From the NCBI RefSeq assembly GCF_008710275.1, contig NZ_VYQE01000001.1, positions 434,001-498,000 on the forward strand: a stretch of DNA of 64,000 nucleotides, in the 5' to 3' direction. The notes under the pieces were generated by a model. That model saw only the letters and a list, made by a program, of their open reading frames with translations, ran no database searches and was not told the origin of the DNA. Numbering within the stretch: the first letter of the stretch is position 1; the number at the start of each line of letters is the position of its first letter. Source of the DNA: Histidinibacterium aquaticum (GTDB taxonomy: Bacteria; Pseudomonadota; Alphaproteobacteria; Rhodobacterales; Rhodobacteraceae). Positions 1 through 64,000 of this stretch are shown one piece after another. The position numbers and the translations under genes are program-made.

Positions 1-389
1 CGCCGGAGAGCTTCATGCTCGTGGCTAGCTACAATCCCGGCTACCAGAACGTCCTGAAGAAGCTGAAGCCCTCGACGCGCCAGCGCTTCCTCTCCATCGG
101 CTTCGACTTCCCGGAGATCGCCACCGAGACCGGCGTCGTGGTCCGGGAAAGCGGTCTGGACGAGGGGCGGGCCTCCGGGCTCGTCCGGCTCGCCCGGCAT
201 ATCCGGTCGCTCTCTGGCATGGACCTCGAAGAGGGTGTCTCGACGCGGCTGCTGGTCTATGCCGGCTCGCTGATCGCGGGAGGCATGACCGTCGACCGGG
301 CGCTCGAGGTCGCCATCATCGAGCCGCTGTCGGACGAGCCGGACACGCAGCAGGCCCTGCGCGACCTCGCCGCGACGGTCTACGGGTGA
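1..389 (+). CDS. norQ: NorQ (CbbQ/NirQ/NorQ family ATPase), 3' end only
   Basis: This is the C-terminal part of a MoxR-type AAA+ ATPase that, with NorD, activates nitric oxide reductase NorBC by a cytoplasmic maturation step. The frame is open from base 3 (Pro-Glu-Ser-Phe before the first visible Met at 15), so the gene starts outside the window. The segment with the residues SYNPGYQ and the following LKPSTRQRF is the sensor-1/sensor-2 region typical of NorQ and CbbQ. The stop is at 387-389, and norD begins 4 nt later, matching the conserved norCBQD order. NirQ or CbbQ are the alternatives by sequence alone. The NnrU-family gene downstream favours NorQ. Confidence 0.87.
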   Translation, partial: PESFMLVASYNPGYQNVLKKLKPSTRQRFLSIGFDFPEIATETGVVVRESGLDEGRASGLVRLARHIRSLSGMDLEEGVSTRLLVYAGSLIAGGMTVDRALEVAIIEPLSDEPDTQQALRDLAATVYG

Positions 390-393
390 CGCC

Positions 394-2271
394 ATGATCC
401 ATGCACTCGACCTGATGGAGCCGGAGGAGACCGTCGGAAACCTCTGGCACGACTGGGCGAGCCGCCAGGGCGCGGCTGCCCGGCATGCGGAGGCGGCCGT
501 CACCTTCGACGAGATGCGCCGCAGTGCCGCGACGCTCTTTCGCGCGCTCGGCGGGGCCCCGGGGACGGAGATCGTCCCGGCCCCGGCCGCGACCTCGGCC
601 CATCGCCTTTCGCGGCTGCGCCGGATCGGGACGCCACGCGAGATGGTCCATACGGCCGATTTCACCGGCGAGCGGCTGCGTCTGCCGCCGGTGATCGACA
701 CCTTCCCCGACCGGGCGCTGAACCGCGCCGCCTATCTCTGGCTCGCGGCTCTCGCGGCCCGGGTCGATGTGCCCCTGCCCGAGCCGGATCCCTATCTACG
801 CGACCTGCAGGAGCTCTCCGCCCTCGTCGCCGCCTCGGACGCGGCCTATCTCGCCTGTCCGGGTCTGCGCGAGGCCCACAACGCCATGTGCACACACCTG
901 ATCGCCGCGCGGGCCCGGACCGGCCTGCCGGCACACGAAGCGGCCGTCGAGTCGCTCATCCTCGATCAGCTCGGCGGCGGGGCGGGGATCGGGGCGCTGC
1001 TCGGCGGGCCCGCGCCGCGCGGCTACCGGACCTATGAACCGGTGCCTATCTGGCTCCGCCTGCGCCGGGAGGACAGCGGCCAGGCGCCGAAGGGCGCCGA
1101 GGAACCGACCGAGACACCGGCGCTCGCGACGACGACGCGCAAGAGCGCCAAGCGCGAGGACCGCGACCAGGCGAACCGGAGCGACAGCTTCATCGTCCAC
1201 CGCTTCGAGTCGATCATGTCCTGGGCCGAGAGCCTCAACATCAACCGCATGGTCGATGACGACGACGCGGAGAACGCCCAGAAAGCGGCCGAGGACCAGG
1301 ATCACCTGACGCTGTCCGAACACCTCAAGCGCGCGGCCTCGCGCCTCCGCGTGTCGCTCGACCTCTCGCCACAGGACGCCGAGCACGAGCGGCTCGCCGG
1401 GCGTTTCACCTACCCCGAGTGGAACCACCGCACCAATGCCCTGATGCCCGACCACGTGCGCGTTCTCGAAGCCGTGGCGACGGAGGCGACGGGCTATTCT
1501 CCCGATCCCCGGCTCGTCGCGCGGGTGCGGCGGCAATTCGCGCCGCTCCATCCGCGCCGCGTGATCCTATCCCGGCAGGTCGACGGCGACGATCTCGACC
1601 TCGACGCGGTGGTCAACGCGCGGGCCGATCTCGCCGCGGGGCACAGCGGCAGCGACCGGGTCTGGCAGGCCAGCCGCCAGACCGCCCGCGACCTCTCCGT
1701 CGCGATTCTGATGGACTGTTCCCGCTCGACCGAGGCCACGCTCGGCGACCGTCCCGTTATCGACACCGCGCGCGAGGCGCTGGCCGCTCTCGCAGCCGGT
1801 ATCGACAGTGCGGGCGACCGGCTCGCGATCTGGGGGTTCTCCTCGCTGCGCAGGGACCGGGTCTTCCTGACGCGGGCCAAGCGCTTCGACGAGCCGATGG
1901 GCACCTCGGTCACCGCGCGTCTCGGCAGCCTCAGGCCCGGCCATTACACCCGTCTCGGCGCCGCGATCCGGCACGTCTCGGCACAGCTCTCCGAAGAAGG
2001 CGCGACCCGGCGGCTGCTTCTCGTCCTGACGGACGGCAAGCCCAACGATCTCGACCACTACGAAGGCGTGCACGGGATCGAGGACAGCCGCATGGCCGTG
2101 CGCGAGTCGCGCGCCGCCGGCCAATCGGTACACGGCGTGATCGTCGACGCCGACGGGCAGGACTGGTTCGCCCGCATCTTCGGCCGGGCGGGCTTCACGC
2201 TCCTGCCCGACCCCGACCGGTTGCCTCGCGCGCTGCCGGACATCTATCAGACCCTCACCATGGAGACCTGA
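394..2271 (+). CDS. norD: NorD, von Willebrand factor A domain protein for NO reductase activation
   Basis: This 625-residue cytoplasmic protein is the partner of NorQ in assembling or activating NorBC. The C-terminal third is a vWA domain with an intact MIDAS motif, D441-C-S443-R-S445, followed by conserved stretches including LLVLTDGKPND. The N-terminal two thirds are helical and divergent, with an acidic run at about residues 285-300. Length matches NorD (about 610-640). It is translationally close to norQ (4-nt gap) and followed after 1 nt by a small membrane protein, so it lies inside one operon. CbbO is a related family, but no Rubisco genes are nearby. Confidence 0.9.
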   Translation: MIHALDLMEPEETVGNLWHDWASRQGAAARHAEAAVTFDEMRRSAATLFRALGGAPGTEIVPAPAATSAHRLSRLRRIGTPREMVHTADFTGERLRLPPVIDTFPDRALNRAAYLWLAALAARVDVPLPEPDPYLRDLQELSALVAASDAAYLACPGLREAHNAMCTHLIAARARTGLPAHEAAVESLILDQLGGGAGIGALLGGPAPRGYRTYEPVPIWLRLRREDSGQAPKGAEEPTETPALATTTRKSAKREDRDQANRSDSFIVHRFESIMSWAESLNINRMVDDDDAENAQKAAEDQDHLTLSEHLKRAASRLRVSLDLSPQDAEHERLAGRFTYPEWNHRTNALMPDHVRVLEAVATEATGYSPDPRLVARVRRQFAPLHPRRVILSRQVDGDDLDLDAVVNARADLAAGHSGSDRVWQASRQTARDLSVAILMDCSRSTEATLGDRPVIDTAREALAALAAGIDSAGDRLAIWGFSSLRRDRVFLTRAKRFDEPMGTSVTARLGSLRPGHYTRLGAAIRHVSAQLSEEGATRRLLLVLTDGKPNDLDHYEGVHGIEDSRMAVRESRAAGQSVHGVIVDADGQDWFARIFGRAGFTLLPDPDRLPRALPDIYQTLTMET

Positions 2272-2272
2272 C

Positions 2273-2446
2273 ATGACCCGCCTAATCCCCCTCCTCGCCT
2301 TGCTCCCCGCCCCGGCCGCGGCCGCCGGTTTCGAGAGACCGGTCCCCGCCGCGCAGACGGCGACCACCGAGATGTGGTTCGCCATCGCGAGCCTGGCCCT
2401 GATCCTCTCGCTCGGAGCGGTGCAATGGCTGATCAAGAACCGGTAA
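2273..2446 (+). CDS. Small membrane protein of the nor operon (57 aa)
   Basis: This short gene starts 1 nt after the norD stop (ATG at 2273, stop TAA 2444-2446). The product begins with a cleavable-looking signal sequence rich in Leu, Pro and Ala that ends around AAAAG. A short hydrophilic segment follows, then one transmembrane helix (roughly residues 33-50), and it ends in Lys-Asn-Arg. Its last 22 bases overlap the start of the next gene in another frame. A small gene at this place, next to an nnrU homologue, resembles the nnrT position described in Rhodobacter sphaeroides, but I cannot confirm homology. The biochemical role is unknown. Confidence 0.65.
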   Translation: MTRLIPLLALLPAPAAAAGFERPVPAAQTATTEMWFAIASLALILSLGAVQWLIKNR

Positions 2447-2658
2447 GCCCCGGCTGGCGCTTGCTGGCGGGGATCTACCCCTTCGCGGCCGGGGCCGTGG
2501 CGGTGAACCTCTACTTCGCCTCCCTGATCGGTAGCTGGATCGGCCTTCCGGTCATCACCCCCACCGCAGCGGCCATGGCCGGTCTCGTCTTCGGCTGGCC
2601 CGCCGCATGGCCGTTCGCCCGCCACTTCGCGCGGCTGATGCGGGAGGCGGACGGATGA
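2425..2658 (+). CDS. Small two-helix membrane protein of the nor operon (77 aa)
   Basis: The start is set at ATG 2425, inside the end of the preceding gene, rather than at the upstream in-frame codon 2374, because the added residues look like out-of-frame read-through. The product has two hydrophobic helices (about residues 12-32 and 38-57) separated by a short loop, and ends in a basic cytoplasmic-looking tail. Size and layout resemble the NorF/NnrT-type small proteins found with nor genes, but no catalytic motif is visible. Its stop overlaps the nnrU start as ATGA, so it is probably translationally coupled to it. Confidence 0.68.
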   Translation: MADQEPVSPGWRLLAGIYPFAAGAVAVNLYFASLIGSWIGLPVITPTAAAMAGLVFGWPAAWPFARHFARLMREADG

Positions 2659-3347
2659 CCTGGGCCCCCTTCCTCCTGGCATTGGCTGTTTTCGTCGGCT
2701 CGCACTACCTGCCCGCCCGCACGGGCCTGCGCGAGGTCGCGCTCCGCCGCTTCGGGCGGCGGGCCTATTTCTCGGTCTACGGGCTCGTGTCGCTCGCCGT
2801 TCTCGGCTGGGTGGTCGTGGCGGCGGGCCATGCGCCCTACCTCCAGCTCTGGCCGCCGATGCCCTGGATGCGTTGGGTGCCGAATCTTGCGATGCCGCTC
2901 GCGCTTGTGCTGACGGCCTGCGGTCTGGGTCTACGTCAGCCCTGGACGCTGGGCGCGAAGCGCGGCGCGACGTTCGACCCGGCCGATCCCGGACTGGCGG
3001 CGGTCACCCGGCATCCCCTGCTCTGGGCCCTTGCGCTCTGGGCCGGGGCGCACCTCCTGGTGAATGGCGACCTCGCCCATGTCGTCCTCTTCGGCCTGTT
3101 CCTCGCCATGGCACTGGGGTTCATGCCGGTCTTCGATGCGCGCGCGCGGCGCGACCTCGCCGCCTCAGACAGAGCGGCCTTCTTCGCGGCGACGTCGGTC
3201 CTTTCCCTCGCCCCCTTCGCCGAGCGGGAGTGGCGGGCGGCCAACCTGCGCCCCCTCGCCATACGGTCGGGCCTCGGCCTGGCTCTCTGGATCGTGGCCC
3301 TCGCCCTTCACGGCGCGGTCATCGGAGTCTCGCCCCTCCCCCTGTGA
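2655..3347 (+). CDS. nnrU: NnrU-family integral membrane protein
   Basis: This 230-residue polytopic protein of about six transmembrane helices belongs to the NnrU family, which includes proteins needed for NO-linked growth in Rhodobacter. Supporting residues include the paired stretch with PWTLGAKRG and the later VTRHPLLWALALWAG, where the conserved RHP lies just before a helix; that layout is characteristic of NnrU and related isoprenylcysteine-methyltransferase-like membrane proteins. The start is taken at ATG 2655, overlapping the previous stop, not at 2607. It is the last gene of the NO reductase operon. The molecular function of the family is unknown. Confidence 0.82.
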   Translation: MTWAPFLLALAVFVGSHYLPARTGLREVALRRFGRRAYFSVYGLVSLAVLGWVVVAAGHAPYLQLWPPMPWMRWVPNLAMPLALVLTACGLGLRQPWTLGAKRGATFDPADPGLAAVTRHPLLWALALWAGAHLLVNGDLAHVVLFGLFLAMALGFMPVFDARARRDLAASDRAAFFAATSVLSLAPFAEREWRAANLRPLAIRSGLGLALWIVALALHGAVIGVSPLPL

Positions 3348-3350
3348 AGT

Positions 3351-3364
3351 TTGAGCCAGCACAA
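3351..3364. promoter_or_regulatory. FNR/NnrR-type box upstream of hemN
   Basis: The 14-bp sequence TTGAGCCAGCACAA fits the TTG-N8-CAA pattern recognised by FNR/Dnr/NnrR regulators of the CRP superfamily. It lies in the 51-bp gap between nnrU and hemN, centred about 41 bp upstream of the hemN ATG. FnrL is known to control hemN homologues in Rhodobacter. The close spacing would place the transcript start almost at the ATG if this were a class II activator site. Confidence 0.5.
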
Positions 3365-3398
3365 AGCGGGCCCGCCGGGGGCATGCGAAATCCGTGCC

Positions 3399-4754
3399 AT
3401 GACACAGATAGATACCCTCCGCCGGCTCGGTCTGTTCGAAGCCCGCGTGCCCCGATACACCAGCTATCCCACCGCCCCGAACTTCTCGGCAGAGTTCGGA
3501 CCGGATTTCCAGGCGGAGTGCCTCGCCTCGGTCGACCCGGCGGAGCCGATCTCGGTCTACATCCATATCCCGTTCTGCGAGCGCCTGTGCTGGTTCTGCG
3601 CCTGCCACACGCAGGGGACCCGGACGCTGACCCCGGTCGAGCACTACGTCGAGGCTCTCGAAACCGAAATCAGCCGGACCGCCGCGGCGCTCCCGTCGGG
3701 CACCCGCATGGGCAGGCTGCACTGGGGGGGCGGCACACCAACAATCCTGCCGCCGCCGCTCATCCGTCGCCTCGCGCAGGCTCTCAAGGCCGCGATTCCG
3801 CCGGCGGAGGAGTTCGACTTTTCCGTAGAGATCGACCCGACGATGGTCGACGCCGAGAAGATCGCCGCGCTCGCCGCAGAAGGAATGACCCGCGCCTCGA
3901 TCGGTATCCAGGACTTCGACCGCACGGTGCAGGAGGCGATCGGGCGGCTCCAGAGCTTCGACGCCACGCGCGGCTGCGTCGAGGACCTGCGCGCCAACGG
4001 GATCGGCTCGCTCAACGTCGATCTCGTTTACGGCCTGCCGCACCAGGACGCGGCGAGGCTGGCGGACACCGTGGACAAGGTCATGCAGCTCGAACCCGAC
4101 CGGGCGGCGATCTTCGGCTACGCCCACGTCCCCTGGGCGTCCAAGCGTCAGAAGCTGATCGACGAGACCGCCCTGCCCGGCGGCGTGGAGCGCTACGAAC
4201 TCGCCCAGCTGGCCGCAGAGATGTTCAATGGCGCGGGCTTCGAGACGATCGGGATCGACCACTTCGCCCGCCCGGAAGACGCACTGGCCGAGGCGGCGCG
4301 CACGGGGACCCTGAGGCGTAACTTCCAGGGCTACACCGAGGACAGCTGCCAGGTTCTGGTCGGCCTCGGAGCCTCGTCGATCTCGCGGTTCCCGGAAGGC
4401 TACACGCAGAACGCCCCCGCGACCGCGGCCTGGCACCAGCGCGTCGCGGCAGGCGATCATACCGCGGCCAAGGGCTACCGGATGACACCGGACGACAGGC
4501 TCAGGGCCCGCGCGATCGAGGAGATCATGTGCCGCTTCGCCCTCGACCCTGTCGACGTCTCGACGGAGTTCGGCAGTGATCCAAACGCTCTCGCCGCAGA
4601 CTGCGCGCGCGTGAAGGCCCGGTTCGGCAGCGCGGTCGTGCCAATTGGCAGCGGCTTCCAGATCGCTCCGGGCTACGAGCCGCTCACGCGCCTGATCGCC
4701 AGCGTCTTCGACGCTCACATGGGCCAAGGCGGGCTGTTCAGCCGGGCCTCGTGA
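3399..4754 (+). CDS. hemN: Oxygen-independent coproporphyrinogen III dehydrogenase
   Basis: This cytoplasmic radical-SAM enzyme (451 aa) converts coproporphyrinogen III to protoporphyrinogen IX without oxygen in haem and tetrapyrrole synthesis. The CX3CX2C cluster motif is C60, C64 and C67, with C69 following as in true HemN, preceded by YIHIPFC. A GGGTP motif follows at about residues 109-113 for SAM binding. Length matches bacterial HemN. I start at ATG 3399 because the residues from here match the family N-terminus; the frame is open to 3351 without a convincing start. A TTG-N8-CAA box lies just upstream, and placement after the NO reductase genes suggests low-oxygen expression. Confidence 0.94.
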   Translation: MTQIDTLRRLGLFEARVPRYTSYPTAPNFSAEFGPDFQAECLASVDPAEPISVYIHIPFCERLCWFCACHTQGTRTLTPVEHYVEALETEISRTAAALPSGTRMGRLHWGGGTPTILPPPLIRRLAQALKAAIPPAEEFDFSVEIDPTMVDAEKIAALAAEGMTRASIGIQDFDRTVQEAIGRLQSFDATRGCVEDLRANGIGSLNVDLVYGLPHQDAARLADTVDKVMQLEPDRAAIFGYAHVPWASKRQKLIDETALPGGVERYELAQLAAEMFNGAGFETIGIDHFARPEDALAEAARTGTLRRNFQGYTEDSCQVLVGLGASSISRFPEGYTQNAPATAAWHQRVAAGDHTAAKGYRMTPDDRLRARAIEEIMCRFALDPVDVSTEFGSDPNALAADCARVKARFGSAVVPIGSGFQIAPGYEPLTRLIASVFDAHMGQGGLFSRAS

Positions 4755-4785
4755 CGTGCGCGGACGGCCTCAAGGAGCAGGGCAG

Positions 4786-5325
4786 ATGATCATGCGAAGC
4801 CTAAAACCGACGAGTCGACCGCTGGGCGCCGATCCCGCGCCGGTCCTGAAGACGATCCGCCGTCTTCTCTGGCTAGGTCTCGGCCTGTTGGCCCTCTCCC
4901 TCGGGGCGGCGGGCGCGATCTTTCCCCTCCTCCCGACGACGCCCTTCATCATCCTCGCCGCCTTCGCCTTCGGCCAGAGCGCCCCCGGCTGGCAGAGGCG
5001 GCTCGAAGCCAACCCGGCCTTCGGACCCGCCATCGCCGACTGGCGCGCGCAGGGCGCAATCTCGCCCCGATACAAGGCGCTGGCGGTCGGCATGATGGCG
5101 GCTGCCCTCGGACTCAGCCTCATCCTGCACGCGGCGCCCGTCCTCGTCGCGGTTCAGGCTGTGGTCATGAGCCTGGCGGCCCTGTTCATCCTGTCACGGC
5201 CGAATGGCGAGGCCTGCTCGGTCGCTCCAGCACGGGGTCGATCCGGTAGAGCTGCGCCGCGAGCTTTTTTACGCTCCGATCTCAGGTCGTCGATGCGGCC
5301 CTGCACCGTTCGTCCTTCGCGGTGA
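4786..5325 (+). CDS. DUF454 (YbaN-like) inner membrane protein
   Basis: The start is ATG 4786, 8 nt after a good AAGGAG ribosome site. The protein (179 aa) has a hydrophobic N-terminal pair of helices with the family-typical FPLLPTTPF segment (about residues 44-52), a central amphipathic stretch and two further helices (about residues 97-140). This is the DUF454/YbaN pattern. Function is unknown. The family normally ends shortly after the last helix; here about 40 extra Arg- and Ser-rich residues follow, which may mean a shifted or degraded 3' end. Confidence 0.72.
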   Translation: MIMRSLKPTSRPLGADPAPVLKTIRRLLWLGLGLLALSLGAAGAIFPLLPTTPFIILAAFAFGQSAPGWQRRLEANPAFGPAIADWRAQGAISPRYKALAVGMMAAALGLSLILHAAPVLVAVQAVVMSLAALFILSRPNGEACSVAPARGRSGRAAPRAFLRSDLRSSMRPCTVRPSR

Positions 5326-5497
5326 CGACCTGGCAGAGGAAGCCAAGTCCAGAATCCGACGGCTGAATAACCGCCGACCCGTCAGGCGAAACGGCCGTTT
5401 TTCGCGTAGCGGTTCGGCCCGACTAGCCCATCACCAAGAGAATGCATCGCGTCCGACACTCGAGCTGGCGCTAGTCGGCTTCCGCCATGAGGCTTGA

Positions 5498-5511
5498 CGA
5501 AACCGGTTTCG
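5498..5511. promoter_or_regulatory. LacI-type operator (perfect 14-bp palindrome)
   Basis: CGAAACCGGTTTCG is a perfect palindrome with the central CpG typical of LacI-family operators. It lies 37 bp upstream of the LacI-type gene at 5549, so autoregulation and control of the whole downstream transport operon are the simplest reading. The rest of 5326-5548 shows no gene. Confidence 0.65.
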
Positions 5512-5548
5512 GTGGGTCATATCACCGGGAATACAACGGGAGGGGTGC

Positions 5549-6568
5549 ATGGGTCGCAGGGTCACGCTGCGCGATCTCGCGAACGAGCTGGGGCTGTCGA
5601 AGGGTACGGTCTCGCGCGCGTTGAATGGGTATCGCGACATCAGCCCGGCGACCGTCCAGCGCGTTCGCGAGGTGTCCGAGCGGATCGGCTACCGCCCCCT
5701 CGCCCAGGCACAATCCATCCGGACCGGACAGTCACGGTCCCTCGGTCTCGTGCTCCAGATGGAGCAGCACGACGCCCAGCGCCCTTTTCTGGCGGAATTC
5801 CTGCGCGGCATCACCCGCACGGTCTCGGCGCAGCACTGGACCCTGACGATGGCGACCGCGGAGAGCGAGGAAGAGGGCCTGGAGACCTATCTCCGCCTCA
5901 TCGCCGAGAGAAAGGCGGACGGGTTCATCCTGCCGCGGACCCAGCGCCAGGATCCGCGGATCGCTCTGCTGCGCGACGCGGGCTGCCCCTTCGTCCTGTT
6001 CGGACGGACCGATGACAGCGCGGATTGCGCGTGGTTCGACATTCGGGGCGGCCGGGCGATGCAGCAAGCCGTCGCGAGGCTCGTCGGGTTCGGGCACCGT
6101 CGTATCGCCTTCGTGGGCGCCGACCCGATCTATACCTACGCCACGAAGCGGCTCGACGGCTACAAAGAGGGCATGGCGGAGGCCGGTCTGCCTCCGCTCG
6201 TCACCTCCGGACATGCGACCGCTGCCGACGGCGGAAGGGCGCTTGGCGAGCTGCTCGACGGGGAGAATGCTCCGACGGCAGTAATCTGCGCCACCGATCT
6301 TCTGGCGACCGGCGCCGTGCGGGCGGCGCAGGCGCGCGGCCTCGCCGTCGGAAGGGATATTTCGATCATCGGCTACGACGGCAGCCGGGAGGGCCAGAAC
6401 CTCGACCCGCCCCTCACGAGCTTTGCGGTCGATCAGACCGCCGCGGGCGCGAGGCTGGCCGAGTTGCTGATAGCGCGGATCGGCGGTGCCGATCCACAGG
6501 AACTGCGGGTGACGGCGGATGCCGTTCTGCGGGAGGGCGGAACCGACGGTCCGCCACCGAACGAGTAA
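5549..6568 (+). CDS. LacI-family transcriptional regulator of the sugar operon
   Basis: The 339-residue protein has a canonical N-terminal LacI helix-turn-helix (residues 5-25, including VTLRDLANELGLSKGTVSRAL) and a hinge helix. A periplasmic-binding-protein-like effector domain with two lobes follows, with late conserved segments such as ICATDLLATGA and SIIGYDG. It is the first gene of a seven-gene collinear stretch for import and hydrolysis of a glycoside, so it most likely represses that operon and binds its substrate. A perfect LacI-type palindrome sits 37 bp upstream. The ribosome site is GGGAGGGG. The effector cannot be read from sequence; a glucosyl- or mannosyl-glycerate type solute is my inference from the hydrolase. 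Confidence 0.94.
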   Translation: MGRRVTLRDLANELGLSKGTVSRALNGYRDISPATVQRVREVSERIGYRPLAQAQSIRTGQSRSLGLVLQMEQHDAQRPFLAEFLRGITRTVSAQHWTLTMATAESEEEGLETYLRLIAERKADGFILPRTQRQDPRIALLRDAGCPFVLFGRTDDSADCAWFDIRGGRAMQQAVARLVGFGHRRIAFVGADPIYTYATKRLDGYKEGMAEAGLPPLVTSGHATAADGGRALGELLDGENAPTAVICATDLLATGAVRAAQARGLAVGRDISIIGYDGSREGQNLDPPLTSFAVDQTAAGARLAELLIARIGGADPQELRVTADAVLREGGTDGPPPNE

Positions 6569-6586
6569 ACCAACGGGAGGAAAGCG

Positions 6587-7933
6587 ATGACCACCAAAAC
6601 ACTGACCAGAGCCCTGATGGGCACCGCGCTGACGACGCTGATCGCGTTGCCGGCTGCGGCCGATATCCGTTTCTGGACAACCGAGGAACAGCCCGAGCGC
6701 CTCGAGCGTCAACAGCAGCTCGCGGCCGATTTCGAAGAGCAGTCGGGCATCGCCGTCGAGGTGATCCCGATCACCGAAAGCGACCTCGGCACACGAGCGA
6801 CCGCCGCCTTCGCCGCGGGCGACCTGCCCGACGTGATCTACCACACCCTGCAGTACACCCTGCCCTGGGTCGAGGCCGGGATCCTCGACGCCGAGATCGC
6901 GACCGAGGTGATCGAGACGTTGGGCCCCGACACATTCGCCCCGGGCGCGCTGGAATTCGCCGCGACCGAGGACGGATACGCCGCCGTGCCGGTGGACGGA
7001 TGGACGCAGATGATCCTCTACCGCCAGGACCTCTTCGAGGAGAATGGCCTCGAGCCGCCCACGACCTACGAGGCCGTGACCACCGCGATCGAGGCACTGC
7101 ACAATCCGCCGGAGATGTTCGGGTTCGTCGCCGCGACCAAGGTGGACGAGAACTTCATGAGCCAGGTCCTGGAGCATGTCTTCCTCGCCAACGGCGCGAG
7201 CCCCGTGGGTGAAGAGGGCTTCACCGGCTTCGACGAGGAAGCGACCGTCGAGGTGCTGGAGTTCTACAAGACCCTCGCCGAGGCCTCGCCGCCGGGAGAA
7301 CTCTACTGGGACCAGTCGCGCACGCTCTACTTCTCGGGCGAGGCGGCGATGATCATCTGGTCGCCCTTCATCCTCGACGAGCTTGCGGGCCTGCGCGACA
7401 GCGCCCCGCCCACGATCAACGACGATCCGACCTCGACCGAGCTGGCATCGAAAACCGGTATCGTCACGAGCTTCGCCGGACCTTCGAACCCCGACGGGGC
7501 GGCCTGGGCCGACGTGCGCTATTTCGGGATCACAGCGGACGCGGATTTCGACGAGGCGCAGGCCTTCGTCGAGTTCTCCATGAGCGACGGCTACACCCAG
7601 ACGCTGGCCATCGCGCCCGAGGGCAAGTTCCCGGTGCGCCGCGGCACGCAGGAGAATCCGCAGGAGTTCATCGAGGCCTGGGCCGAGCTGCCGGTTGGCG
7701 TCGATCGCAAGGCGCCGCTCGCCGAGCTCTATGACGCGGAGATGATCGACGAGATCGTGGCCGGTCTCGACACCGCGCAGCGCTGGGGCATCGCCGACGG
7801 GCAGCTCGCGCTCGCCTCCAAGATCATCAACAGCCAGGTCATCAACCGCGTGGTCCGCCAGTACATCGACGGCGAGATCGACGCGACTGCTGCCGTGCAG
7901 CAGATGAACGACGAACTGGCCGAGATCGAGTGA
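6587..7933 (+). CDS. ABC transporter sugar-binding protein (family 1 solute-binding)
   Basis: This secreted periplasmic receptor has 448 residues and an N-terminal signal peptide with a Leu/Ala core and a probable cleavage after AAA near residue 23. The mature part has the family 1 extracellular solute-binding layout: an early strand IRFWTTEEQPER, then the segment IPITESDLGTRATAAFAAGDLPDVIY, which is typical of glycoside and oligosaccharide receptors. It follows the LacI gene by 18 bp with a strong GGGAGGAAAG site and precedes two permeases. A 13-bp GC stem-loop lies between it and the first permease gene, suggesting higher abundance of this receptor than of the membrane parts. Confidence 0.93.
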   Translation: MTTKTLTRALMGTALTTLIALPAAADIRFWTTEEQPERLERQQQLAADFEEQSGIAVEVIPITESDLGTRATAAFAAGDLPDVIYHTLQYTLPWVEAGILDAEIATEVIETLGPDTFAPGALEFAATEDGYAAVPVDGWTQMILYRQDLFEENGLEPPTTYEAVTTAIEALHNPPEMFGFVAATKVDENFMSQVLEHVFLANGASPVGEEGFTGFDEEATVEVLEFYKTLAEASPPGELYWDQSRTLYFSGEAAMIIWSPFILDELAGLRDSAPPTINDDPTSTELASKTGIVTSFAGPSNPDGAAWADVRYFGITADADFDEAQAFVEFSMSDGYTQTLAIAPEGKFPVRRGTQENPQEFIEAWAELPVGVDRKAPLAELYDAEMIDEIVAGLDTAQRWGIADGQLALASKIINSQVINRVVRQYIDGEIDATAAVQQMNDELAEIE

Positions 7934-7940
7934 CGACAAG

Positions 7941-7974
7941 GGGACGCGCGCGGGATCACTGCCGCGCGCGTCCC
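7941..7974 (+). promoter_or_regulatory. Intercistronic stem-loop after the binding-protein gene
   Basis: A perfect 13-bp stem (7941-7953 pairs with 7962-7974, arm GGGACGCGCGCGG) with an 8-nt loop lies in the gap between the solute-binding protein gene and the first permease gene. No U tract follows, so it is more likely an mRNA-stabilising or partial-attenuation structure than a full terminator. A similar element follows rhaS at 19166-19188. Confidence 0.7.
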
Positions 7975-7994
7975 GTCCGGGGGAGGAGACACCG

Positions 7995-9227
7995 ATGACG
8001 GACGCCGTTCCACCGAAAGGCCGCGGCCCCCTTGCCCGGCGCGAAGCGCGTCTGGCCTGGAGCCTGCTCGCGCCCACGGTCGCCATCGTGTCGGCCGTCG
8101 TCGTCCTTCCCCTGCTCGCGATCTTCTGGATTTCGTTCAAGCCGGTGGGTCTCGCCGACCTGCGCCCACCTGCCCCGGTCGTCCGCGAAAGCCTGCGCGG
8201 CGACGGAGAGGACCTGCGCGTCCAGTACCGGCTGCGGAACTCGTCGCAGGATATCGCGATCTCAGGCGTGACGATCACCGACACCCTGCCGCCGGGCCTC
8301 ACAGTCCGCGAAGCCGACGACCGCTGCGAAGTGAGCGACGGCACGATCCTGTGCGACCTCGGCGATCTCGAGGCCGGCGGGCGGGACGAGATCGAGATAT
8401 TCGTCTCAACCGAAGACGATCCCGACGCACTCGGCGAAGAGGCCGAGGCGAGCGCGCCGGACGTGACCGGCCGGGCTCCGAACATCCTGACCAACGCCGA
8501 GTTCACGCTGGAGAATTTCGCCCGCATCTTCGACGGAGACGAGTTCTGGGGCGTGCTCGGGGTGACGCTGTTCTACGCCACGGTGGGCACCATCGGCGCG
8601 TTGGTCGTCGGGCTTTTCGCGGCCATGCTGCTCGACCGGTCCTTCCGCGGCCAGGGTATCCTCCGCGGCCTCTACCTCTTTCCCTACGTCGCCCCGGTGA
8701 TCGCGGTCGCCTTCACCTGGGTGATCCTGTTCGACCCCTTCTCGGGTTCGGCCAACGCGCTGCTGCTCCGCATGGGCGTGACCGAGAACGCGATCAACTT
8801 CTTCGGCGACCGGCCGCTCGCGCTGATCATGGTGACCGTCTTCGAGATCTGGCGCTACTTCCCGCTGTCGTTCCTGTTCATCCTCGCGCGGATGCAGTCG
8901 ATCCCCGAGGACATGTACGAGGCGGCCGACATGGACGGCGCCTCGCCCTTCCAGAAGTTCTGGTTCCTGTCGCTGCCGCAGCTTCTCGGCATCCTCTCGG
9001 TGCTGTTCCTGCTGCGCTTCATCTGGACCTTCAACAAGTTCGACGACATCTTCCTACTGACCGGCGGCAACGCCGGCACGCGGACGCTGACGGTCAATGT
9101 CTACGAACAGGCTTTCGCGGTTTCGAATATCGGAGCCGGCGCGGCAGTGGCCGTGGTGATCTTCGGCTGTCTGCTCCTGTTCTCTGTCTTCTTCTTCAAG
9201 GTCCTGAGCCGGGAGGAGGGACTATGA
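7995..9227 (+). CDS. ABC sugar permease (MalF-type) with a DUF11-like periplasmic insertion
   Basis: This inner-membrane permease has 410 residues where family members have about 290-310. The first helix is at about residues 24-46. The usual FTLENFARIF segment that normally follows closely appears only at residue 170. Residues about 55-160 form an insertion with the signature of a DUF11/conserved-repeat Ig-like domain: NSSQDIAISGVTITDTLPPG, two cysteines (C111, C120) that could form a disulphide, and the closing LGDLEAGGRDEIEIFVS. The C-terminal half has normal permease helices and the coupling EAA-like loop (AADMDGASPFQKFWFLSLPQ). It overlaps the next permease by ATGA. Confidence 0.92.
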   Translation: MTDAVPPKGRGPLARREARLAWSLLAPTVAIVSAVVVLPLLAIFWISFKPVGLADLRPPAPVVRESLRGDGEDLRVQYRLRNSSQDIAISGVTITDTLPPGLTVREADDRCEVSDGTILCDLGDLEAGGRDEIEIFVSTEDDPDALGEEAEASAPDVTGRAPNILTNAEFTLENFARIFDGDEFWGVLGVTLFYATVGTIGALVVGLFAAMLLDRSFRGQGILRGLYLFPYVAPVIAVAFTWVILFDPFSGSANALLLRMGVTENAINFFGDRPLALIMVTVFEIWRYFPLSFLFILARMQSIPEDMYEAADMDGASPFQKFWFLSLPQLLGILSVLFLLRFIWTFNKFDDIFLLTGGNAGTRTLTVNVYEQAFAVSNIGAGAAVAVVIFGCLLLFSVFFFKVLSREEGL

Positions 9228-10426
9228 GCGCGCTACGCTACGGATACGTCACCGCCGCGATCCTCGGCCTCCTCTGGACCTTCACGGTCGCCGTTACCGT
9301 GGCCGTCGCCATGTCCTTCCTCACCGGCGCGGCCTTCCAGCCCTCGATGCTCCTGTCGGGCCTGGCCGGCGCGCTGGCCGGGGCCGCGTGTCTATGGGGG
9401 CGCGCTGGCGCCGGCATCGCGGCTTTCGGGCTGCTGGCGCTCGGTGTCATCGGTCTCGGCCCCGTCCAGACCGGGGAGGTCGGGCTTCTCTCCCTTGTCA
9501 TCGGCCATGCACTCGCCGCATCCGCGACTGTGGCGGGGCTCGATGGCTTCCTTCGCAAGTTGCCCTCCGGGCGCCTCACGCGGCACGAGTTCGAGGACGC
9601 CGTCATCCGCTTCCTCACCGGCTTCGGCTACGTGTTCTTCACCGCCATCGTCGCCATCCCCTTCTACGTCATGGTGATGACCAGCCTGAAAAACCAGCAG
9701 CAGCTGGTGCAGAACCCGCTCGACTTCAGCATCGATCTCTCGCGGGGCTGGCACCTCTTCGACAGCTACGTCGAACTGTTGACCGTGTTCAATTTCGGCT
9801 CCTACCTCTGGACGAGCTTCTACGTCGCGGTGCTGACCGTCCTCCTGACGCTCGCCTTCTCGATCCCGGGGGCATACGCGGTGGCAAGGATGCGGTTTCG
9901 CGGCGCGGCGGTCTTCTCGCGCTCGATCCTGCTGATCTACATGGTGCCGATGATCGTCTTGGCCCTGCCGATCTACATCGGCTACTCGATGGTCGGCCTG
10001 CGGAACTCGATCCTCGGCATCGTGCTGATCTACCCGGTCACGACCATCCCCGTGGCTCTCTACATGCTGCAGGGCTACTTCCGGGGCCTTCCGGCCGAGG
10101 TCGAGGAAGCGGGGCTGATGGACGGTCTTTCGCGCCTCGCGGTGATCTGGAAGATCACGCTGCCGCTCTCCCTGCCCGCCCTCGCCTCGGTCTCGCTCTA
10201 CGTCTTCATGATCGCGTGGAACGAGTTCCTTCTCGCCTTCATGCTGCTCGACGATCCCTCGAAATTCACCCTGACGCGCGGCATCGCCTCTCTCAACAGC
10301 TCCGAGATCCCGCGCCAGCACCTTATGGCCGGGTCGGTGATCGCGACGGTCCCGATCATGGCGATCTTTCTCGGCCTCGAACGCTTCATGACGCGCGGCC
10401 TCACTGCCGGGTCGGTGAAGGGATGA
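9224..10426 (+). CDS. ABC sugar permease (MalG-type) with an extra N-terminal membrane module
   Basis: This 400-residue inner-membrane protein is the second permease of the importer. The C-terminal ~280 residues are a standard MalG-type permease: first helix after FLTGFGYVFF, the loop EEAGLMDGLSRLAVIWKITLPL (EAA motif), and the final SVIATVPI segment. Before that, about 115 residues contain roughly four additional hydrophobic helices that ordinary MalG proteins lack. The start is ATG 9224, overlapping the preceding stop; the longer upstream frame from 8351 runs through the other permease and is not coding. Whether the N-terminal module is regulatory or structural cannot be told. Confidence 0.92.
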   Translation: MSALRYGYVTAAILGLLWTFTVAVTVAVAMSFLTGAAFQPSMLLSGLAGALAGAACLWGRAGAGIAAFGLLALGVIGLGPVQTGEVGLLSLVIGHALAASATVAGLDGFLRKLPSGRLTRHEFEDAVIRFLTGFGYVFFTAIVAIPFYVMVMTSLKNQQQLVQNPLDFSIDLSRGWHLFDSYVELLTVFNFGSYLWTSFYVAVLTVLLTLAFSIPGAYAVARMRFRGAAVFSRSILLIYMVPMIVLALPIYIGYSMVGLRNSILGIVLIYPVTTIPVALYMLQGYFRGLPAEVEEAGLMDGLSRLAVIWKITLPLSLPALASVSLYVFMIAWNEFLLAFMLLDDPSKFTLTRGIASLNSSEIPRQHLMAGSVIATVPIMAIFLGLERFMTRGLTAGSVKG

Positions 10427-10475
10427 GGAGCGAAGGGACGATGCCGGAGGACCATACGATGCGAAAGACGGACCG

Positions 10476-11717
10476 ATGACCGACGAAGACCTCGACGCGG
10501 TCGCGCGCGATATCCTGACCTCGAACGACCGCGGCGGCTACACGATCCCGACGGCGGGGCTCTACCCGTTCCAGTGGAACTGGGACTCCGCCTTCGCGGC
10601 CTGGGGTTTCTCGACCTTCGACGCGGACCGCGCCTGGACCGAGCTCGAAACCCTGTTCTCGGCGCAGTGGACGACCGGCATGGTCCCGCACATCGTGTTC
10701 CACCAGGAGGATGACGGGTATTTTCCCGGGCCCGACGTCTGGGCCACCGGGACGACGCCCGCCACCTCGGGCATCTCGCAGCCCCCCGTCGCGGCGATCC
10801 TCGCTCGGCTGATCCACGACAGCGTGGGCGGGACCGAAAGGCTCCGCGCACTCTATCCGAAGCTTCTGGCCTGGCATCGATGGTGGCGCGAGAGCCGCAT
10901 GGCCCACGGCATCGCCTGTGTCGCTCACCCCTGGGAGTCGGGGCGCGACAACTGCCCGGACTGGGACCCGGGAATGGCCAATGTCGATACCACCGGCATC
11001 GGCCCCTACCAGCGCCGCGACACCGGCCATGTCGACGCCGCCATGCGTCCCGGCAAGGAGGACTACGACCGCTACCTTGCCATGGTGAAGTTCGGCCGGG
11101 ACTGCGGCTGGGACCAGGAGAAGATCCGCGACGATGGCCCGTTCCTGATGGGCGATCCGGCGATCACCTTCATCCTGGTCCGCGCGAACCGGGACCTCGC
11201 GGCCATCGCCGAAGCCCTGGGCGAGGACGGGGCCGTGCCCGCCGCTTGGGCCGACGAGATGGAGGCCGCCCTGCCATGGCTCTGGAGCGAGTCGCTTCAG
11301 GCCTATGCGGCGCGCGACGTGCGCACCGGCACCTTCGCCGGCACCATCTCCTCGGGCGCGGCGCTTGGCCTGCTGGCCGGTGTCGAGAACGCGGCAATGG
11401 AAGAGAAACTCGCCGCCATGTGGGACCGCGTGCGCTACGGAATCCCGTCGAACGATCCCGCCACACCCAGCTTCGAGCCGCGTCGCTACTGGCGCGGACC
11501 GACCTGGCCGGTGGTCAACGCGCTCATCGCGGTGGGCCTCAAGTCGGCCGGCCGTATCGCCGACGAGGCGCGCCTGCGCCGTGAAACCGCAGAGCTGATC
11601 CGGCGCGGCGGCTTTTACGAGTACTTCGACCCGATGGACGGCACGGCCTGCGGCGGAGACCAATTCACATGGACGGCCGCCATCTGGCTGGCCTGGGCCA
11701 ACAGGGAGGATGCGTGA
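10476..11717 (+). CDS. MGH1-like glycoside hydrolase (mannosyl/glucosylglycerate hydrolase-like)
   Basis: The 413-residue protein has no signal peptide, so it should act on the imported glycoside in the cytoplasm. It has the (alpha/alpha)6-barrel pattern of GH63/MGH1-like enzymes: YPFQWNWDSAFAAWGF near residue 29, then MVPHIVF, the WESGRDNCPDWD stretch that contains the expected acid Asp, and near the end RRYWRGPTWPVVNALI and FYEYFDPMDG with the expected base Glu. Length fits mannosylglycerate/glucosylglycerate hydrolases (about 410-450). Trehalase or another alpha-glucosidase remains possible. It lies between the permease and ATPase genes, so its substrate is very probably the transported compound. 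Confidence 0.82.
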   Translation: MTDEDLDAVARDILTSNDRGGYTIPTAGLYPFQWNWDSAFAAWGFSTFDADRAWTELETLFSAQWTTGMVPHIVFHQEDDGYFPGPDVWATGTTPATSGISQPPVAAILARLIHDSVGGTERLRALYPKLLAWHRWWRESRMAHGIACVAHPWESGRDNCPDWDPGMANVDTTGIGPYQRRDTGHVDAAMRPGKEDYDRYLAMVKFGRDCGWDQEKIRDDGPFLMGDPAITFILVRANRDLAAIAEALGEDGAVPAAWADEMEAALPWLWSESLQAYAARDVRTGTFAGTISSGAALGLLAGVENAAMEEKLAAMWDRVRYGIPSNDPATPSFEPRRYWRGPTWPVVNALIAVGLKSAGRIADEARLRRETAELIRRGGFYEYFDPMDGTACGGDQFTWTAAIWLAWANREDA

Positions 11718-12766
11718 TGGGGGCGATCCGGCTCGACCGTCTCGAAAAGTGGTTCGAGGCGCTGCAGGTCATCAAGGGCATCGACCTCGAGATCGAGGAC
11801 GGCGAGTTCATCGTCTTCGTCGGCCCCTCGGGCTGCGGCAAGTCGACCCTCCTGCGAATGATCGGCGGGCTGGAGGAGATCAGCCGCGGCAAGCTGGTGA
11901 TCGACGGGCGCGACGTCACCTCCGATCCGCCGTCGAAGCGCGGCCTGTCGATGGTGTTCCAGAGCTACGCGCTCTACCCGCACATGTCGGTGCGCGAGAA
12001 CATGGGCTTCTCGCTGAAGACCGCCGGCGCTCCGAAATCGGAAATCACCGAGAAGGTCGACGACGCCGCGCGCATCCTCAAGCTCGGCGACTACCTCGAC
12101 CGGCGGCCGAAGGCGCTCTCGGGCGGACAGCGGCAGCGCGTGGCCATCGGTCGCTCGATCGTGCGCGACCCGACCGCGTTCCTTTTCGACGAGCCCCTGT
12201 CCAACCTAGACGCCGCGCTCCGCGTGGAGATGCGATACGAAATCGCCAAGCTGCACCAGACGCTGGGCCGGACGATGATCTATGTGACCCACGATCAGGT
12301 CGAGGCGATGACGCTCGCGGACCGGATCGTGGTGCTCGAGTTCGGCACCATCGCACAGGTCGGCACGCCGCGAGAGCTCTATGAGAGGCCCGCCAACCTC
12401 TTCGTCGCCGAGTTCATCGGTTCGCCCGCGATGAACATCCTGCCCTGCGTTCCGTCCGACGGCGGCCTCGCGGTGAAGGGCGGCCGCCAGATACCGGACA
12501 GTTCGGGGCGCGACGGAGCGGTGAAGATCGGCGTGCGGCCGGAAGACCTCGGGGCGGTTGCCCCGGGCGAGGGGATGCTCGACGCCGAAGTCGAGGTCGT
12601 CGAGTACCTCGGCGCCGACAGCTTCCTTATCCTCGGGACCGAGCAGGCCGGCCAGGTCACGCTGCGCGCGGACGGCACCACGCGCGCCAAGCCGGGCGAC
12701 ACGATGGGCCTCGCCCTGACGGGGAGGCTCCACGCTTTCGATGAGAACGGACAAGCGCTGCGCTGA
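11717..12766 (+). CDS. ABC transporter ATP-binding protein (UgpC/MsmK type)
   Basis: The 349-residue cytoplasmic ATPase energises the sugar importer. Walker A is GPSGCGKST (about residues 36-44), the signature is LSGGQRQRV, Walker B is FLFDEPLSNLDA, and the switch His is in VTHDQ. The C-terminal ~110 residues form the TOBE/OB regulatory domain usual for MalK/UgpC proteins, with the VGVRPEDL-type segment as IGVRPEDL. The start is taken at ATG 11717, overlapping the hydrolase stop (TGATG), not the upstream 11669 codon in the hydrolase frame region. It is the last gene of the operon and converges with lldD 22 bp away. Confidence 0.94.
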   Translation: MGAIRLDRLEKWFEALQVIKGIDLEIEDGEFIVFVGPSGCGKSTLLRMIGGLEEISRGKLVIDGRDVTSDPPSKRGLSMVFQSYALYPHMSVRENMGFSLKTAGAPKSEITEKVDDAARILKLGDYLDRRPKALSGGQRQRVAIGRSIVRDPTAFLFDEPLSNLDAALRVEMRYEIAKLHQTLGRTMIYVTHDQVEAMTLADRIVVLEFGTIAQVGTPRELYERPANLFVAEFIGSPAMNILPCVPSDGGLAVKGGRQIPDSSGRDGAVKIGVRPEDLGAVAPGEGMLDAEVEVVEYLGADSFLILGTEQAGQVTLRADGTTRAKPGDTMGLALTGRLHAFDENGQALR

Positions 12767-12788
12767 CGCCTGTCAGGCGCCCGGCTGA

Positions 12789-13934
12789 CTACCGGAAGCG
12801 CAGGTTGTCCCGCCCGAGCTGGTCGAGGCTGGTACGGCCCATGAGCCGCATGTCCCGGATCAGCTCGTCGCGCATCAGCCCGAGCGCGCGCTCGACGCCG
12901 GGCCGCCCCGCCGCGGCGAGGGGGAAGAGGTAGTACCGGCCGAGGCCCACGGCTTTCGCCCCGAGCGAGAGCGCCTTGAGCACATGCGTGCCACGGGTCA
13001 CGCCGGAATCCAGCATCACGTCCAGGCGGTCGCCCGCGGCCTGGACGATCTCGTCCAGCTGGTCGAAGGGCGAGCGGCTGCCGTCGAGCTGCCGGCCGCC
13101 GTGATTGGAGATCACGACGCCCTTGCAGCCGATCTCGGCCGCGCGGACGGCATCCTCGGGGGCCATGACCCCCTTGAGGCAGAACGGCCCGCCCCAGAGG
13201 TCCACCATCTCGGCGACATCGTCCCAGTTCATCGAAGGGTCGAGCATCTCGGTGAAGTACTGGCCGATCGAGGCGGTACCGGTCCCCAGATTGGTGTGCC
13301 CCTCGAGCTGCGGCAGCGAGAAGGGCTCGTGGGTGAAATGGTTGAAGGCCCAGGCCGGGCGGGCGGCGAAGCCGGCGATGCCCTTGAGGTTCAGCTTGAA
13401 GGGGATCGAGAAACCGGTGCGCTTGTCCCGCTCGCGGTTGCCGCCGGTGATCGAATCCACGGTCAGCATCATCACCTCGACGCCGGCCTCCTTGGCGCGC
13501 TGCATCATTGCCTTGTTCAGCCCCCGGTCGCGGTGGAAGTAGAACTGGTAGACCTGCGGCGTCTTGTGCTTCTTGCGCATCTCCTCCAGCGAGACCGTCC
13601 CCAGCGAGGAGACGCCGAACATCGTGCCGAAGGCCTCCGCCGCCGCCCCGACCGCGCGCTCGCCCTCGTGGTGAAAGAGACGCTGCAGGGCGGTGGGCGA
13701 GCAGTAGACCGGCAGGTCGAGCCTCTGTCCCATGACCGTGGTCGAGAGATCGACCTCCTCGACACCGCGCAGGATGTTCGGGATCAGGTCGACGTCGCCG
13801 TAGCTGGCGGCGTTGCGGGCATAGGTCGCCTCGTCGTCGGCGGCTCCGTCGATGTAGTCGAAGATCGGACGGGGCAGCCGGCGCTTGGCCAGCTTCCGGA
13901 AGTCCTGGAAATTGTGGCAGTCTGTCAGTCTCAT
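12789..13934 (-). CDS. lldD: FMN-dependent L-lactate dehydrogenase (LldD family)
   Basis: This 381-residue alpha-hydroxy-acid dehydrogenase probably oxidises L-lactate to pyruvate at the inner membrane face. The family signature SNHGGRQLDG is present, with the catalytic base H278 and the substrate Arg two residues after the Gly pair; SGVTRGTHVLKAL and GRYYLFPLAAAG cover the FMN phosphate site. It is the last gene of the leftward rha unit and its start overlaps the rhaK stop by 4 nt. That placement makes functional sense: rhamnulose-1-phosphate cleavage gives L-lactaldehyde, which RhaD can oxidise to L-lactate. Other 2-hydroxy acids cannot be excluded. Confidence 0.88.
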   Translation of the reverse strand: MRLTDCHNFQDFRKLAKRRLPRPIFDYIDGAADDEATYARNAASYGDVDLIPNILRGVEEVDLSTTVMGQRLDLPVYCSPTALQRLFHHEGERAVGAAAEAFGTMFGVSSLGTVSLEEMRKKHKTPQVYQFYFHRDRGLNKAMMQRAKEAGVEVMMLTVDSITGGNRERDKRTGFSIPFKLNLKGIAGFAARPAWAFNHFTHEPFSLPQLEGHTNLGTGTASIGQYFTEMLDPSMNWDDVAEMVDLWGGPFCLKGVMAPEDAVRAAEIGCKGVVISNHGGRQLDGSRSPFDQLDEIVQAAGDRLDVMLDSGVTRGTHVLKALSLGAKAVGLGRYYLFPLAAAGRPGVERALGLMRDELIRDMRLMGRTSLDQLGRDNLRFR

Positions 13935-15295
13935 CGGGTCTCCAGCGCGCTTCGCCAGCCCGCAGCATAGGTCCGCAGCGCCTCGGCGTCCTGCGGCACG
14001 ATGCGGCGGCCCGGGGCGTCACGGTAGGTCTGAGCGAAGAGCAGAGCTCCGCCGGTCGAGGTCCCCGTGGCCGAGGTGGAGGCCTCCACCGGGCCGTCGC
14101 GAAGCGCGGCGAGCATCTGCAGGTAGTCCTCGTTCCGGGCGAAGGGCCCCTCGACGATCACCGGCCCCCGGGCGCCGATGAGGCTCAGACAGGTGTCGGT
14201 CATCAGGGCGAGGTAATAGGAGAGCGCCAGCATTCGCTGGCCGGTCGAACCGGGCTCGCTCGTGAACCCGCCCGATCGCTCCGGAAAAGGCCCGGATCCG
14301 GTGACAACCGCAGGCCGGAGGTACAGCCCCCGCAGGACGGCGGCCCGGTCCTCGGCAGAGGGATCGGCCTCCTGGCCCTCGCGGATGGTTTCGAATTCCC
14401 GCCCGCCCATGAAGCGGGCCGAGGGCACGGGCTCGCCGCGCGCGTCGACGTTGACCAGCGTGTCGCGCGCCGGGTCCAGCGTCACGTCCGACGCCCCGAC
14501 CGCCATGGCAACGACCCAGGTCCCGGTCGAGACCACCGAGAACGGCGGCTCGCGGCCCGCGAGGTGCGGATAGAGCGAAGCGTTGCTGTCGTGGATGCCG
14601 CAGGCGACAGGCGTGTCGGGGGCGAGTCCGGTGGCCTTGGCGACCTCCTCCGTGATGGGGCCCAATCGGTCGAAGGAGCGCCGGGCCGGCGCGATCGCGT
14701 CGGTAAGGCCCAGGCGCTCGACCAGCGAAGAGGGCGCGCCCTTCCACGGGTTCCAGAGATCGGTGTGGCAGCCCAGCGAGGTGACATCCGTCGCGAAGGT
14801 CCCCGTCAGGCGATACCCCCAGTACTGCGGATAGGTCAGGAAATGCGCCGTCCTGTCCCGGAGCCCGGGATCGGTTTCCAGCATCCAGTGAAGCTGGGCC
14901 CCGAGGTTGAGCCCCCTCGGCAGGCGCGGACTGCCGGTCTCGGAGAAGGGCGGTCTCAGGGCGTCGTAGGCCTCGGCGAGGCTGTCCGGGCCATCGTGCT
15001 CGTAGTCGAGCATGGGCGCAGCGAGCTCGCCCTCTGCATCCAGCAGGACACCCGAGGCGCCGTGGGTGGTCACGGACACGGCGTCGACCCCATGCTCCCG
15101 GTGCATGCGGCCCAGCGCGTCCAGCAGGAACGCCCAGTGGCCGTCGAGATCGAAGTGCGGCCACGGCGGGCCCGGACGCACCGTGTTCGGCCGCGTCTCG
15201 ACGGCGAGTTCCTCCAGCGACACGGCGTCGACCAGCGCGAGCTTCGCGTTGGTCTTGCCGATGTCGATGACGGCGATGTGGCGCAATTCGCTCAT
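13931..15295 (-). CDS. rhaK: L-rhamnulokinase-like FGGY carbohydrate kinase (RhaK)
   Basis: The 454-residue cytoplasmic kinase phosphorylates the sugar imported by RhaSTPQ, most likely L-rhamnulose to L-rhamnulose-1-phosphate. The N-terminal phosphate loop is [14 protein letters not shown], the catalytic-Asp segment is [14 protein letters not shown], and STGTWV follows as in FGGY kinases. I start at ATG 15295, overlapping the rhaM stop, since the upstream extension to 15382 lies within rhaM. In Rhizobium leguminosarum the homologous RhaK is also needed for uptake by the ABC transporter; whether that holds here is untested. The gene order rhaRSTPQ-U-K is the same. Confidence 0.9.
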
Positions 15296-15606
15296 GCCAG
15301 GTGAAACATCGTCTGCAGGGGCACCTGTACGGGGGAGCCGTCCGGGTTCGTCTCCATGATGTCCGCCATGTGCGCCCACCACTTCTTCATCACCGGGTGA
15401 TCCGGAAGGTCCGCCATGCCGTGCCCCTCGCGCCGCCAGAGCACTGCGAAGAGGTGGTTGGTCTCGGGATCGAGGTGGATCGAGTAATCCTCGACTCCGG
15501 CCTGGCGCAGCAGCTCGGCGAGCTCCGGCCAGATCTCGTCGTGGCGTCGCTTGTATTCCTCAACCCGGCCCGGGTGCAGGTTCATTCGGAAGGCGATCTT
15601 CTCCAT
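15292..15606 (-). CDS. rhaM: L-rhamnose mutarotase (RhaM/RhaU)
   Basis: The 104-residue protein equilibrates the alpha and beta anomers of L-rhamnose before isomerisation. Family residues are present: the early [24 protein letters not shown] with the catalytic His, the strand [16 protein letters not shown], and the C-terminal [19 protein letters not shown]. Length equals Escherichia coli RhaM (104). The start is put at ATG 15606, which overlaps the rhaQ stop; a GTG one codon earlier is also possible. In rhizobia this position of the operon is called rhaU. Confidence 0.95.
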
Positions 15607-16613
15607 CACGCCCTCCGCCGCAGACGCACCAGCGCGATCAGCCGCGGGATGGCGATGACGCCGATGAGCAGCGCGCCGATGAAGATCGACATGACGATCC
15701 CGGGGACGTTGAGCAGGCCGAGCCCGAAGGTCACGAGCCCCATGACCAGCGCCGCGATGACGACGCCGAGGATGCTGCCCGCTCCGCCGAGGATCGAGAC
15801 CCCGCCCAGGACGACCATCGTCACCACTTCCAGTTCCCAGGCATAGGCGATGGAGGGCCGCGTCGAGCCCAGCCGCCCGGTCAGGCAGATCGCGGCGACG
15901 GCGGCCATGACGCCGGTCAGCAGGAAGAGAATGAACTTCACCCGCTCCACCCGGACGCCGGAGAAACGGGCCGCGGTCGGGTTGTTGCCGATGGTATAGA
16001 TCTGCCGCCCGAAGTTTGTCTTGTGGAGCAGGACGCCGAAGACCACCGCGAAGACCGCGAAGAGGACCAGCTGCACCGAGACCACCCAGAAGGCGTAGCC
16101 GCGCCCGAGGAAGGCGATGCCCTCCGGATAGCCGTTGAAGGCCTGATCGCCGAGGATGATGTAGCTGATGCCGCGGAACAGGCTCATCGTCCCGATGGTC
16201 ACCACGATGGACGGTAGCCCGAAACGCGTGACCAGCGCGCCGTTGAACGCCCCGCAGGCCAGACCGACTGCCAGCGCGATCGCGATGAGACCGGCCGTTC
16301 CGACATCGAACTGCAGCGCCCAGCCCATCGCGGTCGACGCGAGGGCGATGATCCCCGCGACGCTGAGGTCAATCTCCCCGGAGATGATGAGCAGCGCCAT
16401 CGCGAAGCCGATCATCGCGCGTTCAGTGAAGTTGAACGTGGCGTCGGAGAGGTTCCAGGGATTGAGGAAGTACGGGCTCGCCAGGCTGTTTGCGACGAAG
16501 ATGCCCACGGCGACCGCGAAGAGCAGCAGCTCCCAGCTCCGCAGAACCCGCTGCGAGCGTCCGGTCAGGCGGTCGGGTACGTGGCGGGGTTTGGTCCCTT
16601 CGGCGAGGCTCAT
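15606..16613 (-). CDS. rhaQ: Rhamnose ABC transporter permease RhaQ
   Basis: The 335-residue inner-membrane permease of the ribose/xylose type (BPD_transp_2) has about eight to ten hydrophobic helices and the conserved [20 protein letters not shown] segment that contacts the ATPase, followed by [11 protein letters not shown]. It pairs with RhaP to form the channel for L-rhamnose. The start at 16613 overlaps the rhaP stop (ATGA) and the end overlaps rhaM, so the three are translationally coupled. P and Q are assigned from their order relative to the Rhizobium leguminosarum locus rather than from diagnostic residues. Confidence 0.9.
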
Positions 16614-17593
16614 GACGCATGCTCCGCAGACTTGAGAATGACCCGGCCCTTCGTGCGCTCTCCCCGCGCGTTGAAGGCCACGGCGATGATGATGGCCGCG
16701 CCCGAGATCGCCATCTGCCAGAAGGGCGAGATCCCGGCGACCGGCAAGGCGTTCTTGATCGTACCGAGGAAGAGCGCGCCGAGGACGGCGCCACCCACGG
16801 TCCCGATGCCGCCGGCGATGGAGATGCCGCCGATGACGCAGGCCGCGACGACGTCGAGCTCGAAGCCCTCCGCCACGTCCGTATAGGCCACCGCGTAGCG
16901 GGCGACCCAGAGATAACCGCAGAGCCCCGCAAGCCCGCCCGCGATGGTGAAGGCCGTGAAACGCGTCCGGCCCACGTCGATGCCGGTGTAGACGGCGGCG
17001 TGAGGGTTACCGCCGACCGCGTAGAAGGCCCGCCCAAGCGAAGTGCGGGTCACGAGCACGATGAAACCGAGGATGATCGCCACGGCGACCCAGGCCATCA
17101 CCGGCAGGCCCAGGATCTCGAACCGGGGCAGCCCCTTGTAGGCCGCGCTCATCTCGTGGCTGTTGATCCACTGCCCGCCCGAGAGGATGAAGATCAACCC
17201 GCGGTAGATGGTCAGCGTGCCCAGCGTCACGACGATGGGGGGGATGTCGAGCTTCCACACGAGGATGCCGTTGAAAGCGCCCATGACCAGCCCCATGCCG
17301 ATCGCCATGGCGATCAGGAGCGGGACCGGGATGCCGGGCATCGCCGCATTGACCATCGCCGTCGCCATGCCCGTGAGGGCGAGGTTCGACGCCAGCGAAA
17401 GGTCGATGCAGCGGGTCAGGATCACCAGCATCTGCCCCAGCGCCAGGATCATCAGGATCGCCGTGTCGTTGAAGACGGAGGCGAGGTTGCCCGGCGCCGC
17501 GAAGCCCGAGAACCGGGACTCCACCAGCAGCACCAGGGCGATCAGGGCTGCGGCGAGGATAGCCTCGCGCGATTTCAACAGGCCCGCCATCAT
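16610..17593 (-). CDS. rhaP: Rhamnose ABC transporter permease RhaP
   Basis: The 327-residue inner-membrane protein belongs to the same BPD_transp_2 permease family as RhaQ. It shows the RAFYAVGGNPHAAVYTGIDV coupling segment and VIGGISIAGGIGTVGG, with about nine helices. ATG codons at 17593 and 17590 are both possible; the first overlaps the rhaT stop as ATGA. It forms a heterodimeric channel with RhaQ and is driven by RhaT. Confidence 0.9.
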   Translation of the reverse strand: MMAGLLKSREAILAAALIALVLLVESRFSGFAAPGNLASVFNDTAILMILALGQMLVILTRCIDLSLASNLALTGMATAMVNAAMPGIPVPLLIAMAIGMGLVMGAFNGILVWKLDIPPIVVTLGTLTIYRGLIFILSGGQWINSHEMSAAYKGLPRFEILGLPVMAWVAVAIILGFIVLVTRTSLGRAFYAVGGNPHAAVYTGIDVGRTRFTAFTIAGGLAGLCGYLWVARYAVAYTDVAEGFELDVVAACVIGGISIAGGIGTVGGAVLGALFLGTIKNALPVAGISPFWQMAISGAAIIIAVAFNARGERTKGRVILKSAEHAS

Positions 17594-19134
17594 GCCGCCT
17601 CCTCACCATAGCCGGCCGCCGCGCGCACGAGCGCCTCGGGCGACAGGTCGTCCTTCGGGTATTCACCCACCATCCGGCCCTCGCGCATGACCACCACCCG
17701 GTCGGACATGCCGAGGATCTCGGGAATTTCCGAGCTCACCATGATGACCGAGAGACCCTCGCGCGCGAGTTCGGCCATGAACTCGTGGACCGCGGCCTTC
17801 GAGCCCACGTCGATGCCCTTGGTGGGTTCGTCGAGGATGATGACCTTGGGCTTGGTCGCGAGCCATTTCGCGATCACGACCTTCTGCTGGTTGCCGCCCG
17901 AGAGCTCTCCCACAGGCTGGTCGAGCGCCGCGGCGCGCAGCTCGAGCCGCTGCGTGTACTCGCGGGCGAGCTTGAACTCCTCCGCCATGCGCACGAACCC
18001 CCGCTTCGAGGTCCGCCCGAGGGACGGCAGTGTCACGTTCTGGAAGATCGGCATGGCGGTTATCGCGCCTTGCCGCCCGCGGTCCTCGGGCACGTAGACG
18101 ATGCCTTGATGGATCGCGTCGGCGGGCGAGCGTATCTCCGCGGCGCGGCCCTCGATCTGGACCGAGCCGCCCGATGGCCGGGTCACCCCGAAGAGCGCCT
18201 GCATGAACTCGGACCGCCCTGCCCCGACCAGCCCGTAGAAGCCGAGGATTTCTCCCCGGCGCAGGCTGAAGGAGATATCGGCGAACTCGGTCGGATGCGC
18301 GTAGCCCTCGACCCGCAGAACCTCTTCGCCCGGCTGCGACTGGCGCTGCGGGAAGATGGTGTCGACAGAGCGGCCGACCATCTTTTCCACCAGCGCGTTC
18401 TCGGACGTCTCCGAGATCAGGCCGGCATCGACCATCTCGCCGTCGCGGAAGACCGTGTAGCGGTCGGCGATCCGGAACACCTCGTCGAACTTGTGGCTGA
18501 TGAAGAGGATCGCCTTCCCCTCCCCCTTCAGCCGCTCGACGAGGTCGTAGAGTTCCTCGATCTCGGTCTGGCTGAGCGATGCGGTGGGCTCGTCCATAAC
18601 GACCACCCTCGCCTCGATCGACAGTGCGCGCGCGATGGCCACCAGGTGCTTGTTGGCGATCCCGAGTTCGCGCAGGACCACCTTCGGATCGATGCGTGCG
18701 CCGATCCGCTTGAGGATCTCGGAGGCCTCCCGGTTCATCCGGGGCCAGTCCACGAGCCCGAAACGGCCGCGCGGCGCATGCCCGAGGAATATGTTCTCGG
18801 CGACGGACAGCTCGTCGAAGAGCACCGTCTCCTGGTGAATGGCGGTCACGCCGGCCTCGGCCGCGTCGTTGGCCGTCGGGAACCGCGTGGGCGAACCGTC
18901 GATGACGATCTCGCCGCCATCGGGTTGGTAGATCCCGGTGAGGATCTTCACCAGAGTCGACTTGCCGGCGCCGTTCTCGCCCACGAGCGCGGTCACCTGC
19001 CCCGGATAGAGCGCGAGTTCGACGTCCGAGAGCGCCTTCACGCCCGGGAACGACTTGCTGATCCCGCTGAGCCGGAGCACCGGGTCTCGCTCGGAGACGG
19101 GCTCGACGGCCGCGGATTGTGTGTTCTGCTGCAT
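17590..19134 (-). CDS. rhaT: Rhamnose ABC transporter ATPase RhaT (double ABC domain)
   Basis: The 514-residue cytoplasmic ATPase has two ABC halves, as in RbsA and XylG. The first has Walker A GENGAGKST (about residues 52-60), a Walker B VVMDEPTASL and the switch His in ISHKFDEV. The second has the usual degenerate P-loop GLVGAGRSEF, the signature LSGGNQQKV and Walker B IILDEPTKGIDVG. It powers L-rhamnose import with RhaS, RhaP and RhaQ. Despite the symbol, it is unrelated to the Escherichia coli RhaT symporter; the name follows the rhizobial locus. A GC hairpin lies in the 63-bp gap after rhaS. Confidence 0.93.
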   Translation of the reverse strand: MQQNTQSAAVEPVSERDPVLRLSGISKSFPGVKALSDVELALYPGQVTALVGENGAGKSTLVKILTGIYQPDGGEIVIDGSPTRFPTANDAAEAGVTAIHQETVLFDELSVAENIFLGHAPRGRFGLVDWPRMNREASEILKRIGARIDPKVVLRELGIANKHLVAIARALSIEARVVVMDEPTASLSQTEIEELYDLVERLKGEGKAILFISHKFDEVFRIADRYTVFRDGEMVDAGLISETSENALVEKMVGRSVDTIFPQRQSQPGEEVLRVEGYAHPTEFADISFSLRRGEILGFYGLVGAGRSEFMQALFGVTRPSGGSVQIEGRAAEIRSPADAIHQGIVYVPEDRGRQGAITAMPIFQNVTLPSLGRTSKRGFVRMAEEFKLAREYTQRLELRAAALDQPVGELSGGNQQKVVIAKWLATKPKVIILDEPTKGIDVGSKAAVHEFMAELAREGLSVIMVSSEIPEILGMSDRVVVMREGRMVGEYPKDDLSPEALVRAAAGYGEEAA

Positions 19135-19165
19135 GACTGCCTCGGAAGGGCCGGAACGAGAGGAT

Positions 19166-19188
19166 GGGCCCGGCGAGACGCCGGGCCC
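19166..19188 (-). promoter_or_regulatory. Intercistronic stem-loop between rhaS and rhaT
   Basis: A perfect 9-bp GC stem (GGGCCCGGC with GCCGGGCCC, loop of 5 nt) lies 10 bp downstream of the rhaS stop and upstream of rhaT. No T-run follows in the leftward direction, so it is probably an mRNA 3'-end stabiliser or partial attenuator that lifts the RhaS level above that of the membrane components. Confidence 0.7.
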
Positions 19189-19197
19189 GAGGGAACA

Positions 19198-20196
19198 TCA
19201 GAAGATGTCCTTGTACTCGTCGATGTTGCTCGCGTCGTAGGTGAAGGGCTCGCTCATCGCCGCGGTGTTGTCGTCGTCGAGCGTGGCGGTGCCCATCCGG
19301 CCCATGCCGATCTCGGCGCCCGGCTCGGCGGTCGCTTCGTCGGTGGCGAGGTTGTAGGCCAGCATCGCGGTGGCATAGCCCAGGTCGACCGGGTTCCAGA
19401 TCGCGAAGCTCTCGGAGGCACCGCTCTCGATGGCGCCGGCCATCTCGGAGGGCAGGCCCAGGCCCGTGACGTTCACTTCACCCACCTTGCCGGCGTCCTG
19501 AACCGCCTGTGCGGCGGCCACGATGCCCACGGAGGTCGGCGCGATGATCGCGTCGAGGTCCGGGTAGGACTGCATGAGGCCCTGCGCTTCGCGGTAGGAC
19601 TTGTCGGCCAGGTCGTCACCGTAGACCGTCGCGACGACCTCGATGTCCGGGTACTGATCCATGACCGCGTTCATTTCCTCGATCCAGGCGTTCTGGTTCG
19701 TGGAGGTCGAGGTGGCCGAGAGCACGGCGACCTGCCCCCCTTCGGGCATGTGGTCGGCGGCGAGCTTGATGATCGTCTGACCGATCAGCTCGTTTGAGGA
19801 CGGCGCGAGGTGCATCTCGCGGCCTTCAGGGGCGACACCGGAATCCCAGGAGATCACGGTGATGCCGCGCTGCATGGCGCGCTGCAGGGCCGGAACCACG
19901 GCGTCGGGGTCGTTGGCCGAGATCGCGATCGCGTCGACCTGCTGGGCGATGAGGCTGTTGATGACCTCGATCTGGCCCTCGGCGGTGGTGCTGGTGGGGC
20001 CGGTGTAGATGATCTCGGCGTTGCCGAGTTCCTCGGCGGCCTCCTCGGCGCCGCGGGCGGCGGCCTCGAAGAACCCGTTGCCGAGGCTCTTGGCGACGAG
20101 CGCGATGCGCACGTTGTCCTGCGCGATGGCGGCCGTACCGCCCATCAGGGCGCCGGCGAGAGTCAGCCCGGCGGCCAGTTTCGTGAAGAGTTTCAT
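19198..20196 (-). CDS. rhaS: Rhamnose-binding periplasmic protein RhaS
   Basis: The 332-residue secreted receptor has a signal peptide (basic start, Leu/Ala core, probable cleavage near AIAQ at residue 25). The mature protein is a ribose-binding-type (Peripla_BP_4) domain: IALVAKSLGNGFFEAAARGA at the start, IEVINSLIAQQVDAIAISAND, and VISWDSGVAPEGRE in the sugar site. It delivers L-rhamnose to RhaPQT. The ribosome site GGGAGGTAAG is strong, and a stem-loop follows the gene, consistent with high expression. It follows rhaR by 42 bp in the same direction. Confidence 0.93.
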   Translation of the reverse strand: MKLFTKLAAGLTLAGALMGGTAAIAQDNVRIALVAKSLGNGFFEAAARGAEEAAEELGNAEIIYTGPTSTTAEGQIEVINSLIAQQVDAIAISANDPDAVVPALQRAMQRGITVISWDSGVAPEGREMHLAPSSNELIGQTIIKLAADHMPEGGQVAVLSATSTSTNQNAWIEEMNAVMDQYPDIEVVATVYGDDLADKSYREAQGLMQSYPDLDAIIAPTSVGIVAAAQAVQDAGKVGEVNVTGLGLPSEMAGAIESGASESFAIWNPVDLGYATAMLAYNLATDEATAEPGAEIGMGRMGTATLDDDNTAAMSEPFTYDASNIDEYKDIF

Positions 20197-20238
20197 TGTC
20201 TTACCTCCCTAACGATGAAACCGGAGTTCCCCCGCCGG

Positions 20239-21045
20239 CTACCCGGCCGAGGGCATCTCCTCCTCGTGGGCGCGCGTCGGCGCCACGATCAGTCGCACGT
20301 CCGCGCTCTCGAGGAGTGCGGCGTGCCTGTCTTCGAGACCGTCGTCGGTGATCACCGTCCCCACCCGCTCCAGCGGGCAGAGGATCAGGCTCGACCGGCC
20401 CGCAAATTTCGAACTGTCGGCGAGAACCACCAGCTCCTCGGTCTGGCCGATGAGCTTCTCTTCGGCCTGGATGATGAGGGGGTCGGTCTCCATGATCCCG
20501 ACCGGGGCGATGCCCTGGCAGCCCATGAACATGCGCCGCGCGTAGAAATTGCGCGTGACGTCGTTGTCGAAGGGGCTGAGGACGATGTTCTGCTCGCGGT
20601 AGATCGTTCCTCCCGAGAGCATGACCGTGTTCTTGGAATGCTTGAGCAGGTGTTCCGCGATCGGGAAGCTGTTGGTGAAAACCTGGCAGCGGCGATTGGC
20701 GAGCGGATGAACCATCTGGAACGTCGTCGTCCCGCCGTTGATGATGATCGGGTCGCCGTCTTCGCAGAGCTCGACCGCCGCCTTGGCGATGGCGCGCTTC
20801 TGCGGGGCATAGTGCGACTGGTTGACCGAGAAAGGCCGCCCGGCCAGTCCCGGGAAGGCCGGCGGCGCCACGGCCTCTGCCCCGCCCCGCACGCGGCGCA
20901 GCTTCTTCTGCATGTGAAGGGTCGCGATGTCCCTGCGGATTGTCGCCTCCGAGCTTTCCGTCATCTCGACCATCTCCGCGACAGTGACGACAGGCTTCGC
21001 CTGGACAGCGGAAATGATGAGCCGGTGGCGCTCGGATTCGTGCAT
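20239..21045 (-). CDS. rhaR: DeoR-family repressor of the rhamnose locus (RhaR)
   Basis: The 268-residue regulator has an N-terminal DeoR winged helix (RHRLIISAVQAKPVVTVAEM and SEATIRRDI at about residues 26-34) and a C-terminal DeoR sugar-phosphate sensor domain with INGGTTTFQM and VLADSSKF. I start at ATG 21045, preceded by GGGAGG, rather than 21075. It heads the leftward unit and diverges from rhaD. By analogy with the rhizobial rha locus it should act as a negative regulator, probably binding the inverted repeat at 21087-21164 and released by a pathway phosphosugar. It is unrelated to the AraC-type RhaR of enterobacteria. Confidence 0.92.
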   Translation of the reverse strand: MHESERHRLIISAVQAKPVVTVAEMVEMTESSEATIRRDIATLHMQKKLRRVRGGAEAVAPPAFPGLAGRPFSVNQSHYAPQKRAIAKAAVELCEDGDPIIINGGTTTFQMVHPLANRRCQVFTNSFPIAEHLLKHSKNTVMLSGGTIYREQNIVLSPFDNDVTRNFYARRMFMGCQGIAPVGIMETDPLIIQAEEKLIGQTEELVVLADSSKFAGRSSLILCPLERVGTVITDDGLEDRHAALLESADVRLIVAPTRAHEEEMPSAG

Positions 21046-21086
21046 CGTGTCCTCCCTGTCGCCGAGCATCGCCACTCAAACCGATC

Positions 21087-21164
21087 ATTGTCAATCATAA
21101 ATGATCGATACCGATTATTCTGCACCTGCAAAATGATCGCATGTGATCGTTTATGATTGACAAT
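21087..21164. promoter_or_regulatory. rhaR-rhaD divergent control region with inverted repeat
   Basis: Two perfect 15-bp arms, ATTGTCAATCATAAA (21087-21101) and its reverse complement (21150-21164), are separated by 48 bp that contain further TGATCG copies. Each arm contains a TTGACA hexamer pointing outwards (21089-21094 leftward, 21157-21162 rightward), with weak -10-like GATGCT and GATGGT elements 18 and 17 bp further on. This layout would let one repressor close both promoters. Confidence 0.65.
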
Positions 21165-21233
21165 GACGGGTGAGGCCGGGATGGTCCGCGGGAACGATGT
21201 GGGGCCGAGTCCCGGCCCGATGGGAGGAAACCG

Positions 21234-23336
21234 ATGTCACAGACCGCCGCCGGGTCCCGGCTCCAGAACCTTTGGGACGACGCCAAGGCCGCCTCGATGT
21301 CCGAGCCGGAGAAGCTCCTCTACCGCTCGAACCTGCTGGGCTCCGACAAGCGCGTCACCAACTACGGCGGCGGCAACACCTCCGCGAAGGTCACGGAACG
21401 CGACCCCCTCACCGGCGAGGACGTCGAGGTGCTCTGGGTCAAGGGTTCCGGGGGCGACATCGGCACCATCTCCATGGACGGTTTCGCCACGCTCTACATG
21501 GACAAGCTGCGGGCGCTGAAGGACCTCTACCGCGGCCCCGAGCACGAGGACGAGATGGTGGGCTACCTGCCCCACTGCACTTTCAACCTGAACTCCCGCG
21601 CCGCTTCGATCGACACGCCGCTGCACGCCTACGTCCCCCGCAAGCACGTCGACCACGTCCATCCCGACGCGATCATCGCCATCGCGGCCTCGGCCAACTC
21701 CAAGGAACTCACGCAGGAGATCTTCGGCGACGAGATCGGCTGGCTTCCGTGGAAGCGTCCCGGCTATGAACTGGGCCTCTGGCTCGAGGATTTCTGCAAG
21801 AAGAACCCCGACGCGAAGGGCGTCGTGCTCGAAAGCCACGGCCTCTTCACCTGGGACGACGACGCCAAGGCCTGCTACGAGCTCACGCTCGAGATCATCA
21901 ACAAGGCCATCGCCTTCTTCGAGGAGAAGACGGACGGCATTCCGGCCTTCGGCGGCAAGACCCATGAGACACTGCCCGCCGACGATCGCCGCGCCGTCGC
22001 CGCGCGCCTGATGCCCGCGATCCGCGGCTTCGTCTCCGGCAACCAGCACATGGTCGGCCACTTCGACGACCAGGACGCCGTTCTGGAATTCGTCAACGCC
22101 AAGGACATGGAGCCGCTCGCCCGCCTCGGCACCTCCTGCCCCGACCATTTCCTGCGCACCAAGATCCGCCCGCTCGTCGTGGACTTCGACCCGGCCAAGC
22201 CGGACATCGATGCCACCGTCGAGAACCTGCGCGGCATGGTCGAGAGCTACCGCGACGACTACGCGGCCTACTACGAGCGCTGCCAACACGAGAACAGCCC
22301 GCCGATGCGCGACCCCAACGCGGTAGTCTACCTCGTCCCCGGCGTCGGCATGATCACCTTCGCCAAGGACAAGGCCACCGCCCGCATCTCCGGCGAGTTC
22401 TACGTGAACGCCATCAACGTCATGCGCGGCGCCCACGCGGTCTCGGAGTACCGGGGCCTGCCCGAGCAGGAAGCCTTCGACATCGAGTACTGGCTGCTCG
22501 AAGAGGCCAAGCTCCAGCGCATGCCCAAGCCCAAGAGCCTCGCCGGACGCGTGGCGATCGTGACCGGCGGCGCGGGCGGCATCGGCTCGGCCACCGCCGC
22601 GCGCTACCTCTCCGAGGGCGCCTGCGTCATGCTCGCCGATATCGACCCCGACGCGCTGGAGGCCACGCGAGAGCAGCTTGCCGGCAAGTTCGGCAAGGAC
22701 ATGGTCCGCACCGTCAGCATGGACGTGACCTCCGAGGACGCGGTGATCAGCGCCTACGGCGAACTCGCCGTCGAGTTCGGCGGCGTCGACCTCGTGGTCT
22801 CGAATGCCGGCATCGCCTCCTCGGCCAAGATCGAGGACACGACGATGGAGCTCTGGAACCGCAACCAGTCGATCCTCTCGACCGGCTACTTCCTGGTGGC
22901 GCGCGAGGCCTTCAAGCTGCTCAAGCAGCAGGGCATCGGCGGGTCGATGGTCTTCGTGGCCTCGAAGAACGGCCTGGCCGCCTCTCCCGGCGCCTCGGCC
23001 TACTGCACCGCCAAGGCCAGCGAGATCCACCTCGCCCGGTGTCTGGCGCTCGAGGGCGCGCCCGACGGAATCCGCGTCAACGTGGTCAACCCCGACGCCG
23101 TCCTGCGCGGATCCCGCATCTGGACCGGCGAGTGGCTCGACCAGCGCGCGTCGACCTACGACCTGGACAAGGAGGGACTGGAGGAGATGTACCGCCAGCG
23201 GTCGCTGCTTAAGCGCTCCGTCCTGCCAGAGGACGTGGCCGAGGCCTGCTACTTCTTCGCGGCAGAGGTGAGCGCCAAGTCCACGGGCAACATCATCAAC
23301 GTGGACGCGGGCAACATCCAGTCGTTCACGCGGTAA
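21234..23336 (+). CDS. rhaD: Bifunctional rhamnulose-1-phosphate aldolase / short-chain (lactaldehyde) dehydrogenase
   Basis: The 700-residue cytoplasmic fusion splits L-rhamnulose-1-phosphate to DHAP and L-lactaldehyde and probably oxidises the aldehyde to L-lactate with NAD. The N-terminal class II aldolase domain (about residues 20-400) shows NYGGGNTS and zinc-binding HVDHVHPD with a third His in ESHGLFTW. The C-terminal SDR domain (about residues 435-700) has the nucleotide motif TGGAGGIGSA, SNAG, and a YCTAK catalytic Tyr/Lys pair with the Ser in VASKN. Its strong GGGAGGAAAC ribosome site is preceded by the divergent rha promoter. The length matches this fusion family (about 690-700). 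Confidence 0.95.
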   Translation: MSQTAAGSRLQNLWDDAKAASMSEPEKLLYRSNLLGSDKRVTNYGGGNTSAKVTERDPLTGEDVEVLWVKGSGGDIGTISMDGFATLYMDKLRALKDLYRGPEHEDEMVGYLPHCTFNLNSRAASIDTPLHAYVPRKHVDHVHPDAIIAIAASANSKELTQEIFGDEIGWLPWKRPGYELGLWLEDFCKKNPDAKGVVLESHGLFTWDDDAKACYELTLEIINKAIAFFEEKTDGIPAFGGKTHETLPADDRRAVAARLMPAIRGFVSGNQHMVGHFDDQDAVLEFVNAKDMEPLARLGTSCPDHFLRTKIRPLVVDFDPAKPDIDATVENLRGMVESYRDDYAAYYERCQHENSPPMRDPNAVVYLVPGVGMITFAKDKATARISGEFYVNAINVMRGAHAVSEYRGLPEQEAFDIEYWLLEEAKLQRMPKPKSLAGRVAIVTGGAGGIGSATAARYLSEGACVMLADIDPDALEATREQLAGKFGKDMVRTVSMDVTSEDAVISAYGELAVEFGGVDLVVSNAGIASSAKIEDTTMELWNRNQSILSTGYFLVAREAFKLLKQQGIGGSMVFVASKNGLAASPGASAYCTAKASEIHLARCLALEGAPDGIRVNVVNPDAVLRGSRIWTGEWLDQRASTYDLDKEGLEEMYRQRSLLKRSVLPEDVAEACYFFAAEVSAKSTGNIINVDAGNIQSFTR

Positions 23337-23343
23337 TCGGGGC

Positions 23344-23402
23344 GGTGCGTGCCTGGCACGCACCCCACCGCACACTTGTAGGGTGCGTGCGCGCCGCGCA
23401 CC
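23344..23402 (+). repeat. Two related GGTGCGTGC hairpins between rhaD and rhaI
   Basis: The 79-bp gap holds two hairpins that share the unit GGTGCGTGC (23344-23352 and 23382-23390). The first has a perfect 9-bp stem with a 3-nt loop (23344-23364). The second has an 8-bp stem with one G-T pair (23382-23402) and ends directly before the rhaI ribosome site GGGAGGAG. I recall similar palindromes as dispersed intergenic repeats in Rhodobacterales, but could not check this. Confidence 0.75.
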
Positions 23403-23415
23403 GGGAGGAGAGACA

Positions 23416-24693
23416 ATGATCGACGCCGACGTCCTTCAGCAATCGAACGAGGCCGCCGAGGCCGACCTGCGCGCCGACTACGACTCGCTCGGCGAGCGCC
23501 TGGCCCGCCGCGGGATCGACATCGCGGCAGTGAAGGAAAAGGTCGCCGGCTACGGCGTCGCCGTTCCCTCCTGGGGCGTCGGCACCGGCGGGACCCGCTT
23601 CGCGCGCTTCCCCGGCCAGGGCGAGCCGCGCCACGTCTTCGACAAGCTCGACGACTGCGGCGTGATCCACCAGCTGACCGGCGCGACGCCCCGCGTCTCG
23701 CTGCACATCCCGTGGGACGACGCCGACCCCTCCGACCTGCTGGCCAAGGCCGAGCAGACCGGCCTCGGGTTCGACGCGATGAACTCCAACACCTTCCAGG
23801 ATCACGAGAGCCACCCGCTCTCCTACAAGTACGGGTCCCTCTCGCACACCGACGCGGCGGTGCGCCGGCAGGCGGTGGAGCACAATCTCTACGTCATGGA
23901 GCTCGGACAGAAGATCGGCTCGAAGGCGCTGACCGTCTGGCTCGGCGACGGCTCGAACTTCCCGGGCCAGGTCAACATGACACGCCAGTTCGAGCGCTAT
24001 CTCGAAAGCACCAAGGAGATCTACAAGGGGCTCCCTGGCGGCGACTGGCGTCTCTTCACCGAGCACAAGATATTCGAGCCCGCGTTCTACTCGACCGTCG
24101 TGCAGGACTGGGGGACCAATTACCTGATCGCCCAGGAACTCGGCCCCCAGGCTCAGTGCCTCGTGGACCTCGGGCACCATGCGCCCACGGTGAACATCGA
24201 GATGATCGTCGCCCGGCTGATCCAGTTCGGCAAACTCGGCGGCTTCCACTTCAACGACAGCAAGTACGGCGACGACGACCTCGACACCGGGTCGATCGAT
24301 CCCTACCGCCTCTTCCTCGTCTTCAACGAGCTGGTCGATGCGGCCGACACGCCCGGCTTCGACCCCGCCCACATGCTCGATCAGAGCCACAACGTGACCG
24401 ATCCCATCGAAAGCCTGATGATGTCGGCCATGGAGGTCCAGCGGGCCTACGCCCAGGCGCTGCTGGTCGACCGGCGGGCGCTCGCCGGGTTCCAGGACGA
24501 GAATGACGCGCTCATGGCAAGCGACACGCTCAAGCGGGCGTTCCGCACCGACGTCGAGCCGATCCTCGCCATGGCGCGTCTCGAGCGCGGCGCGGCCATT
24601 GATCCGATCGCGGCATATCGCCAGGGCGGCTACCGTGCCCGGGTCGCTGCGGAGCGCCCCCAGAGCGCGGGCGGCGGCGGTGGCATCGTCTGA
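23416..24693 (+). CDS. rhaI: L-rhamnose isomerase (RhaI)
   Basis: The 425-residue cytoplasmic enzyme interconverts L-rhamnose and L-rhamnulose with a metal cofactor, and is of the rhizobial/Pseudomonas stutzeri type. Metal-site segments of this TIM-barrel family are visible: FTEHKIFEPAF with the bridging Glu, LVDLGHHAP and FHFNDSKYGDDD. The start is ATG 23416 after GGGAGGAG, not the upstream in-frame codon at 23383, which falls in the hairpin. It is downstream of rhaD in the same direction. The C-terminus ends in a short Gly-rich run. Confidence 0.95.
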   Translation: MIDADVLQQSNEAAEADLRADYDSLGERLARRGIDIAAVKEKVAGYGVAVPSWGVGTGGTRFARFPGQGEPRHVFDKLDDCGVIHQLTGATPRVSLHIPWDDADPSDLLAKAEQTGLGFDAMNSNTFQDHESHPLSYKYGSLSHTDAAVRRQAVEHNLYVMELGQKIGSKALTVWLGDGSNFPGQVNMTRQFERYLESTKEIYKGLPGGDWRLFTEHKIFEPAFYSTVVQDWGTNYLIAQELGPQAQCLVDLGHHAPTVNIEMIVARLIQFGKLGGFHFNDSKYGDDDLDTGSIDPYRLFLVFNELVDAADTPGFDPAHMLDQSHNVTDPIESLMMSAMEVQRAYAQALLVDRRALAGFQDENDALMASDTLKRAFRTDVEPILAMARLERGAAIDPIAAYRQGGYRARVAAERPQSAGGGGGIV

Positions 24694-24885
24694 GCCCAAG
24701 GGCTCGTCCGGCAGACGGGCCTCCAGCATCGGTTACTGCGGGCTCGCACGAGCAGTGCGGGTCGAGGAAGGCTGAGCGACGCGTCCGTGGCGCCTGTCGC
24801 TCCGCCCCTCCTTATTGGACCCGGCCGACTTCGATGATAGCCAGACCGAAATCAACTGAGCGCCACCGGGAATAGGATAAAAGAT

Positions 24886-25917
24886 ATGGAATACAGAAAG
24901 CTCGGTGGCAGCGGCGCCGTTGTCTCGAACCTCGCGCTGGGCACCATGACCTTTGGTGACGAGGCGGACGAGGCGACCTCGCACCAGCTCATCGATGACT
25001 ACGTCGCGGCGGGCGGGAACTTCCTCGATACCGCGAATGTCTACAGCGCGGGCATCTCCGAGGAGATCGTCGGACGCTGGCTGGCCAAGAACCCCGCCGA
25101 GGCCGAGAAGATGGTCGTAACGACGAAGGCCCGCTTCCCGATGGGCGATGGCCCCAACCAGTTGGGCCTGTCCCGCATCAACCTGCGCAAGGCGCTAGAC
25201 GCCTCGTTGAAGCGGCTCGGGGTGGAGCATATCGATCTCTACCAGATGCATGCCTGGGACGCGCTGACGCCCATCGAAGAGACCCTGCGCTTCCTGGATG
25301 ACGCGATCAGCGCCGGCAAGATCGGCTACTACGGGTTCTCGAACTTCCTGGGATGGCAGCTCACGAAGGCCGTGCATGTCGCCCGGGCCGAAGGCTTCGC
25401 CGCGCCCGTCACCCTGCAGCCGCAGTATAACCTTCTCGTCCGGGACATCGAGTTCGAGATCGTTCCGGCCGCGCTCGACGCGGACATCGGGCTGCTGCCG
25501 TGGTCGCCCCTCGGCGGCGGCTGGCTCAGCGGCAAGTACAAGCGGGACGAGGAACCGACCGGGGCGAGCCGCCTCGGAGAACAGCCTGACCGCGGCATGG
25601 AGGCCTACGGGCCGCGCAACGCCCAGGAACGCACCTGGTCCATTCTCGATACCGTCCAGCAGGTCGCCGACCGGAACGGGGCCTCGATGGCACAGGTCGC
25701 CCTTGCATGGCTGGCAGCGCAGCCCGCTGTCACTTCCGTCCTGATCGGGGCACGGAACCAGAAGCAGCTATCGGACAACCTCGGGGCGGCGAACCTGAAG
25801 CTCTCGGCAGAAGACCTGGACCTACTGACGACCGTCAGCGCGCCGCAGCACAACGTCTATCCCTACGGAGACAAGGCCGACCAGCAGCGCCATCGCAACA
25901 TCGCCGGCAGCCGGTAA
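24886..25917 (+). CDS. Aldo/keto reductase
   Basis: The 343-residue NADPH-dependent cytoplasmic oxidoreductase has the complete catalytic tetrad D48, Y53, K81 and H122 of the family. The NADPH phosphate site lies near the C-terminus in the segment after SVLIGARNQKQL. The substrate is unknown; the family reduces aldehydes and ketones including methylglyoxal and sugar aldehydes. It follows rhaI by 192 bp containing only a weak stem-loop, so it may be transcribed separately. It converges with the LysR gene. Confidence 0.92.
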   Translation: MEYRKLGGSGAVVSNLALGTMTFGDEADEATSHQLIDDYVAAGGNFLDTANVYSAGISEEIVGRWLAKNPAEAEKMVVTTKARFPMGDGPNQLGLSRINLRKALDASLKRLGVEHIDLYQMHAWDALTPIEETLRFLDDAISAGKIGYYGFSNFLGWQLTKAVHVARAEGFAAPVTLQPQYNLLVRDIEFEIVPAALDADIGLLPWSPLGGGWLSGKYKRDEEPTGASRLGEQPDRGMEAYGPRNAQERTWSILDTVQQVADRNGASMAQVALAWLAAQPAVTSVLIGARNQKQLSDNLGAANLKLSAEDLDLLTTVSAPQHNVYPYGDKADQQRHRNIAGSR

Positions 25918-26016
25918 GGCGACAGAGGCTTGGCCGTGCGTCCCCTGCGACTGCGGCCCGGCCCCCGGTCGAGACATCGATGCAGGGGTCGCACCGTCGG
26001 CTGGCCCGTAGTCGGA

Positions 26017-26949
26017 TCAGGCGACGCCATCCAGCGGCTTGAGTAGCTCGAAGATCCGGGCGCGCATCCATGAGGCCATGGGTGCCTGATCCATCCTCTT
26101 GTGCCAGATGCCGATGATGAGGGCCGGATCGATCCGCATCGGCGGTTGGAAGACCTTCAGCCCGTAATCCGCCTCCACCTTGCGGGCGAGCTGGACCGGC
26201 AGCAGGGCGATCAGGTCGCTGCCGCCGACTGCGCGGCAGACCCCGGAGAACACCGGCACCGTCATCGCCACCTGCCGGGTCCGTCCGACCCTCGCCAGGG
26301 CCGCGTCTCCCATCGCGCTCAGGTTGCCTTCCGGTGAGAACAGGACATGGCGCAGCTCGCAGAAGGTGTCGATGGGCATGACCTCTCCGGGGGCAAGCCC
26401 CGAGATCCCGGGGTTCCCGTCCCGCGCGACCACGACGAAAGGCGACCAGAATAGCGGCTGGCGGCTGATCCAACCCGGCAACTCCGTGTCCGGGATCAGC
26501 GCGAGATCGGCGTCGTAGCGTTCGAGGCTTTCGATGTAGTCGTAGGGCACGAGATCGACCAGCTGCGCCCGAAGACGAGGAGCCTTCTTGTCCAGAAGAT
26601 CGCCGAGCCGGGGCATCAGCATTTCCGCCATGAAGTCGGACGCCGCGATCTTGAACGTTCCCTCCGCGCTCGCGGGATCGAAGGCGGCAGGCGGAGACAG
26701 CAGCGACCGCAACCGCTCCAGTTCTTCCGGCAGTGTGTGGCGCAGCCCCTCGGCGAAATCGGTGGCGACGAGGCGATTGCCGTGCCGTACGAAGAGCGGG
26801 TCGTTCAGGGCGTGTCGCAGCCTCGTCAGGGACGAGGAGACGGCAGACTGCGACAGTCCCAGGCGTTCGCCAGCCCGGGTCGTGGAGCCTTCGCGGAAGA
26901 GCGCGTCGAGGACCTTCAGCAGGTTCAGGTCGAAGGTCGCGAAATTCAT
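26017..26949 (-). CDS. LysR-family transcriptional regulator
   Basis: The 310-residue protein has the LysR winged helix at the N-terminus (LKVLDALFREGSTTRAGERL, then SQSAVSSSLTRLRHAL, recognition helix at about residues 31-50) and a LysR substrate-binding domain. It resembles the NodD/NahR-like subgroup by the PLFVRHGN segment. It is divergent from the cupin gene (111 bp between starts), so it may control that gene, itself, or the convergent aldo/keto reductase. No T-N11-A pattern stood out enough to call a site. Confidence 0.92.
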   Translation of the reverse strand: MNFATFDLNLLKVLDALFREGSTTRAGERLGLSQSAVSSSLTRLRHALNDPLFVRHGNRLVATDFAEGLRHTLPEELERLRSLLSPPAAFDPASAEGTFKIAASDFMAEMLMPRLGDLLDKKAPRLRAQLVDLVPYDYIESLERYDADLALIPDTELPGWISRQPLFWSPFVVVARDGNPGISGLAPGEVMPIDTFCELRHVLFSPEGNLSAMGDAALARVGRTRQVAMTVPVFSGVCRAVGGSDLIALLPVQLARKVEADYGLKVFQPPMRIDPALIIGIWHKRMDQAPMASWMRARIFELLKPLDGVA

Positions 26950-27016
26950 GCCGTCGATACCCTTTATGCCGAAAGGCGATTTGCTCCATATGGTGTGCTT
27001 GGATTAACCTTTGGTC

Positions 27017-27034
27017 AACGAAAGCGCTTTCGTT
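27017..27034. promoter_or_regulatory. Perfect 18-bp palindrome upstream of the cupin gene
   Basis: AACGAAAGCGCTTTCGTT is a perfect palindrome 26 bp before the cupin ATG. The inner 14 bp differ from the operator at 5498-5511 only at one symmetric pair (C to G), and have the central CpG of LacI-type operators. It may be a site for a LacI-family protein or for the divergent LysR. Confidence 0.6.
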
Positions 27035-27060
27035 TCATCCCGGATCGAGGACCTGAAACG

Positions 27061-27504
27061 ATGAAAGACCTGACCATGGACGACACCACGATCGAATGGC
27101 TTGGTGTCCGCTACAAGACCATCCTGGGGCCTGCAGACACCGGAGGCGCGATGTCCATCGTGGACAGCCTCTCTCCCGTCGGCAGCGGCCCACCGCGCCA
27201 CGTCCACCACAACGAAGACGAGATTTTCGTGATCCTGAGCGGCACCTGCCGTCTCTGGATGCAGGGCGAGGAAACCGACCTGCTCGCGGGACAGAGCGCG
27301 TTCATCCCGCGAGGCAAGGAGCATACCTTCAAGGCCATAGGGGACGAGCCGTGCCGTCACCTGGTCATCCTGACGCCAGGCGGGTTCGAGGGCTTTTTCG
27401 CCGATATGGCGGCCGGACAGTTCGCCATTCCGGACGACATGCCCGCGATCGCGGAGTCGGCCGAACGGCATCACATGACCTTCACCGGTCCTCCGCTGGA
27501 CTGA
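27061..27504 (+). CDS. Cupin-domain protein
   Basis: The 147-residue single-domain cupin has both family motifs: motif 1 PPRHVHHNEDEIFVILSG with the metal-ligand His pair and Glu, and motif 2 AFIPRGKEHTFKA with the last His. It is probably a metal-dependent small-molecule enzyme or sensor in the cytoplasm; the substrate cannot be read. The start at ATG 27061 has a GAGG 10 nt upstream; ATG 27076 is a possible alternative. It is divergent from a LysR regulator and has a strong palindrome in its promoter region. Confidence 0.85.
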   Translation: MKDLTMDDTTIEWLGVRYKTILGPADTGGAMSIVDSLSPVGSGPPRHVHHNEDEIFVILSGTCRLWMQGEETDLLAGQSAFIPRGKEHTFKAIGDEPCRHLVILTPGGFEGFFADMAAGQFAIPDDMPAIAESAERHHMTFTGPPLD

Positions 27505-27535
27505 TGCGGGGGACCCGGGGGAGCCGAGACGCGCG

Positions 27536-28600
27536 CTACCAGACGGACTTGCCGGCCACGACGCTTTCGAAATCCATCCGGAGAGTGTCGGCGGGCGGGT
27601 CCGTCCGCGTCGAGACGATGACCCCGAAGTTCGTTCGATACTGGCTAGGCGACACGCCCAGCCTCCGCTTGAAGACACGTCGCATGTTCGCGTCGGCCCC
27701 AAAGCCGCTCGACCGCGCGACGGACTGCATCGGATGGTCGGTCGTCTCCAGCAGCAGGCGGGCCCGGCCAAGTCGAACGTCTTCTATGTACTCGGAGAGG
27801 GTGCTGCCGGTCGTCTCCTTGAATCGTCGGACGAGGGACCGCTCGCTCATGTTGGCCGTCGCAGCGAGGCTCTTGTGAGTAAGCTCGGCCTCGGGGTTCT
27901 GCCAGATGTGAAGCTGCACCCGGCGGATACGGGGATCCTCCGTCGCGTCCGCCATGAGCTGTGCGCTGAACTGGGACTGCCCGCTGTTGCGCCGCAGGGC
28001 GAGAACCATGAACCGGGCGATGTCGAGCGCGAGCTGCCGGCCATGGTCGGCCTCCACGAGACCTAGCGCAAGGTCGACGCCGGCGAGCATGCCGGCGGAG
28101 GTCCAGAACTTGCCCGACCTAACGTAGATCGCATCGGGGTCGACGAGGCCGCCGGCCCCCTCTTTCTTCAGTCGCATGGCTTCGAGCCAATGCGTCGCGA
28201 TCCGGTGATCCTTCGTCACCCCGGAGGACCGGAGCACGGTCGACCCGGTGCAAACCGAGCCCATCGTCCGGCAACGCGGCTCCAGCTTTCTGAGCCACCG
28301 TCCGATCTCCGGATCGGCGGCAGCCGCCATGTAACCGGGCCCCCCAGCCACGAGGAGCAGGTCCATACGGCCGGGGAGTTCGTCGACCGAGCAGCTCGGG
28401 CGGATGGTCAGATAGCCTCCGGCAACCGCCAGCGGCCCACCGTCGATCGAGGTCGTCATCGGGTGATAGAGGCGGCGGCCCGTCAGGAAATTGGCGAGGC
28501 CGAAGACTTCCAGCGCGCCCGTGACATCCACTGCAGCAACATGCTGGTAGAGAAACATCACCACCACTCTGGTGCGTTCGATCGTCCGGCCGTCGTTCAC
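27536..28600 (-). CDS. GlxA-type AraC-family regulator with DJ-1/PfpI domain
   Basis: The 354-residue protein has an N-terminal DJ-1/PfpI-like domain (residues about 10-185; nucleophile-elbow Cys in GSVCTGSTVL) and a C-terminal AraC pair of helix-turn-helices (LTHKSLAATANMSERSLVRRF and MQSVARSSGFGADANMRRVF). Proteins of this layout include GlxA, GbdR and CdhR, which respond to small nitrogenous compounds; the effector is unknown here. It is divergent from the LysE exporter (196 bp apart), which it could control. The cupin gene ends 31 bp away in convergent orientation. Confidence 0.92.
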   Translation of the reverse strand: MNDGRTIERTRVVVMFLYQHVAAVDVTGALEVFGLANFLTGRRLYHPMTTSIDGGPLAVAGGYLTIRPSCSVDELPGRMDLLLVAGGPGYMAAAADPEIGRWLRKLEPRCRTMGSVCTGSTVLRSSGVTKDHRIATHWLEAMRLKKEGAGGLVDPDAIYVRSGKFWTSAGMLAGVDLALGLVEADHGRQLALDIARFMVLALRRNSGQSQFSAQLMADATEDPRIRRVQLHIWQNPEAELTHKSLAATANMSERSLVRRFKETTGSTLSEYIEDVRLGRARLLLETTDHPMQSVARSSGFGADANMRRVFKRRLGVSPSQYRTNFGVIVSTRTDPPADTLRMDFESVVAGKSVW

Positions 28601-28796
28601 AAAGTGATTCCTTATTGAGCAAGTCCGACCTGCCGCGCGCTCAGTTAATCTTACCCTACGTCAGCGCGTCTATCCGTGGAAGCATTTGCTTGACGCCAGA
28701 TACCGCTCAATCCGCGCCAAACTGGGTGGCCGCCGCCCTCACCTGCCGGAAGTCGTGCGAGCCTCTTTCATCGGCTCGCATTTCCTGGTGGTGGTC

Positions 28797-29405
28797 ATGG
28801 AGACCTCTGCGGTCCTTACCTATCTCACGACTCTTGCGGCGCTCACCCTGACCCCGGGACCGCTCGTCGCCGTGCTTGCCGCGCGGTCGGCCAATGCCGA
28901 CAGGGCCGGCGCCTGTGCCATCGCAGTCGGAATCTGTGCTGGCGACGTCATCGTGATCCTCGCGATCTGCGCCGGACTGGGGTTCTGGCTGCAGGCGAAT
29001 CCGGAGGTCTTCAGTGTCGCCAAGTACGGCGGGGCCGTCGCGCTTTGCTGGATGGCCTGGCGGATGTGGTTCTCTGTGAAAGCCGACGAGGACGAGGCAA
29101 GCCCACCCACCGGAGTTTTGGCGGCGGTCGCGGCCGGGCTGTTGATCTGCCTCAGCAGCCCCCAGACCGTCGTCATCTACCTCATCCTGCTCCCGCGCGT
29201 GCTGGACCTTACCGCCATCCAGCCGAATGACGCCGCGATACTCATCCTGCTGACGGCACTGGTCCTGCTCGCCATCTTCATGAGCGTCATTCTGCTGGCC
29301 GAAGGGATGCAGCGGCTGTTGAATTCGGAAGGCGGGTCGAGGCTCTGGCAGCGATCGACCTCCATGGTGGTCGCGCTCTCGGCGGTCTGGATCATGGTCT
29401 CCTGA
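28797..29405 (+). CDS. LysE/RhtB-family amino-acid exporter
   Basis: The 202-residue inner-membrane protein has six predicted helices and the family N-terminal segment LTLTPGPLVAVLAARSANADRAGA. Length matches RhtB/LysE (about 205). I use ATG 28797 because the upstream extension to 28686 has no hydrophobic or family-like sequence. The transported amino acid cannot be told. It is divergent from the GlxA-type regulator. The downstream gap to the copper ATPase carries its own metal-responsive promoter. Confidence 0.88.
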   Translation: METSAVLTYLTTLAALTLTPGPLVAVLAARSANADRAGACAIAVGICAGDVIVILAICAGLGFWLQANPEVFSVAKYGGAVALCWMAWRMWFSVKADEDEASPPTGVLAAVAAGLLICLSSPQTVVIYLILLPRVLDLTAIQPNDAAILILLTALVLLAIFMSVILLAEGMQRLLNSEGGSRLWQRSTSMVVALSAVWIMVS

Positions 29406-29490
29406 ACGACGAAATGCGCGCTGGTGTTTGGCCGGCGCTTCGGTGTCTTCGGGTCCGGGAATTTTCGAACGTCATTCGCCAACTTTCCCC

Positions 29491-29521
29491 TTGACCCTCC
29501 AGCTACTGGAAGCCCCATCTA
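29491..29521 (+). promoter_or_regulatory. CueR/HmrR-type promoter of the copper ATPase gene
   Basis: A -35 hexamer TTGACC (29491-29496) is followed by the dyad CCTCCAG-CTA-CTGGAAG within a 19-bp spacer and a CATCTA -10-like element. The overlong spacer with a CTTCCAG/CTGGAAG dyad is the hallmark of MerR-family copper promoters. The single mismatch is in the left arm. The MerR gene at 32125 is the obvious activator. Confidence 0.75.
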
Positions 29522-29558
29522 CCAGCCTGAACACTCATTTCGGCGAGAAGGTCAGGCC

Positions 29559-32015
29559 ATGGACACCGCGCACGCACACCACGAAACCGGGGATAACGCC
29601 ATCATCCGGGACGCGGTCTGCGGGATGACAGTCGACCCGGACGCGGGCAAGCCCAAGGCCGAGGTCGAGGGCCATACCTACCACTTCTGCTCGGAGCGAT
29701 GCCGCGAGAAGTTCGTCGCGGACCCGGAGGCCTACCGTACCGCCAAGGACCCGGTCTGCGGCATGACCGTGGAGCGCGCCAATGCCGCGCATATGGCCAA
29801 GCACGAGGGCGAGCGCTTCTACTTCTGCTCGGCCGGTTGCCAGACGAAGTTCGAAGATGACCCGGAGCGATATCTGGGCGACCGCCCTGCCCCCGAACCC
29901 ATGCCGGAAGGCACGGAGTACACCTGTCCGATGCATCCCGAGATCGTGCAGGACCACCCCGGCGACTGTCCGAAGTGCGGCATGGCGCTCGAGCCAATGA
30001 CCCCGACGGCCGACAGCGGGCCGAACCCCGAATACGTCGACTTCAAGCGCCGTCTCTGGATCACGGCTCCGCTCGCCCTCGCGGTCTTCCTGCTCGAGAT
30101 GGGCAGCCACATCGGCCTGCCCTTCGCGGATTGGATCGGACACTCGGCCTTCGGCTGGCTGCAATTCGCGCTCGCCACGCCCGTCGTCTGGATCTGCCGC
30201 CCGTTCTTCAAGCGGGGCTGGGCCTCTGTCGTGAACCGCTCGCCCAACATGTGGACCCTGATCGCGCTCGGGACGGGCGCGGCCTACGTCTTTTCCATCC
30301 TCGCGCTGATCGCGCCCGGCCTCCTGCCCGCCCAGATGCGCGGCGGGATGGGCGGCGCGCCGGTCTACTTCGAGGCGACTGCGGTCATCCTGGTGCTCGT
30401 GTTGGTCGGCCAGGTCCTTGAACTGGCCGCGCGCGAACGGACCGGCGACGCGATCCGGGCCCTGATGGATCTCGCGCCGAAGACCGCGCGCAGGGTTACG
30501 GGCGACCGTGAAGAGGACGTTCCTCTCGACGACCTGCGGACGGGCGACATCCTCCGGGTCCGTCCCGGCGAGAGCGTGCCAGTGGACGGCGTGGTCACCG
30601 AGGGACGCTCCTCGGTCGACGAGAGCATGATCACGGGCGAGCCCGTCCCGGTGGAGAAGGTCGTGGGCGAAGAGGTCACCGGCGGCACGCTCAACAAGAC
30701 CGGCAGCTTCCTGATGGAGGCCCGCAGCGTGGGCGCGGACACGACTTTGAGCCGCATCGTGCAAATGGTCGCCAGCGCGCAGCGGTCGCGCGCTCCGATC
30801 CAGGCCATGGCGGACCGTGTCGCGGCCTACTTCGTGCCCGCTGTGGTGGCAGTCGCTATCCTGGCCTTCGTGGCCTGGTGGATTTTCGGGCCCGCCCCGG
30901 CGCTGTCCTACGCCTTCGTCGCCGCGGTCTCGGTGCTCATCATCGCCTGCCCCTGTGCCCTCGGTCTCGCGACGCCGATGTCGATCATGGTCGCCACCGG
31001 CCGCGGTGCGAACGCGGGCGTCCTGATCCGCGACGCCGAGGCGCTGGAGCGCTTCGCGAAGGTCGATGCGCTGATCCTCGACAAGACCGGGACGCTCACC
31101 GAAGGCAAGCCGACACTCACGGACGTGGAGCCCGAGGGGCTCGAAGAGGCCGAGTTCCTGTCGCTCGTCGCGGCGTTGGAGCGCGGCTCGGAGCATCCGC
31201 TGGCCGAAGCCATCGTGTCGGGCGCCGAGGAGCGGGGCGCAGTCGGCAAGGACAGCGCCGACTTCGATGCCGTGACCGGCAAGGGTGTGACCGGAACTGT
31301 CGACGGCCGCAACGTGGCGCTCGGCAACGCGGCGCTGATGGAGCAGCTTGACGTCGAAACGGGACCCCTCTCCGACAGGGCCGCCGCGCTGCAGGCCGAG
31401 GGCAAGACGGCGATGTTCGTGGCGGTCGACGGCCGGGCCGCCGGTCTCATCGCCGTCGCGGACAGGATCAAGGAGACGACCCCGCAGGCGATCCGCGCGC
31501 TGCACGAACTCGGTCTGCGCATCGTCATGGCGACCGGCGACGCCGAAGCCACGGCACAGGCCGTCGCCCGCGATCTCGGGATCGACGAGGTCCATGCCGG
31601 CGTCAGCCCCGAGGACAAGGGCGCCCTCGTCCGCAAGCTGAAGTCCGACGGCCTGTCTGTCGCCATGGCGGGCGACGGCGTCAACGACGCGCCGGCGCTG
31701 GCCGAGGCGGACGTGGGCATCGCCATGGGCACGGGCGCGGACGTCGCGGTGGAGAGCGCCGGCATCACCCTGGTCAAGGGCGACCTGGGCGGCATCGTCC
31801 GCGCACGGAAGCTGGCGGAAGTCACCATGCGCAACATCCGGCAGAATCTCTTCTTCGCCTTCGTCTACAACACCGCGGGCGTTCCGGTCGCCGCGGGCAT
31901 TCTCTACCCCTTCGTCGGCGTGCTGCTCTCGCCGATCTTCGCGGCGGCAGCGATGAGCCTTTCCTCCGTCTCGGTGATCGGCAACGCGCTGCGGCTGCGG
32001 GCGACGAAGCTGTGA
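29559..32015 (+). CDS. copA: Copper-exporting P1B-type ATPase with two YHS domains
   Basis: The 818-residue inner-membrane pump moves Cu(I) out of the cytoplasm. Instead of HMA domains, the N-terminus has two Cys-rich YHS domains (about residues 20-65 and 66-112; DAVCGMTV and DPVCGMTV) and then a heavy-metal-binding CPMHPE...CPKCGM unit (about residues 122-150). The metal channel has C464-P-C466, YN in helix 7 and MSLSS in helix 8, the Cu(I) signature. The phosphorylated D508 is in DKTGTLTEG, and [10 protein letters not shown] is the hinge. The start is ATG 29559. It lies behind a CueR-type promoter and is followed by its regulator. Confidence 0.94.
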
Positions 32016-32124
32016 CGTTTGCGGGGCCGACCACTCCGGGGCGTGACCTACTACACGTGAGGCGTTGGGAGTCTTACCTTCCAGCAACGAGACGGTCCAT
32101 CGAAGCTCGTCGAGGAGACTTGCC

Positions 32125-32520
32125 ATGAACATCGGGCACGCGGCCGCTGATACCGGCCTGTCGGTAAAAACCATCCGCTACTACGAGGAGATCGGACTGA
32201 TCGAGGCCGACCGGGCCGCGAACGGCTACCGCGACTTCGGCGAGCGGCACCTCGACCAGCTCCGTTTCCTGGCGCAGGCGAGGCATCTCGGCTTCGGGCT
32301 GGACGAGTGCCGCCGCCTGCTGGAGCTGTACGCGGATCCCGACCGGACGAGCCGAAGCGTCCGCGACCTCGCGATCGAGAACCTCGAGTCCGTACGGGCC
32401 AAGATCACCCAGCTCCGCACACTCGAAACGCGGCTGGAGACGCTGATCGATCAGTGTCACGGCAACGACGACCCCGATTGCGCGATCCTCGACAGCCTTG
32501 AAAAGGGGGCCCACGACTGA
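32125..32520 (+). CDS. cueR: MerR-family Cu(I)-responsive regulator (CueR/HmrR)
   Basis: The 131-residue activator has the MerR N-terminal helix-turn-helix (ETGLSVKTIRYYE-like stretch, here DTGLSVKTIRYYEEIGLI), a long dimer helix and the metal loop C111-X7-C119, which is the monovalent metal (Cu/Ag/Au) signature. The start is ATG 32125 after GAGGAGAC. It follows the copper ATPase by 109 bp in the same direction and should twist open the overlong promoter at 29491. HmrR is the rhizobial name for the same type. Confidence 0.92.
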   Translation: MNIGHAAADTGLSVKTIRYYEEIGLIEADRAANGYRDFGERHLDQLRFLAQARHLGFGLDECRRLLELYADPDRTSRSVRDLAIENLESVRAKITQLRTLETRLETLIDQCHGNDDPDCAILDSLEKGAHD

Positions 32521-32541
32521 AGGTGGTGCCGGTCGGCGCGG

Positions 32542-33477
32542 CTACTCCGGCAGACGGATGAACTCGCTGTCGTCTCCGGGCGGCAGGTTGAAACGCCCGT
32601 TGGCCCAGTCCGCGGCAGCCCATTCGCTCTTGGCGGCCTCGATCCGCTCTCGCGAGGAGGCGACGAAGTTCCACCAGATGTATCTGGGGCCGTTGAACGT
32701 CTCGCCCCCGAGCATCATCAGCCGCGCGCCCTGCTCTCCGGCCGTGATCGTCATCGCGTCGCCGGGCCTGAAGACCATCATCCGGCCGGCCTCGAAGGTG
32801 TCGCCGGAGATGACGACGGAGCCCTCGGTGACGTAGATCGCACGGTCCTCGTGGTCGTCCGGCAAGGGAATCCGCGCTCCGGGATCGAGCCGCGCGTCGG
32901 CGTAGAACATCTCTGAATGGACCCTTGCCGGGGCCCGCTCGCCCCAGGCGGTGCCGAGGATGAGCCGGACGTCCTTGCCCTCCCCCTGCAGAAACGGCAG
33001 CGCATCCGATCCGGAGTGCTCGAAGGTGGGGGCTTGGTCCTCCACTTCCTCGGGCAAGGCGATCCAGGTCTGGATCCCGAAAAGCGAATGCCGCGACTTG
33101 CGCGTCTCGGCCCTGGTCCGTTCCGAATGCGTGACACCCCGCCCGGCCGTCATCAGGTTCACCTCTCCGGGGAAAATCGTCTGGTGCGCGCCGGTACTGT
33201 CCCGGTGCTCGAACTCGCCGCGGTAGAGATAGGTCACGGTCGACAGCCCGATGTGCGGATGCGGCCGGACATCGATTCCGCCCTCGGTGATGAATTCGGC
33301 CGGACCCATCTGATCGAAGAAGATGAAGGGCCCGACCATCTGCCGGGCTGGCGCCGGAAGCGCCCGCCGGACCTCGAAGCCGCCGAGGTCGCGTGCCCGG
33401 GGCACGATCAGGGTGGAGATGGAGTCGAGGTCGCCCGCGTCGGGGCAACCAGGCTCGATTGCGGGGTTCCAGCTCAC
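32542..33477 (-). CDS. Pirin-family protein
   Basis: The 311-residue bicupin contains the pirin N-terminal metal site HPHIGLSTVTYLYRGEFEHRDS, with GPFIFFDQMGP before it and HSERT after it, and the pirin C-terminal domain ending with WWNFVASSRERIE. Some bacterial pirins act as quercetin dioxygenases or redox sensors; the role here is unknown. I choose the GTG at 33477 (Val-Ser-Trp-Asn-Pro), with GGAG 8 nt upstream, because the sequence from there looks like roseobacter pirins; the extra 31 residues from 33570 do not. Confidence 0.88.
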   Translation of the reverse strand: MSWNPAIEPGCPDAGDLDSISTLIVPRARDLGGFEVRRALPAPARQMVGPFIFFDQMGPAEFITEGGIDVRPHPHIGLSTVTYLYRGEFEHRDSTGAHQTIFPGEVNLMTAGRGVTHSERTRAETRKSRHSLFGIQTWIALPEEVEDQAPTFEHSGSDALPFLQGEGKDVRLILGTAWGERAPARVHSEMFYADARLDPGARIPLPDDHEDRAIYVTEGSVVISGDTFEAGRMMVFRPGDAMTITAGEQGARLMMLGGETFNGPRYIWWNFVASSRERIEAAKSEWAAADWANGRFNLPPGDDSEFIRLPE

Positions 33478-33704
33478 ACCAGACTCCGAACTGCTTCGCG
33501 AATGGACCTCGGTGGCGCGACACGAGCGCCACCCCGTTGACGACAGGATAGCACGTCGCGCGTCCGTCACAGTACGAATTTGAATCGCCCGGCCCGCAGA
33601 CAGGAAACGCCCAGATTCGCCGGCGTTTCACGATCGTGCTGGGCGCGACCTGACGACCAGGGGCGCCGGGGCGGCCTGAGCAGCTGCTTCATCTGTCAGG
33701 AGAA

Positions 33705-33791
33705 TGGTGCGGTCGAGAAGACTCGAACTTCCACGGGTGTTACCCCACAGCGACCTCAACGCTGCGCGTCTACCAATTCCGCCACGACCGC
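33705..33791 (-). tRNA. tRNA-Leu (anticodon GAG)
   Basis: On the minus strand the acceptor stem GCGGTCG pairs with CGACCGC, followed by A and an encoded CCA (33705-33707). The D arm has TTGGTAGACGC, the anticodon loop is TTGAGGT (anticodon GAG, reading CUC/CUU), a long variable arm is present and the T arm contains GTTCGAGTC. The long variable arm is expected of class II tRNA-Leu. A dyad 76 bp downstream (33604-33629) could serve as its terminator, but this is weak. Confidence 0.97.
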
Positions 33792-33858
33792 ACTGCCTTG
33801 GCTTGGTGGCGGGTCTCTAACGAAGCGCCCGGGGAATGTGAAGGGCAAAATTCGCCCT

Positions 33859-34353
33859 TCACGCAACGGCCCGTCGAGCACGGTCTCGGAGCGCCACGAC
33901 GGCCAGCAGGATCAGGCCCAGGACGATCGCCGACCAGGCCAGACTCGGGCGGCCTCCGAAGAGAACCTGTCCCATGATCCGGTCGGGCATGAAGGTGAAC
34001 AGCCCCGCAACGCCCAACGCGCCGAAGGCCAGGGACCGCATCCCGCGCCGGTGCGCCTCGATGCGGCCCGCCCGGGCATCGCAGACCGCGCGCCAGAGCC
34101 CGACAAGCGTGATCGGAACGAGGATATGGATCGGGCCGTAGGGTCCGACCACGGCCAGGCCGAAGCTCGGGATGAAGAGAGCGGTCAGTGCCAGCGCGGC
34201 CATGGCGGTCACCCAGACATATCCTCCGGCCCGGTGGATGTGGTCACGCCGGTCGCGCCAGATCTGCAGCGGCGCCAGTATCACCGCGACGAGCGCGGCG
34301 AGGAGATGGAGTTGGATGACGGGGCTCGTCGAAAGGATGGGATCGAAGGTCAT
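33859..34353 (-). CDS. DUF2306-like integral membrane protein
   Basis: The 164-residue protein has four or five hydrophobic helices and a hydrophilic loop with HRAGGYVWV and, later, AHRRGMRSL, the pattern of the DUF2306 family of small membrane proteins. Function is unknown. The start ATG 34353 is preceded by AGGGAGG on that strand. It is divergent from the LytTR-type gene (103 bp between starts). Confidence 0.75.
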   Translation of the reverse strand: MTFDPILSTSPVIQLHLLAALVAVILAPLQIWRDRRDHIHRAGGYVWVTAMAALALTALFIPSFGLAVVGPYGPIHILVPITLVGLWRAVCDARAGRIEAHRRGMRSLAFGALGVAGLFTFMPDRIMGQVLFGGRPSLAWSAIVLGLILLAVVALRDRARRAVA

Positions 34354-34456
34354 TGGGCCTCCCTTGTCTTGCTGGATTGGAGCGGTGCTGGCAGTCTCCT
34401 CGCCGATCCCTCGCGGGGGCGTCGACGCCTCCTGCGCAAGTTGAGGCCGCCGCTTC

Positions 34457-35221
34457 GTGAACCGCCCTGCCCCGTCATCCGCGCTTCGTGAAATGCGGCG
34501 TCACATGAGCGACCCGCAGGTCGCGGCGGCCCTTGGCGGGGTCGGCGTGATTCTCGGGATCGCCGGGCCCTTCGGTACGGACGACGTTCTGCGGCCCCTG
34601 CCGCGTGTGGCCTATTGGCTCGCGGTCGCGGTCGTGACCTACGGGCTGGGTGTCCTCGCCGACCTGGTCATCAGCCGACCGCTCCGTCTGCGCGGCTGGC
34701 CCTCCTGGGCCAGGATTGCCCTGGACGGCGTCGTCACAGGCCTGCTCGCAAGCGCCGCCGTCACGCTGATCACGCTGGCTGCCCTCGGAAACCCGCCTGC
34801 CCGGGGCCGGGAGTGGGCGGGCTTCATCGCCGCCGTCATTCTGATCTCGATGACGATCTCAGCCGTCGGGGCCGTGCGCCGGGGGCGCCGGAAGGAGAGC
34901 GACAGCGGGGCTCCTGCGCTCCTGGGCCGGCTCCCGGTCGCGAAGCGGGGGAGCATCCTCGCGCTTTCCGCAGAAGATCACTATGTCAGGGTGCGGACAA
35001 CGAAAGGGGACGCGCTCATCCTCATGCGACTGGCCGACGCCATTGCGGAGACCTCACCGGTCGAAGGCCTTCGGATTCACCGGTCGCACTGGGTGGCACT
35101 GGGCGCCGTAGCCGGGGTGACCCGGCGCGGCGACGGAGCGGAGATAACGCTCCCCACGGGAGAGACCGTGCCGGTCAGCCGCGCGAACATGGCCGGCCTG
35201 CGAGAAAAGGGACTGTTGTGA
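34457..35221 (+). CDS. Membrane-anchored LytTR-family DNA-binding regulator
   Basis: The 254-residue protein has four predicted transmembrane helices (about residues 20-135) followed by a cytoplasmic LytTR domain (about residues 155-250; [30 protein letters not shown] and [13 protein letters not shown]). It is therefore a one-component membrane regulator without a separate kinase. The start is uncertain: GTG 34457 is given, with ATG 34493 and 34505 as alternatives; the segment REMRRHM before the first helix looks conserved. Its stop overlaps the lipB start as TGATG. Targets are unknown. Confidence 0.82.
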
Positions 35222-35895
35222 TGGTCGAGTGGATCACCTCGCCGGGTCTCGTGGATTACGAGGAGGCCGTTTCCATCATGGAGGCGCGGGCCGAGGCCAT
35301 CCGCCGCGGCACCGAGGGCGAGGCGATCTGGCTGCTGGAACACCCGCCGCTCTATACCGCCGGAACCTCGGCCGACCCGAAGGACCTGACCGACCCGGAC
35401 CGCTTTCCCGTGATCCCGACGAAACGGGGTGGTCAGTATACCTACCACGGTCCCGGGCAGCGGGTGGCCTACGTCATGCTCGACGTCGCCGCCCGTGGGC
35501 GGGACGTGAGGCGGTTCGTCCATGACCTCGAGGACTGGATCATCGCCACGTTGGCGGAATTCACCGTGATCGGCGAGCGGCGCGAGGGCCGCGTGGGCGT
35601 CTGGGTGACGCGGAAGGACAAGCCTCTCACCGCGGCGGGGCTGCCCCCCGAGGACAAGATCGCCGCCCTGGGCATCCGCCTGCGCAAGTGGGTCTCCTTC
35701 CACGGGATCTCGATCAACGTCGAACCGGAGCTGGAGCATTTCTCCGGCATCGTGCCCTGCGGCATCGCGGAGCATGGCGTCACAAGCCTCGTGGACCTCG
35801 GCCTGCCGGTGACGATCGAGGATCTGGACGTCGCCCTGAAGAAGACCTTTCCGGAGGTCATGGGCGTCCCGGAACTGGCGGCGGAGCGGCGCTAG
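35221..35895 (+). CDS. lipB: Octanoyl-ACP:protein N-octanoyltransferase
   Basis: The 224-residue cytoplasmic enzyme moves octanoate from acyl carrier protein to lipoyl domains in the first step of lipoate synthesis. Family segments are [20 protein letters not shown], the lysine motif [13 protein letters not shown] and the catalytic-cysteine motif FSGIVPCGI. Length is normal. The start ATG 35221 overlaps the stop of the LytTR gene, so the two are translationally coupled although functionally unrelated. Confidence 0.95.
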
Positions 35896-35898
35896 GGC

Positions 35899-36669
35899 TC
35901 AGTCCTCCAGAAGGTCCAGCCTCTCCGGCAGCGGCGGACAGGCCATCGGCTCCAGCCGCAACTGGGCAGTCACGACGAGCGTCAGCCGGACGGCCTCCTC
36001 CTCGAAACGCGGCTGCGTGGCGGCGATGGCCACGGGCCGGAAGGCGCCCATTGCGCCCGCGTCAGCGCAGGCGTCTTGCCAGACATCCGCGAGGGATTCC
36101 TTCAGCACCGGTTCGGAGGCGAGTTCTTCCGCCCGTTCCCGAAGCGCCCGGTCCACCGCGCGGTCGAGCCTCGGCTGCAGTCGGCGTCGCAGGTCGATCT
36201 CCAGCCCCCAGAGGTCGAGCTCGGCCCGTTCGAGGCGCGCCCGGCCGGTCGGTTCGAGCTCCAGCGAGTAGTCCCCCCGCAGCCTCGGAAGGGCACTGAG
36301 ATCGACGCGAACGCGAAGGTCGACCGTCTCATCGAAGAAGATGCCGGCAAGACGGCCCTTCACGTCGATCTCTCCTTCCGCCACCGCCCGGAGACGCAGG
36401 CCGCCCTGCTGCGCCGGGCCGGCGCTCACCTCGCGGACCTTGGCGGACCATTCGAGTTCATCGTCCGAGAGACGGTCGGAGACATCCTTTCGGCGGCCCT
36501 GCCAGTCCCTGTCCAGATCATCGCTCAGGAGCCGGGTCACGGCCTCGTAGGGCAGCTCCAGCGTCACGGCCGCGTGGCTGCCGGGCGACTGCAGGCGCTC
36601 AGCCAGCGTCTCGGCCCAGGCGCCCTGCGCAACTGCCAGTAGGGCCCCGATAAAGGCGGCACGACGCAT
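35899..36669 (-). CDS. Periplasmic protein of unknown function
   Basis: The 256-residue product starts with a clear signal peptide (MRRAAFIGALLAVAQGAWA, probable cleavage after Ala19), so I use ATG 36669 and not the longer frame to 36948. The mature part is mainly beta with alternating charged strands and a run LEIDLRRRLQPRLDRAVDRAL. It faintly resembles DUF4403-type proteins through the early LELPYEAVTRLL segment, but I cannot confirm it. It is divergent from ctaD (281 bp apart) and convergent with lipB. Confidence 0.6.
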   Translation of the reverse strand: MRRAAFIGALLAVAQGAWAETLAERLQSPGSHAAVTLELPYEAVTRLLSDDLDRDWQGRRKDVSDRLSDDELEWSAKVREVSAGPAQQGGLRLRAVAEGEIDVKGRLAGIFFDETVDLRVRVDLSALPRLRGDYSLELEPTGRARLERAELDLWGLEIDLRRRLQPRLDRAVDRALRERAEELASEPVLKESLADVWQDACADAGAMGAFRPVAIAATQPRFEEEAVRLTLVVTAQLRLEPMACPPLPERLDLLED

Positions 36670-36709
36670 GTCACTTTGCTCCCGATGCCCGCGAGACGGC
36701 TTCCGGCTG

Positions 36710-36723
36710 TTGATCTGGCGCAA
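36710..36723. promoter_or_regulatory. FNR-type box between the periplasmic protein gene and ctaD
   Basis: TTGATCTGGCGCAA has a perfect FNR left half (TTGAT) and a CAA right end, fitting TTG-N8-CAA. It is 41 bp from the leftward gene start and 227 bp before ctaD. FnrL control of terminal-oxidase genes is established in Rhodobacter, so oxygen control of ctaD or of the leftward gene is plausible. Confidence 0.5.
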
Positions 36724-36777
36724 GGCGCGGGGAGGTCCAGTCGGCGAAGACCCGTCCCGGGAGCCGGGAGGACGGGA

Positions 36778-36816
36778 CCGGCCGCGGCGAGGGAGACGAC
36801 GGCGCGCCGCGGCCGG
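36778..36816. repeat. GC-only 12-bp inverted repeat upstream of ctaD
   Basis: CCGGCCGCGGCG (36778-36789) is perfectly inverted at 36805-36816 with a 15-nt loop. A further 7-bp stem (CCCGTCC 36751-36757 with GGACGGG 36770-36776) lies directly before it. The region 36670-36950 holds no gene; it is a structured promoter or leader of ctaD, function unknown. Confidence 0.6.
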
Positions 36817-36950
36817 CGCCTGCGCTAATTCGGCGCAATACATTCGGGCCTCGAAATATTGCTCCCCCGGCGCGAGGGCTCTAGAACCCTCCCCGATGAC
36901 ACGCGTCCGACTCAAGGACGCGCGCGAGACGCATCTTGGGAGAGCCAAAC

Positions 36951-38624
36951 ATGGCAGACGCCGCCATTCACGGCCACGAGCACGAAGACCAGCGCGGGTT
37001 CTTCACCCGCTGGTTCATGTCGACGAACCACAAGGATATCGGGATCCTCTACCTGTTCCTCTCGGGCGTCGTCGGCTTCATCGCCGTGGCCTTCACCGTC
37101 TACATGCGCATGGAGCTGATGCAGCCCGGCGTTCAGTTCATGTGCCAGGAGGGCGCCCGGTTCCTGCCGGCCGCGCCCAGCGAGTGCACGCCGAACGGTC
37201 ACCTCTGGAACGTTCTGATCACTTACCACGGCGTCCTGATGATGTTCTTCGTGGTGATCCCGGCGCTCTTCGGCGGCTTCGGCAACTACTTCATGCCGCT
37301 GCAGATCGGCGCGCCGGACATGGCCTTTCCGCGGCTGAACAACCTGTCGTTCTGGCTCTACGCGACCGGTGTCTCGCTCGGCGTCGCCTCGATGCTCTCT
37401 CCCGGCGGCAACGGCCAGCTGGGTTCGGGCGTGGGCTGGGTGCTCTACCCGCCGCTCTCGACCTCCGAGGCCGGCATGTCGATGGACCTCGCGATCTTCG
37501 CCGTCCACGTCTCTGGCGCCTCGTCGATCCTCGGCGCGATCAACATGATCACGACCTTCCTGAACATGCGCGCTCCGGGCATGACCCTCCACAAGGTGCC
37601 GCTCTTCTCCTGGTCGATCTTCGTCACCGCCTGGCTGATCCTCCTGGCCCTGCCCGTGCTGGCTGGCGCGATCACCATGCTGCTGACCGACCGGAACTTC
37701 GGGACCACCTTCTTCCAGCCCGCCGGCGGCGGTGACCCGGTGCTCTACCAGCACATCCTGTGGTTCTTCGGGCACCCCGAGGTCTACATCATCATCATCC
37801 CCGCCTTCGGCATCATCAGCCACGTGATCGCGACCTTCTCGAAGAAACCGATCTTCGGCTACCTGCCGATGGTCTACGCGATGGTGGCGATCGGCGTGCT
37901 CGGCTTCGTCGTCTGGGCGCACCACATGTACACCGTGGGCATGTCCCTGACCCAGCAGAGCTACTTCATGCTGGCGACCATGGTCATCGCGGTGCCGACG
38001 GGCGTGAAGATCTTCAGCTGGATCGCGACGATGTGGGGGGGCTCGGTCGAGTTCAAGACGCCCATGCTCTGGGCCTTCGGCTTCCTCTTCCTCTTCACCG
38101 TGGGCGGCGTGACGGGCATCGTCCTGTCGCAGGCCGGCATCGACCGCGCCTACCACGACACCTACTACGTCGTGGCGCACTTCCACTACGTGATGAGCCT
38201 CGGCGCGGTCTTCGGCATCTTCGCGGGCATCTACTTCTACCTGCCCAAGATGGCCGGCCGCATGATGCCGGAGTGGGTCGGCAAGACGCACTTCTGGGCG
38301 ATGTTCATCGGCGCCAACCTGACGTTCTTCCCCCAGCACTTCCTGGGCCGTCAGGGCATGCCCCGCCGCTACATCGACTACCCCGAGGCCTTCGCGACCT
38401 GGAACATGGTCAGCTCGATCGGCGCCTTCATCGCCTTCGCGAGCTTCGTGTTCTTCATCGTGATGCTCTTCAAGACGCTGCTCGCCCCCAAGAACGCGAC
38501 GCAGCCCAACCCCTGGAACGAGTGGGCCGACACGCTGGAGTGGACGCTGCCCTCGCCTCCGCCGGAGCACACCTTCGAGACGCTCCCGAAGAAGAGCGAC
38601 TGGGACCGGACCCACGCGCACTAG
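36951..38624 (+). CDS. ctaD: Cytochrome c oxidase subunit I (aa3 type)
   Basis: The 557-residue inner-membrane haem-copper oxidase subunit reduces oxygen to water and pumps protons. It has twelve helices. Haem a and a3/CuB ligands are visible in [23 protein letters not shown] (His-Tyr crosslink and Glu), AHHMYTVG and [18 protein letters not shown] carries the K-channel Lys. I start at ATG 36951, after GGGAGAG, instead of the TTG at 36936. The gene stands alone, without the usual ctaCBG next to it, and ends with a strong terminator. An FNR-type box and GC hairpins lie upstream. Confidence 0.97.
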
Positions 38625-38652
38625 GCGCTGACCTCCCAGCAAGCCCATGACG

Positions 38653-38682
38653 AAGGCCCCGGACTGACCTCCGGGGCCTTTG
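38653..38682 (+). terminator. Intrinsic terminator of ctaD
   Basis: A perfect 11-bp stem (AAGGCCCCGGA 38653-38663 with 38670-38680) and a 6-nt loop begin 29 bp after the ctaD stop and run into a short T-rich stretch. The T tract is short, but the stem is very strong. Confidence 0.85.
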
Positions 38683-38747
38683 ACATTTCGGCGGAGCGAT
38701 ACAAACTCTGCCTCTGCCGGTTCGATGGATCGAAGGAGCATCCTCCA

Positions 38748-39566
38748 ATGTCGCAGCTGACCGAGAGCGGACGTCGCATCGTCTCCGAGACCGCGGCACG
38801 CCACGGCGTGACGGAGGATACGGTCGCCCGGATGTTCGCCGCCGTCGCGCGCGGCGGTGGAACACAGGCCCAGTTCGACATTCCCGAGCTCGGCGGCATG
38901 GGGCAGTGGAGCCAGGGTGGCATGACCATGGTCGGCGACATGTTCAACACCGGCCTCCAGGCCCGCGTCTCCGCCCTCTGCGCCGACCTCGCCCATGCGC
39001 TGCGCGACGACACCAGCTTCCAGCCGGCCGGGAACACACAATCGCAGAGCCAGAACGGCGCCGCGCCGTCCATGCCGCGCACAGCCTATTTCGAGCCCGA
39101 AGGGCGAACCGCCCGCTGGCCGGACGAATTCGGCCCGCCCTCCAGCGAGGGCGCCCAGAACGATACGGCCTACGCCGTCTTCCCGCAGGTGAGACGGCTG
39201 GCGATCGAGAGAAACGGCAGAGTGACGATCTACGATACCGGCGACCATCGGATTTCGGGCGTCTCGCAATCGCAGGGCGTGGGGCACGGACTGACCTTCA
39301 CCAGCCAGCACGGACTGGTGGGCCTCAGCGACCTGCCCGAAGTATCTCCGAAGGAGCCGGCCGCCCCGGTGGACAGGGCTCCGGCCGGCACCGCCGCCCC
39401 AACCGCCCGGCCCGACCCGGAGGCCAGCAGCCCGGTCGCCGCCGAGACCCTCTCCGATGACGCGATCTTTTCACGGCTCGAGCGTCTCGCCGAGTTGCGC
39501 GACCGGGGCATTCTGAGCGACGAGGAGTTCGCGGCCAAGAAGGCCGAGCTTCTCGCCCGCCTCTGA
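38748..39566 (+). CDS. SHOCT-domain protein
   Basis: The 272-residue soluble protein has a C-terminal SHOCT domain (about residues 240-272; IFSRLERLAELRDRGILSDE). The N-terminal 90 residues are Gly-rich and helical, the middle (about residues 110-205) is a predicted beta region with TAYFEPEGRTARWPDEFGPP, and a Pro/Ala-rich linker separates it from SHOCT. SHOCT units mediate oligomerisation or peptide binding; the overall role is unknown. It has a good AAGGAG site and lies after the ctaD terminator, 16 bp before the DUF2244 gene. Confidence 0.82.
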   Translation: MSQLTESGRRIVSETAARHGVTEDTVARMFAAVARGGGTQAQFDIPELGGMGQWSQGGMTMVGDMFNTGLQARVSALCADLAHALRDDTSFQPAGNTQSQSQNGAAPSMPRTAYFEPEGRTARWPDEFGPPSSEGAQNDTAYAVFPQVRRLAIERNGRVTIYDTGDHRISGVSQSQGVGHGLTFTSQHGLVGLSDLPEVSPKEPAAPVDRAPAGTAAPTARPDPEASSPVAAETLSDDAIFSRLERLAELRDRGILSDEEFAAKKAELLARL

Positions 39567-39582
39567 TCCACCGCCCTGCCCC

Positions 39583-40092
39583 ATGCCCTACGAATGGACA
39601 GAGCCTCGCCCGGGAGGACCCGGAAATGCGCCGCTCGAGGAATGCCACCTCTGGCCGTTCCGCTCGCTCCCCCGGCGCGGAATGGTCGTGTTCATCGGCA
39701 TCACCTGCGCCCTGGTCTCGATTCCCCTTCTCGCGGTCGTCGGCTCCCCCGTGCTCTGGGGGCTTCTGCCTTTCCTCATCATCGCGATCGGCGGGGTCTG
39801 GTGGGCGATCGAACGCAGCTACCGGGACGGCACCGTCCTCGAAGTCCTGCGCCTCTGGCCGGACCGAGTTGCCCTCACCCGCCACAATCCGCGCGGCCCC
39901 CGGCAGGAGTGGGAGGCCAACCCCTACTGGGTCGACGTCCGGCTGCACGCCGATGGCGGACCGGTCGAGGACTATCTCACGCTCAAGGGTAACGGCCGGG
40001 AGGTCGAACTCGGCGCCTTTCTCGCGCCGGAGGAGCGGAAGGCGCTCCACGACGATCTGACCGGCCGCATCGCTCGGCTGCGTGCGCCATGA
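39583..40092 (+). CDS. DUF2244 membrane protein
   Basis: The 169-residue protein has two central transmembrane helices (about residues 35-70) and a C-terminal cytoplasmic beta domain with the family-like LEVLRLWPDRVALTRHNPRG and EVELGAFLAPEER. DUF2244 genes are often seen with cytochrome oxidase genes in alphaproteobacteria, which fits the nearby ctaD, but their role is unknown. It overlaps the glycosyltransferase-like gene by ATGA. Confidence 0.82.
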   Translation: MPYEWTEPRPGGPGNAPLEECHLWPFRSLPRRGMVVFIGITCALVSIPLLAVVGSPVLWGLLPFLIIAIGGVWWAIERSYRDGTVLEVLRLWPDRVALTRHNPRGPRQEWEANPYWVDVRLHADGGPVEDYLTLKGNGREVELGAFLAPEERKALHDDLTGRIARLRAP

Positions 40093-40976
40093 GCCAGGCG
40101 CCCGCCACTCCCAAATCGCGGCGCGCCTCCAGGCTCCTCCGGGCGCGGCTCGGCATGTCGCAGGGCGACCTCCTCCCCTCCGAGCGTGCGGCGCTGGCCC
40201 TCCGCGAAAAGCCGGCAGAGCCCCCGGTCGACCCCACCGTCGTCTTCCTTCTGCCCCTCGTCGGGGCGCACCACGTCACGGACCCGCGCGCGGTCGCCGA
40301 ACGACTCACCCGCACGCTGGAGAGCTTTCGCGCGCAGACCGATCCGCAGTGGAGGGCGGTGGTCTGCAGCCAGGAGAACCCGGGGCTTCCGGAGGACGAC
40401 CGTATCAGTTTCCTGCCCTTCACCGATGCGATGGAGGGCAACGACAAATGGGCGAAGCTCGACCGCCTCTGCCGTCACCTGCCCGATCTGGGCCCGGAGC
40501 TTGGCTACGTCATGCCCTTCGACGCCGACGATCTGCTCCACCCCGGGGCGGTCGAGGAGATGCGCAAACGGATGGAGCCGGGCGGCTACCTCGTCACCAC
40601 CGGATACGTCCGGGACGTGGCATCGGGCATCATCGGGCGAGCCGCTCCTCCCTCACCGGCGGCCCCCCTGCGCAAGCCCTTCTGGAAGCTCTGCGGGAGC
40701 TGCGCGGCCTTCGCGACCGATCTGCGGGACGCGCGCGGGCCCGCCTTCCTCGCGGCGGCGACGGCGCACGAACACCGGATGTTTCCATATCTAGCGCGGC
40801 TGGCAGGACGGCCGCTGTCGCCGCTCTCCCGGCCATCGGTGCTCTACGAGCTCAATCACGGAGAGAACTTCGGCGCACGACGCGGCCGGGTCGGGTTCAA
40901 GACGCGCTTCACGCGCCGCTTCGCCGTGACCGATCGCGCCGAACTCGCGCGGATCGCCGAGGATTTCGCCCTCTAG
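40089..40976 (+). CDS. Glycosyltransferase-like protein (GT-A fold)
   Basis: The 295-residue cytoplasmic protein has a GT2-like N-terminal Rossmann half and the metal-binding motif FDADDLLHPGA (DxD type, about residues 151-161). Other parts do not match a named enzyme. It has a basic N-terminal extension before VVFLLPLVG. It overlaps the DUF2244 gene by 4 nt. Substrate and acceptor are unknown; it could act on a surface saccharide. Confidence 0.7.
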   Translation: MSQAPATPKSRRASRLLRARLGMSQGDLLPSERAALALREKPAEPPVDPTVVFLLPLVGAHHVTDPRAVAERLTRTLESFRAQTDPQWRAVVCSQENPGLPEDDRISFLPFTDAMEGNDKWAKLDRLCRHLPDLGPELGYVMPFDADDLLHPGAVEEMRKRMEPGGYLVTTGYVRDVASGIIGRAAPPSPAAPLRKPFWKLCGSCAAFATDLRDARGPAFLAAATAHEHRMFPYLARLAGRPLSPLSRPSVLYELNHGENFGARRGRVGFKTRFTRRFAVTDRAELARIAEDFAL

Positions 40977-41051
40977 CCGCCACCTGGCCCGCGGGACGGC
41001 GGGCGGGGCGCCTTCCTCCGCCGCGGGGCGGAGGAACAGCGTCGTCCGCCG

Positions 41052-41519
41052 TCAACCGGCGAGACGGTCCTTGACCATCGGCCCGACCTTGCCGAAATCC
41101 ATCTGCCCTGCGTGGCGGGCCTTCAGAGCGGCCATGACGCGCCCCATGTCGCGGATCGAATCCGCGCCGGTCTCGGCGATGGCCTGGTCGACGGCCGCCT
41201 CCGTCTCCTCCGCGTCGAGCTGGCGCGGCAGAAACTCGGATATCACCTCGATTTCCGCCTGCTCCCGCGCTGCGAGGTCGAGCCGTCCGCCCTCCTCGTA
41301 GGCCCGCGCGCTCTCCTGCCGCTGCTTGACCATCTTGCCCAGGATCGCCAGCACCTCGTCATCGGAAACGCCGCCCGCGGCGCCCTCCTCGCCGGTGCGC
41401 GCGGCGATATCCCGGTCCTTGATGGCGGCATTGATCAGCCGCAACGTCGAAAGTCGTTCGGCCTCCTTCGACCGCATCGCGGCCTTCAGGGCCTCGTTGA
41501 CCCGCTCTCGCAGTTCCAT
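41052..41519 (-). CDS. GatB/YqeY-domain protein
   Basis: The 155-residue protein is the stand-alone form of the helical YqeY domain also found at the end of GatB. Conserved parts are STLRLINAAIKDRDI, DDEVLAILGKMVKQRQES and the later FLPRQLDAEE. I start at ATG 41519 because the extra residues from 41579 are not family-like. Its role is not settled; it may assist tRNA-dependent amidation. It is divergent from carA with 191 bp between. Confidence 0.92.
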   Translation of the reverse strand: MELRERVNEALKAAMRSKEAERLSTLRLINAAIKDRDIAARTGEEGAAGGVSDDEVLAILGKMVKQRQESARAYEEGGRLDLAAREQAEIEVISEFLPRQLDAEETEAAVDQAIAETGADSIRDMGRVMAALKARHAGQMDFGKVGPMVKDRLAG

Positions 41520-41710
41520 TGTCCCGATGTCCCCTTGCGGTCGCCGCCCATCCCCGGCGGCTTCACAGAAGTCGGACACTACTCAGAGGGCCTGCCGCTG
41601 ACAACCGCGCGAGCCTTCTGCCGACCCTGGGTCAAGCGCCCTTGACCCCGCCGGACGGCACTCGTACCTGAGCACCGTTTACCCGCACACCGCCGCCGCA
41701 GGAGAGAGCC

Positions 41711-42868
41711 ATGCCGGAGAGCCCCAGCCACCCGACCGCCTGCCTCGCGCTGGCCGACGGAACGCTCTTCTATGGCCGCGGCTTCGGTGCGACCGGCCAG
41801 ACGACGGCGGAGCTTTGCTTCAACACCGCGATGACCGGCTACCAGGAGATCATGACCGATCCCTCCTACGCCGGGCAGGTGGTTACCTTCACCTTCCCGC
41901 ACGTCGGAAACGTCGGCGTGAACCCCGAGGACGACGAGACTCAGGACCCGGTCGCGGAGGGAATGGTCGTGAAGTGGGATCCGACCGAGCCCTCGAACTG
42001 GCGGGCCGCCGAGGCGCTGCAGCCCTGGCTCGCGCGCCGCGGCCGGATCGGGATCGGCGGCGTCGATACCCGCCGGCTCACCCGTGCGATCCGCCAGCAG
42101 GGCGCGCCGCATGTGGCGCTCGCGCACGACCCCGAGGGAAAGTTCGACATCGACGCCCTCGTGAAGGCCGCCCGCGCCTTCCGCGGTCTCGAGGGGCGCG
42201 ACCTCGCCAAGGGCGTCACCTGCGCCCAGTCCTACCGCTGGGACGAGACCCGCTGGGCCTGGCCCGAGGGCTTCGGCCGTCTGGACCAGCCGCGCCACCG
42301 CGTCGTCGCCATCGACTATGGCGCCAAGCGCAACATCCTGCGCTCTCTCGCCTCCGTCGGCTGCGAGGTGACCGTGCTCCCGGCGACCGCGACGGCCGAC
42401 GAGGTCCTGGCGCTCGCGCCCGATGGCGTCTTCCTCTCCAATGGCCCCGGCGATCCGGCAGCAACCGGGCAGTACGCGGTACCGATGATTTCCGAGGTGC
42501 TGGATCGCAGCGAACTGCCGGTCTTCGGCATCTGCCTGGGCCACCAGATGCTCGCCCTCGCGCTCGGCGCCCGGACCATCAAGATGAACCACGGGCATCA
42601 CGGCGCGAACCATCCGGTAAAGGACGTGGAGACCGGCAAGGTCGAGATCACCTCGATGAACCACGGTTTCACGGTCGACAGCCAGACCCTGCCCGCGGGC
42701 GTTCGCGAGACGCATGTCAGCCTCTTCGACGGGTCCAACTGCGGAGTCCGGATGACCGACCGGCCGGTCTTCTCGGTCCAGTACCATCCCGAAGCCAGCC
42801 CGGGTCCGCAGGACAGCGCCTATCTCTTCGAGCGCTTTGCCGCCGCCATGGCCGAACGCGCCAGTTAA
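41711..42868 (+). CDS. carA: Carbamoyl-phosphate synthase small subunit
   Basis: The 385-residue cytoplasmic glutaminase subunit supplies ammonia to CarB for pyrimidine and arginine synthesis. The N-terminal CPSase domain has LCFNTAMTGYQEIMTDPSYAGQ-type residues, and the C-terminal class I amidotransferase has GICLGHQMLALALG (nucleophile Cys) and the QYHPEASPGP triad segment. Length is normal (about 380). carB is not in the window. The start ATG is preceded by GCAGGAGAG. It stands divergent from the YqeY-like gene. Confidence 0.97.
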   Translation: MPESPSHPTACLALADGTLFYGRGFGATGQTTAELCFNTAMTGYQEIMTDPSYAGQVVTFTFPHVGNVGVNPEDDETQDPVAEGMVVKWDPTEPSNWRAAEALQPWLARRGRIGIGGVDTRRLTRAIRQQGAPHVALAHDPEGKFDIDALVKAARAFRGLEGRDLAKGVTCAQSYRWDETRWAWPEGFGRLDQPRHRVVAIDYGAKRNILRSLASVGCEVTVLPATATADEVLALAPDGVFLSNGPGDPAATGQYAVPMISEVLDRSELPVFGICLGHQMLALALGARTIKMNHGHHGANHPVKDVETGKVEITSMNHGFTVDSQTLPAGVRETHVSLFDGSNCGVRMTDRPVFSVQYHPEASPGPQDSAYLFERFAAAMAERAS

Positions 42869-42879
42869 CCTAACGTTAG
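42865..42879. promoter_or_regulatory. CtrA-like TTAA-N7-TTAG motif upstream of the glycosyltransferase
   Basis: TTAACCTAACGTTAG overlaps the carA stop and lies 49 bp before the glycosyltransferase start. It approaches the alphaproteobacterial CtrA consensus TTAA-N7-TTAA with one mismatch and contains a 10-bp palindrome CTAACGTTAG. Similar motifs occur at 50960 and 55791. Confidence 0.35.
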
Positions 42880-42927
42880 CCATGGCCGGGCAATGCTCCG
42901 TCCGACCCTTGGAAGGGACGGTACGGC

Positions 42928-44610
42928 ATGACGGGACAGGCACCACAGGTTTTTGCGCAGCCCCCCGGCCAGCCTGAGGCAGCACCCGACGTACGGCTCG
43001 TCGAAGCCTACGGTCCGGCACGGTGTCTTCACGATGGCATCCTTCCCTTTCGCAACGTCGGGGGCTGCACGCTCGTCCTGACGACGCGCCTGCCCGTCGG
43101 GAGGCACCATCGCGACCGTCTTACGCGCCTCTTCGGCGCGGTCCGTTTCGCCACGGCGGACGAACGGCAGCTTGAACGGGGTGTGCGCGCGGTGAGCGAG
43201 GCGGCGCTCCTGCGCCGGGCTGAGGCACGCGTTCCCCGGCGCGAGAGCAGCCGCCTCTGGGCCAGGCGGCGCAACGGCGCCCTTGCGCTTGTCGCGGCCG
43301 GGCTCGTGGCTGCCGCCTCTGCTGCGGCGCCGGTCGCCGTGCTGCTCGCCCTCATCGGATTGGCCACGACGCTCCTCGTGCTCTCGACGGCACTGAAGCT
43401 GGCCGCCGCCCTTGCCAGTCCCGCCCGACGCCTCAAAACCCACGACCGGAGCGCCGACCGACCGACAATCTCCCTGCTCGTTCCGCTGTTTCGCGAGCGG
43501 GACATCGCGGGGCATCTGCTGAAGCGGCTCGAGGCCCTCGACTACCCCCGCGCGCGGCTCGAGGTCTGCCTGATCCTCGAGGCCGACGACCGGACGACGG
43601 CAGCGGCGCTGGACACCTTGTCCCTGCCCGCCTGGGTCCGCACGCTCTCGGTCCCGGCCGGCACGCTCCGCACCAAGCCGCGTGCGCTGAACTACGCCCT
43701 GGATTTCACGCATGGGGAGATCGTCGGCGTCTACGACGCCGAGGACGCGCCGGCCCCCGACCAGCTTCTGGTGATTGCCGAGCGCTTCGCCCGGCGTGGC
43801 CCGCAGGTCGCCTGCCTGCAGGGGACGCTCGACTACTACAACGTCGCCGCTGGCTGGCTGACGCGCTGCTTCACGCTCGAATACGCCGTGTGGTTCCGTG
43901 TGGTCCTGCCCGGCCTCGCCCGGATGGGTCTCGTCGTGCCGCTGGGCGGGACGACGCTCTTCCTGCGCCGCACTGCGCTGGAGCATCTCGGGGCATGGGA
44001 CGCCCACAACGTCACCGAGGATGCCGATCTAGGCCTGCGACTTGCGCGCCACGGATACCGCACGGAGCTGATCGGGACCGTGACCGAGGAAGAGGCGACG
44101 AGCAGTGTCGCCCCCTGGGTCCGCCAGAGGTCGCGCTGGCTGAAGGGTTACGCGATGACCTACGCGGTCCACATGCGCGACCCCGCGCACCTCCTGCGCG
44201 ACCTCGGTACCTGGCGCACCGCCGGCGTGCAACTCGTCTACCTCGGGACCGTGCTGCAGTTCGCCCTCGCCCCGCTACTCTGGCTGAGCTTCTGGCTCCT
44301 GCCCGCGACCCTGGGCGAGGCTTTGCCGGGCGCCGCCTGGTGGGCGCTCCTGATCCTCTTCCTCGCCGCCGAAGCGGTGAACCTGGTGTTGGCGCTGGTC
44401 GCCGCCCGCCGCGCGGGGAAACCGGGGTTGGCACTCTGGGCGCCGACACTCGTGTTCTATTTCCCGCTGGCGACACTCGCGCTCTACCGGGCGCTCTGGC
44501 AGCTCTTCCTGCGGCCGTTCTACTGGGACAAGACGGCTCATGGAGCCTCGCTCGCGCAGGAGCTTACTCCGCCGCCTCGACCGCCGCCGCGTCCAGCTTC
44601 AGGCGCGTGA
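42928..44610 (+). CDS. Membrane glycosyltransferase, family 2 (processive type)
   Basis: The 560-residue protein has an N-terminal cytoplasmic region of about 100 residues, two helices (about residues 110-155), a GT2 catalytic domain and four C-terminal helices (about residues 415-545). Processive GT2 residues are complete: EADD, YDAEDAP, TEDADLG and QRSRWLKG. This is the layout of cellulose- or succinoglycan-type synthases, so a surface polysaccharide is the likely product; no partner genes are adjacent. The last 47 nt overlap the convergent GntR gene, and the C-terminus is a Pro-rich tail in that overlap. Confidence 0.87.
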   Translation: MTGQAPQVFAQPPGQPEAAPDVRLVEAYGPARCLHDGILPFRNVGGCTLVLTTRLPVGRHHRDRLTRLFGAVRFATADERQLERGVRAVSEAALLRRAEARVPRRESSRLWARRRNGALALVAAGLVAAASAAAPVAVLLALIGLATTLLVLSTALKLAAALASPARRLKTHDRSADRPTISLLVPLFRERDIAGHLLKRLEALDYPRARLEVCLILEADDRTTAAALDTLSLPAWVRTLSVPAGTLRTKPRALNYALDFTHGEIVGVYDAEDAPAPDQLLVIAERFARRGPQVACLQGTLDYYNVAAGWLTRCFTLEYAVWFRVVLPGLARMGLVVPLGGTTLFLRRTALEHLGAWDAHNVTEDADLGLRLARHGYRTELIGTVTEEEATSSVAPWVRQRSRWLKGYAMTYAVHMRDPAHLLRDLGTWRTAGVQLVYLGTVLQFALAPLLWLSFWLLPATLGEALPGAAWWALLILFLAAEAVNLVLALVAARRAGKPGLALWAPTLVFYFPLATLALYRALWQLFLRPFYWDKTAHGASLAQELTPPPRPPPRPASGA

Positions 44611-45217
44611 CGAAGGCCTTCGAAATGTGCTCCCGCAGGGCCTGGTCGGCCGCCTCGCCGTCGCCGGCCTCGATGGCGCTGACGATCTGCGCATGCTCGC
44701 GCAGCGTGTCCTCGGGCCGCCCGTCCGCCGCGATGGAGGTCGAGGCGAGCAGCGCCATGGATCGGTGAACCAGGTCGAGCTGCTGCACAAGGAACCGGTT
44801 GTGCGACGCCAAATGGATCTGCTTGTGAAACCGTCGGTTGGCCCGCGCCATCGCGTCGGGATCGGACACCAGCGCCTGATCCGCCTCGAGCATGTCCCGC
44901 AGCACGCGCACCTCCTCCGGAGCGGCGTGTCGCGCTGCCAGGCGCGCGGCGAGACCTTCGAGCTCGCCGCGGACGACGTAGAGCTCCGAGAGCTGTGAAT
45001 GATCGAGCGAGGCGACGATCAGTGACCGCCCGTCCCGCGTCAGCAGGGACTGCGTCTCGAGCCGCTGGAGCGCCTCCCGGATCGGGGTGCGCGACACGCC
45101 GAAGCGATCGGCCAACTCGCTTTCGACGAGCCGGTCGCCGGGCTTGTAGAGCCCGGTGTCGATCGCATCGAGGATCAGCCCGTAGGCGTCCTTCTGCGCG
45201 GGCCGCGTCTCCGGCAT
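44564..45217 (-). CDS. GntR-family regulator with FCD domain
   Basis: The 217-residue regulator has an N-terminal GntR winged helix (GDRLVESELADRFGVSRTPI with REALQRLE) and a C-terminal FCD all-helical effector domain with the metal-binding pattern typical of FadR-type proteins (RRFHKQIHLASHN and REHAQIVSAIEAGD). The start is ATG 45217; the frame beyond it, to 45367, overlaps the divergent HAD gene region. It is divergent from the HAD phosphatase gene, 97 bp apart. Effector and targets are unknown. Confidence 0.92.
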   Translation of the reverse strand: MPETRPAQKDAYGLILDAIDTGLYKPGDRLVESELADRFGVSRTPIREALQRLETQSLLTRDGRSLIVASLDHSQLSELYVVRGELEGLAARLAARHAAPEEVRVLRDMLEADQALVSDPDAMARANRRFHKQIHLASHNRFLVQQLDLVHRSMALLASTSIAADGRPEDTLREHAQIVSAIEAGDGEAADQALREHISKAFVTRLKLDAAAVEAAE

Positions 45218-45314
45218 GCGAGGCTCCTGCCGTTCAGGTCCCGCGATCCTATCCGCTCGGCGGCCTCTGCGGCAAGCCGGTTGCGGCGGCCCTCTCCCTG
45301 CGCGACAAGGCGGC

Positions 45315-45986
45315 ATGGTCGCCGCCAGCTTTTCCCACGTCCGCGTCTGGGTCTTCGACCTCGACAATACGCTCTACGACCCGTCGGCCCGGCTCTTCGC
45401 CCAGATCGAGACGCGCATGGCCGCCTGGATCATGCGGGAGCTCGACGTGGACGAGGTCGAGGCCCAGCGCCTGCGCGCCGACTACTGGCGAGGGCACGGC
45501 ACCACGCTCTCCGGCCTCATGGTCGAGCACGGCGTCGATCCGGTGCCCTTCCTCGAGGACGTGCACGACATCGATCTTTCCGGTCTCACCCCGGACCCTG
45601 CGCTGGCCGGGGCCATCGGCGCCTTGCCCGGCCGCCGGATCGTCTTCACCAACGGGGACCGTCCCTATGCGCACCGCGTCCTCGCCGCCCGCGGGCTGAC
45701 CGACTGCTTCGACGCCGTCTACGGAATCGAGCATGCGGACTATCGCCCCAAGCCGCAGCAGGCCGCCTACGAGGCCGTTTTCGCGCTCGACAGCCTCCTT
45801 CCGAGCGAAGGCGCGATGTTCGAGGACGATCCGCGCAACCTTGCCGTGCCGCACAGCCTCGGGATGCGGACCGTCCTGGTGGGGCCAGAACCGCTGCCGC
45901 AGGACCATATCCACCATCACACGTCCGACCTGACGGATTTTCTGTCGCAGCTCTCCGCCCTTTCCGGTCCCCGCGGCGCGGCCTAG
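45315..45986 (+). CDS. HAD-family pyrimidine 5'-nucleotidase (SDT1-like)
   Basis: The 223-residue cytoplasmic phosphatase has HAD motif I VWVFDLDNTLYDP, motif II IVFTNGD, a motif III Lys in YRPKPQQAAYEAV and motif IV MFEDDPRNL. Motif I with NTLYD is typical of the pyrimidine 5'-nucleotidase/SDT1 group. The product probably dephosphorylates UMP or related nucleotides. It runs into the hydroxylase gene after 10 bp, suggesting co-transcription. Confidence 0.9.
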   Translation: MVAASFSHVRVWVFDLDNTLYDPSARLFAQIETRMAAWIMRELDVDEVEAQRLRADYWRGHGTTLSGLMVEHGVDPVPFLEDVHDIDLSGLTPDPALAGAIGALPGRRIVFTNGDRPYAHRVLAARGLTDCFDAVYGIEHADYRPKPQQAAYEAVFALDSLLPSEGAMFEDDPRNLAVPHSLGMRTVLVGPEPLPQDHIHHHTSDLTDFLSQLSALSGPRGAA

Positions 45987-45996
45987 CTTGCGCGCC

Positions 45997-47196
45997 ATGA
46001 GCTTCGACGCCGACATCTTCATTTCCGGGGGCGGCGTGGCCGGCCTGACCGCCGCCGCGACCTTCGGCGCGGCGGGCTTCTCGGTGGTCTGCGCGGACCC
46101 GGCCCCGCCCGTCACCGACGAGGCGGCCGAGGGCGCGGACCTCCGCACCACGGCCTTCCTTCAGCCCGCACGCGACCTGCTCGACGAGGCCGGCCTCTGG
46201 GACCGCCTTGCCCCTTACGCGACAGAGTTACGCACCATGCGCATCGTCGACGCCGGCGGCGAGCAGGCGGAGGCGCGCGTCACCCGCGATTTCGACAGCG
46301 CCGACCTCGGCGACGCGCCGTTCGGCTGGAACCTCCCGAACTGGCTGCTCCGGCGCGAGATGCTCGCACGCATCGAGGACCTGCCCACTGTCGACTTCCG
46401 CCCCGGCACGGGTTTCCGCGCGATGCTGACCCGCGAACGCGAAGCCCGGGTCACGCTGACCGACGGGGCCCGCCTTCGGGCTCGCCTTGTGATCGGGGCC
46501 GACGGACGGGGCAGCCCGGTGCGGGAGGCGGCCGGGATCGGCGTGCACACGATGCGATACGGGCAGAAGGCCGTCACCTGCGCGATGACCCACGAGGCGC
46601 CGCACGGGAACGTCTCGACCGAGATCCATCGGACGGGCGGCCCGTTCACCCTCGTCCCTCTCCCCGACCACGAGGGTCGGCCCTGCTCGGCGCTCGTCTG
46701 GATGGTGCCCGGCCCGGAGGCACAGCGCCTCGCCGCGCTCGAGCCCGAGACCTTCGAGACCGAGGCGACGGAGCGCAGCGCCCACCTTTATGGTCCGCTC
46801 ACCCTTGCATCGCGCCGCATGGTCTGGCCGATCATCAGCCAGCTGGCCGACCGGATGAGCGCCGAGCGCACTGCGCTCATGGCCGAGGCCGCGCATGTCA
46901 TGCCGCCCATCGGCGCGCAGGGACTGAACACGAGCCTGGCCGACCTCCGCGTCCTCCTCGACCTCGCCCGCGAGGCGCCAGACAGCCTTGGCGACCGTCA
47001 GATGCTTGACCGCTATCATCGCCGTCGCCATCCCGACGTCCGCCTGCGCGTCCAGGGCATCGACCTGCTCAACCGGACGTCCATGGCCGCGGCCCCCGCC
47101 CTTCGCGACCTCCGCGCAAGGGGCATCGAAACGCTCTACGGCATTGCTCCGCTCCGACGGTCGCTCATGCGGCTCGGCCTCGGCGCACGGTCCTGA
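45997..47196 (+). CDS. UbiH/VisC-family FAD-dependent hydroxylase
   Basis: The 399-residue flavoprotein monooxygenase belongs to the ubiquinone hydroxylase family. The FAD-binding GGGVAGLTAAA motif is at about residues 11-21, the second dinucleotide motif is GADGRGSPVR, and the third is MAEAAHVMPPIGAQGLNTSL, where the family usually has GDAAH (here E replaces D). It is probably one of the ring hydroxylases of ubiquinone synthesis at the inner membrane, but which carbon is unknown. I start at ATG 45997 rather than the TTG at 45988. Confidence 0.88.
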   Translation: MSFDADIFISGGGVAGLTAAATFGAAGFSVVCADPAPPVTDEAAEGADLRTTAFLQPARDLLDEAGLWDRLAPYATELRTMRIVDAGGEQAEARVTRDFDSADLGDAPFGWNLPNWLLRREMLARIEDLPTVDFRPGTGFRAMLTREREARVTLTDGARLRARLVIGADGRGSPVREAAGIGVHTMRYGQKAVTCAMTHEAPHGNVSTEIHRTGGPFTLVPLPDHEGRPCSALVWMVPGPEAQRLAALEPETFETEATERSAHLYGPLTLASRRMVWPIISQLADRMSAERTALMAEAAHVMPPIGAQGLNTSLADLRVLLDLAREAPDSLGDRQMLDRYHRRRHPDVRLRVQGIDLLNRTSMAAAPALRDLRARGIETLYGIAPLRRSLMRLGLGARS

Positions 47197-47302
47197 AAGC
47201 CACCGTATCGCCAAGTTCGCGACGCGGTGAGGCCCCGACTCACCACGACTTTCGGGGGAACACTGCAGGCGCCCTCGAAGGCGCCGCGCCGAGGGGGCAG
47301 AC

Positions 47303-48397
47303 GTGGACACGACGATCATTCTGAACGGGTATTCCGTTCTCGACGACCCGTCCGTGGGTACGACGAGCGGAGCCGGCTATCAGGGTGGCGGCCAAATCAC
47401 GGTCAGCGGTGGCACGCAGCCGTTCGAAAGCGATGATATCGTCACCTTCCAGGTGAAGGACGCGACGAGCGATCTCGAGGTGGACGGTTCGAGCTCGATC
47501 ATCGGGATCACCGTCTACGATTCCGCCGACGACTACCTGAGCGGAACCGTGAAGTACGACTACGGCCCGATGAACCCCGATCAGACCGCAACGATCCAGT
47601 CTGACCTGAGCGGGCTTGGCGACATCTACCTGCGCTTCAACGGCAGCGTCCTCGTGTCGGACGATCCCGACGCGCCGCAGCTGTCGAACATCTTCGCCGT
47701 CGCCGGAACGGATCTGCGCCAGGTCGCCGAGGGCGAGACCCTGACCGTCGACCGCTACGTCGACAACGACTACGACGAGGACGGCACGATCGAGAGCGGC
47801 ACGGTCGAGGAGGCCAACGCCGCGTTCGCGACCCAGAACAACCAGATGACGGTCATCTGCCTGGCCGCCGGAACCCTCGTGGAGACGCCCGACGGCCCGC
47901 GACAGGTGGAGACTTTGGTGCCGGGCGACCTCGTCACGACCCTGGACGACGGTCCGCAGCCGCTGGCCTGGATCGGCCGCCGCCGCGTTCCCGCAGACAA
48001 GGAGCACGCGCCCATCCGCATCGCGGCCGGCACGCTCGGCGCCATGCGGGATGTCTACGTCTCGCCGAACCATCGGATGCTCATCGAGGGGCAGATGGCC
48101 GAGCTTCTCTTCGGCGAAGCGGAGATGCTCGTCGCTGCGAAGCATCTTATCAACGACAAGACGATCCGCCCCGTGCCACGCGACGAGATCGAGTACGTCC
48201 ACGTTCTCTTCGACCGCCACCAGATCATCTTCGCGGAGGGCGCCCTGACCGAGAGCATGCACCCGGGCTGCGAGGCTATGCGGTCGCTCGCGCCCGAGAC
48301 GCGAGACGAGCTTCTGGAACTCTTCCCCGAGCTGGAGCGCCGTCCCCTCTCGCGTCCGGCGCTTACTGCGCGGGAGGCTCGCCTGCTGCGCGCCTGA
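47303..48397 (+). CDS. Hint-domain (hedgehog/intein-type) protein
   Basis: The 364-residue protein starts at GTG 47303 after GAGGGGG. The N-terminal ~180 residues are acidic, Gly- and Asp-rich and beta-like without a clear signal peptide. The rest is a Hint_2 domain beginning at C190-LAAGTLVETPDGP, followed by VPGDLVTTLDDG and SPNHRMLIEG. The Cys at the domain start and the His of NHRM match the self-cleaving core. Such proteins are abundant and often secreted by type I systems in roseobacters; a cleavage role is inferred. Confidence 0.88.
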   Translation: MDTTIILNGYSVLDDPSVGTTSGAGYQGGGQITVSGGTQPFESDDIVTFQVKDATSDLEVDGSSSIIGITVYDSADDYLSGTVKYDYGPMNPDQTATIQSDLSGLGDIYLRFNGSVLVSDDPDAPQLSNIFAVAGTDLRQVAEGETLTVDRYVDNDYDEDGTIESGTVEEANAAFATQNNQMTVICLAAGTLVETPDGPRQVETLVPGDLVTTLDDGPQPLAWIGRRRVPADKEHAPIRIAAGTLGAMRDVYVSPNHRMLIEGQMAELLFGEAEMLVAAKHLINDKTIRPVPRDEIEYVHVLFDRHQIIFAEGALTESMHPGCEAMRSLAPETRDELLELFPELERRPLSRPALTAREARLLRA

Positions 48398-48434
48398 GAT
48401 TGCCTGAGGGCCGCGCGCCGGGATATTCTTGCGC

Positions 48435-48827
48435 ATGGTGACCATGCACGTTCCCTTCAGCGCGATTCTCTGGGTCGCCGATGGCGTCTTCGGACCCGAT
48501 CACGCGGTGCTTGCGCCTTCCGACCGCCTGCTCGAAATCTCCGACAAGGCCAGCCGGCGCGGTCTCAGACAGGCGGTGGTCTCGAACGGAGAGGCCTCCG
48601 CGCTGGAGCCCCAGCTCGCTGCCCTGCCCGAAGCGGAGACCGTGATCGGCACCGACGACCTGACGAGGGCCGCCGAGGAGATGGGACTCGAGCCGCCCGA
48701 GATCCTGCTCGTCTCGACGTCGAGCGCGACGATCCACGAAGCGGCACGCGCCGGTTTCCGGACGTTCAAGTTCTCGACCCTCGCCCTCGACGCGCTCGAC
48801 GCGCGCCTGCCCTCGCCCCGGCGCTAG
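48435..48827 (+). CDS. Small HAD-like protein of unknown function
   Basis: The 130-residue product has an alternating alpha/beta pattern with AILWVADGVF near the start and a later SNGEAS segment that recall a shortened HAD fold, but the first motif's catalytic Asp pair (DxD) is missing (VADG). It may be an inactive or divergent member. The start is ATG 48435; a TTG 6 nt earlier is less likely. The last 4 nt overlap the convergent Lrp gene. Confidence 0.6.
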   Translation: MVTMHVPFSAILWVADGVFGPDHAVLAPSDRLLEISDKASRRGLRQAVVSNGEASALEPQLAALPEAETVIGTDDLTRAAEEMGLEPPEILLVSTSSATIHEAARAGFRTFKFSTLALDALDARLPSPRR

Positions 48828-49275
48828 AGCGGGCCGGGCCGGCGCTCCTCGGTCAGCAGGACGTTCGCCTCCACGTTGCCGATCCCGGGCAGGGTCATGA
48901 TCCGCCGTCGCAACACCCGCTCGAAGTCGGCGAGGTCCCGGGCCACGACACGCAGCCTGTAGTCGTAGAGACCAAGCACGTGTTCGACCATCCGCACCTC
49001 GGGAATCGCGGTGACCGCGCGCTCGAAGTCCTCCAGCCCGACGCGCCCCTTGGTCGCCAGCTTCACCCCGAGGAAGACCGTCACGCCGAGCCCGAGCTTT
49101 TCCGGGTCGAGCCGCAGCCGTCGCCCCCTGAGAACGCCCGCCTGCTCCAGCCGGCGGATCCGGCGCCAGGTTGCCGGCTGCGAGAGGCCCACCTTGCGGC
49201 CGAGGGCCCCGGCGGACTGCCCCGCGTCCTCCATCAGCAGGCGCACGAGGGCGAGGTCGGTGTCGTCGGGCGCGC

Positions 49276-49279
<4 letters not shown>
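48824..49279 (-). CDS. Lrp/AsnC-family regulator (distal copy)
   Basis: The 151-residue regulator has the Lrp N-terminal helix-turn-helix (GQSAGALGRKVGLSQPATWRRIRRL) and the RAM ligand-binding domain with VEHVLGLYDYRLRVVARD. It is downstream of a second Lrp gene and overlaps it by ATGA, so the two are coupled. The pair diverges from ilvC. It probably binds an amino acid; the two proteins may form mixed oligomers. They differ in sequence over the whole length, so this is not a recent duplication. Confidence 0.92.
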
Positions 49280-50887
<1,608 letters not shown>

Positions 50888-50893
50888 GGCGGC

Positions 50894-50907
50894 GTCCAAA
50901 TTTGGAC
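50894..50907. repeat. 14-bp palindrome just after ilvC
   Basis: GTCCAAATTTGGAC is a perfect palindrome 7 nt after the ilvC stop. It is AT-rich in the centre and has no T-run, so it is unlike a terminator and may be a protein-binding site or a dispersed motif. Function unknown. Confidence 0.55.
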
Positions 50908-50934
50908 ACCCGCCCAACCCACTGAAAAGCAACG

Positions 50935-50960
50935 ACGTTCGCGGCCTAGGCCGCGAACGT
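50935..50960. terminator. 26-bp perfect palindrome between convergent ilvC and a small gene
   Basis: The 26 bases are fully self-complementary, with the centre GGCCT/AGGCC. Transcribed from either side they give a GC-rich stem. To the left (minus reading) a TTTT follows after 5 nt, so it suits a bidirectional terminator for ilvC and the small gene at 50966-51127. Confidence 0.65.
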
Positions 50961-50965
50961 TAACC

Positions 50966-51127
50966 TTAGTTAAAGAGCCGCGGACCCGGCCCGTCCTTGG
51001 CAAGCGAAGACTTCTTGTGGTTCGGGTCGTGACGCAGATCGTCGGTGCGCCGCTTGCTGATGCGGGCGAGGATCAGGACGCCGACAAGGGTCCCGAAGGC
51101 GAGAAACGGAAGCAGGGCGTCGAACAT
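50966..51127 (-). CDS. Small single-helix membrane protein (53 aa)
   Basis: A short gene with a good ribosome site (GAAGGA about 9 nt before ATG 51127). The product starts with one hydrophobic helix (about residues 4-21, FDALLPFLAFGTLVGVLIL region), followed by a basic cytoplasmic tail with KRRTDD and KKSSLAKDGPGPR. It has no recognised domain. It is convergent with ilvC across a 26-bp palindrome. Codon usage is like its neighbours, so I consider it a real gene. Confidence 0.65.
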   Translation of the reverse strand: MFDALLPFLAFGTLVGVLILARISKRRTDDLRHDPNHKKSSLAKDGPGPRLFN

Positions 51128-51228
51128 CGGATATCCTTCCGGTCGAGTTCAGAGTCCGCACCGAACCCCACGACATCCCGGACCGTTCCCGGCGATGCCG
51201 CGACCGTGATGGTACCCGGAGGTGAGGG

Positions 51229-51687
51229 TCAGCCGACGGCCCGGAAGATCTCCGTGCGCAGCGCCTCCTCGGCTACCTCGCCGGGATCGTCCAGGTAGAC
51301 TTCCCAGACGGGCATCCCGACCTCGAGCCCTTCGCCTCGCGCGTAGTCCCAGAGCTGCTGATGGGTCTGGCCGAGGGAGGAATAGGGCCCGACATGCACG
51401 CCCGCCACCGCCTCGGTTGGAAGGACGCCGGCCTGCACCGGGTCCGCCGCCTTCACCGCGTCGCCCTCCGCCACCACGACACCGGCGTGGAAGCGGATGG
51501 GGTCGGTCATGTCGAAGTAGACGCAGATCGGGGCGGACAGCGGCGTGATCCCCCGCGTCCCGCAAAAGCCGAAGACCTCCGCGAAGCCGGACCCGATCGC
51601 CTCGGACATGGCCTCGGGGGTCATGGCACTTTCGCGCGGAACGTAGAGATAGCTCTGCGGCGGGAGCGTGATCCGATCGAATGCCAT
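51229..51687 (-). CDS. GyrI-like small-molecule-binding protein
   Basis: The 152-residue single-domain protein has the SHS2/GyrI-like pattern of AraC effector-binding domains, including AEVFGFCGTRGITPLSAPIC, a middle EAVAGVHVGPYSSLGQTHQQLWDYA and a C-terminal VWEVYLDDP. Such stand-alone domains bind lipophilic compounds or act as toxin/gyrase modulators. Function here is unknown. It is 58 bp from glmM in the same direction. Confidence 0.8.
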   Translation of the reverse strand: MAFDRITLPPQSYLYVPRESAMTPEAMSEAIGSGFAEVFGFCGTRGITPLSAPICVYFDMTDPIRFHAGVVVAEGDAVKAADPVQAGVLPTEAVAGVHVGPYSSLGQTHQQLWDYARGEGLEVGMPVWEVYLDDPGEVAEEALRTEIFRAVG

Positions 51688-51745
51688 GGAGACCTCCCGT
51701 GCAGCGGCTCCGTCAGCCTAGCCCGACTCCCACCGCGCTGGGAAG

Positions 51746-53095
51746 TCAGGCCGGGGCGGAGGCTGCCTGAACCTCGGCCACAATCCCCTCGACCACCTGG
51801 GTCAGAAGCGCCTCGTCCTCGCACTCGGCCATGACGCGAACCAGCGGCTCGGTCCCCGACTTGCGGATGAGGACGCGGCCCCCCTCGCCCATCTCGGCCT
51901 CGGCCGAGGCGATGGCCTTCTTGACCGCCTCGGAGGTGAGCGGATCGAGAGCGGGATCGTAGCGGACGTTTTGCAGCAGCTGCGGCACCCGGTCGAAGGT
52001 CTTCGCCAGGGCGGAGGCCGGCTGACCCGTCTCGACCATGGCGGCGAGGTACTGCAGGCCCGCGAGCAGGCCGTCTCCCGTGGTGGCGTAGTCCGTCATC
52101 ACGATATGCCCGGACTGCTCGCCGCCAAGATTCCAGCCGCCCTTGCGCATGGCCTCGACAACGTAGCGGTCGCCGACCCGCGTGCGCTCCAGCCTGAGGC
52201 CCTGCCCCTGGAGGTAGCGCTCGAGCCCGAGGTTGGACATCACGGTCGCCACGAGCGTGCCGTCCCGCAGGCGCTGCTGCTCGGCCCAGCGGGCGGCGAA
52301 GAGCGCCATGAGTTGGTCGCCGTCGGCGACCTCGCCCGTCTCGTCGAGGATCATCACCCGGTCGGCGTCGCCGTCGAGGCAGATGCCCACGTCGGCTCCG
52401 CTCTCCAGGATGGCCTTCGAGGCGGCACCGGTCGAGGTCGAGCCGCAGTCCCGGTTGATGTTGAGGCCGTCGGGGTCGGTCCCCACCTCCACGACGTCGG
52501 CGCCCAGTTCCCAGAGCACCTCGGGCGCGACGCGGTGGGCCGCGCCGTGCGCACAGTCGATCACGACCTTCAGACCGTCCAGCCGCATGCCCGAGGGGAA
52601 GGTCGACTTCACCCGCTCCGCATAACGGAAGCGGCCATCGTCGATCCGGCGGGCCCGCCCGATTTCCCCGGCAGGCGAAGGCGACATGGGTCCGGCGACC
52701 ATTTCCTCGATCTCCGCCTCGGCGGCGTCGGAAAGCTTGAAGCCATCGGGACCGAAGAACTTGATTCCGTTGTCCTCGTGCGGGTTGTGGCTGGCCGAGA
52801 TCATGATGCCCATGTCGGCGCGCATCGATGTCGTGAGCAGCCCCACGGCGGGGGTCGGGACGGGGCCCAGCAGCAGCACGTTCATGCCGGTCGACGTGAG
52901 TCCCGCGGTCAGCGCGTTCTCGAACATATAGCCCGAGAGCCGCGTGTCCTTTCCGATCACCACCCGGTGGCCGTTGCGGCCGTCGCCCCGGAAGTGGCGG
53001 CCGGCAGCCGCGCCGATCTTGAGCGCCATCTCGGCGGTCATCGGCCAGCTGTTTGCGGTGCCCCGCACGCCGTCGGTGCCGAACAGCTTGCGCAT
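51746..53095 (-). CDS. glmM: Phosphoglucosamine mutase
   Basis: The 449-residue cytoplasmic enzyme converts glucosamine-6-phosphate to glucosamine-1-phosphate for peptidoglycan and lipopolysaccharide. The phosphoserine is S102 in [13 protein letters not shown], the metal loop is DGDADRVM and the phosphate-binding loop is [13 protein letters not shown]. Length is normal (about 445-450). I start at ATG 53095, 1 nt after the folP stop, giving the family N-terminus [10 protein letters not shown]. It is the last gene of a folB-folP-glmM unit. Confidence 0.97.
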
Positions 53096-53096
53096 G

Positions 53097-53942
53097 TCAG
53101 TCCTCCTCGAACCCGTCCTGGATCGCCAGATGCAGGCGGAGCGCCTGTCCGGTCTCGTGTGTGTCGTGCACGCGCAGGATATGCGCGCCCTTCGTCGCCG
53201 CCGCGAGTGCCACCGCGATGGAGCCGCCCAGCCTGTCTGCGGCGTCGTCCGCGCCGGTGATGGCCCCGATGAACCGCTTGCGCGACGCGCCGAAGAGCAG
53301 TGGAACGCCGAGCGCATGATAGCGGTCGAGATGGCGGATGAGACTCAAATTGTGTTGCAGAGTCTTGCCGAAGCCGATGCCCGGATCAGCGATGATGTTG
53401 CGGCGGTCGATGCCCGCATCCTCTGCCGCGGCGATGCGCTCTTCGAGGTGGGCGTAGACCTCTTCGACCACGTCGTCGTAGCGGGCATGGGCCTGCATGG
53501 TCTTGGGATCGGCGACCGAATGCATCAGGCAGACGGGGACGCCACGACCGGCCACGAGCGGTAGCATTTCCGGGTCGAAGCGGCCGGCCGTCACGTCGTT
53601 GACCATGTCGGCTCCGGCGTCGAGCGCGGCCTCTGCGACCGCCGCCTTGCGGGTGTCGATGCTGATGGGGGTGGCGAGGCCCGCCGCACGAATGGCCTCG
53701 ATCACCGGTACGGTGCGAGCGATCTCCTCGGCCACCGGAACCTCTTCGGCGCCGGGCCGCGTGCTCTCGCCGCCGATGTCGAGGATCTCGGCCTCCCGCG
53801 CCATCGTCCGGGCGCGGGCCAGCGCCGCCTCGACCGTCGCGTGCCGTCCGCCGTCGGAGAAACTGTCGGGCGTGACGTTGAGGATACCCATGAGCCGGGG
53901 CCGGTCGAGAGCCAGGCCGCAGAGCGGCGGATGCGTGATCAT
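53097..53942 (-). CDS. folP: Dihydropteroate synthase
   Basis: The 281-residue cytoplasmic enzyme joins dihydropterin pyrophosphate with p-aminobenzoate in folate synthesis. Signature segments are [15 protein letters not shown] (about residues 18-32), [11 protein letters not shown], and later DPGIGFGKT and [11 protein letters not shown]. Length is normal. It overlaps the folB stop by 4 nt and precedes glmM, so the three are co-transcribed. Confidence 0.97.
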
Positions 53943-54832
53943 GCGACCTCCGTCCTGACGGGGACCTCGGCCTCGGGCGGTTCCACGCCGACCACGACGA
54001 GCTCGGCCGCCGACATCTCGGCGGCGAACCAGGCGGCGAGGGCCAGCGGATCGCCGGTGGCGGGGCTCTCGACGGCGTCGAGGACGATCTTGGAGGGGGC
54101 CCAGACGCAGGTCTGGCCGTTCTTCATGGCCCAGTCGAGCTCGGTCCGCGATCCGGTGACCACGCAGCGGCGGTCCCGGCCGGCGAGGACCCATGCGTTC
54201 TGCTCGATGGCCAGCAGGTCGATCCGGCGCTGCGCGAGGGGCTGGTCGGCCTGCGGGGCGAGACGGTCGGAGGGGCCGACGGTGAGGATCAGCGGCGGGC
54301 CGTCGGTGAGGCGGTCGAGCAGGTGGGAGAGCCCGTCACCTTCGATGGCAGCGTTGGAGAGATAGGCGACTCGGGGATGCGGGGCCTCCTGGTGGACGGA
54401 GGCCGGCAGGTCGTCGCCCTCTCGCGAGCGGACGATCTCCACGCCGAGGTCGTAGGGGCCGCGGTCGATCTTCTCGATCCGGACGAAGACGCGGGCAGCG
54501 CGGGGTTCCGCCAGAATGCGCCAGGCGACACGCTCGGCCAGCGTCTCGAGCAGGTTGATGCGCTCCGCGCCGAGTTCGATGCCGATGGCCTCGGTCAGGC
54601 GGTCGTAGGAGAGGATGCGGTCGACGTCGTCGTCGATGGGACCGCGCTCTGGAGTGACCTCGACCGCGATGTTGAAGCGGACGCGCTGGAGGGTGCCGCG
54701 CTCCTGCTGGAAGGCGCCGATCTCGACCTCGACGGTATAGTCCCGGAGCGAGATGCGGTCGCGCGGCGCATGGGCCGATGCCTCGGCCCGCTCGGAGGGA
54801 TGGGCAAAGGCCTGTCGGATCTCGTCGGTCAT
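53939..54832 (-). CDS. folB: Dihydroneopterin aldolase with a kinase-like C-terminal extension
   Basis: The 297-residue protein is more than twice the normal FolB size (about 120). Residues about 25-140 form the FolB fold: ISLRDYTVEVEIGAFQQERG, DRILSYDRLTEAI and the NLLETLAERVA helix. The remaining ~155 residues resemble the C-terminal half of an amino-acid-kinase fold: VWAPSKIVLD followed by ATGDPLALAAWFAAEMSAAELV, similar to the VTSDSIAAWLA segment of that family. No kinase phosphate loop is seen, so the half may be a scaffold. Aldolase function is well supported; the fusion role is inferred. Confidence 0.88.
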   Translation of the reverse strand: MTDEIRQAFAHPSERAEASAHAPRDRISLRDYTVEVEIGAFQQERGTLQRVRFNIAVEVTPERGPIDDDVDRILSYDRLTEAIGIELGAERINLLETLAERVAWRILAEPRAARVFVRIEKIDRGPYDLGVEIVRSREGDDLPASVHQEAPHPRVAYLSNAAIEGDGLSHLLDRLTDGPPLILTVGPSDRLAPQADQPLAQRRIDLLAIEQNAWVLAGRDRRCVVTGSRTELDWAMKNGQTCVWAPSKIVLDAVESPATGDPLALAAWFAAEMSAAELVVVGVEPPEAEVPVRTEVA

Positions 54833-54919
54833 CTGCGCCCCCTTCGTGGTCCGCCCGGCTCGGCTCCGGGCGCCGCGACTTACCGCCGCCGGCGCCCGGG
54901 ACGCAAGGGTGCCCCGTCC

Positions 54920-55603
54920 TCAGTTGGAGGCGGTGCGCAGCGGCCAGCGGTAGAAGTGGTGCACGCCGATGGAGGCGGTGCGGGGGAACTGCCGGGCCCA
55001 GCCGGGATTGACGGCGCGCGTGTGATAGTGCGTCGCCCCGTCGGTCAGGCGGCGCGGCGCGCCGTCGATCAGGAGCTTCGCGATCTTGCCGACGCGGCTC
55101 CAGGCCCCGCGTTCGGCCACGTTCTCGGGGCGACCGTCGCAGGTGTAGGTGAACTGGCACTCCCACTGGCGGCCGGTCCCCTGGTTCACGACAGAGCAGA
55201 TGGTCCCGGGGTAGCGCGGATCGTCCACGCGGTTGAGGATCACCTCGCCCACGGCGAAGAGCCCCTCGAGGTCCTCCCCCCGGGCCTCGAAGTAGAGCGC
55301 CTCGGACAGGCAGCGCCACTGGGCGTCGCCGGTGGTGACCGGGAGGGCGTCGATCGAGGCCTCGGAATAGGTGACGGTGTCCGGCGCCGTGCCGCCGGCC
55401 CGGGTCTCGGGCGCGGGCGGCGCGAGCAGCACTTCCATCCGTCGGGATGGAACCACCTGGAGAGATTCGCTTTCTTGTCCCAGAAGGGACTCGAGCCGTG
55501 CGGCGAGAACGGTGTCGGCCGAGGCACCCCCGGCATGACCGAATCCAACAAAAACACACAGAGCCGCATATGCGGCGGCGCGCAGCGTAGCGCGTCCCGT
55601 CAT
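54920..55603 (-). CDS. Secreted cell-wall hydrolase (SleB/CwlJ type)
   Basis: The 227-residue protein has a signal peptide (probable cleavage near ASA at residue 30) and a C-terminal hydrolase-2 domain with EALYFEARGE (catalytic Glu), GEVILNRVDDPRYP and THYHTRAVNPGWAR. It should cleave peptidoglycan in the periplasm. I use ATG 55603 after a GGGGAAG site, not 55639. It lies 87 bp from folB and is separately promoted; a CtrA-like motif lies 190 bp upstream. Confidence 0.87.
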   Translation of the reverse strand: MTGRATLRAAAYAALCVFVGFGHAGGASADTVLAARLESLLGQESESLQVVPSRRMEVLLAPPAPETRAGGTAPDTVTYSEASIDALPVTTGDAQWRCLSEALYFEARGEDLEGLFAVGEVILNRVDDPRYPGTICSVVNQGTGRQWECQFTYTCDGRPENVAERGAWSRVGKIAKLLIDGAPRRLTDGATHYHTRAVNPGWARQFPRTASIGVHHFYRWPLRTASN

Positions 55604-55795
55604 GGTCTTCCCCCACTCTCTGTCGCGCGGGTCCAGCACCGCGCAAATTCGAACTGGTGGTGCGACAAGCCTGCCGCACAGCTGTCAAGGCTCTATCGCA
55701 GGGAGCCCGCGAAAACCACCCGGGGGCATGCCGTGCGGGTCACACTCGCCCACGCCCCGAGTCGGTTCCCCATATCTGGGGGGCGAATTCTTAAC

Positions 55796-58357
<2,562 letters not shown>

Positions 58358-58418
58358 TGCGGCATCCTCTTCGTCCCCACCATAGTCGGTGTGACCTTCG
58401 AGGCAATGGAAAGCTGAA

Positions 58419-60470
58419 TCAGCCCTCGACGCGGGTCAGATCGGCCACCGAGAGGCAGAGCCTCCGGATCCGGCTGAGCAGGTTCAGCCGGTTGCGGCGC
58501 AGGATCTGGTTGTCGGAGTTCACCTGCACGGCCTCGAAAAAGGTGTCGATCGGCTGACGCAGACCGGCCATTGCCCCCATGGCGGCGACGAAATCCTCGC
58601 GCTCCATGGCCTCGTCGATCACCGGCTCTGCAGTGTCGAGAGCGGTGAAGAGCTCCTTCTCCTCGGCGGTCTCGGCGAACTTGGCGTCGGCGCCGAAGGA
58701 GTACTCCACCCCGTCCTTCTCCTCGGCCTGGGTGAGGATGTTGTTGGCGCGCTTGAAGCCCTGCAGGAGGTTGCCGCCGTCGTCGGTCTTGAGGAAGTCG
58801 CTCAGCGCCCCGGCCCGCTTGACCAGCAGGGTGAGGTCGTCATTGCCGGGCATGGCGGTGACCGCGTCGATCACGTCGTGCCGGATGCCCTCGTCACGGA
58901 GGTGCACCTTGAGGCGGTCGTGGAAGAAGGAGAGGAGGTCCTCTGCATCTGCTTCGCCGTTCGCCGAACCGATCGTCTGCAGCAAGCCGAGGCGATGGCC
59001 GTTCGACAGCACCAGCCGGATCACCCCGAGCGCGGCGCGGCGGAGGGCGAAGGGGTCCTTGGAGCCGGTCGGCTTCTCGTCGATGGCCCAAAAGCCCGAG
59101 AGGGTGTCGAGCTTGTCGGCGAGGGAGACGGCGACGGAGACCGGGGCCGAGGGGACGGTGTCGGAGGGGCCGAGGGGCGAGTAATGCTCTTCGCATGCCT
59201 GGGCGACCTCGGGCGGAAGGCCGGCGGCCTCGCTGTAGTAGCGGCCCATGAGGCCCTGAAGTTCGGGGAATTCGTAGACCATCTCCGAGCTGAGGTCGGC
59301 CTTGCAGACGCGGGCGGCCTGGGCGGCGAGCTCGGGATCGGCGCCGACCGTCGGAGCGAGCTCCTTCGCCAGCGCCTCGATCCGGGCGACGCGGTCGGCT
59401 TCGGAGCCCAGGCGGCGCTCGAAGGTGCGGTGGGAGAGGCTGTCGAGCCAAGGGCCCATGCCCTCCTTCGCGATGCGCAGGTCGTTCTCCCAGAAGAAGG
59501 CGGCGTCGGAGAGGCGGGCGGAGAGGACCTTCTGGTTGCCCGCGAGGATCGTGGCGCCCTCGTCGGCGGTCTCGATGTTGGCCACCGTGACGAAGTGCGT
59601 GATCCGGCCGTCCTTTCCGGCCGAGAGGAACTTCTGGTGCTCCTTCATGGAGGTCTGCAACACCTCGGGCGGCAGCTCCATGAAGCGCCGCTCGATCTCT
59701 CCCATGAGCACGACGGGCCATTCGACGAGCCCCGCGACCTCGGCCAGCAACCCGCGGTCCTCGCGCACGTCGAGCCCGGCGGCGAAGGCGCGGTTGGTGG
59801 CGTCGTGCCAGATCAGTTCCTGGCGCTCCTCGGCGCGCAGGAGAACCTTGGCGCGCTTCAGCTTCGCCTCGTAGTCCTCGAAAGAGCCTACGGAAAACGG
59901 CTCCGGCGCCATGAAGCGGTGGCCGCGCGTCGTATTGCCCGCATGGATGCCGTCGATCTCCAGCGGCACGACCTCGGCGCCCTCCTCGGTGGTGAGGATG
60001 CAGAGGATCGAGTGCAGCGGCCGGACCCAGCGCAGGCTGCCCTCGCCCCAGCGCATCGCCTTGGGCCAGGGGAAATTGCGGATGGTCTGCTCCAGCACCT
60101 CGGCCACGATCTCGGCGGCGGGGCGGCCGGACTTCTCGATCACCGCGAAATAGAACCGGCCCTTGTCGCTCTCGCGCTCTTCCAGCTCGTCGCGGCTCAC
60201 GCCCGCGCCGCGGCAGAAGCCCTCGATGGCCTTGTCGGGCGCGCCGACCTTGGGACCGCGCCGCTCTTCCCGGGTGTCCGGGCTGCGCTCGCCCAGCCCT
60301 TCAACGGTCAGCGCGAGCCTGCGGGGCGTCGCGAAGCCTGCGGCAGAGGCGTAGGAGAGGCCGGACTCGACCAGGCCGTCGGTCATCAGCTTCTTCAGGT
60401 CCTCGGCGGCCCGGGACTGCATCCGGGCCGGGATTTCCTCGGAGAAGAGTTCGATCAGGAGATCGGGCAT
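58419..60470 (-). CDS. glyS: Glycyl-tRNA synthetase beta subunit
   Basis: The 683-residue protein begins with the family N-terminus PDLLIELFSEEIPARMQ and contains later conserved parts GVEWPVVLMGE-type (here VEWPVVLMGEIERRF), SMKEHQKFL and RLSDAAFFWENDL; the C-terminal anticodon region is present. Length is normal (about 685). It is the tRNA-binding half of the alpha2beta2 enzyme with GlyQ. Its start overlaps the stop of the DUF6446 gene (TGATG). Confidence 0.97.
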   Translation of the reverse strand: MPDLLIELFSEEIPARMQSRAAEDLKKLMTDGLVESGLSYASAAGFATPRRLALTVEGLGERSPDTREERRGPKVGAPDKAIEGFCRGAGVSRDELEERESDKGRFYFAVIEKSGRPAAEIVAEVLEQTIRNFPWPKAMRWGEGSLRWVRPLHSILCILTTEEGAEVVPLEIDGIHAGNTTRGHRFMAPEPFSVGSFEDYEAKLKRAKVLLRAEERQELIWHDATNRAFAAGLDVREDRGLLAEVAGLVEWPVVLMGEIERRFMELPPEVLQTSMKEHQKFLSAGKDGRITHFVTVANIETADEGATILAGNQKVLSARLSDAAFFWENDLRIAKEGMGPWLDSLSHRTFERRLGSEADRVARIEALAKELAPTVGADPELAAQAARVCKADLSSEMVYEFPELQGLMGRYYSEAAGLPPEVAQACEEHYSPLGPSDTVPSAPVSVAVSLADKLDTLSGFWAIDEKPTGSKDPFALRRAALGVIRLVLSNGHRLGLLQTIGSANGEADAEDLLSFFHDRLKVHLRDEGIRHDVIDAVTAMPGNDDLTLLVKRAGALSDFLKTDDGGNLLQGFKRANNILTQAEEKDGVEYSFGADAKFAETAEEKELFTALDTAEPVIDEAMEREDFVAAMGAMAGLRQPIDTFFEAVQVNSDNQILRRNRLNLLSRIRRLCLSVADLTRVEG

Positions 60471-60997
60471 CAGCGGTATCCTTCGGGTGCGGGCGGGCAG
60501 CCCTCCGGCGCGGGATCGCCGTCGAAGACGACCTCTCCGCAGCGGTTCAACTGGTTCCAGGCGTAGGCGCGGCCGTCGGGCATCACTGCGACCACGCGGT
60601 CGACGCCGTATTCGATGTTCTCCTCGCCCAGGAAGGCGATGGCCTGGTCCTCGAGCGCGGCGCCGATCTCGTCGGCGTCGAAGCAGTCGAACCAGCCTGG
60701 AGCGACGAGGGGCACGGCCTCTTCGTAGATCTCGTAGGTTTCGGTCAGCGTGGGCACCGAGAGGCCCATGTCGAAGCAGGCGCGGTAGCGGATCGGAGAG
60801 CTGCCGGAGTCGATGCCCTGGAAGTTCTCGACGCGCACGTCTTCCGGCTCTCCGGTCGAGAGGTTCACGAGCTGCACCTTCGCCTCTTCCGGCGGGATCT
60901 CCTCGTAGTAGGCGAAGACCTGCAGGTAGTAGAGAGCGATCCCGGCGACGAGCGCAGTCACGAGAATTCCCAGTATGGCGATGCGGCCTGCGCTCAT
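60470..60997 (-). CDS. DUF6446-like membrane-anchored protein between glyQ and glyS
   Basis: The 175-residue protein has one N-terminal transmembrane helix (residues about 5-25) and a periplasmic-looking domain with several cysteines (in [14 protein letters not shown] and NRCGEV) and the segment [11 protein letters not shown] take ATG 60997, which overlaps the glyQ stop, not 61147. It matches the DUF6446 type that lies in this slot in Rhodobacterales. Function is unknown; coupling to both glyQ and glyS suggests co-expression only. Confidence 0.85.
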
Positions 60998-61914
60998 GCG
61001 GCGGCCCCGCCGGCCTCCGTCCTGACGAAGGCGTCGGCGCAGAGCTTGGCGAGGGTGCGGACCCGGCCGATATAGGCCTGCCGCTCGGTCACCGAGATGA
61101 CGCCGCGCGCGTCGAGCAGGTTGAACAGGTGGCTGGCCTTGATGCACTGGTCATAGGCCGGATGCGCCATGACGATCTCGCGCCCCGTCTTGGGGTCGGT
61201 GTCGGGCTCTTCGAGAATGCGGCGGCATTCGGCCTCGGCCTCCTCGAAGTGGCGGAAGAGCAGATCGGTGTCGGCCACGTCGAAGTTCCAGCGCGAATAT
61301 TCCCGCTCGGTCTGCCGGAAGACGTCGCCGTAGCTCAGCGGCTGCGGCGCGTCGGGGGCGTTGAAGGGCATGTCCATGACGTGATCGATGCCGAGGACGT
61401 ACATCGCCAGCCGCTCCAGCCCGTAGGTCAGCTCGCCGGAGACCGGGTGGCAGTCGTGGCCGCCGACCTGCTGGAAGTAGGTGAACTGGCTGACTTCCAT
61501 GCCGTCGCACCAGACCTCCCAGCCGAGGCCCCAGGCGCCGAGGGTCGGGCTCTCCCAGTCGTCCTCGACGAAGCGGATGTCGTGCATGCCCATGTCGATG
61601 CCGATGGCCTCGAGCGAGCCAAGGTAGAGCTGCTGGAGGTCCGGCGGCGAGGGTTTGATGAGCACCTGGAACTGGTAATAATGCTGCAGGCGGTTGGGGT
61701 TGTCTCCGTAGCGGCCGTCCGTCGGGCGGCGCGAGGGCTGCACGTAGGCTGCGGCCCAGGGCCGGGTACCGAGCGAGCGCAGCGTCGTGGCCGGGTGGAA
61801 GGTCCCCGCGCCGACTTCCATGTCGTAGGGCTGCAGCACGGCGCAGCCCTGCCCCGCCCAGTAGGTCTGCAGAGCGAGGATGATTTCCTGGAAGGAACGG
61901 GGTTTCTGGGCCAT
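60994..61914 (-). CDS. glyQ: Glycyl-tRNA synthetase alpha subunit
   Basis: The 306-residue catalytic subunit has the class II-type parts [39 protein letters not shown] and [19 protein letters not shown]; later [20 protein letters not shown] is the active-site strand. Length is typical. I start at ATG 61914 since the preceding 19 residues are not family-like. It heads a coupled glyQ-DUF6446-glyS unit. Confidence 0.97.
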
Positions 61915-62096
61915 CGGCGCCTCTCTCCTCGGGTCGCGGCCTGCAATAGGCAAGGCCGAGGGGAGGGTCAATCACGCCACGTCCGATCAAAACCCTATCA
62001 GGCTGCCACTTTTCCGGCTGACGCGACAGGCTACTTTGCTAGGTTCGGCGAAAACATGAACAGGCGGCCGCGGAATGCGGTTCTTCGGAGAGATTG

Positions 62097-63959
62097 ATGA
62101 ACAAGACCTTGACCTCGTGTCTTCTCGCGACCGCGCTGGCTTGGCCCGCGGTCGGCATGGCCCAGAGCCAGGACACGGTATGGCTCCAGATCGAAGCGCG
62201 GCAGACCGTCGCCGGCGCGTCCTCCGCGGCGCGCTCCTACGCTCAGCAGCTCGAGAACGTCGTCGGCTTCTCCCTGGGCAACGGCTTCTACGGGATCGCG
62301 CTGGGGCCATACTCGCCACAAGACGCGCAGGCGCTGTCGCAGCAGCTGAAGGCACAAGGTCTGATCCCGCAGGACGCCTATATCGTCAGCGGCAACTCCT
62401 ACGCGCAGCAGTTCTACCCGGTGGGCACCGGCGTCTCGCTTGACCCGCAGCCCCTGCCCGACGGGATTTCGGCGCCGGAGGGTGCGGCGACCGCGGAGGA
62501 CTCCGCTACGATCTCGGTCGAGGACCTGGCGCGGGCGCTGGAAGAGCCGGTCGCTGCCGCCGAGGGTGAGGAAGAGCCCCAGGCCGAAGCGGAGACGGAG
62601 ACCGCAGAGTCCGCGCCCGAGCCTCCGCCCGAGCCGCAGGAGACGCGCGCGGAAGCCGTCCAGTCCGAGCGTCAGCTGTCGCGAGACGAGAAGCGCGATC
62701 TGCAGATCGCGCTGGAGTGGGCCGGCTACTACGACGGGGCCATCGACGGGCTCGTCGGTCCCGGCACGCGCGGCGCGATGCGCGGGTGGCAGGAGGCGCA
62801 GGGCCTCGAGGCCACTGGCGTTCTCACCACCGCTCAGCGGAGCACGCTGCTGCGCCAATACAACGCGGTTCTCGAGGGTCTGGGCCTCGCCACCGTCCGG
62901 GACGACGCCTCGGGCATCGAGATGCTGATCCCGACAGAGGTCGTGGAATTCACCGAGTACGAACCGCCCTTCGTGAAGTTCGAGCCGACCTCGGACGACC
63001 TCCCGGCGCAGGTGCTCCTGATCTCCCAGCCCGGCAACGAGGACCGGTTCTTCGGCCTTTACGAGATCCTGCAGACGCTCGAAGTCGTACCGATGGAGGG
63101 AGAGCGCTCGCGCAACGGGCAGGAATTCACCATCGACGGCGAGAACGAGACCTACCGGACCCATATCCAGGCGAGCCGGGAGAACGGCACGATCAAGGGC
63201 TTCATGCTGGTCTGGCCCGCGGGCGACGATGAGCGCTTTAGCCGGGTCCTGGACGAGATGCAGGAGAGCTTCACCCGTATCGAGGGTGTCCTCGACCCGG
63301 CGATCGTCGCACCCGACGATGCGCAGGCGGTCGACCTCGTGGCCGGCCTCGAGGTGCGCAAGCCCGAGCTGTCGCAGTCGGGCGTCTTCATCGACCAGGC
63401 CGGGTCGGTCCTGACCAGCTCGCGGGTCGCCGAGGGCTGCACCGAGCTTACGATCGGCGGAGAGCACGAGATGCAGGTGGTCCACAGCGATCCCGACCTC
63501 GGCATCGCGGTACTGCAGCCCCAGGGCGCGCTCGCGCCGATGCGCGTGGCGGAGTTCCAGACCGCCACGCCGCGCCTTCGGGCCGAAGTGGCGGTCGCTG
63601 GCTACCCCTACGGCGGCATCCTCTCGGCTCCGGCGATGAGCTTCGGCACGCTGGCCGACCTGCGCGGGCTGGAAGGTGAGGAAGACCTCACGCGGCTCGA
63701 GATGACCGTTGAGCCCGGCGACGCGGGGGGACCGCTCTTCGATAACGGCGGTGCGGTTCTCGGGATGCTTCTCCCGCGGAACGACGAGGGCCGGGTCCTG
63801 CCGGAAGACACCAACTTCGCCGCGGATGCGGGCGCCATCGTGGCCTCGCTCGGGGGCGCCGGGATCGAGGTGCAGACCACCCGCGGCATCGAGGCGATCA
63901 CGCCGGAGAGGCTGACCCAGCGGGCCGCGGAAATGACCGTGCTCGTCAGCTGCTGGTAG
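62097..63959 (+). CDS. Secreted peptidoglycan-binding protein with a degenerate trypsin-like domain
   Basis: The 620-residue protein has a signal peptide (cleavage after GMAQ, about residue 24), a SPOR-like N-terminal region (about residues 25-110), an acidic Glu/Pro linker (about residues 135-190), a peptidoglycan-binding domain (about residues 199-260; LEWAGYYDGAIDGLVGPGTR) and a C-terminal trypsin/HtrA-like domain (about residues 415-590). In the last, the catalytic positions are changed: R443 for His (LTSSRVAEG), Gly for Asp (DPDLGIAVL) and A543 for Ser (PGDAGGPL). It is therefore probably a pseudoprotease acting as a periplasmic binding module. Confidence 0.85.
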   Translation: MNKTLTSCLLATALAWPAVGMAQSQDTVWLQIEARQTVAGASSAARSYAQQLENVVGFSLGNGFYGIALGPYSPQDAQALSQQLKAQGLIPQDAYIVSGNSYAQQFYPVGTGVSLDPQPLPDGISAPEGAATAEDSATISVEDLARALEEPVAAAEGEEEPQAEAETETAESAPEPPPEPQETRAEAVQSERQLSRDEKRDLQIALEWAGYYDGAIDGLVGPGTRGAMRGWQEAQGLEATGVLTTAQRSTLLRQYNAVLEGLGLATVRDDASGIEMLIPTEVVEFTEYEPPFVKFEPTSDDLPAQVLLISQPGNEDRFFGLYEILQTLEVVPMEGERSRNGQEFTIDGENETYRTHIQASRENGTIKGFMLVWPAGDDERFSRVLDEMQESFTRIEGVLDPAIVAPDDAQAVDLVAGLEVRKPELSQSGVFIDQAGSVLTSSRVAEGCTELTIGGEHEMQVVHSDPDLGIAVLQPQGALAPMRVAEFQTATPRLRAEVAVAGYPYGGILSAPAMSFGTLADLRGLEGEEDLTRLEMTVEPGDAGGPLFDNGGAVLGMLLPRNDEGRVLPEDTNFAADAGAIVASLGGAGIEVQTTRGIEAITPERLTQRAAEMTVLVSCW

Positions 63960-63965
63960 GGCCGC

Positions 63966-64000
63966 TCAGTCCTGCCAGAAACGGGCGGTGAGGATCGTCA
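63966..64000 (-). CDS. 3' end of an unidentified gene
   Basis: On the minus strand a frame without stops runs from the window edge to TGA at 63966-63968 and would end in TILTARFWQD. Only about eleven codons are visible, so no family can be assigned. It would converge with the preceding gene 6 nt away. Confidence 0.3.
   Translation of the reverse strand, partial: TILTARFWQD

Follow-up and report, generated by a model that had tools for sequence, protein, structure and literature searches.

A MalF-like ABC permease of Histidinibacterium aquaticum with a DUF11/CLIPPER-type Ig-like domain in its first periplasmic loop, a candidate counterpart of the MalF P2 domain

We analysed a 64,000-nucleotide stretch of the genome of Histidinibacterium aquaticum (the window), in which six genes of an ABC importer operon lie on the forward strand. 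Their features are given below. The counts refer to the loci of a contig scan (the best 80 of at least 496 confirmed relatives) and to tblastn matches covering at least half of the query.

5549..6568, + strand: LacI-type regulator, matched in 58 of the best 80 loci
6587..7933, + strand: solute-binding protein (SBP_bac_8 / SBP_bac_1 by Pfam), in all of the best 80 loci (80/80)
7995..9227, + strand: MalF-like (CUT1) ABC permease with a DUF11 insert, 410 aa (from the open reading frame, Pfam and solved relatives)
8139..8198, + strand: conserved juxtamembrane arm of this permease, residues 49-68 (KP..L.DLRPP....RE.LR; 59-row alignment)
8166..8474, + strand: DUF11/CLIPPER-type Ig-like domain, residues ~58-160 (Pfam, AF2 strands, hhalign)
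8325..8354, + strand: Cys111 and Cys120, the sole cysteines of the insert, a probable disulfide (59-row alignment)
8508..9224, + strand: permease core (BPD_transp_1), residues 172-410, with the EAA-X3-G motif EAADMDG
9224..10426, + strand: MalG-like permease, 400 aa, in 79 of the best 80 loci
9224..9598, + strand: N-terminal extension of this second permease, ~125 aa with three hydrophobic segments, no Pfam match
10476..11717, + strand: MGH1-like GH63-type hydrolase (PF22422, E 2.2e-116), in 67 of the best 80 loci
11717..12766, + strand: MalK/UgpC-type ABC ATPase (NF008653, 452.6 bits, cut-off 432), in 78 of the best 80 loci

Three of the LacI matches are probably other genes, since they are reversed and show 27% identity, and two loci (L069 and L088) are truncated at contig ends. 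The hydrolase gene was not found in 13 of the best 80 loci, two of these being cut by contig ends. The N-terminal extension of the partner permease is fast-evolving (mean identity among 54 operons of 43%, versus 88% for the core of the same protein), and a similar extension is present in distant members such as L120. Elsewhere in the window, a 931-aa antisense ORF (5732-8527, - strand) overlaps the genes for LacI, the binding protein and the permease and is probably a by-product of high G+C content; an FMN-dependent dehydrogenase and an FGGY carbohydrate kinase are encoded downstream (12789-15382, - strand); and the sole tRNA gene found by ARAGORN is a tRNA-Leu(gag) (33705-33791, - strand).

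The initial annotation had placed at 7995..9227 an ABC sugar permease with an insertion of about 105 residues after helix 1, and both points were borne out. The protein is a CUT1 permease by its core, in which BPD_transp_1 (PF00528) matches residues 203-405 (E 3e-15) and EAADMDG corresponds to the EAA-X3-G motif in the form given in PMC3150292, and also by its operon, which also encodes a binding protein, a partner permease and a MalK-type ATPase. Its best solved relatives in a PDB sequence search were SugA (8ja7, 7cad) and MalF. SugA, of the LpqY-SugABC trehalose importer, is the closest solved core; it aligns with residues 16-54 and 171-404 (E 4e-30 for the latter segment) and offers nothing for the insert. 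In a hydropathy scan TM1 covered residues 28-46 and the following hydrophobic segment residues 195-213, leaving a gap of 148 residues (in the AF2 model the second helix begins earlier, at residue 181). The same scan gave gaps of 36-51 residues in nine other MalF-like permeases of the host genome, namely those of 12 further permease matches in which both helices could be resolved (L150, with no frame retrieved, L157, with no called TM1, and L158, a late-core match only with a gap of 42, were left out of this range).

The initial annotation had also assigned the inserted segment to DUF11, with an Ig-like fold and a position in the first periplasmic loop, and this assignment is supported by Pfam, hhalign, AF2 and Foldseek. 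The DUF11 profile (PF01345, gathering cut-off 24.6 bits) matched residues 77-154 of the whole protein with 25.5 bits (E 1.8e-5); the HMM search that had been proposed as a check, run here with residues 50-166 alone, gave 28.5 bits (E 2e-6), again above the cut-off. In a search of the whole genome the score was 28.1 bits, and the insert was the only DUF11 match in the host. An hhalign comparison of 21 inserts with nine DUF11 repeats, taken from six proteins of other genomes (five frames of 1252-2177 aa and one of 235 aa), returned a probability of 97.3 and an E-value of 1.8e-11, which is flattered because these repeats were themselves retrieved by the insert profile; four of the nine were scanned against Pfam, and all four exceed the DUF11 cut-off. 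The order of features read from the sequence at the outset (RNSS, VTITDTLPPG, two cysteines, LGDLEAGG) is reproduced in this alignment, each element falling on the corresponding feature of the DUF11 repeats, and the two cysteines of the insert coincide with the Cys pair of the repeats. DUF11 was detected in 36 of 59 insert rows at E <= 0.01, the remaining 23 falling below that level; the insert of Paroceanicella scored 17.2 bits, under the cut-off, and the distant rows L116 and L120 gave no DUF11 match in Pfam. A PDB sequence search with the insert profile yielded three chance-level matches only (E 0.43 to 1.2). By sequence, the insert is a DUF11 domain.

DUF11 has been renamed 'CLIPPER' and is described as typical of fibrillar adhesins; in surface proteins such domains form stalks and provide stability (PMC12617251). 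The insert shares with this family (PF01345; solved structure 9IFR) its sequence, the Ig-like sandwich and the position of the Cys pair. The context is different: DUF11 typically occurs as repeats in long surface proteins, whereas here a single copy is found inside a 410-aa inner-membrane permease. Neither 'permease' nor 'transporter' occurs in the main text of PMC12617251, and our search, which was confined to the literature, found no report of an ABC permease bearing DUF11.

The Ig sandwich that had been expected of the insert is indeed predicted. The AF2 model of the insert (pLDDT 82.6) contains eight strands, which span residues 61 to 160 in the AF2 models. In a Foldseek search with the insert model, the solved CLIPPER domain 9IFR was found at rank 21 (E 5.5e-3, TM 0.49, rmsd 6.3) in a list of Ig-like and CBM2-like sandwiches, with CBM2 and others ranked above it; MalF P2 was absent from the 50 VIA-align rows listed for the insert. 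The core was poorly predicted in the full-length AF2 model (mean pLDDT 61), and we therefore make no claim about the orientation of the domain.

The fold of the insert agrees with that of CBM2, and the domain might be a carbohydrate-binding module which pre-concentrates the substrate near the pump. CBM2, however, binds sugar by means of an aromatic platform of surface Trp residues. There is no Trp in the insert of the window protein, Tyr78 is the sole conserved aromatic residue of the sandwich, and the CBM2-type platform is missing, which makes a sugar-binding role very unlikely.

A domain known from this position is the P2 domain of MalF, which has an Ig-like fold. P2 comprises MalF residues 91-271 and contacts the binding protein (PMC3150292). 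The MalF of E. coli and Thermotogales is a CUT1 permease with an extra periplasmic domain before the same position of the core as in the insert permease: the insert lies between the helix preceding the core and the core itself, and the phmmer alignment to MalF picks up again at permease residue 173, equivalent to position 262 of 2r6g_F and close to where P2 ends. The two proteins differ in the length of this domain (~180 residues for P2, ~105 for the insert) and in the location of the extra N-terminal hydrophobic segments, which are on MalF itself (two of its eight helices are extra and N-terminal) versus on the second permease here. The total of eight helices is that given in PMC2246101, according to which MalF proteins with a large loop between helices three and four, from enteric bacteria and Thermotogales, cluster together.

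The shared loop and the Ig-like fold of both domains raise the question of whether the insert is simply a diverged P2, inherited from an ancestor common with MalF. Several results argue against such an origin. The P2 profile (PF14785) had no match in the window protein at E <= 1, and the 21 inserts compared with three MalF P2 rows gave an hhalign probability of 0.7, as against 97.3 for DUF11; PF14785 was found in three of 150 genomes of the phylum and is absent from the host. A maximum-likelihood tree was built from the cores of 59 permeases (a sample of insert rows, with two short rows dropped, midpoint rooting and several long branches flagged). In it, all 23 insert-bearing rows formed one clade (support 100/100) and the three MalF rows formed a separate one. 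Five permeases that lack an insert were grouped with the insert-bearing clade by a branch of support 96/94, from which MalF was excluded; the closest other permeases are without any insert. The clustering of large-loop MalF proteins reported in PMC2246101 also speaks against common descent of the two domains, which we consider highly improbable. The initial annotation had allowed that the insertion might turn out to be a P2-type domain present in all homologues, and the profile results together with the insert-less relatives show that this is not the case. Since neither the tree nor the profile ties it to P2, the DUF11 insert is an apparent independent gain at the spot of P2.

The insert was present in all of the best 80 of at least 496 relatives, which provides no unbiased count because the loci were ranked by their similarity to insert-bearing queries. 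In the family of the host, the insert profile matched 69 of 295 sampled genomes, 68 of them strongly (E <= 1e-27), with G079 dropped from the count as its match was only a 3672-aa frame. These 68 matches, counted by the insert profile, were mostly frames of ~415-490 aa, a few being longer or situated at contig ends. In the sample of the class, strong insert matches were obtained in 10 of 385 genomes, seven of them outside the host's family, and an additional match, in G563 (E 0.008), is apparently due to chance. The sample of the phylum contained permease-type matches in nine of 299 genomes, all in the class of the host and one representing an eighth other family; seven more genomes gave weak matches only, mostly to large repeat proteins, with some shorter frames. 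Insert permeases are plasmid-borne in Thalassospira marina and Paroceanicella profunda. Of the Rhizobium matches which apparently spanned the insert, the two examined (L159 and L160) proved to be permeases without it, the match extending into upstream DNA. As judged from these profile searches, an extra Ig-like domain on one importer permease occurs in many marine alphaproteobacteria.

Within the insert, the most constant feature is the pair of cysteines. Exactly two were present in all 59 aligned rows; the pair is kept in 80/80 loci (the best 80 of at least 496; 78 by pattern, L042 and L060 by eye) and is invariant in 21 rows spanning eight other families. Lysine shows the opposite picture, as the window protein has none between residues 50 and 172, no column of the alignment contains it in more than 11 of 59 rows, and 29 of the 59 inserts lack it entirely. 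The CLIPPER structure 9IFR has a Lys715-Asn806 isopeptide bond with Asp748, a bond which is reported as frequent in DUF11 and missing from some domains (PMC12617251). Because the 59 rows contain no conserved Lys column, a conserved isopeptide bond is not possible in the insert, and this distinguishes it from 9IFR. Asp96 of the TDTLP motif, present in 98% of the 59 rows, may be a remnant of the catalytic Asp of the isopeptide chemistry, to judge from its spacing. As the topology of the permease would place the loop in the periplasm, a Cys111-Cys120 disulfide replacing the isopeptide bond is the natural reading.

Conservation is unevenly distributed. In the 59 rows the mean top-residue frequency is 0.84 in the arm (residues 49-68) and 0.82 at residues 76-84, versus 0.45-0.61 elsewhere between residues 69 and 158. 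The conserved parts of the region are thus the juxtamembrane arm and the strand with YRxRNSS, which suggests that the constrained side of the domain is the one near the membrane.

What the domain does can be approached from its position, its conservation and its covariation with the other products of the operon. Covariation was examined in 54 of 81 operons, in which all six genes were available at 70% coverage (27 were dropped). Distances of the insert correlate with those of the binding protein (permutation p 0.002 to 0.03), with a partial r of 0.31; the values for the other products were 0.42 (hydrolase), 0.40 (ATPase), 0.39 (LacI) and 0.36 (extension of the second permease). With more controls they became 0.17 for the binding protein, 0.24 for the hydrolase, 0.22 for the ATPase, 0.20 for LacI and 0.27 for the extension. 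Each of these covariations exceeds permutation, and the one with the binding protein is no higher than those with the hydrolase, ATPase and LacI controls in the 54 operons. In the same set, mean identity was 50% for the insert, 87% and 88% for the cores of the first and second permease, respectively, and 79% for the binding protein; the difference between insert and binding protein disfavours a large conserved interface.

These data leave room for a structural appendage, which would stabilise or shield the permease pair on its periplasmic side, or aid assembly with the extended second permease, with no docking involved. Most of the sandwich is poorly conserved beside a strongly conserved arm, covariation with the binding protein does not surpass the controls, and the CLIPPER domains of surface proteins act as stalks and lend stability (PMC12617251). 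On the other hand, the insert sits at the position of the MalF docking domain, it is kept throughout the best 80 of at least 496 similarity-ranked relatives, and its Cys pair is invariant in rows from nine families. We regard the appendage as a distinct possibility, if not a probable one, and as the main rival of a P2-like dock; the latter has about even odds, because position argues for it and conservation and covariation argue against it.

The initial annotation had considered contact with either the binding protein or the cell wall, and the former would seem the better reading because the insert occupies the position of P2. The alternative, that the insert tethers the importer to the wall or to some other partner in the envelope, in the manner of surface DUF11 proteins, draws on the prevalence of DUF11 in fibrillar adhesins (PMC12617251); against it, the insert is a single copy confined to a permease loop, and no wall-related gene was found among the six operon genes compared, wall-binding motifs having been looked for by Pfam. 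Nothing was seen that points to cell-wall contact, and such anchoring appears unlikely.

The favoured interpretation is that of a P2-like arm for the binding protein. The computation supports the identity of the domain, its predicted fold, its fixed position, its confinement to one clade in the sampled tree and the conserved operon. According to the mechanism we propose, a MalF-like permease acquired one DUF11/CLIPPER-type Ig-like domain, apparently in a single event, in the loop that joins TM1 to TM2, and this domain would be located in the periplasm. The Cys111-Cys120 disulfide would lock it, taking over from the isopeptide bond found in CLIPPER domains of surface proteins. Its action would resemble that of P2: a rigid arm next to the entry of the channel, by which the binding protein is held or steered in the course of the transport cycle. 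The full scenario, in which this lineage built its own P2 by capturing a CLIPPER domain once, trading the isopeptide bond for a disulfide and using the product as a dock, is tentative and falls short of even odds.

As for the cargo, marine cyanobacteria use glucosylglycerate as a compatible solute and red algae mannosylglycerate, and the hydrolase of the operon points towards such compounds. Its closest structures are the Thermus mannosylglycerate hydrolase (2z07/4wva, E 1.3e-100) and then the mycobacterial glucosylglycerate hydrolase. The catalytic residues of MhGgH (Asp182 and Glu419) and its substrate-contact residues are listed in PMC6608630; in the alignment, read by eye at a numbering offset of 2, these catalytic and substrate-contact motifs appear to have identical residues in the operon hydrolase and are thus common to it and the mannosylglycerate and glucosylglycerate hydrolases (4wva, 5ohc). 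Since it scores 334 bits against the NCBIfam glucosylglycerate hydrolase equivalog, whose cut-off is 550, we term the enzyme a relative and not an equivalog, with a putative substrate.

A second indication comes from Paroceanicella profunda, whose operon is without a GH63-type gene. Its plasmid carries a GH13 sucrose-phosphorylase-like gene (L139:3604-5304) divergent from the LacI gene of the transporter, and the encoded protein has PYELN and TETN, which are motifs of glucosylglycerate phosphorylase (PMC10608839). A tblastn search with this GH13 sequence recovered its source locus L139 as a positive control and found no match in the best 80 of at least 496 loci (up to ~6 kb on each side), so that the phosphorylase hint rests on one plasmid. 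Ten ORFs from three loci devoid of the hydrolase comprised seven with Pfam matches, none to a glycosidase, and three without a match. The operon hydrolase itself falls into two identity classes relative to the window copy (~50-57% and ~62-90%, in the best 80 of at least 496 loci); these classes, together with the absences, may reflect two substrates. The best hint to the substrate is that two enzymes of different families point to the same compound beside the same transporter. The importer would probably take up a 2-O-glycosyl-glycerate, either glucosylglycerate or mannosylglycerate, and cleavage by the GH63-type hydrolase would follow in the cytoplasm.

Taken as a whole, we put the probability that a DUF11/CLIPPER domain on the MalF-like subunit of a CUT1 importer serves as a P2-like arm for the binding protein, with a 2-O-glycosyl-glycerate as the cargo, at roughly one half. 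Of the extra domains through which ABC importers communicate with their binding proteins, MalF P2 has been studied best, and a natural replacement of a different origin, in a widespread operon, would allow us to ask whether this role needs P2 or could be fulfilled by any rigid domain at that place. If the proposed reading is true, two Ig-like docking domains of unrelated origin came to occupy one and the same position in type I ABC importers, and the functional constraint would lie in the insertion spot itself. The finding also extends the range of CLIPPER/DUF11 beyond cell-surface proteins, and the operon constitutes a candidate glycosyl-glycerate importer in roseobacters.
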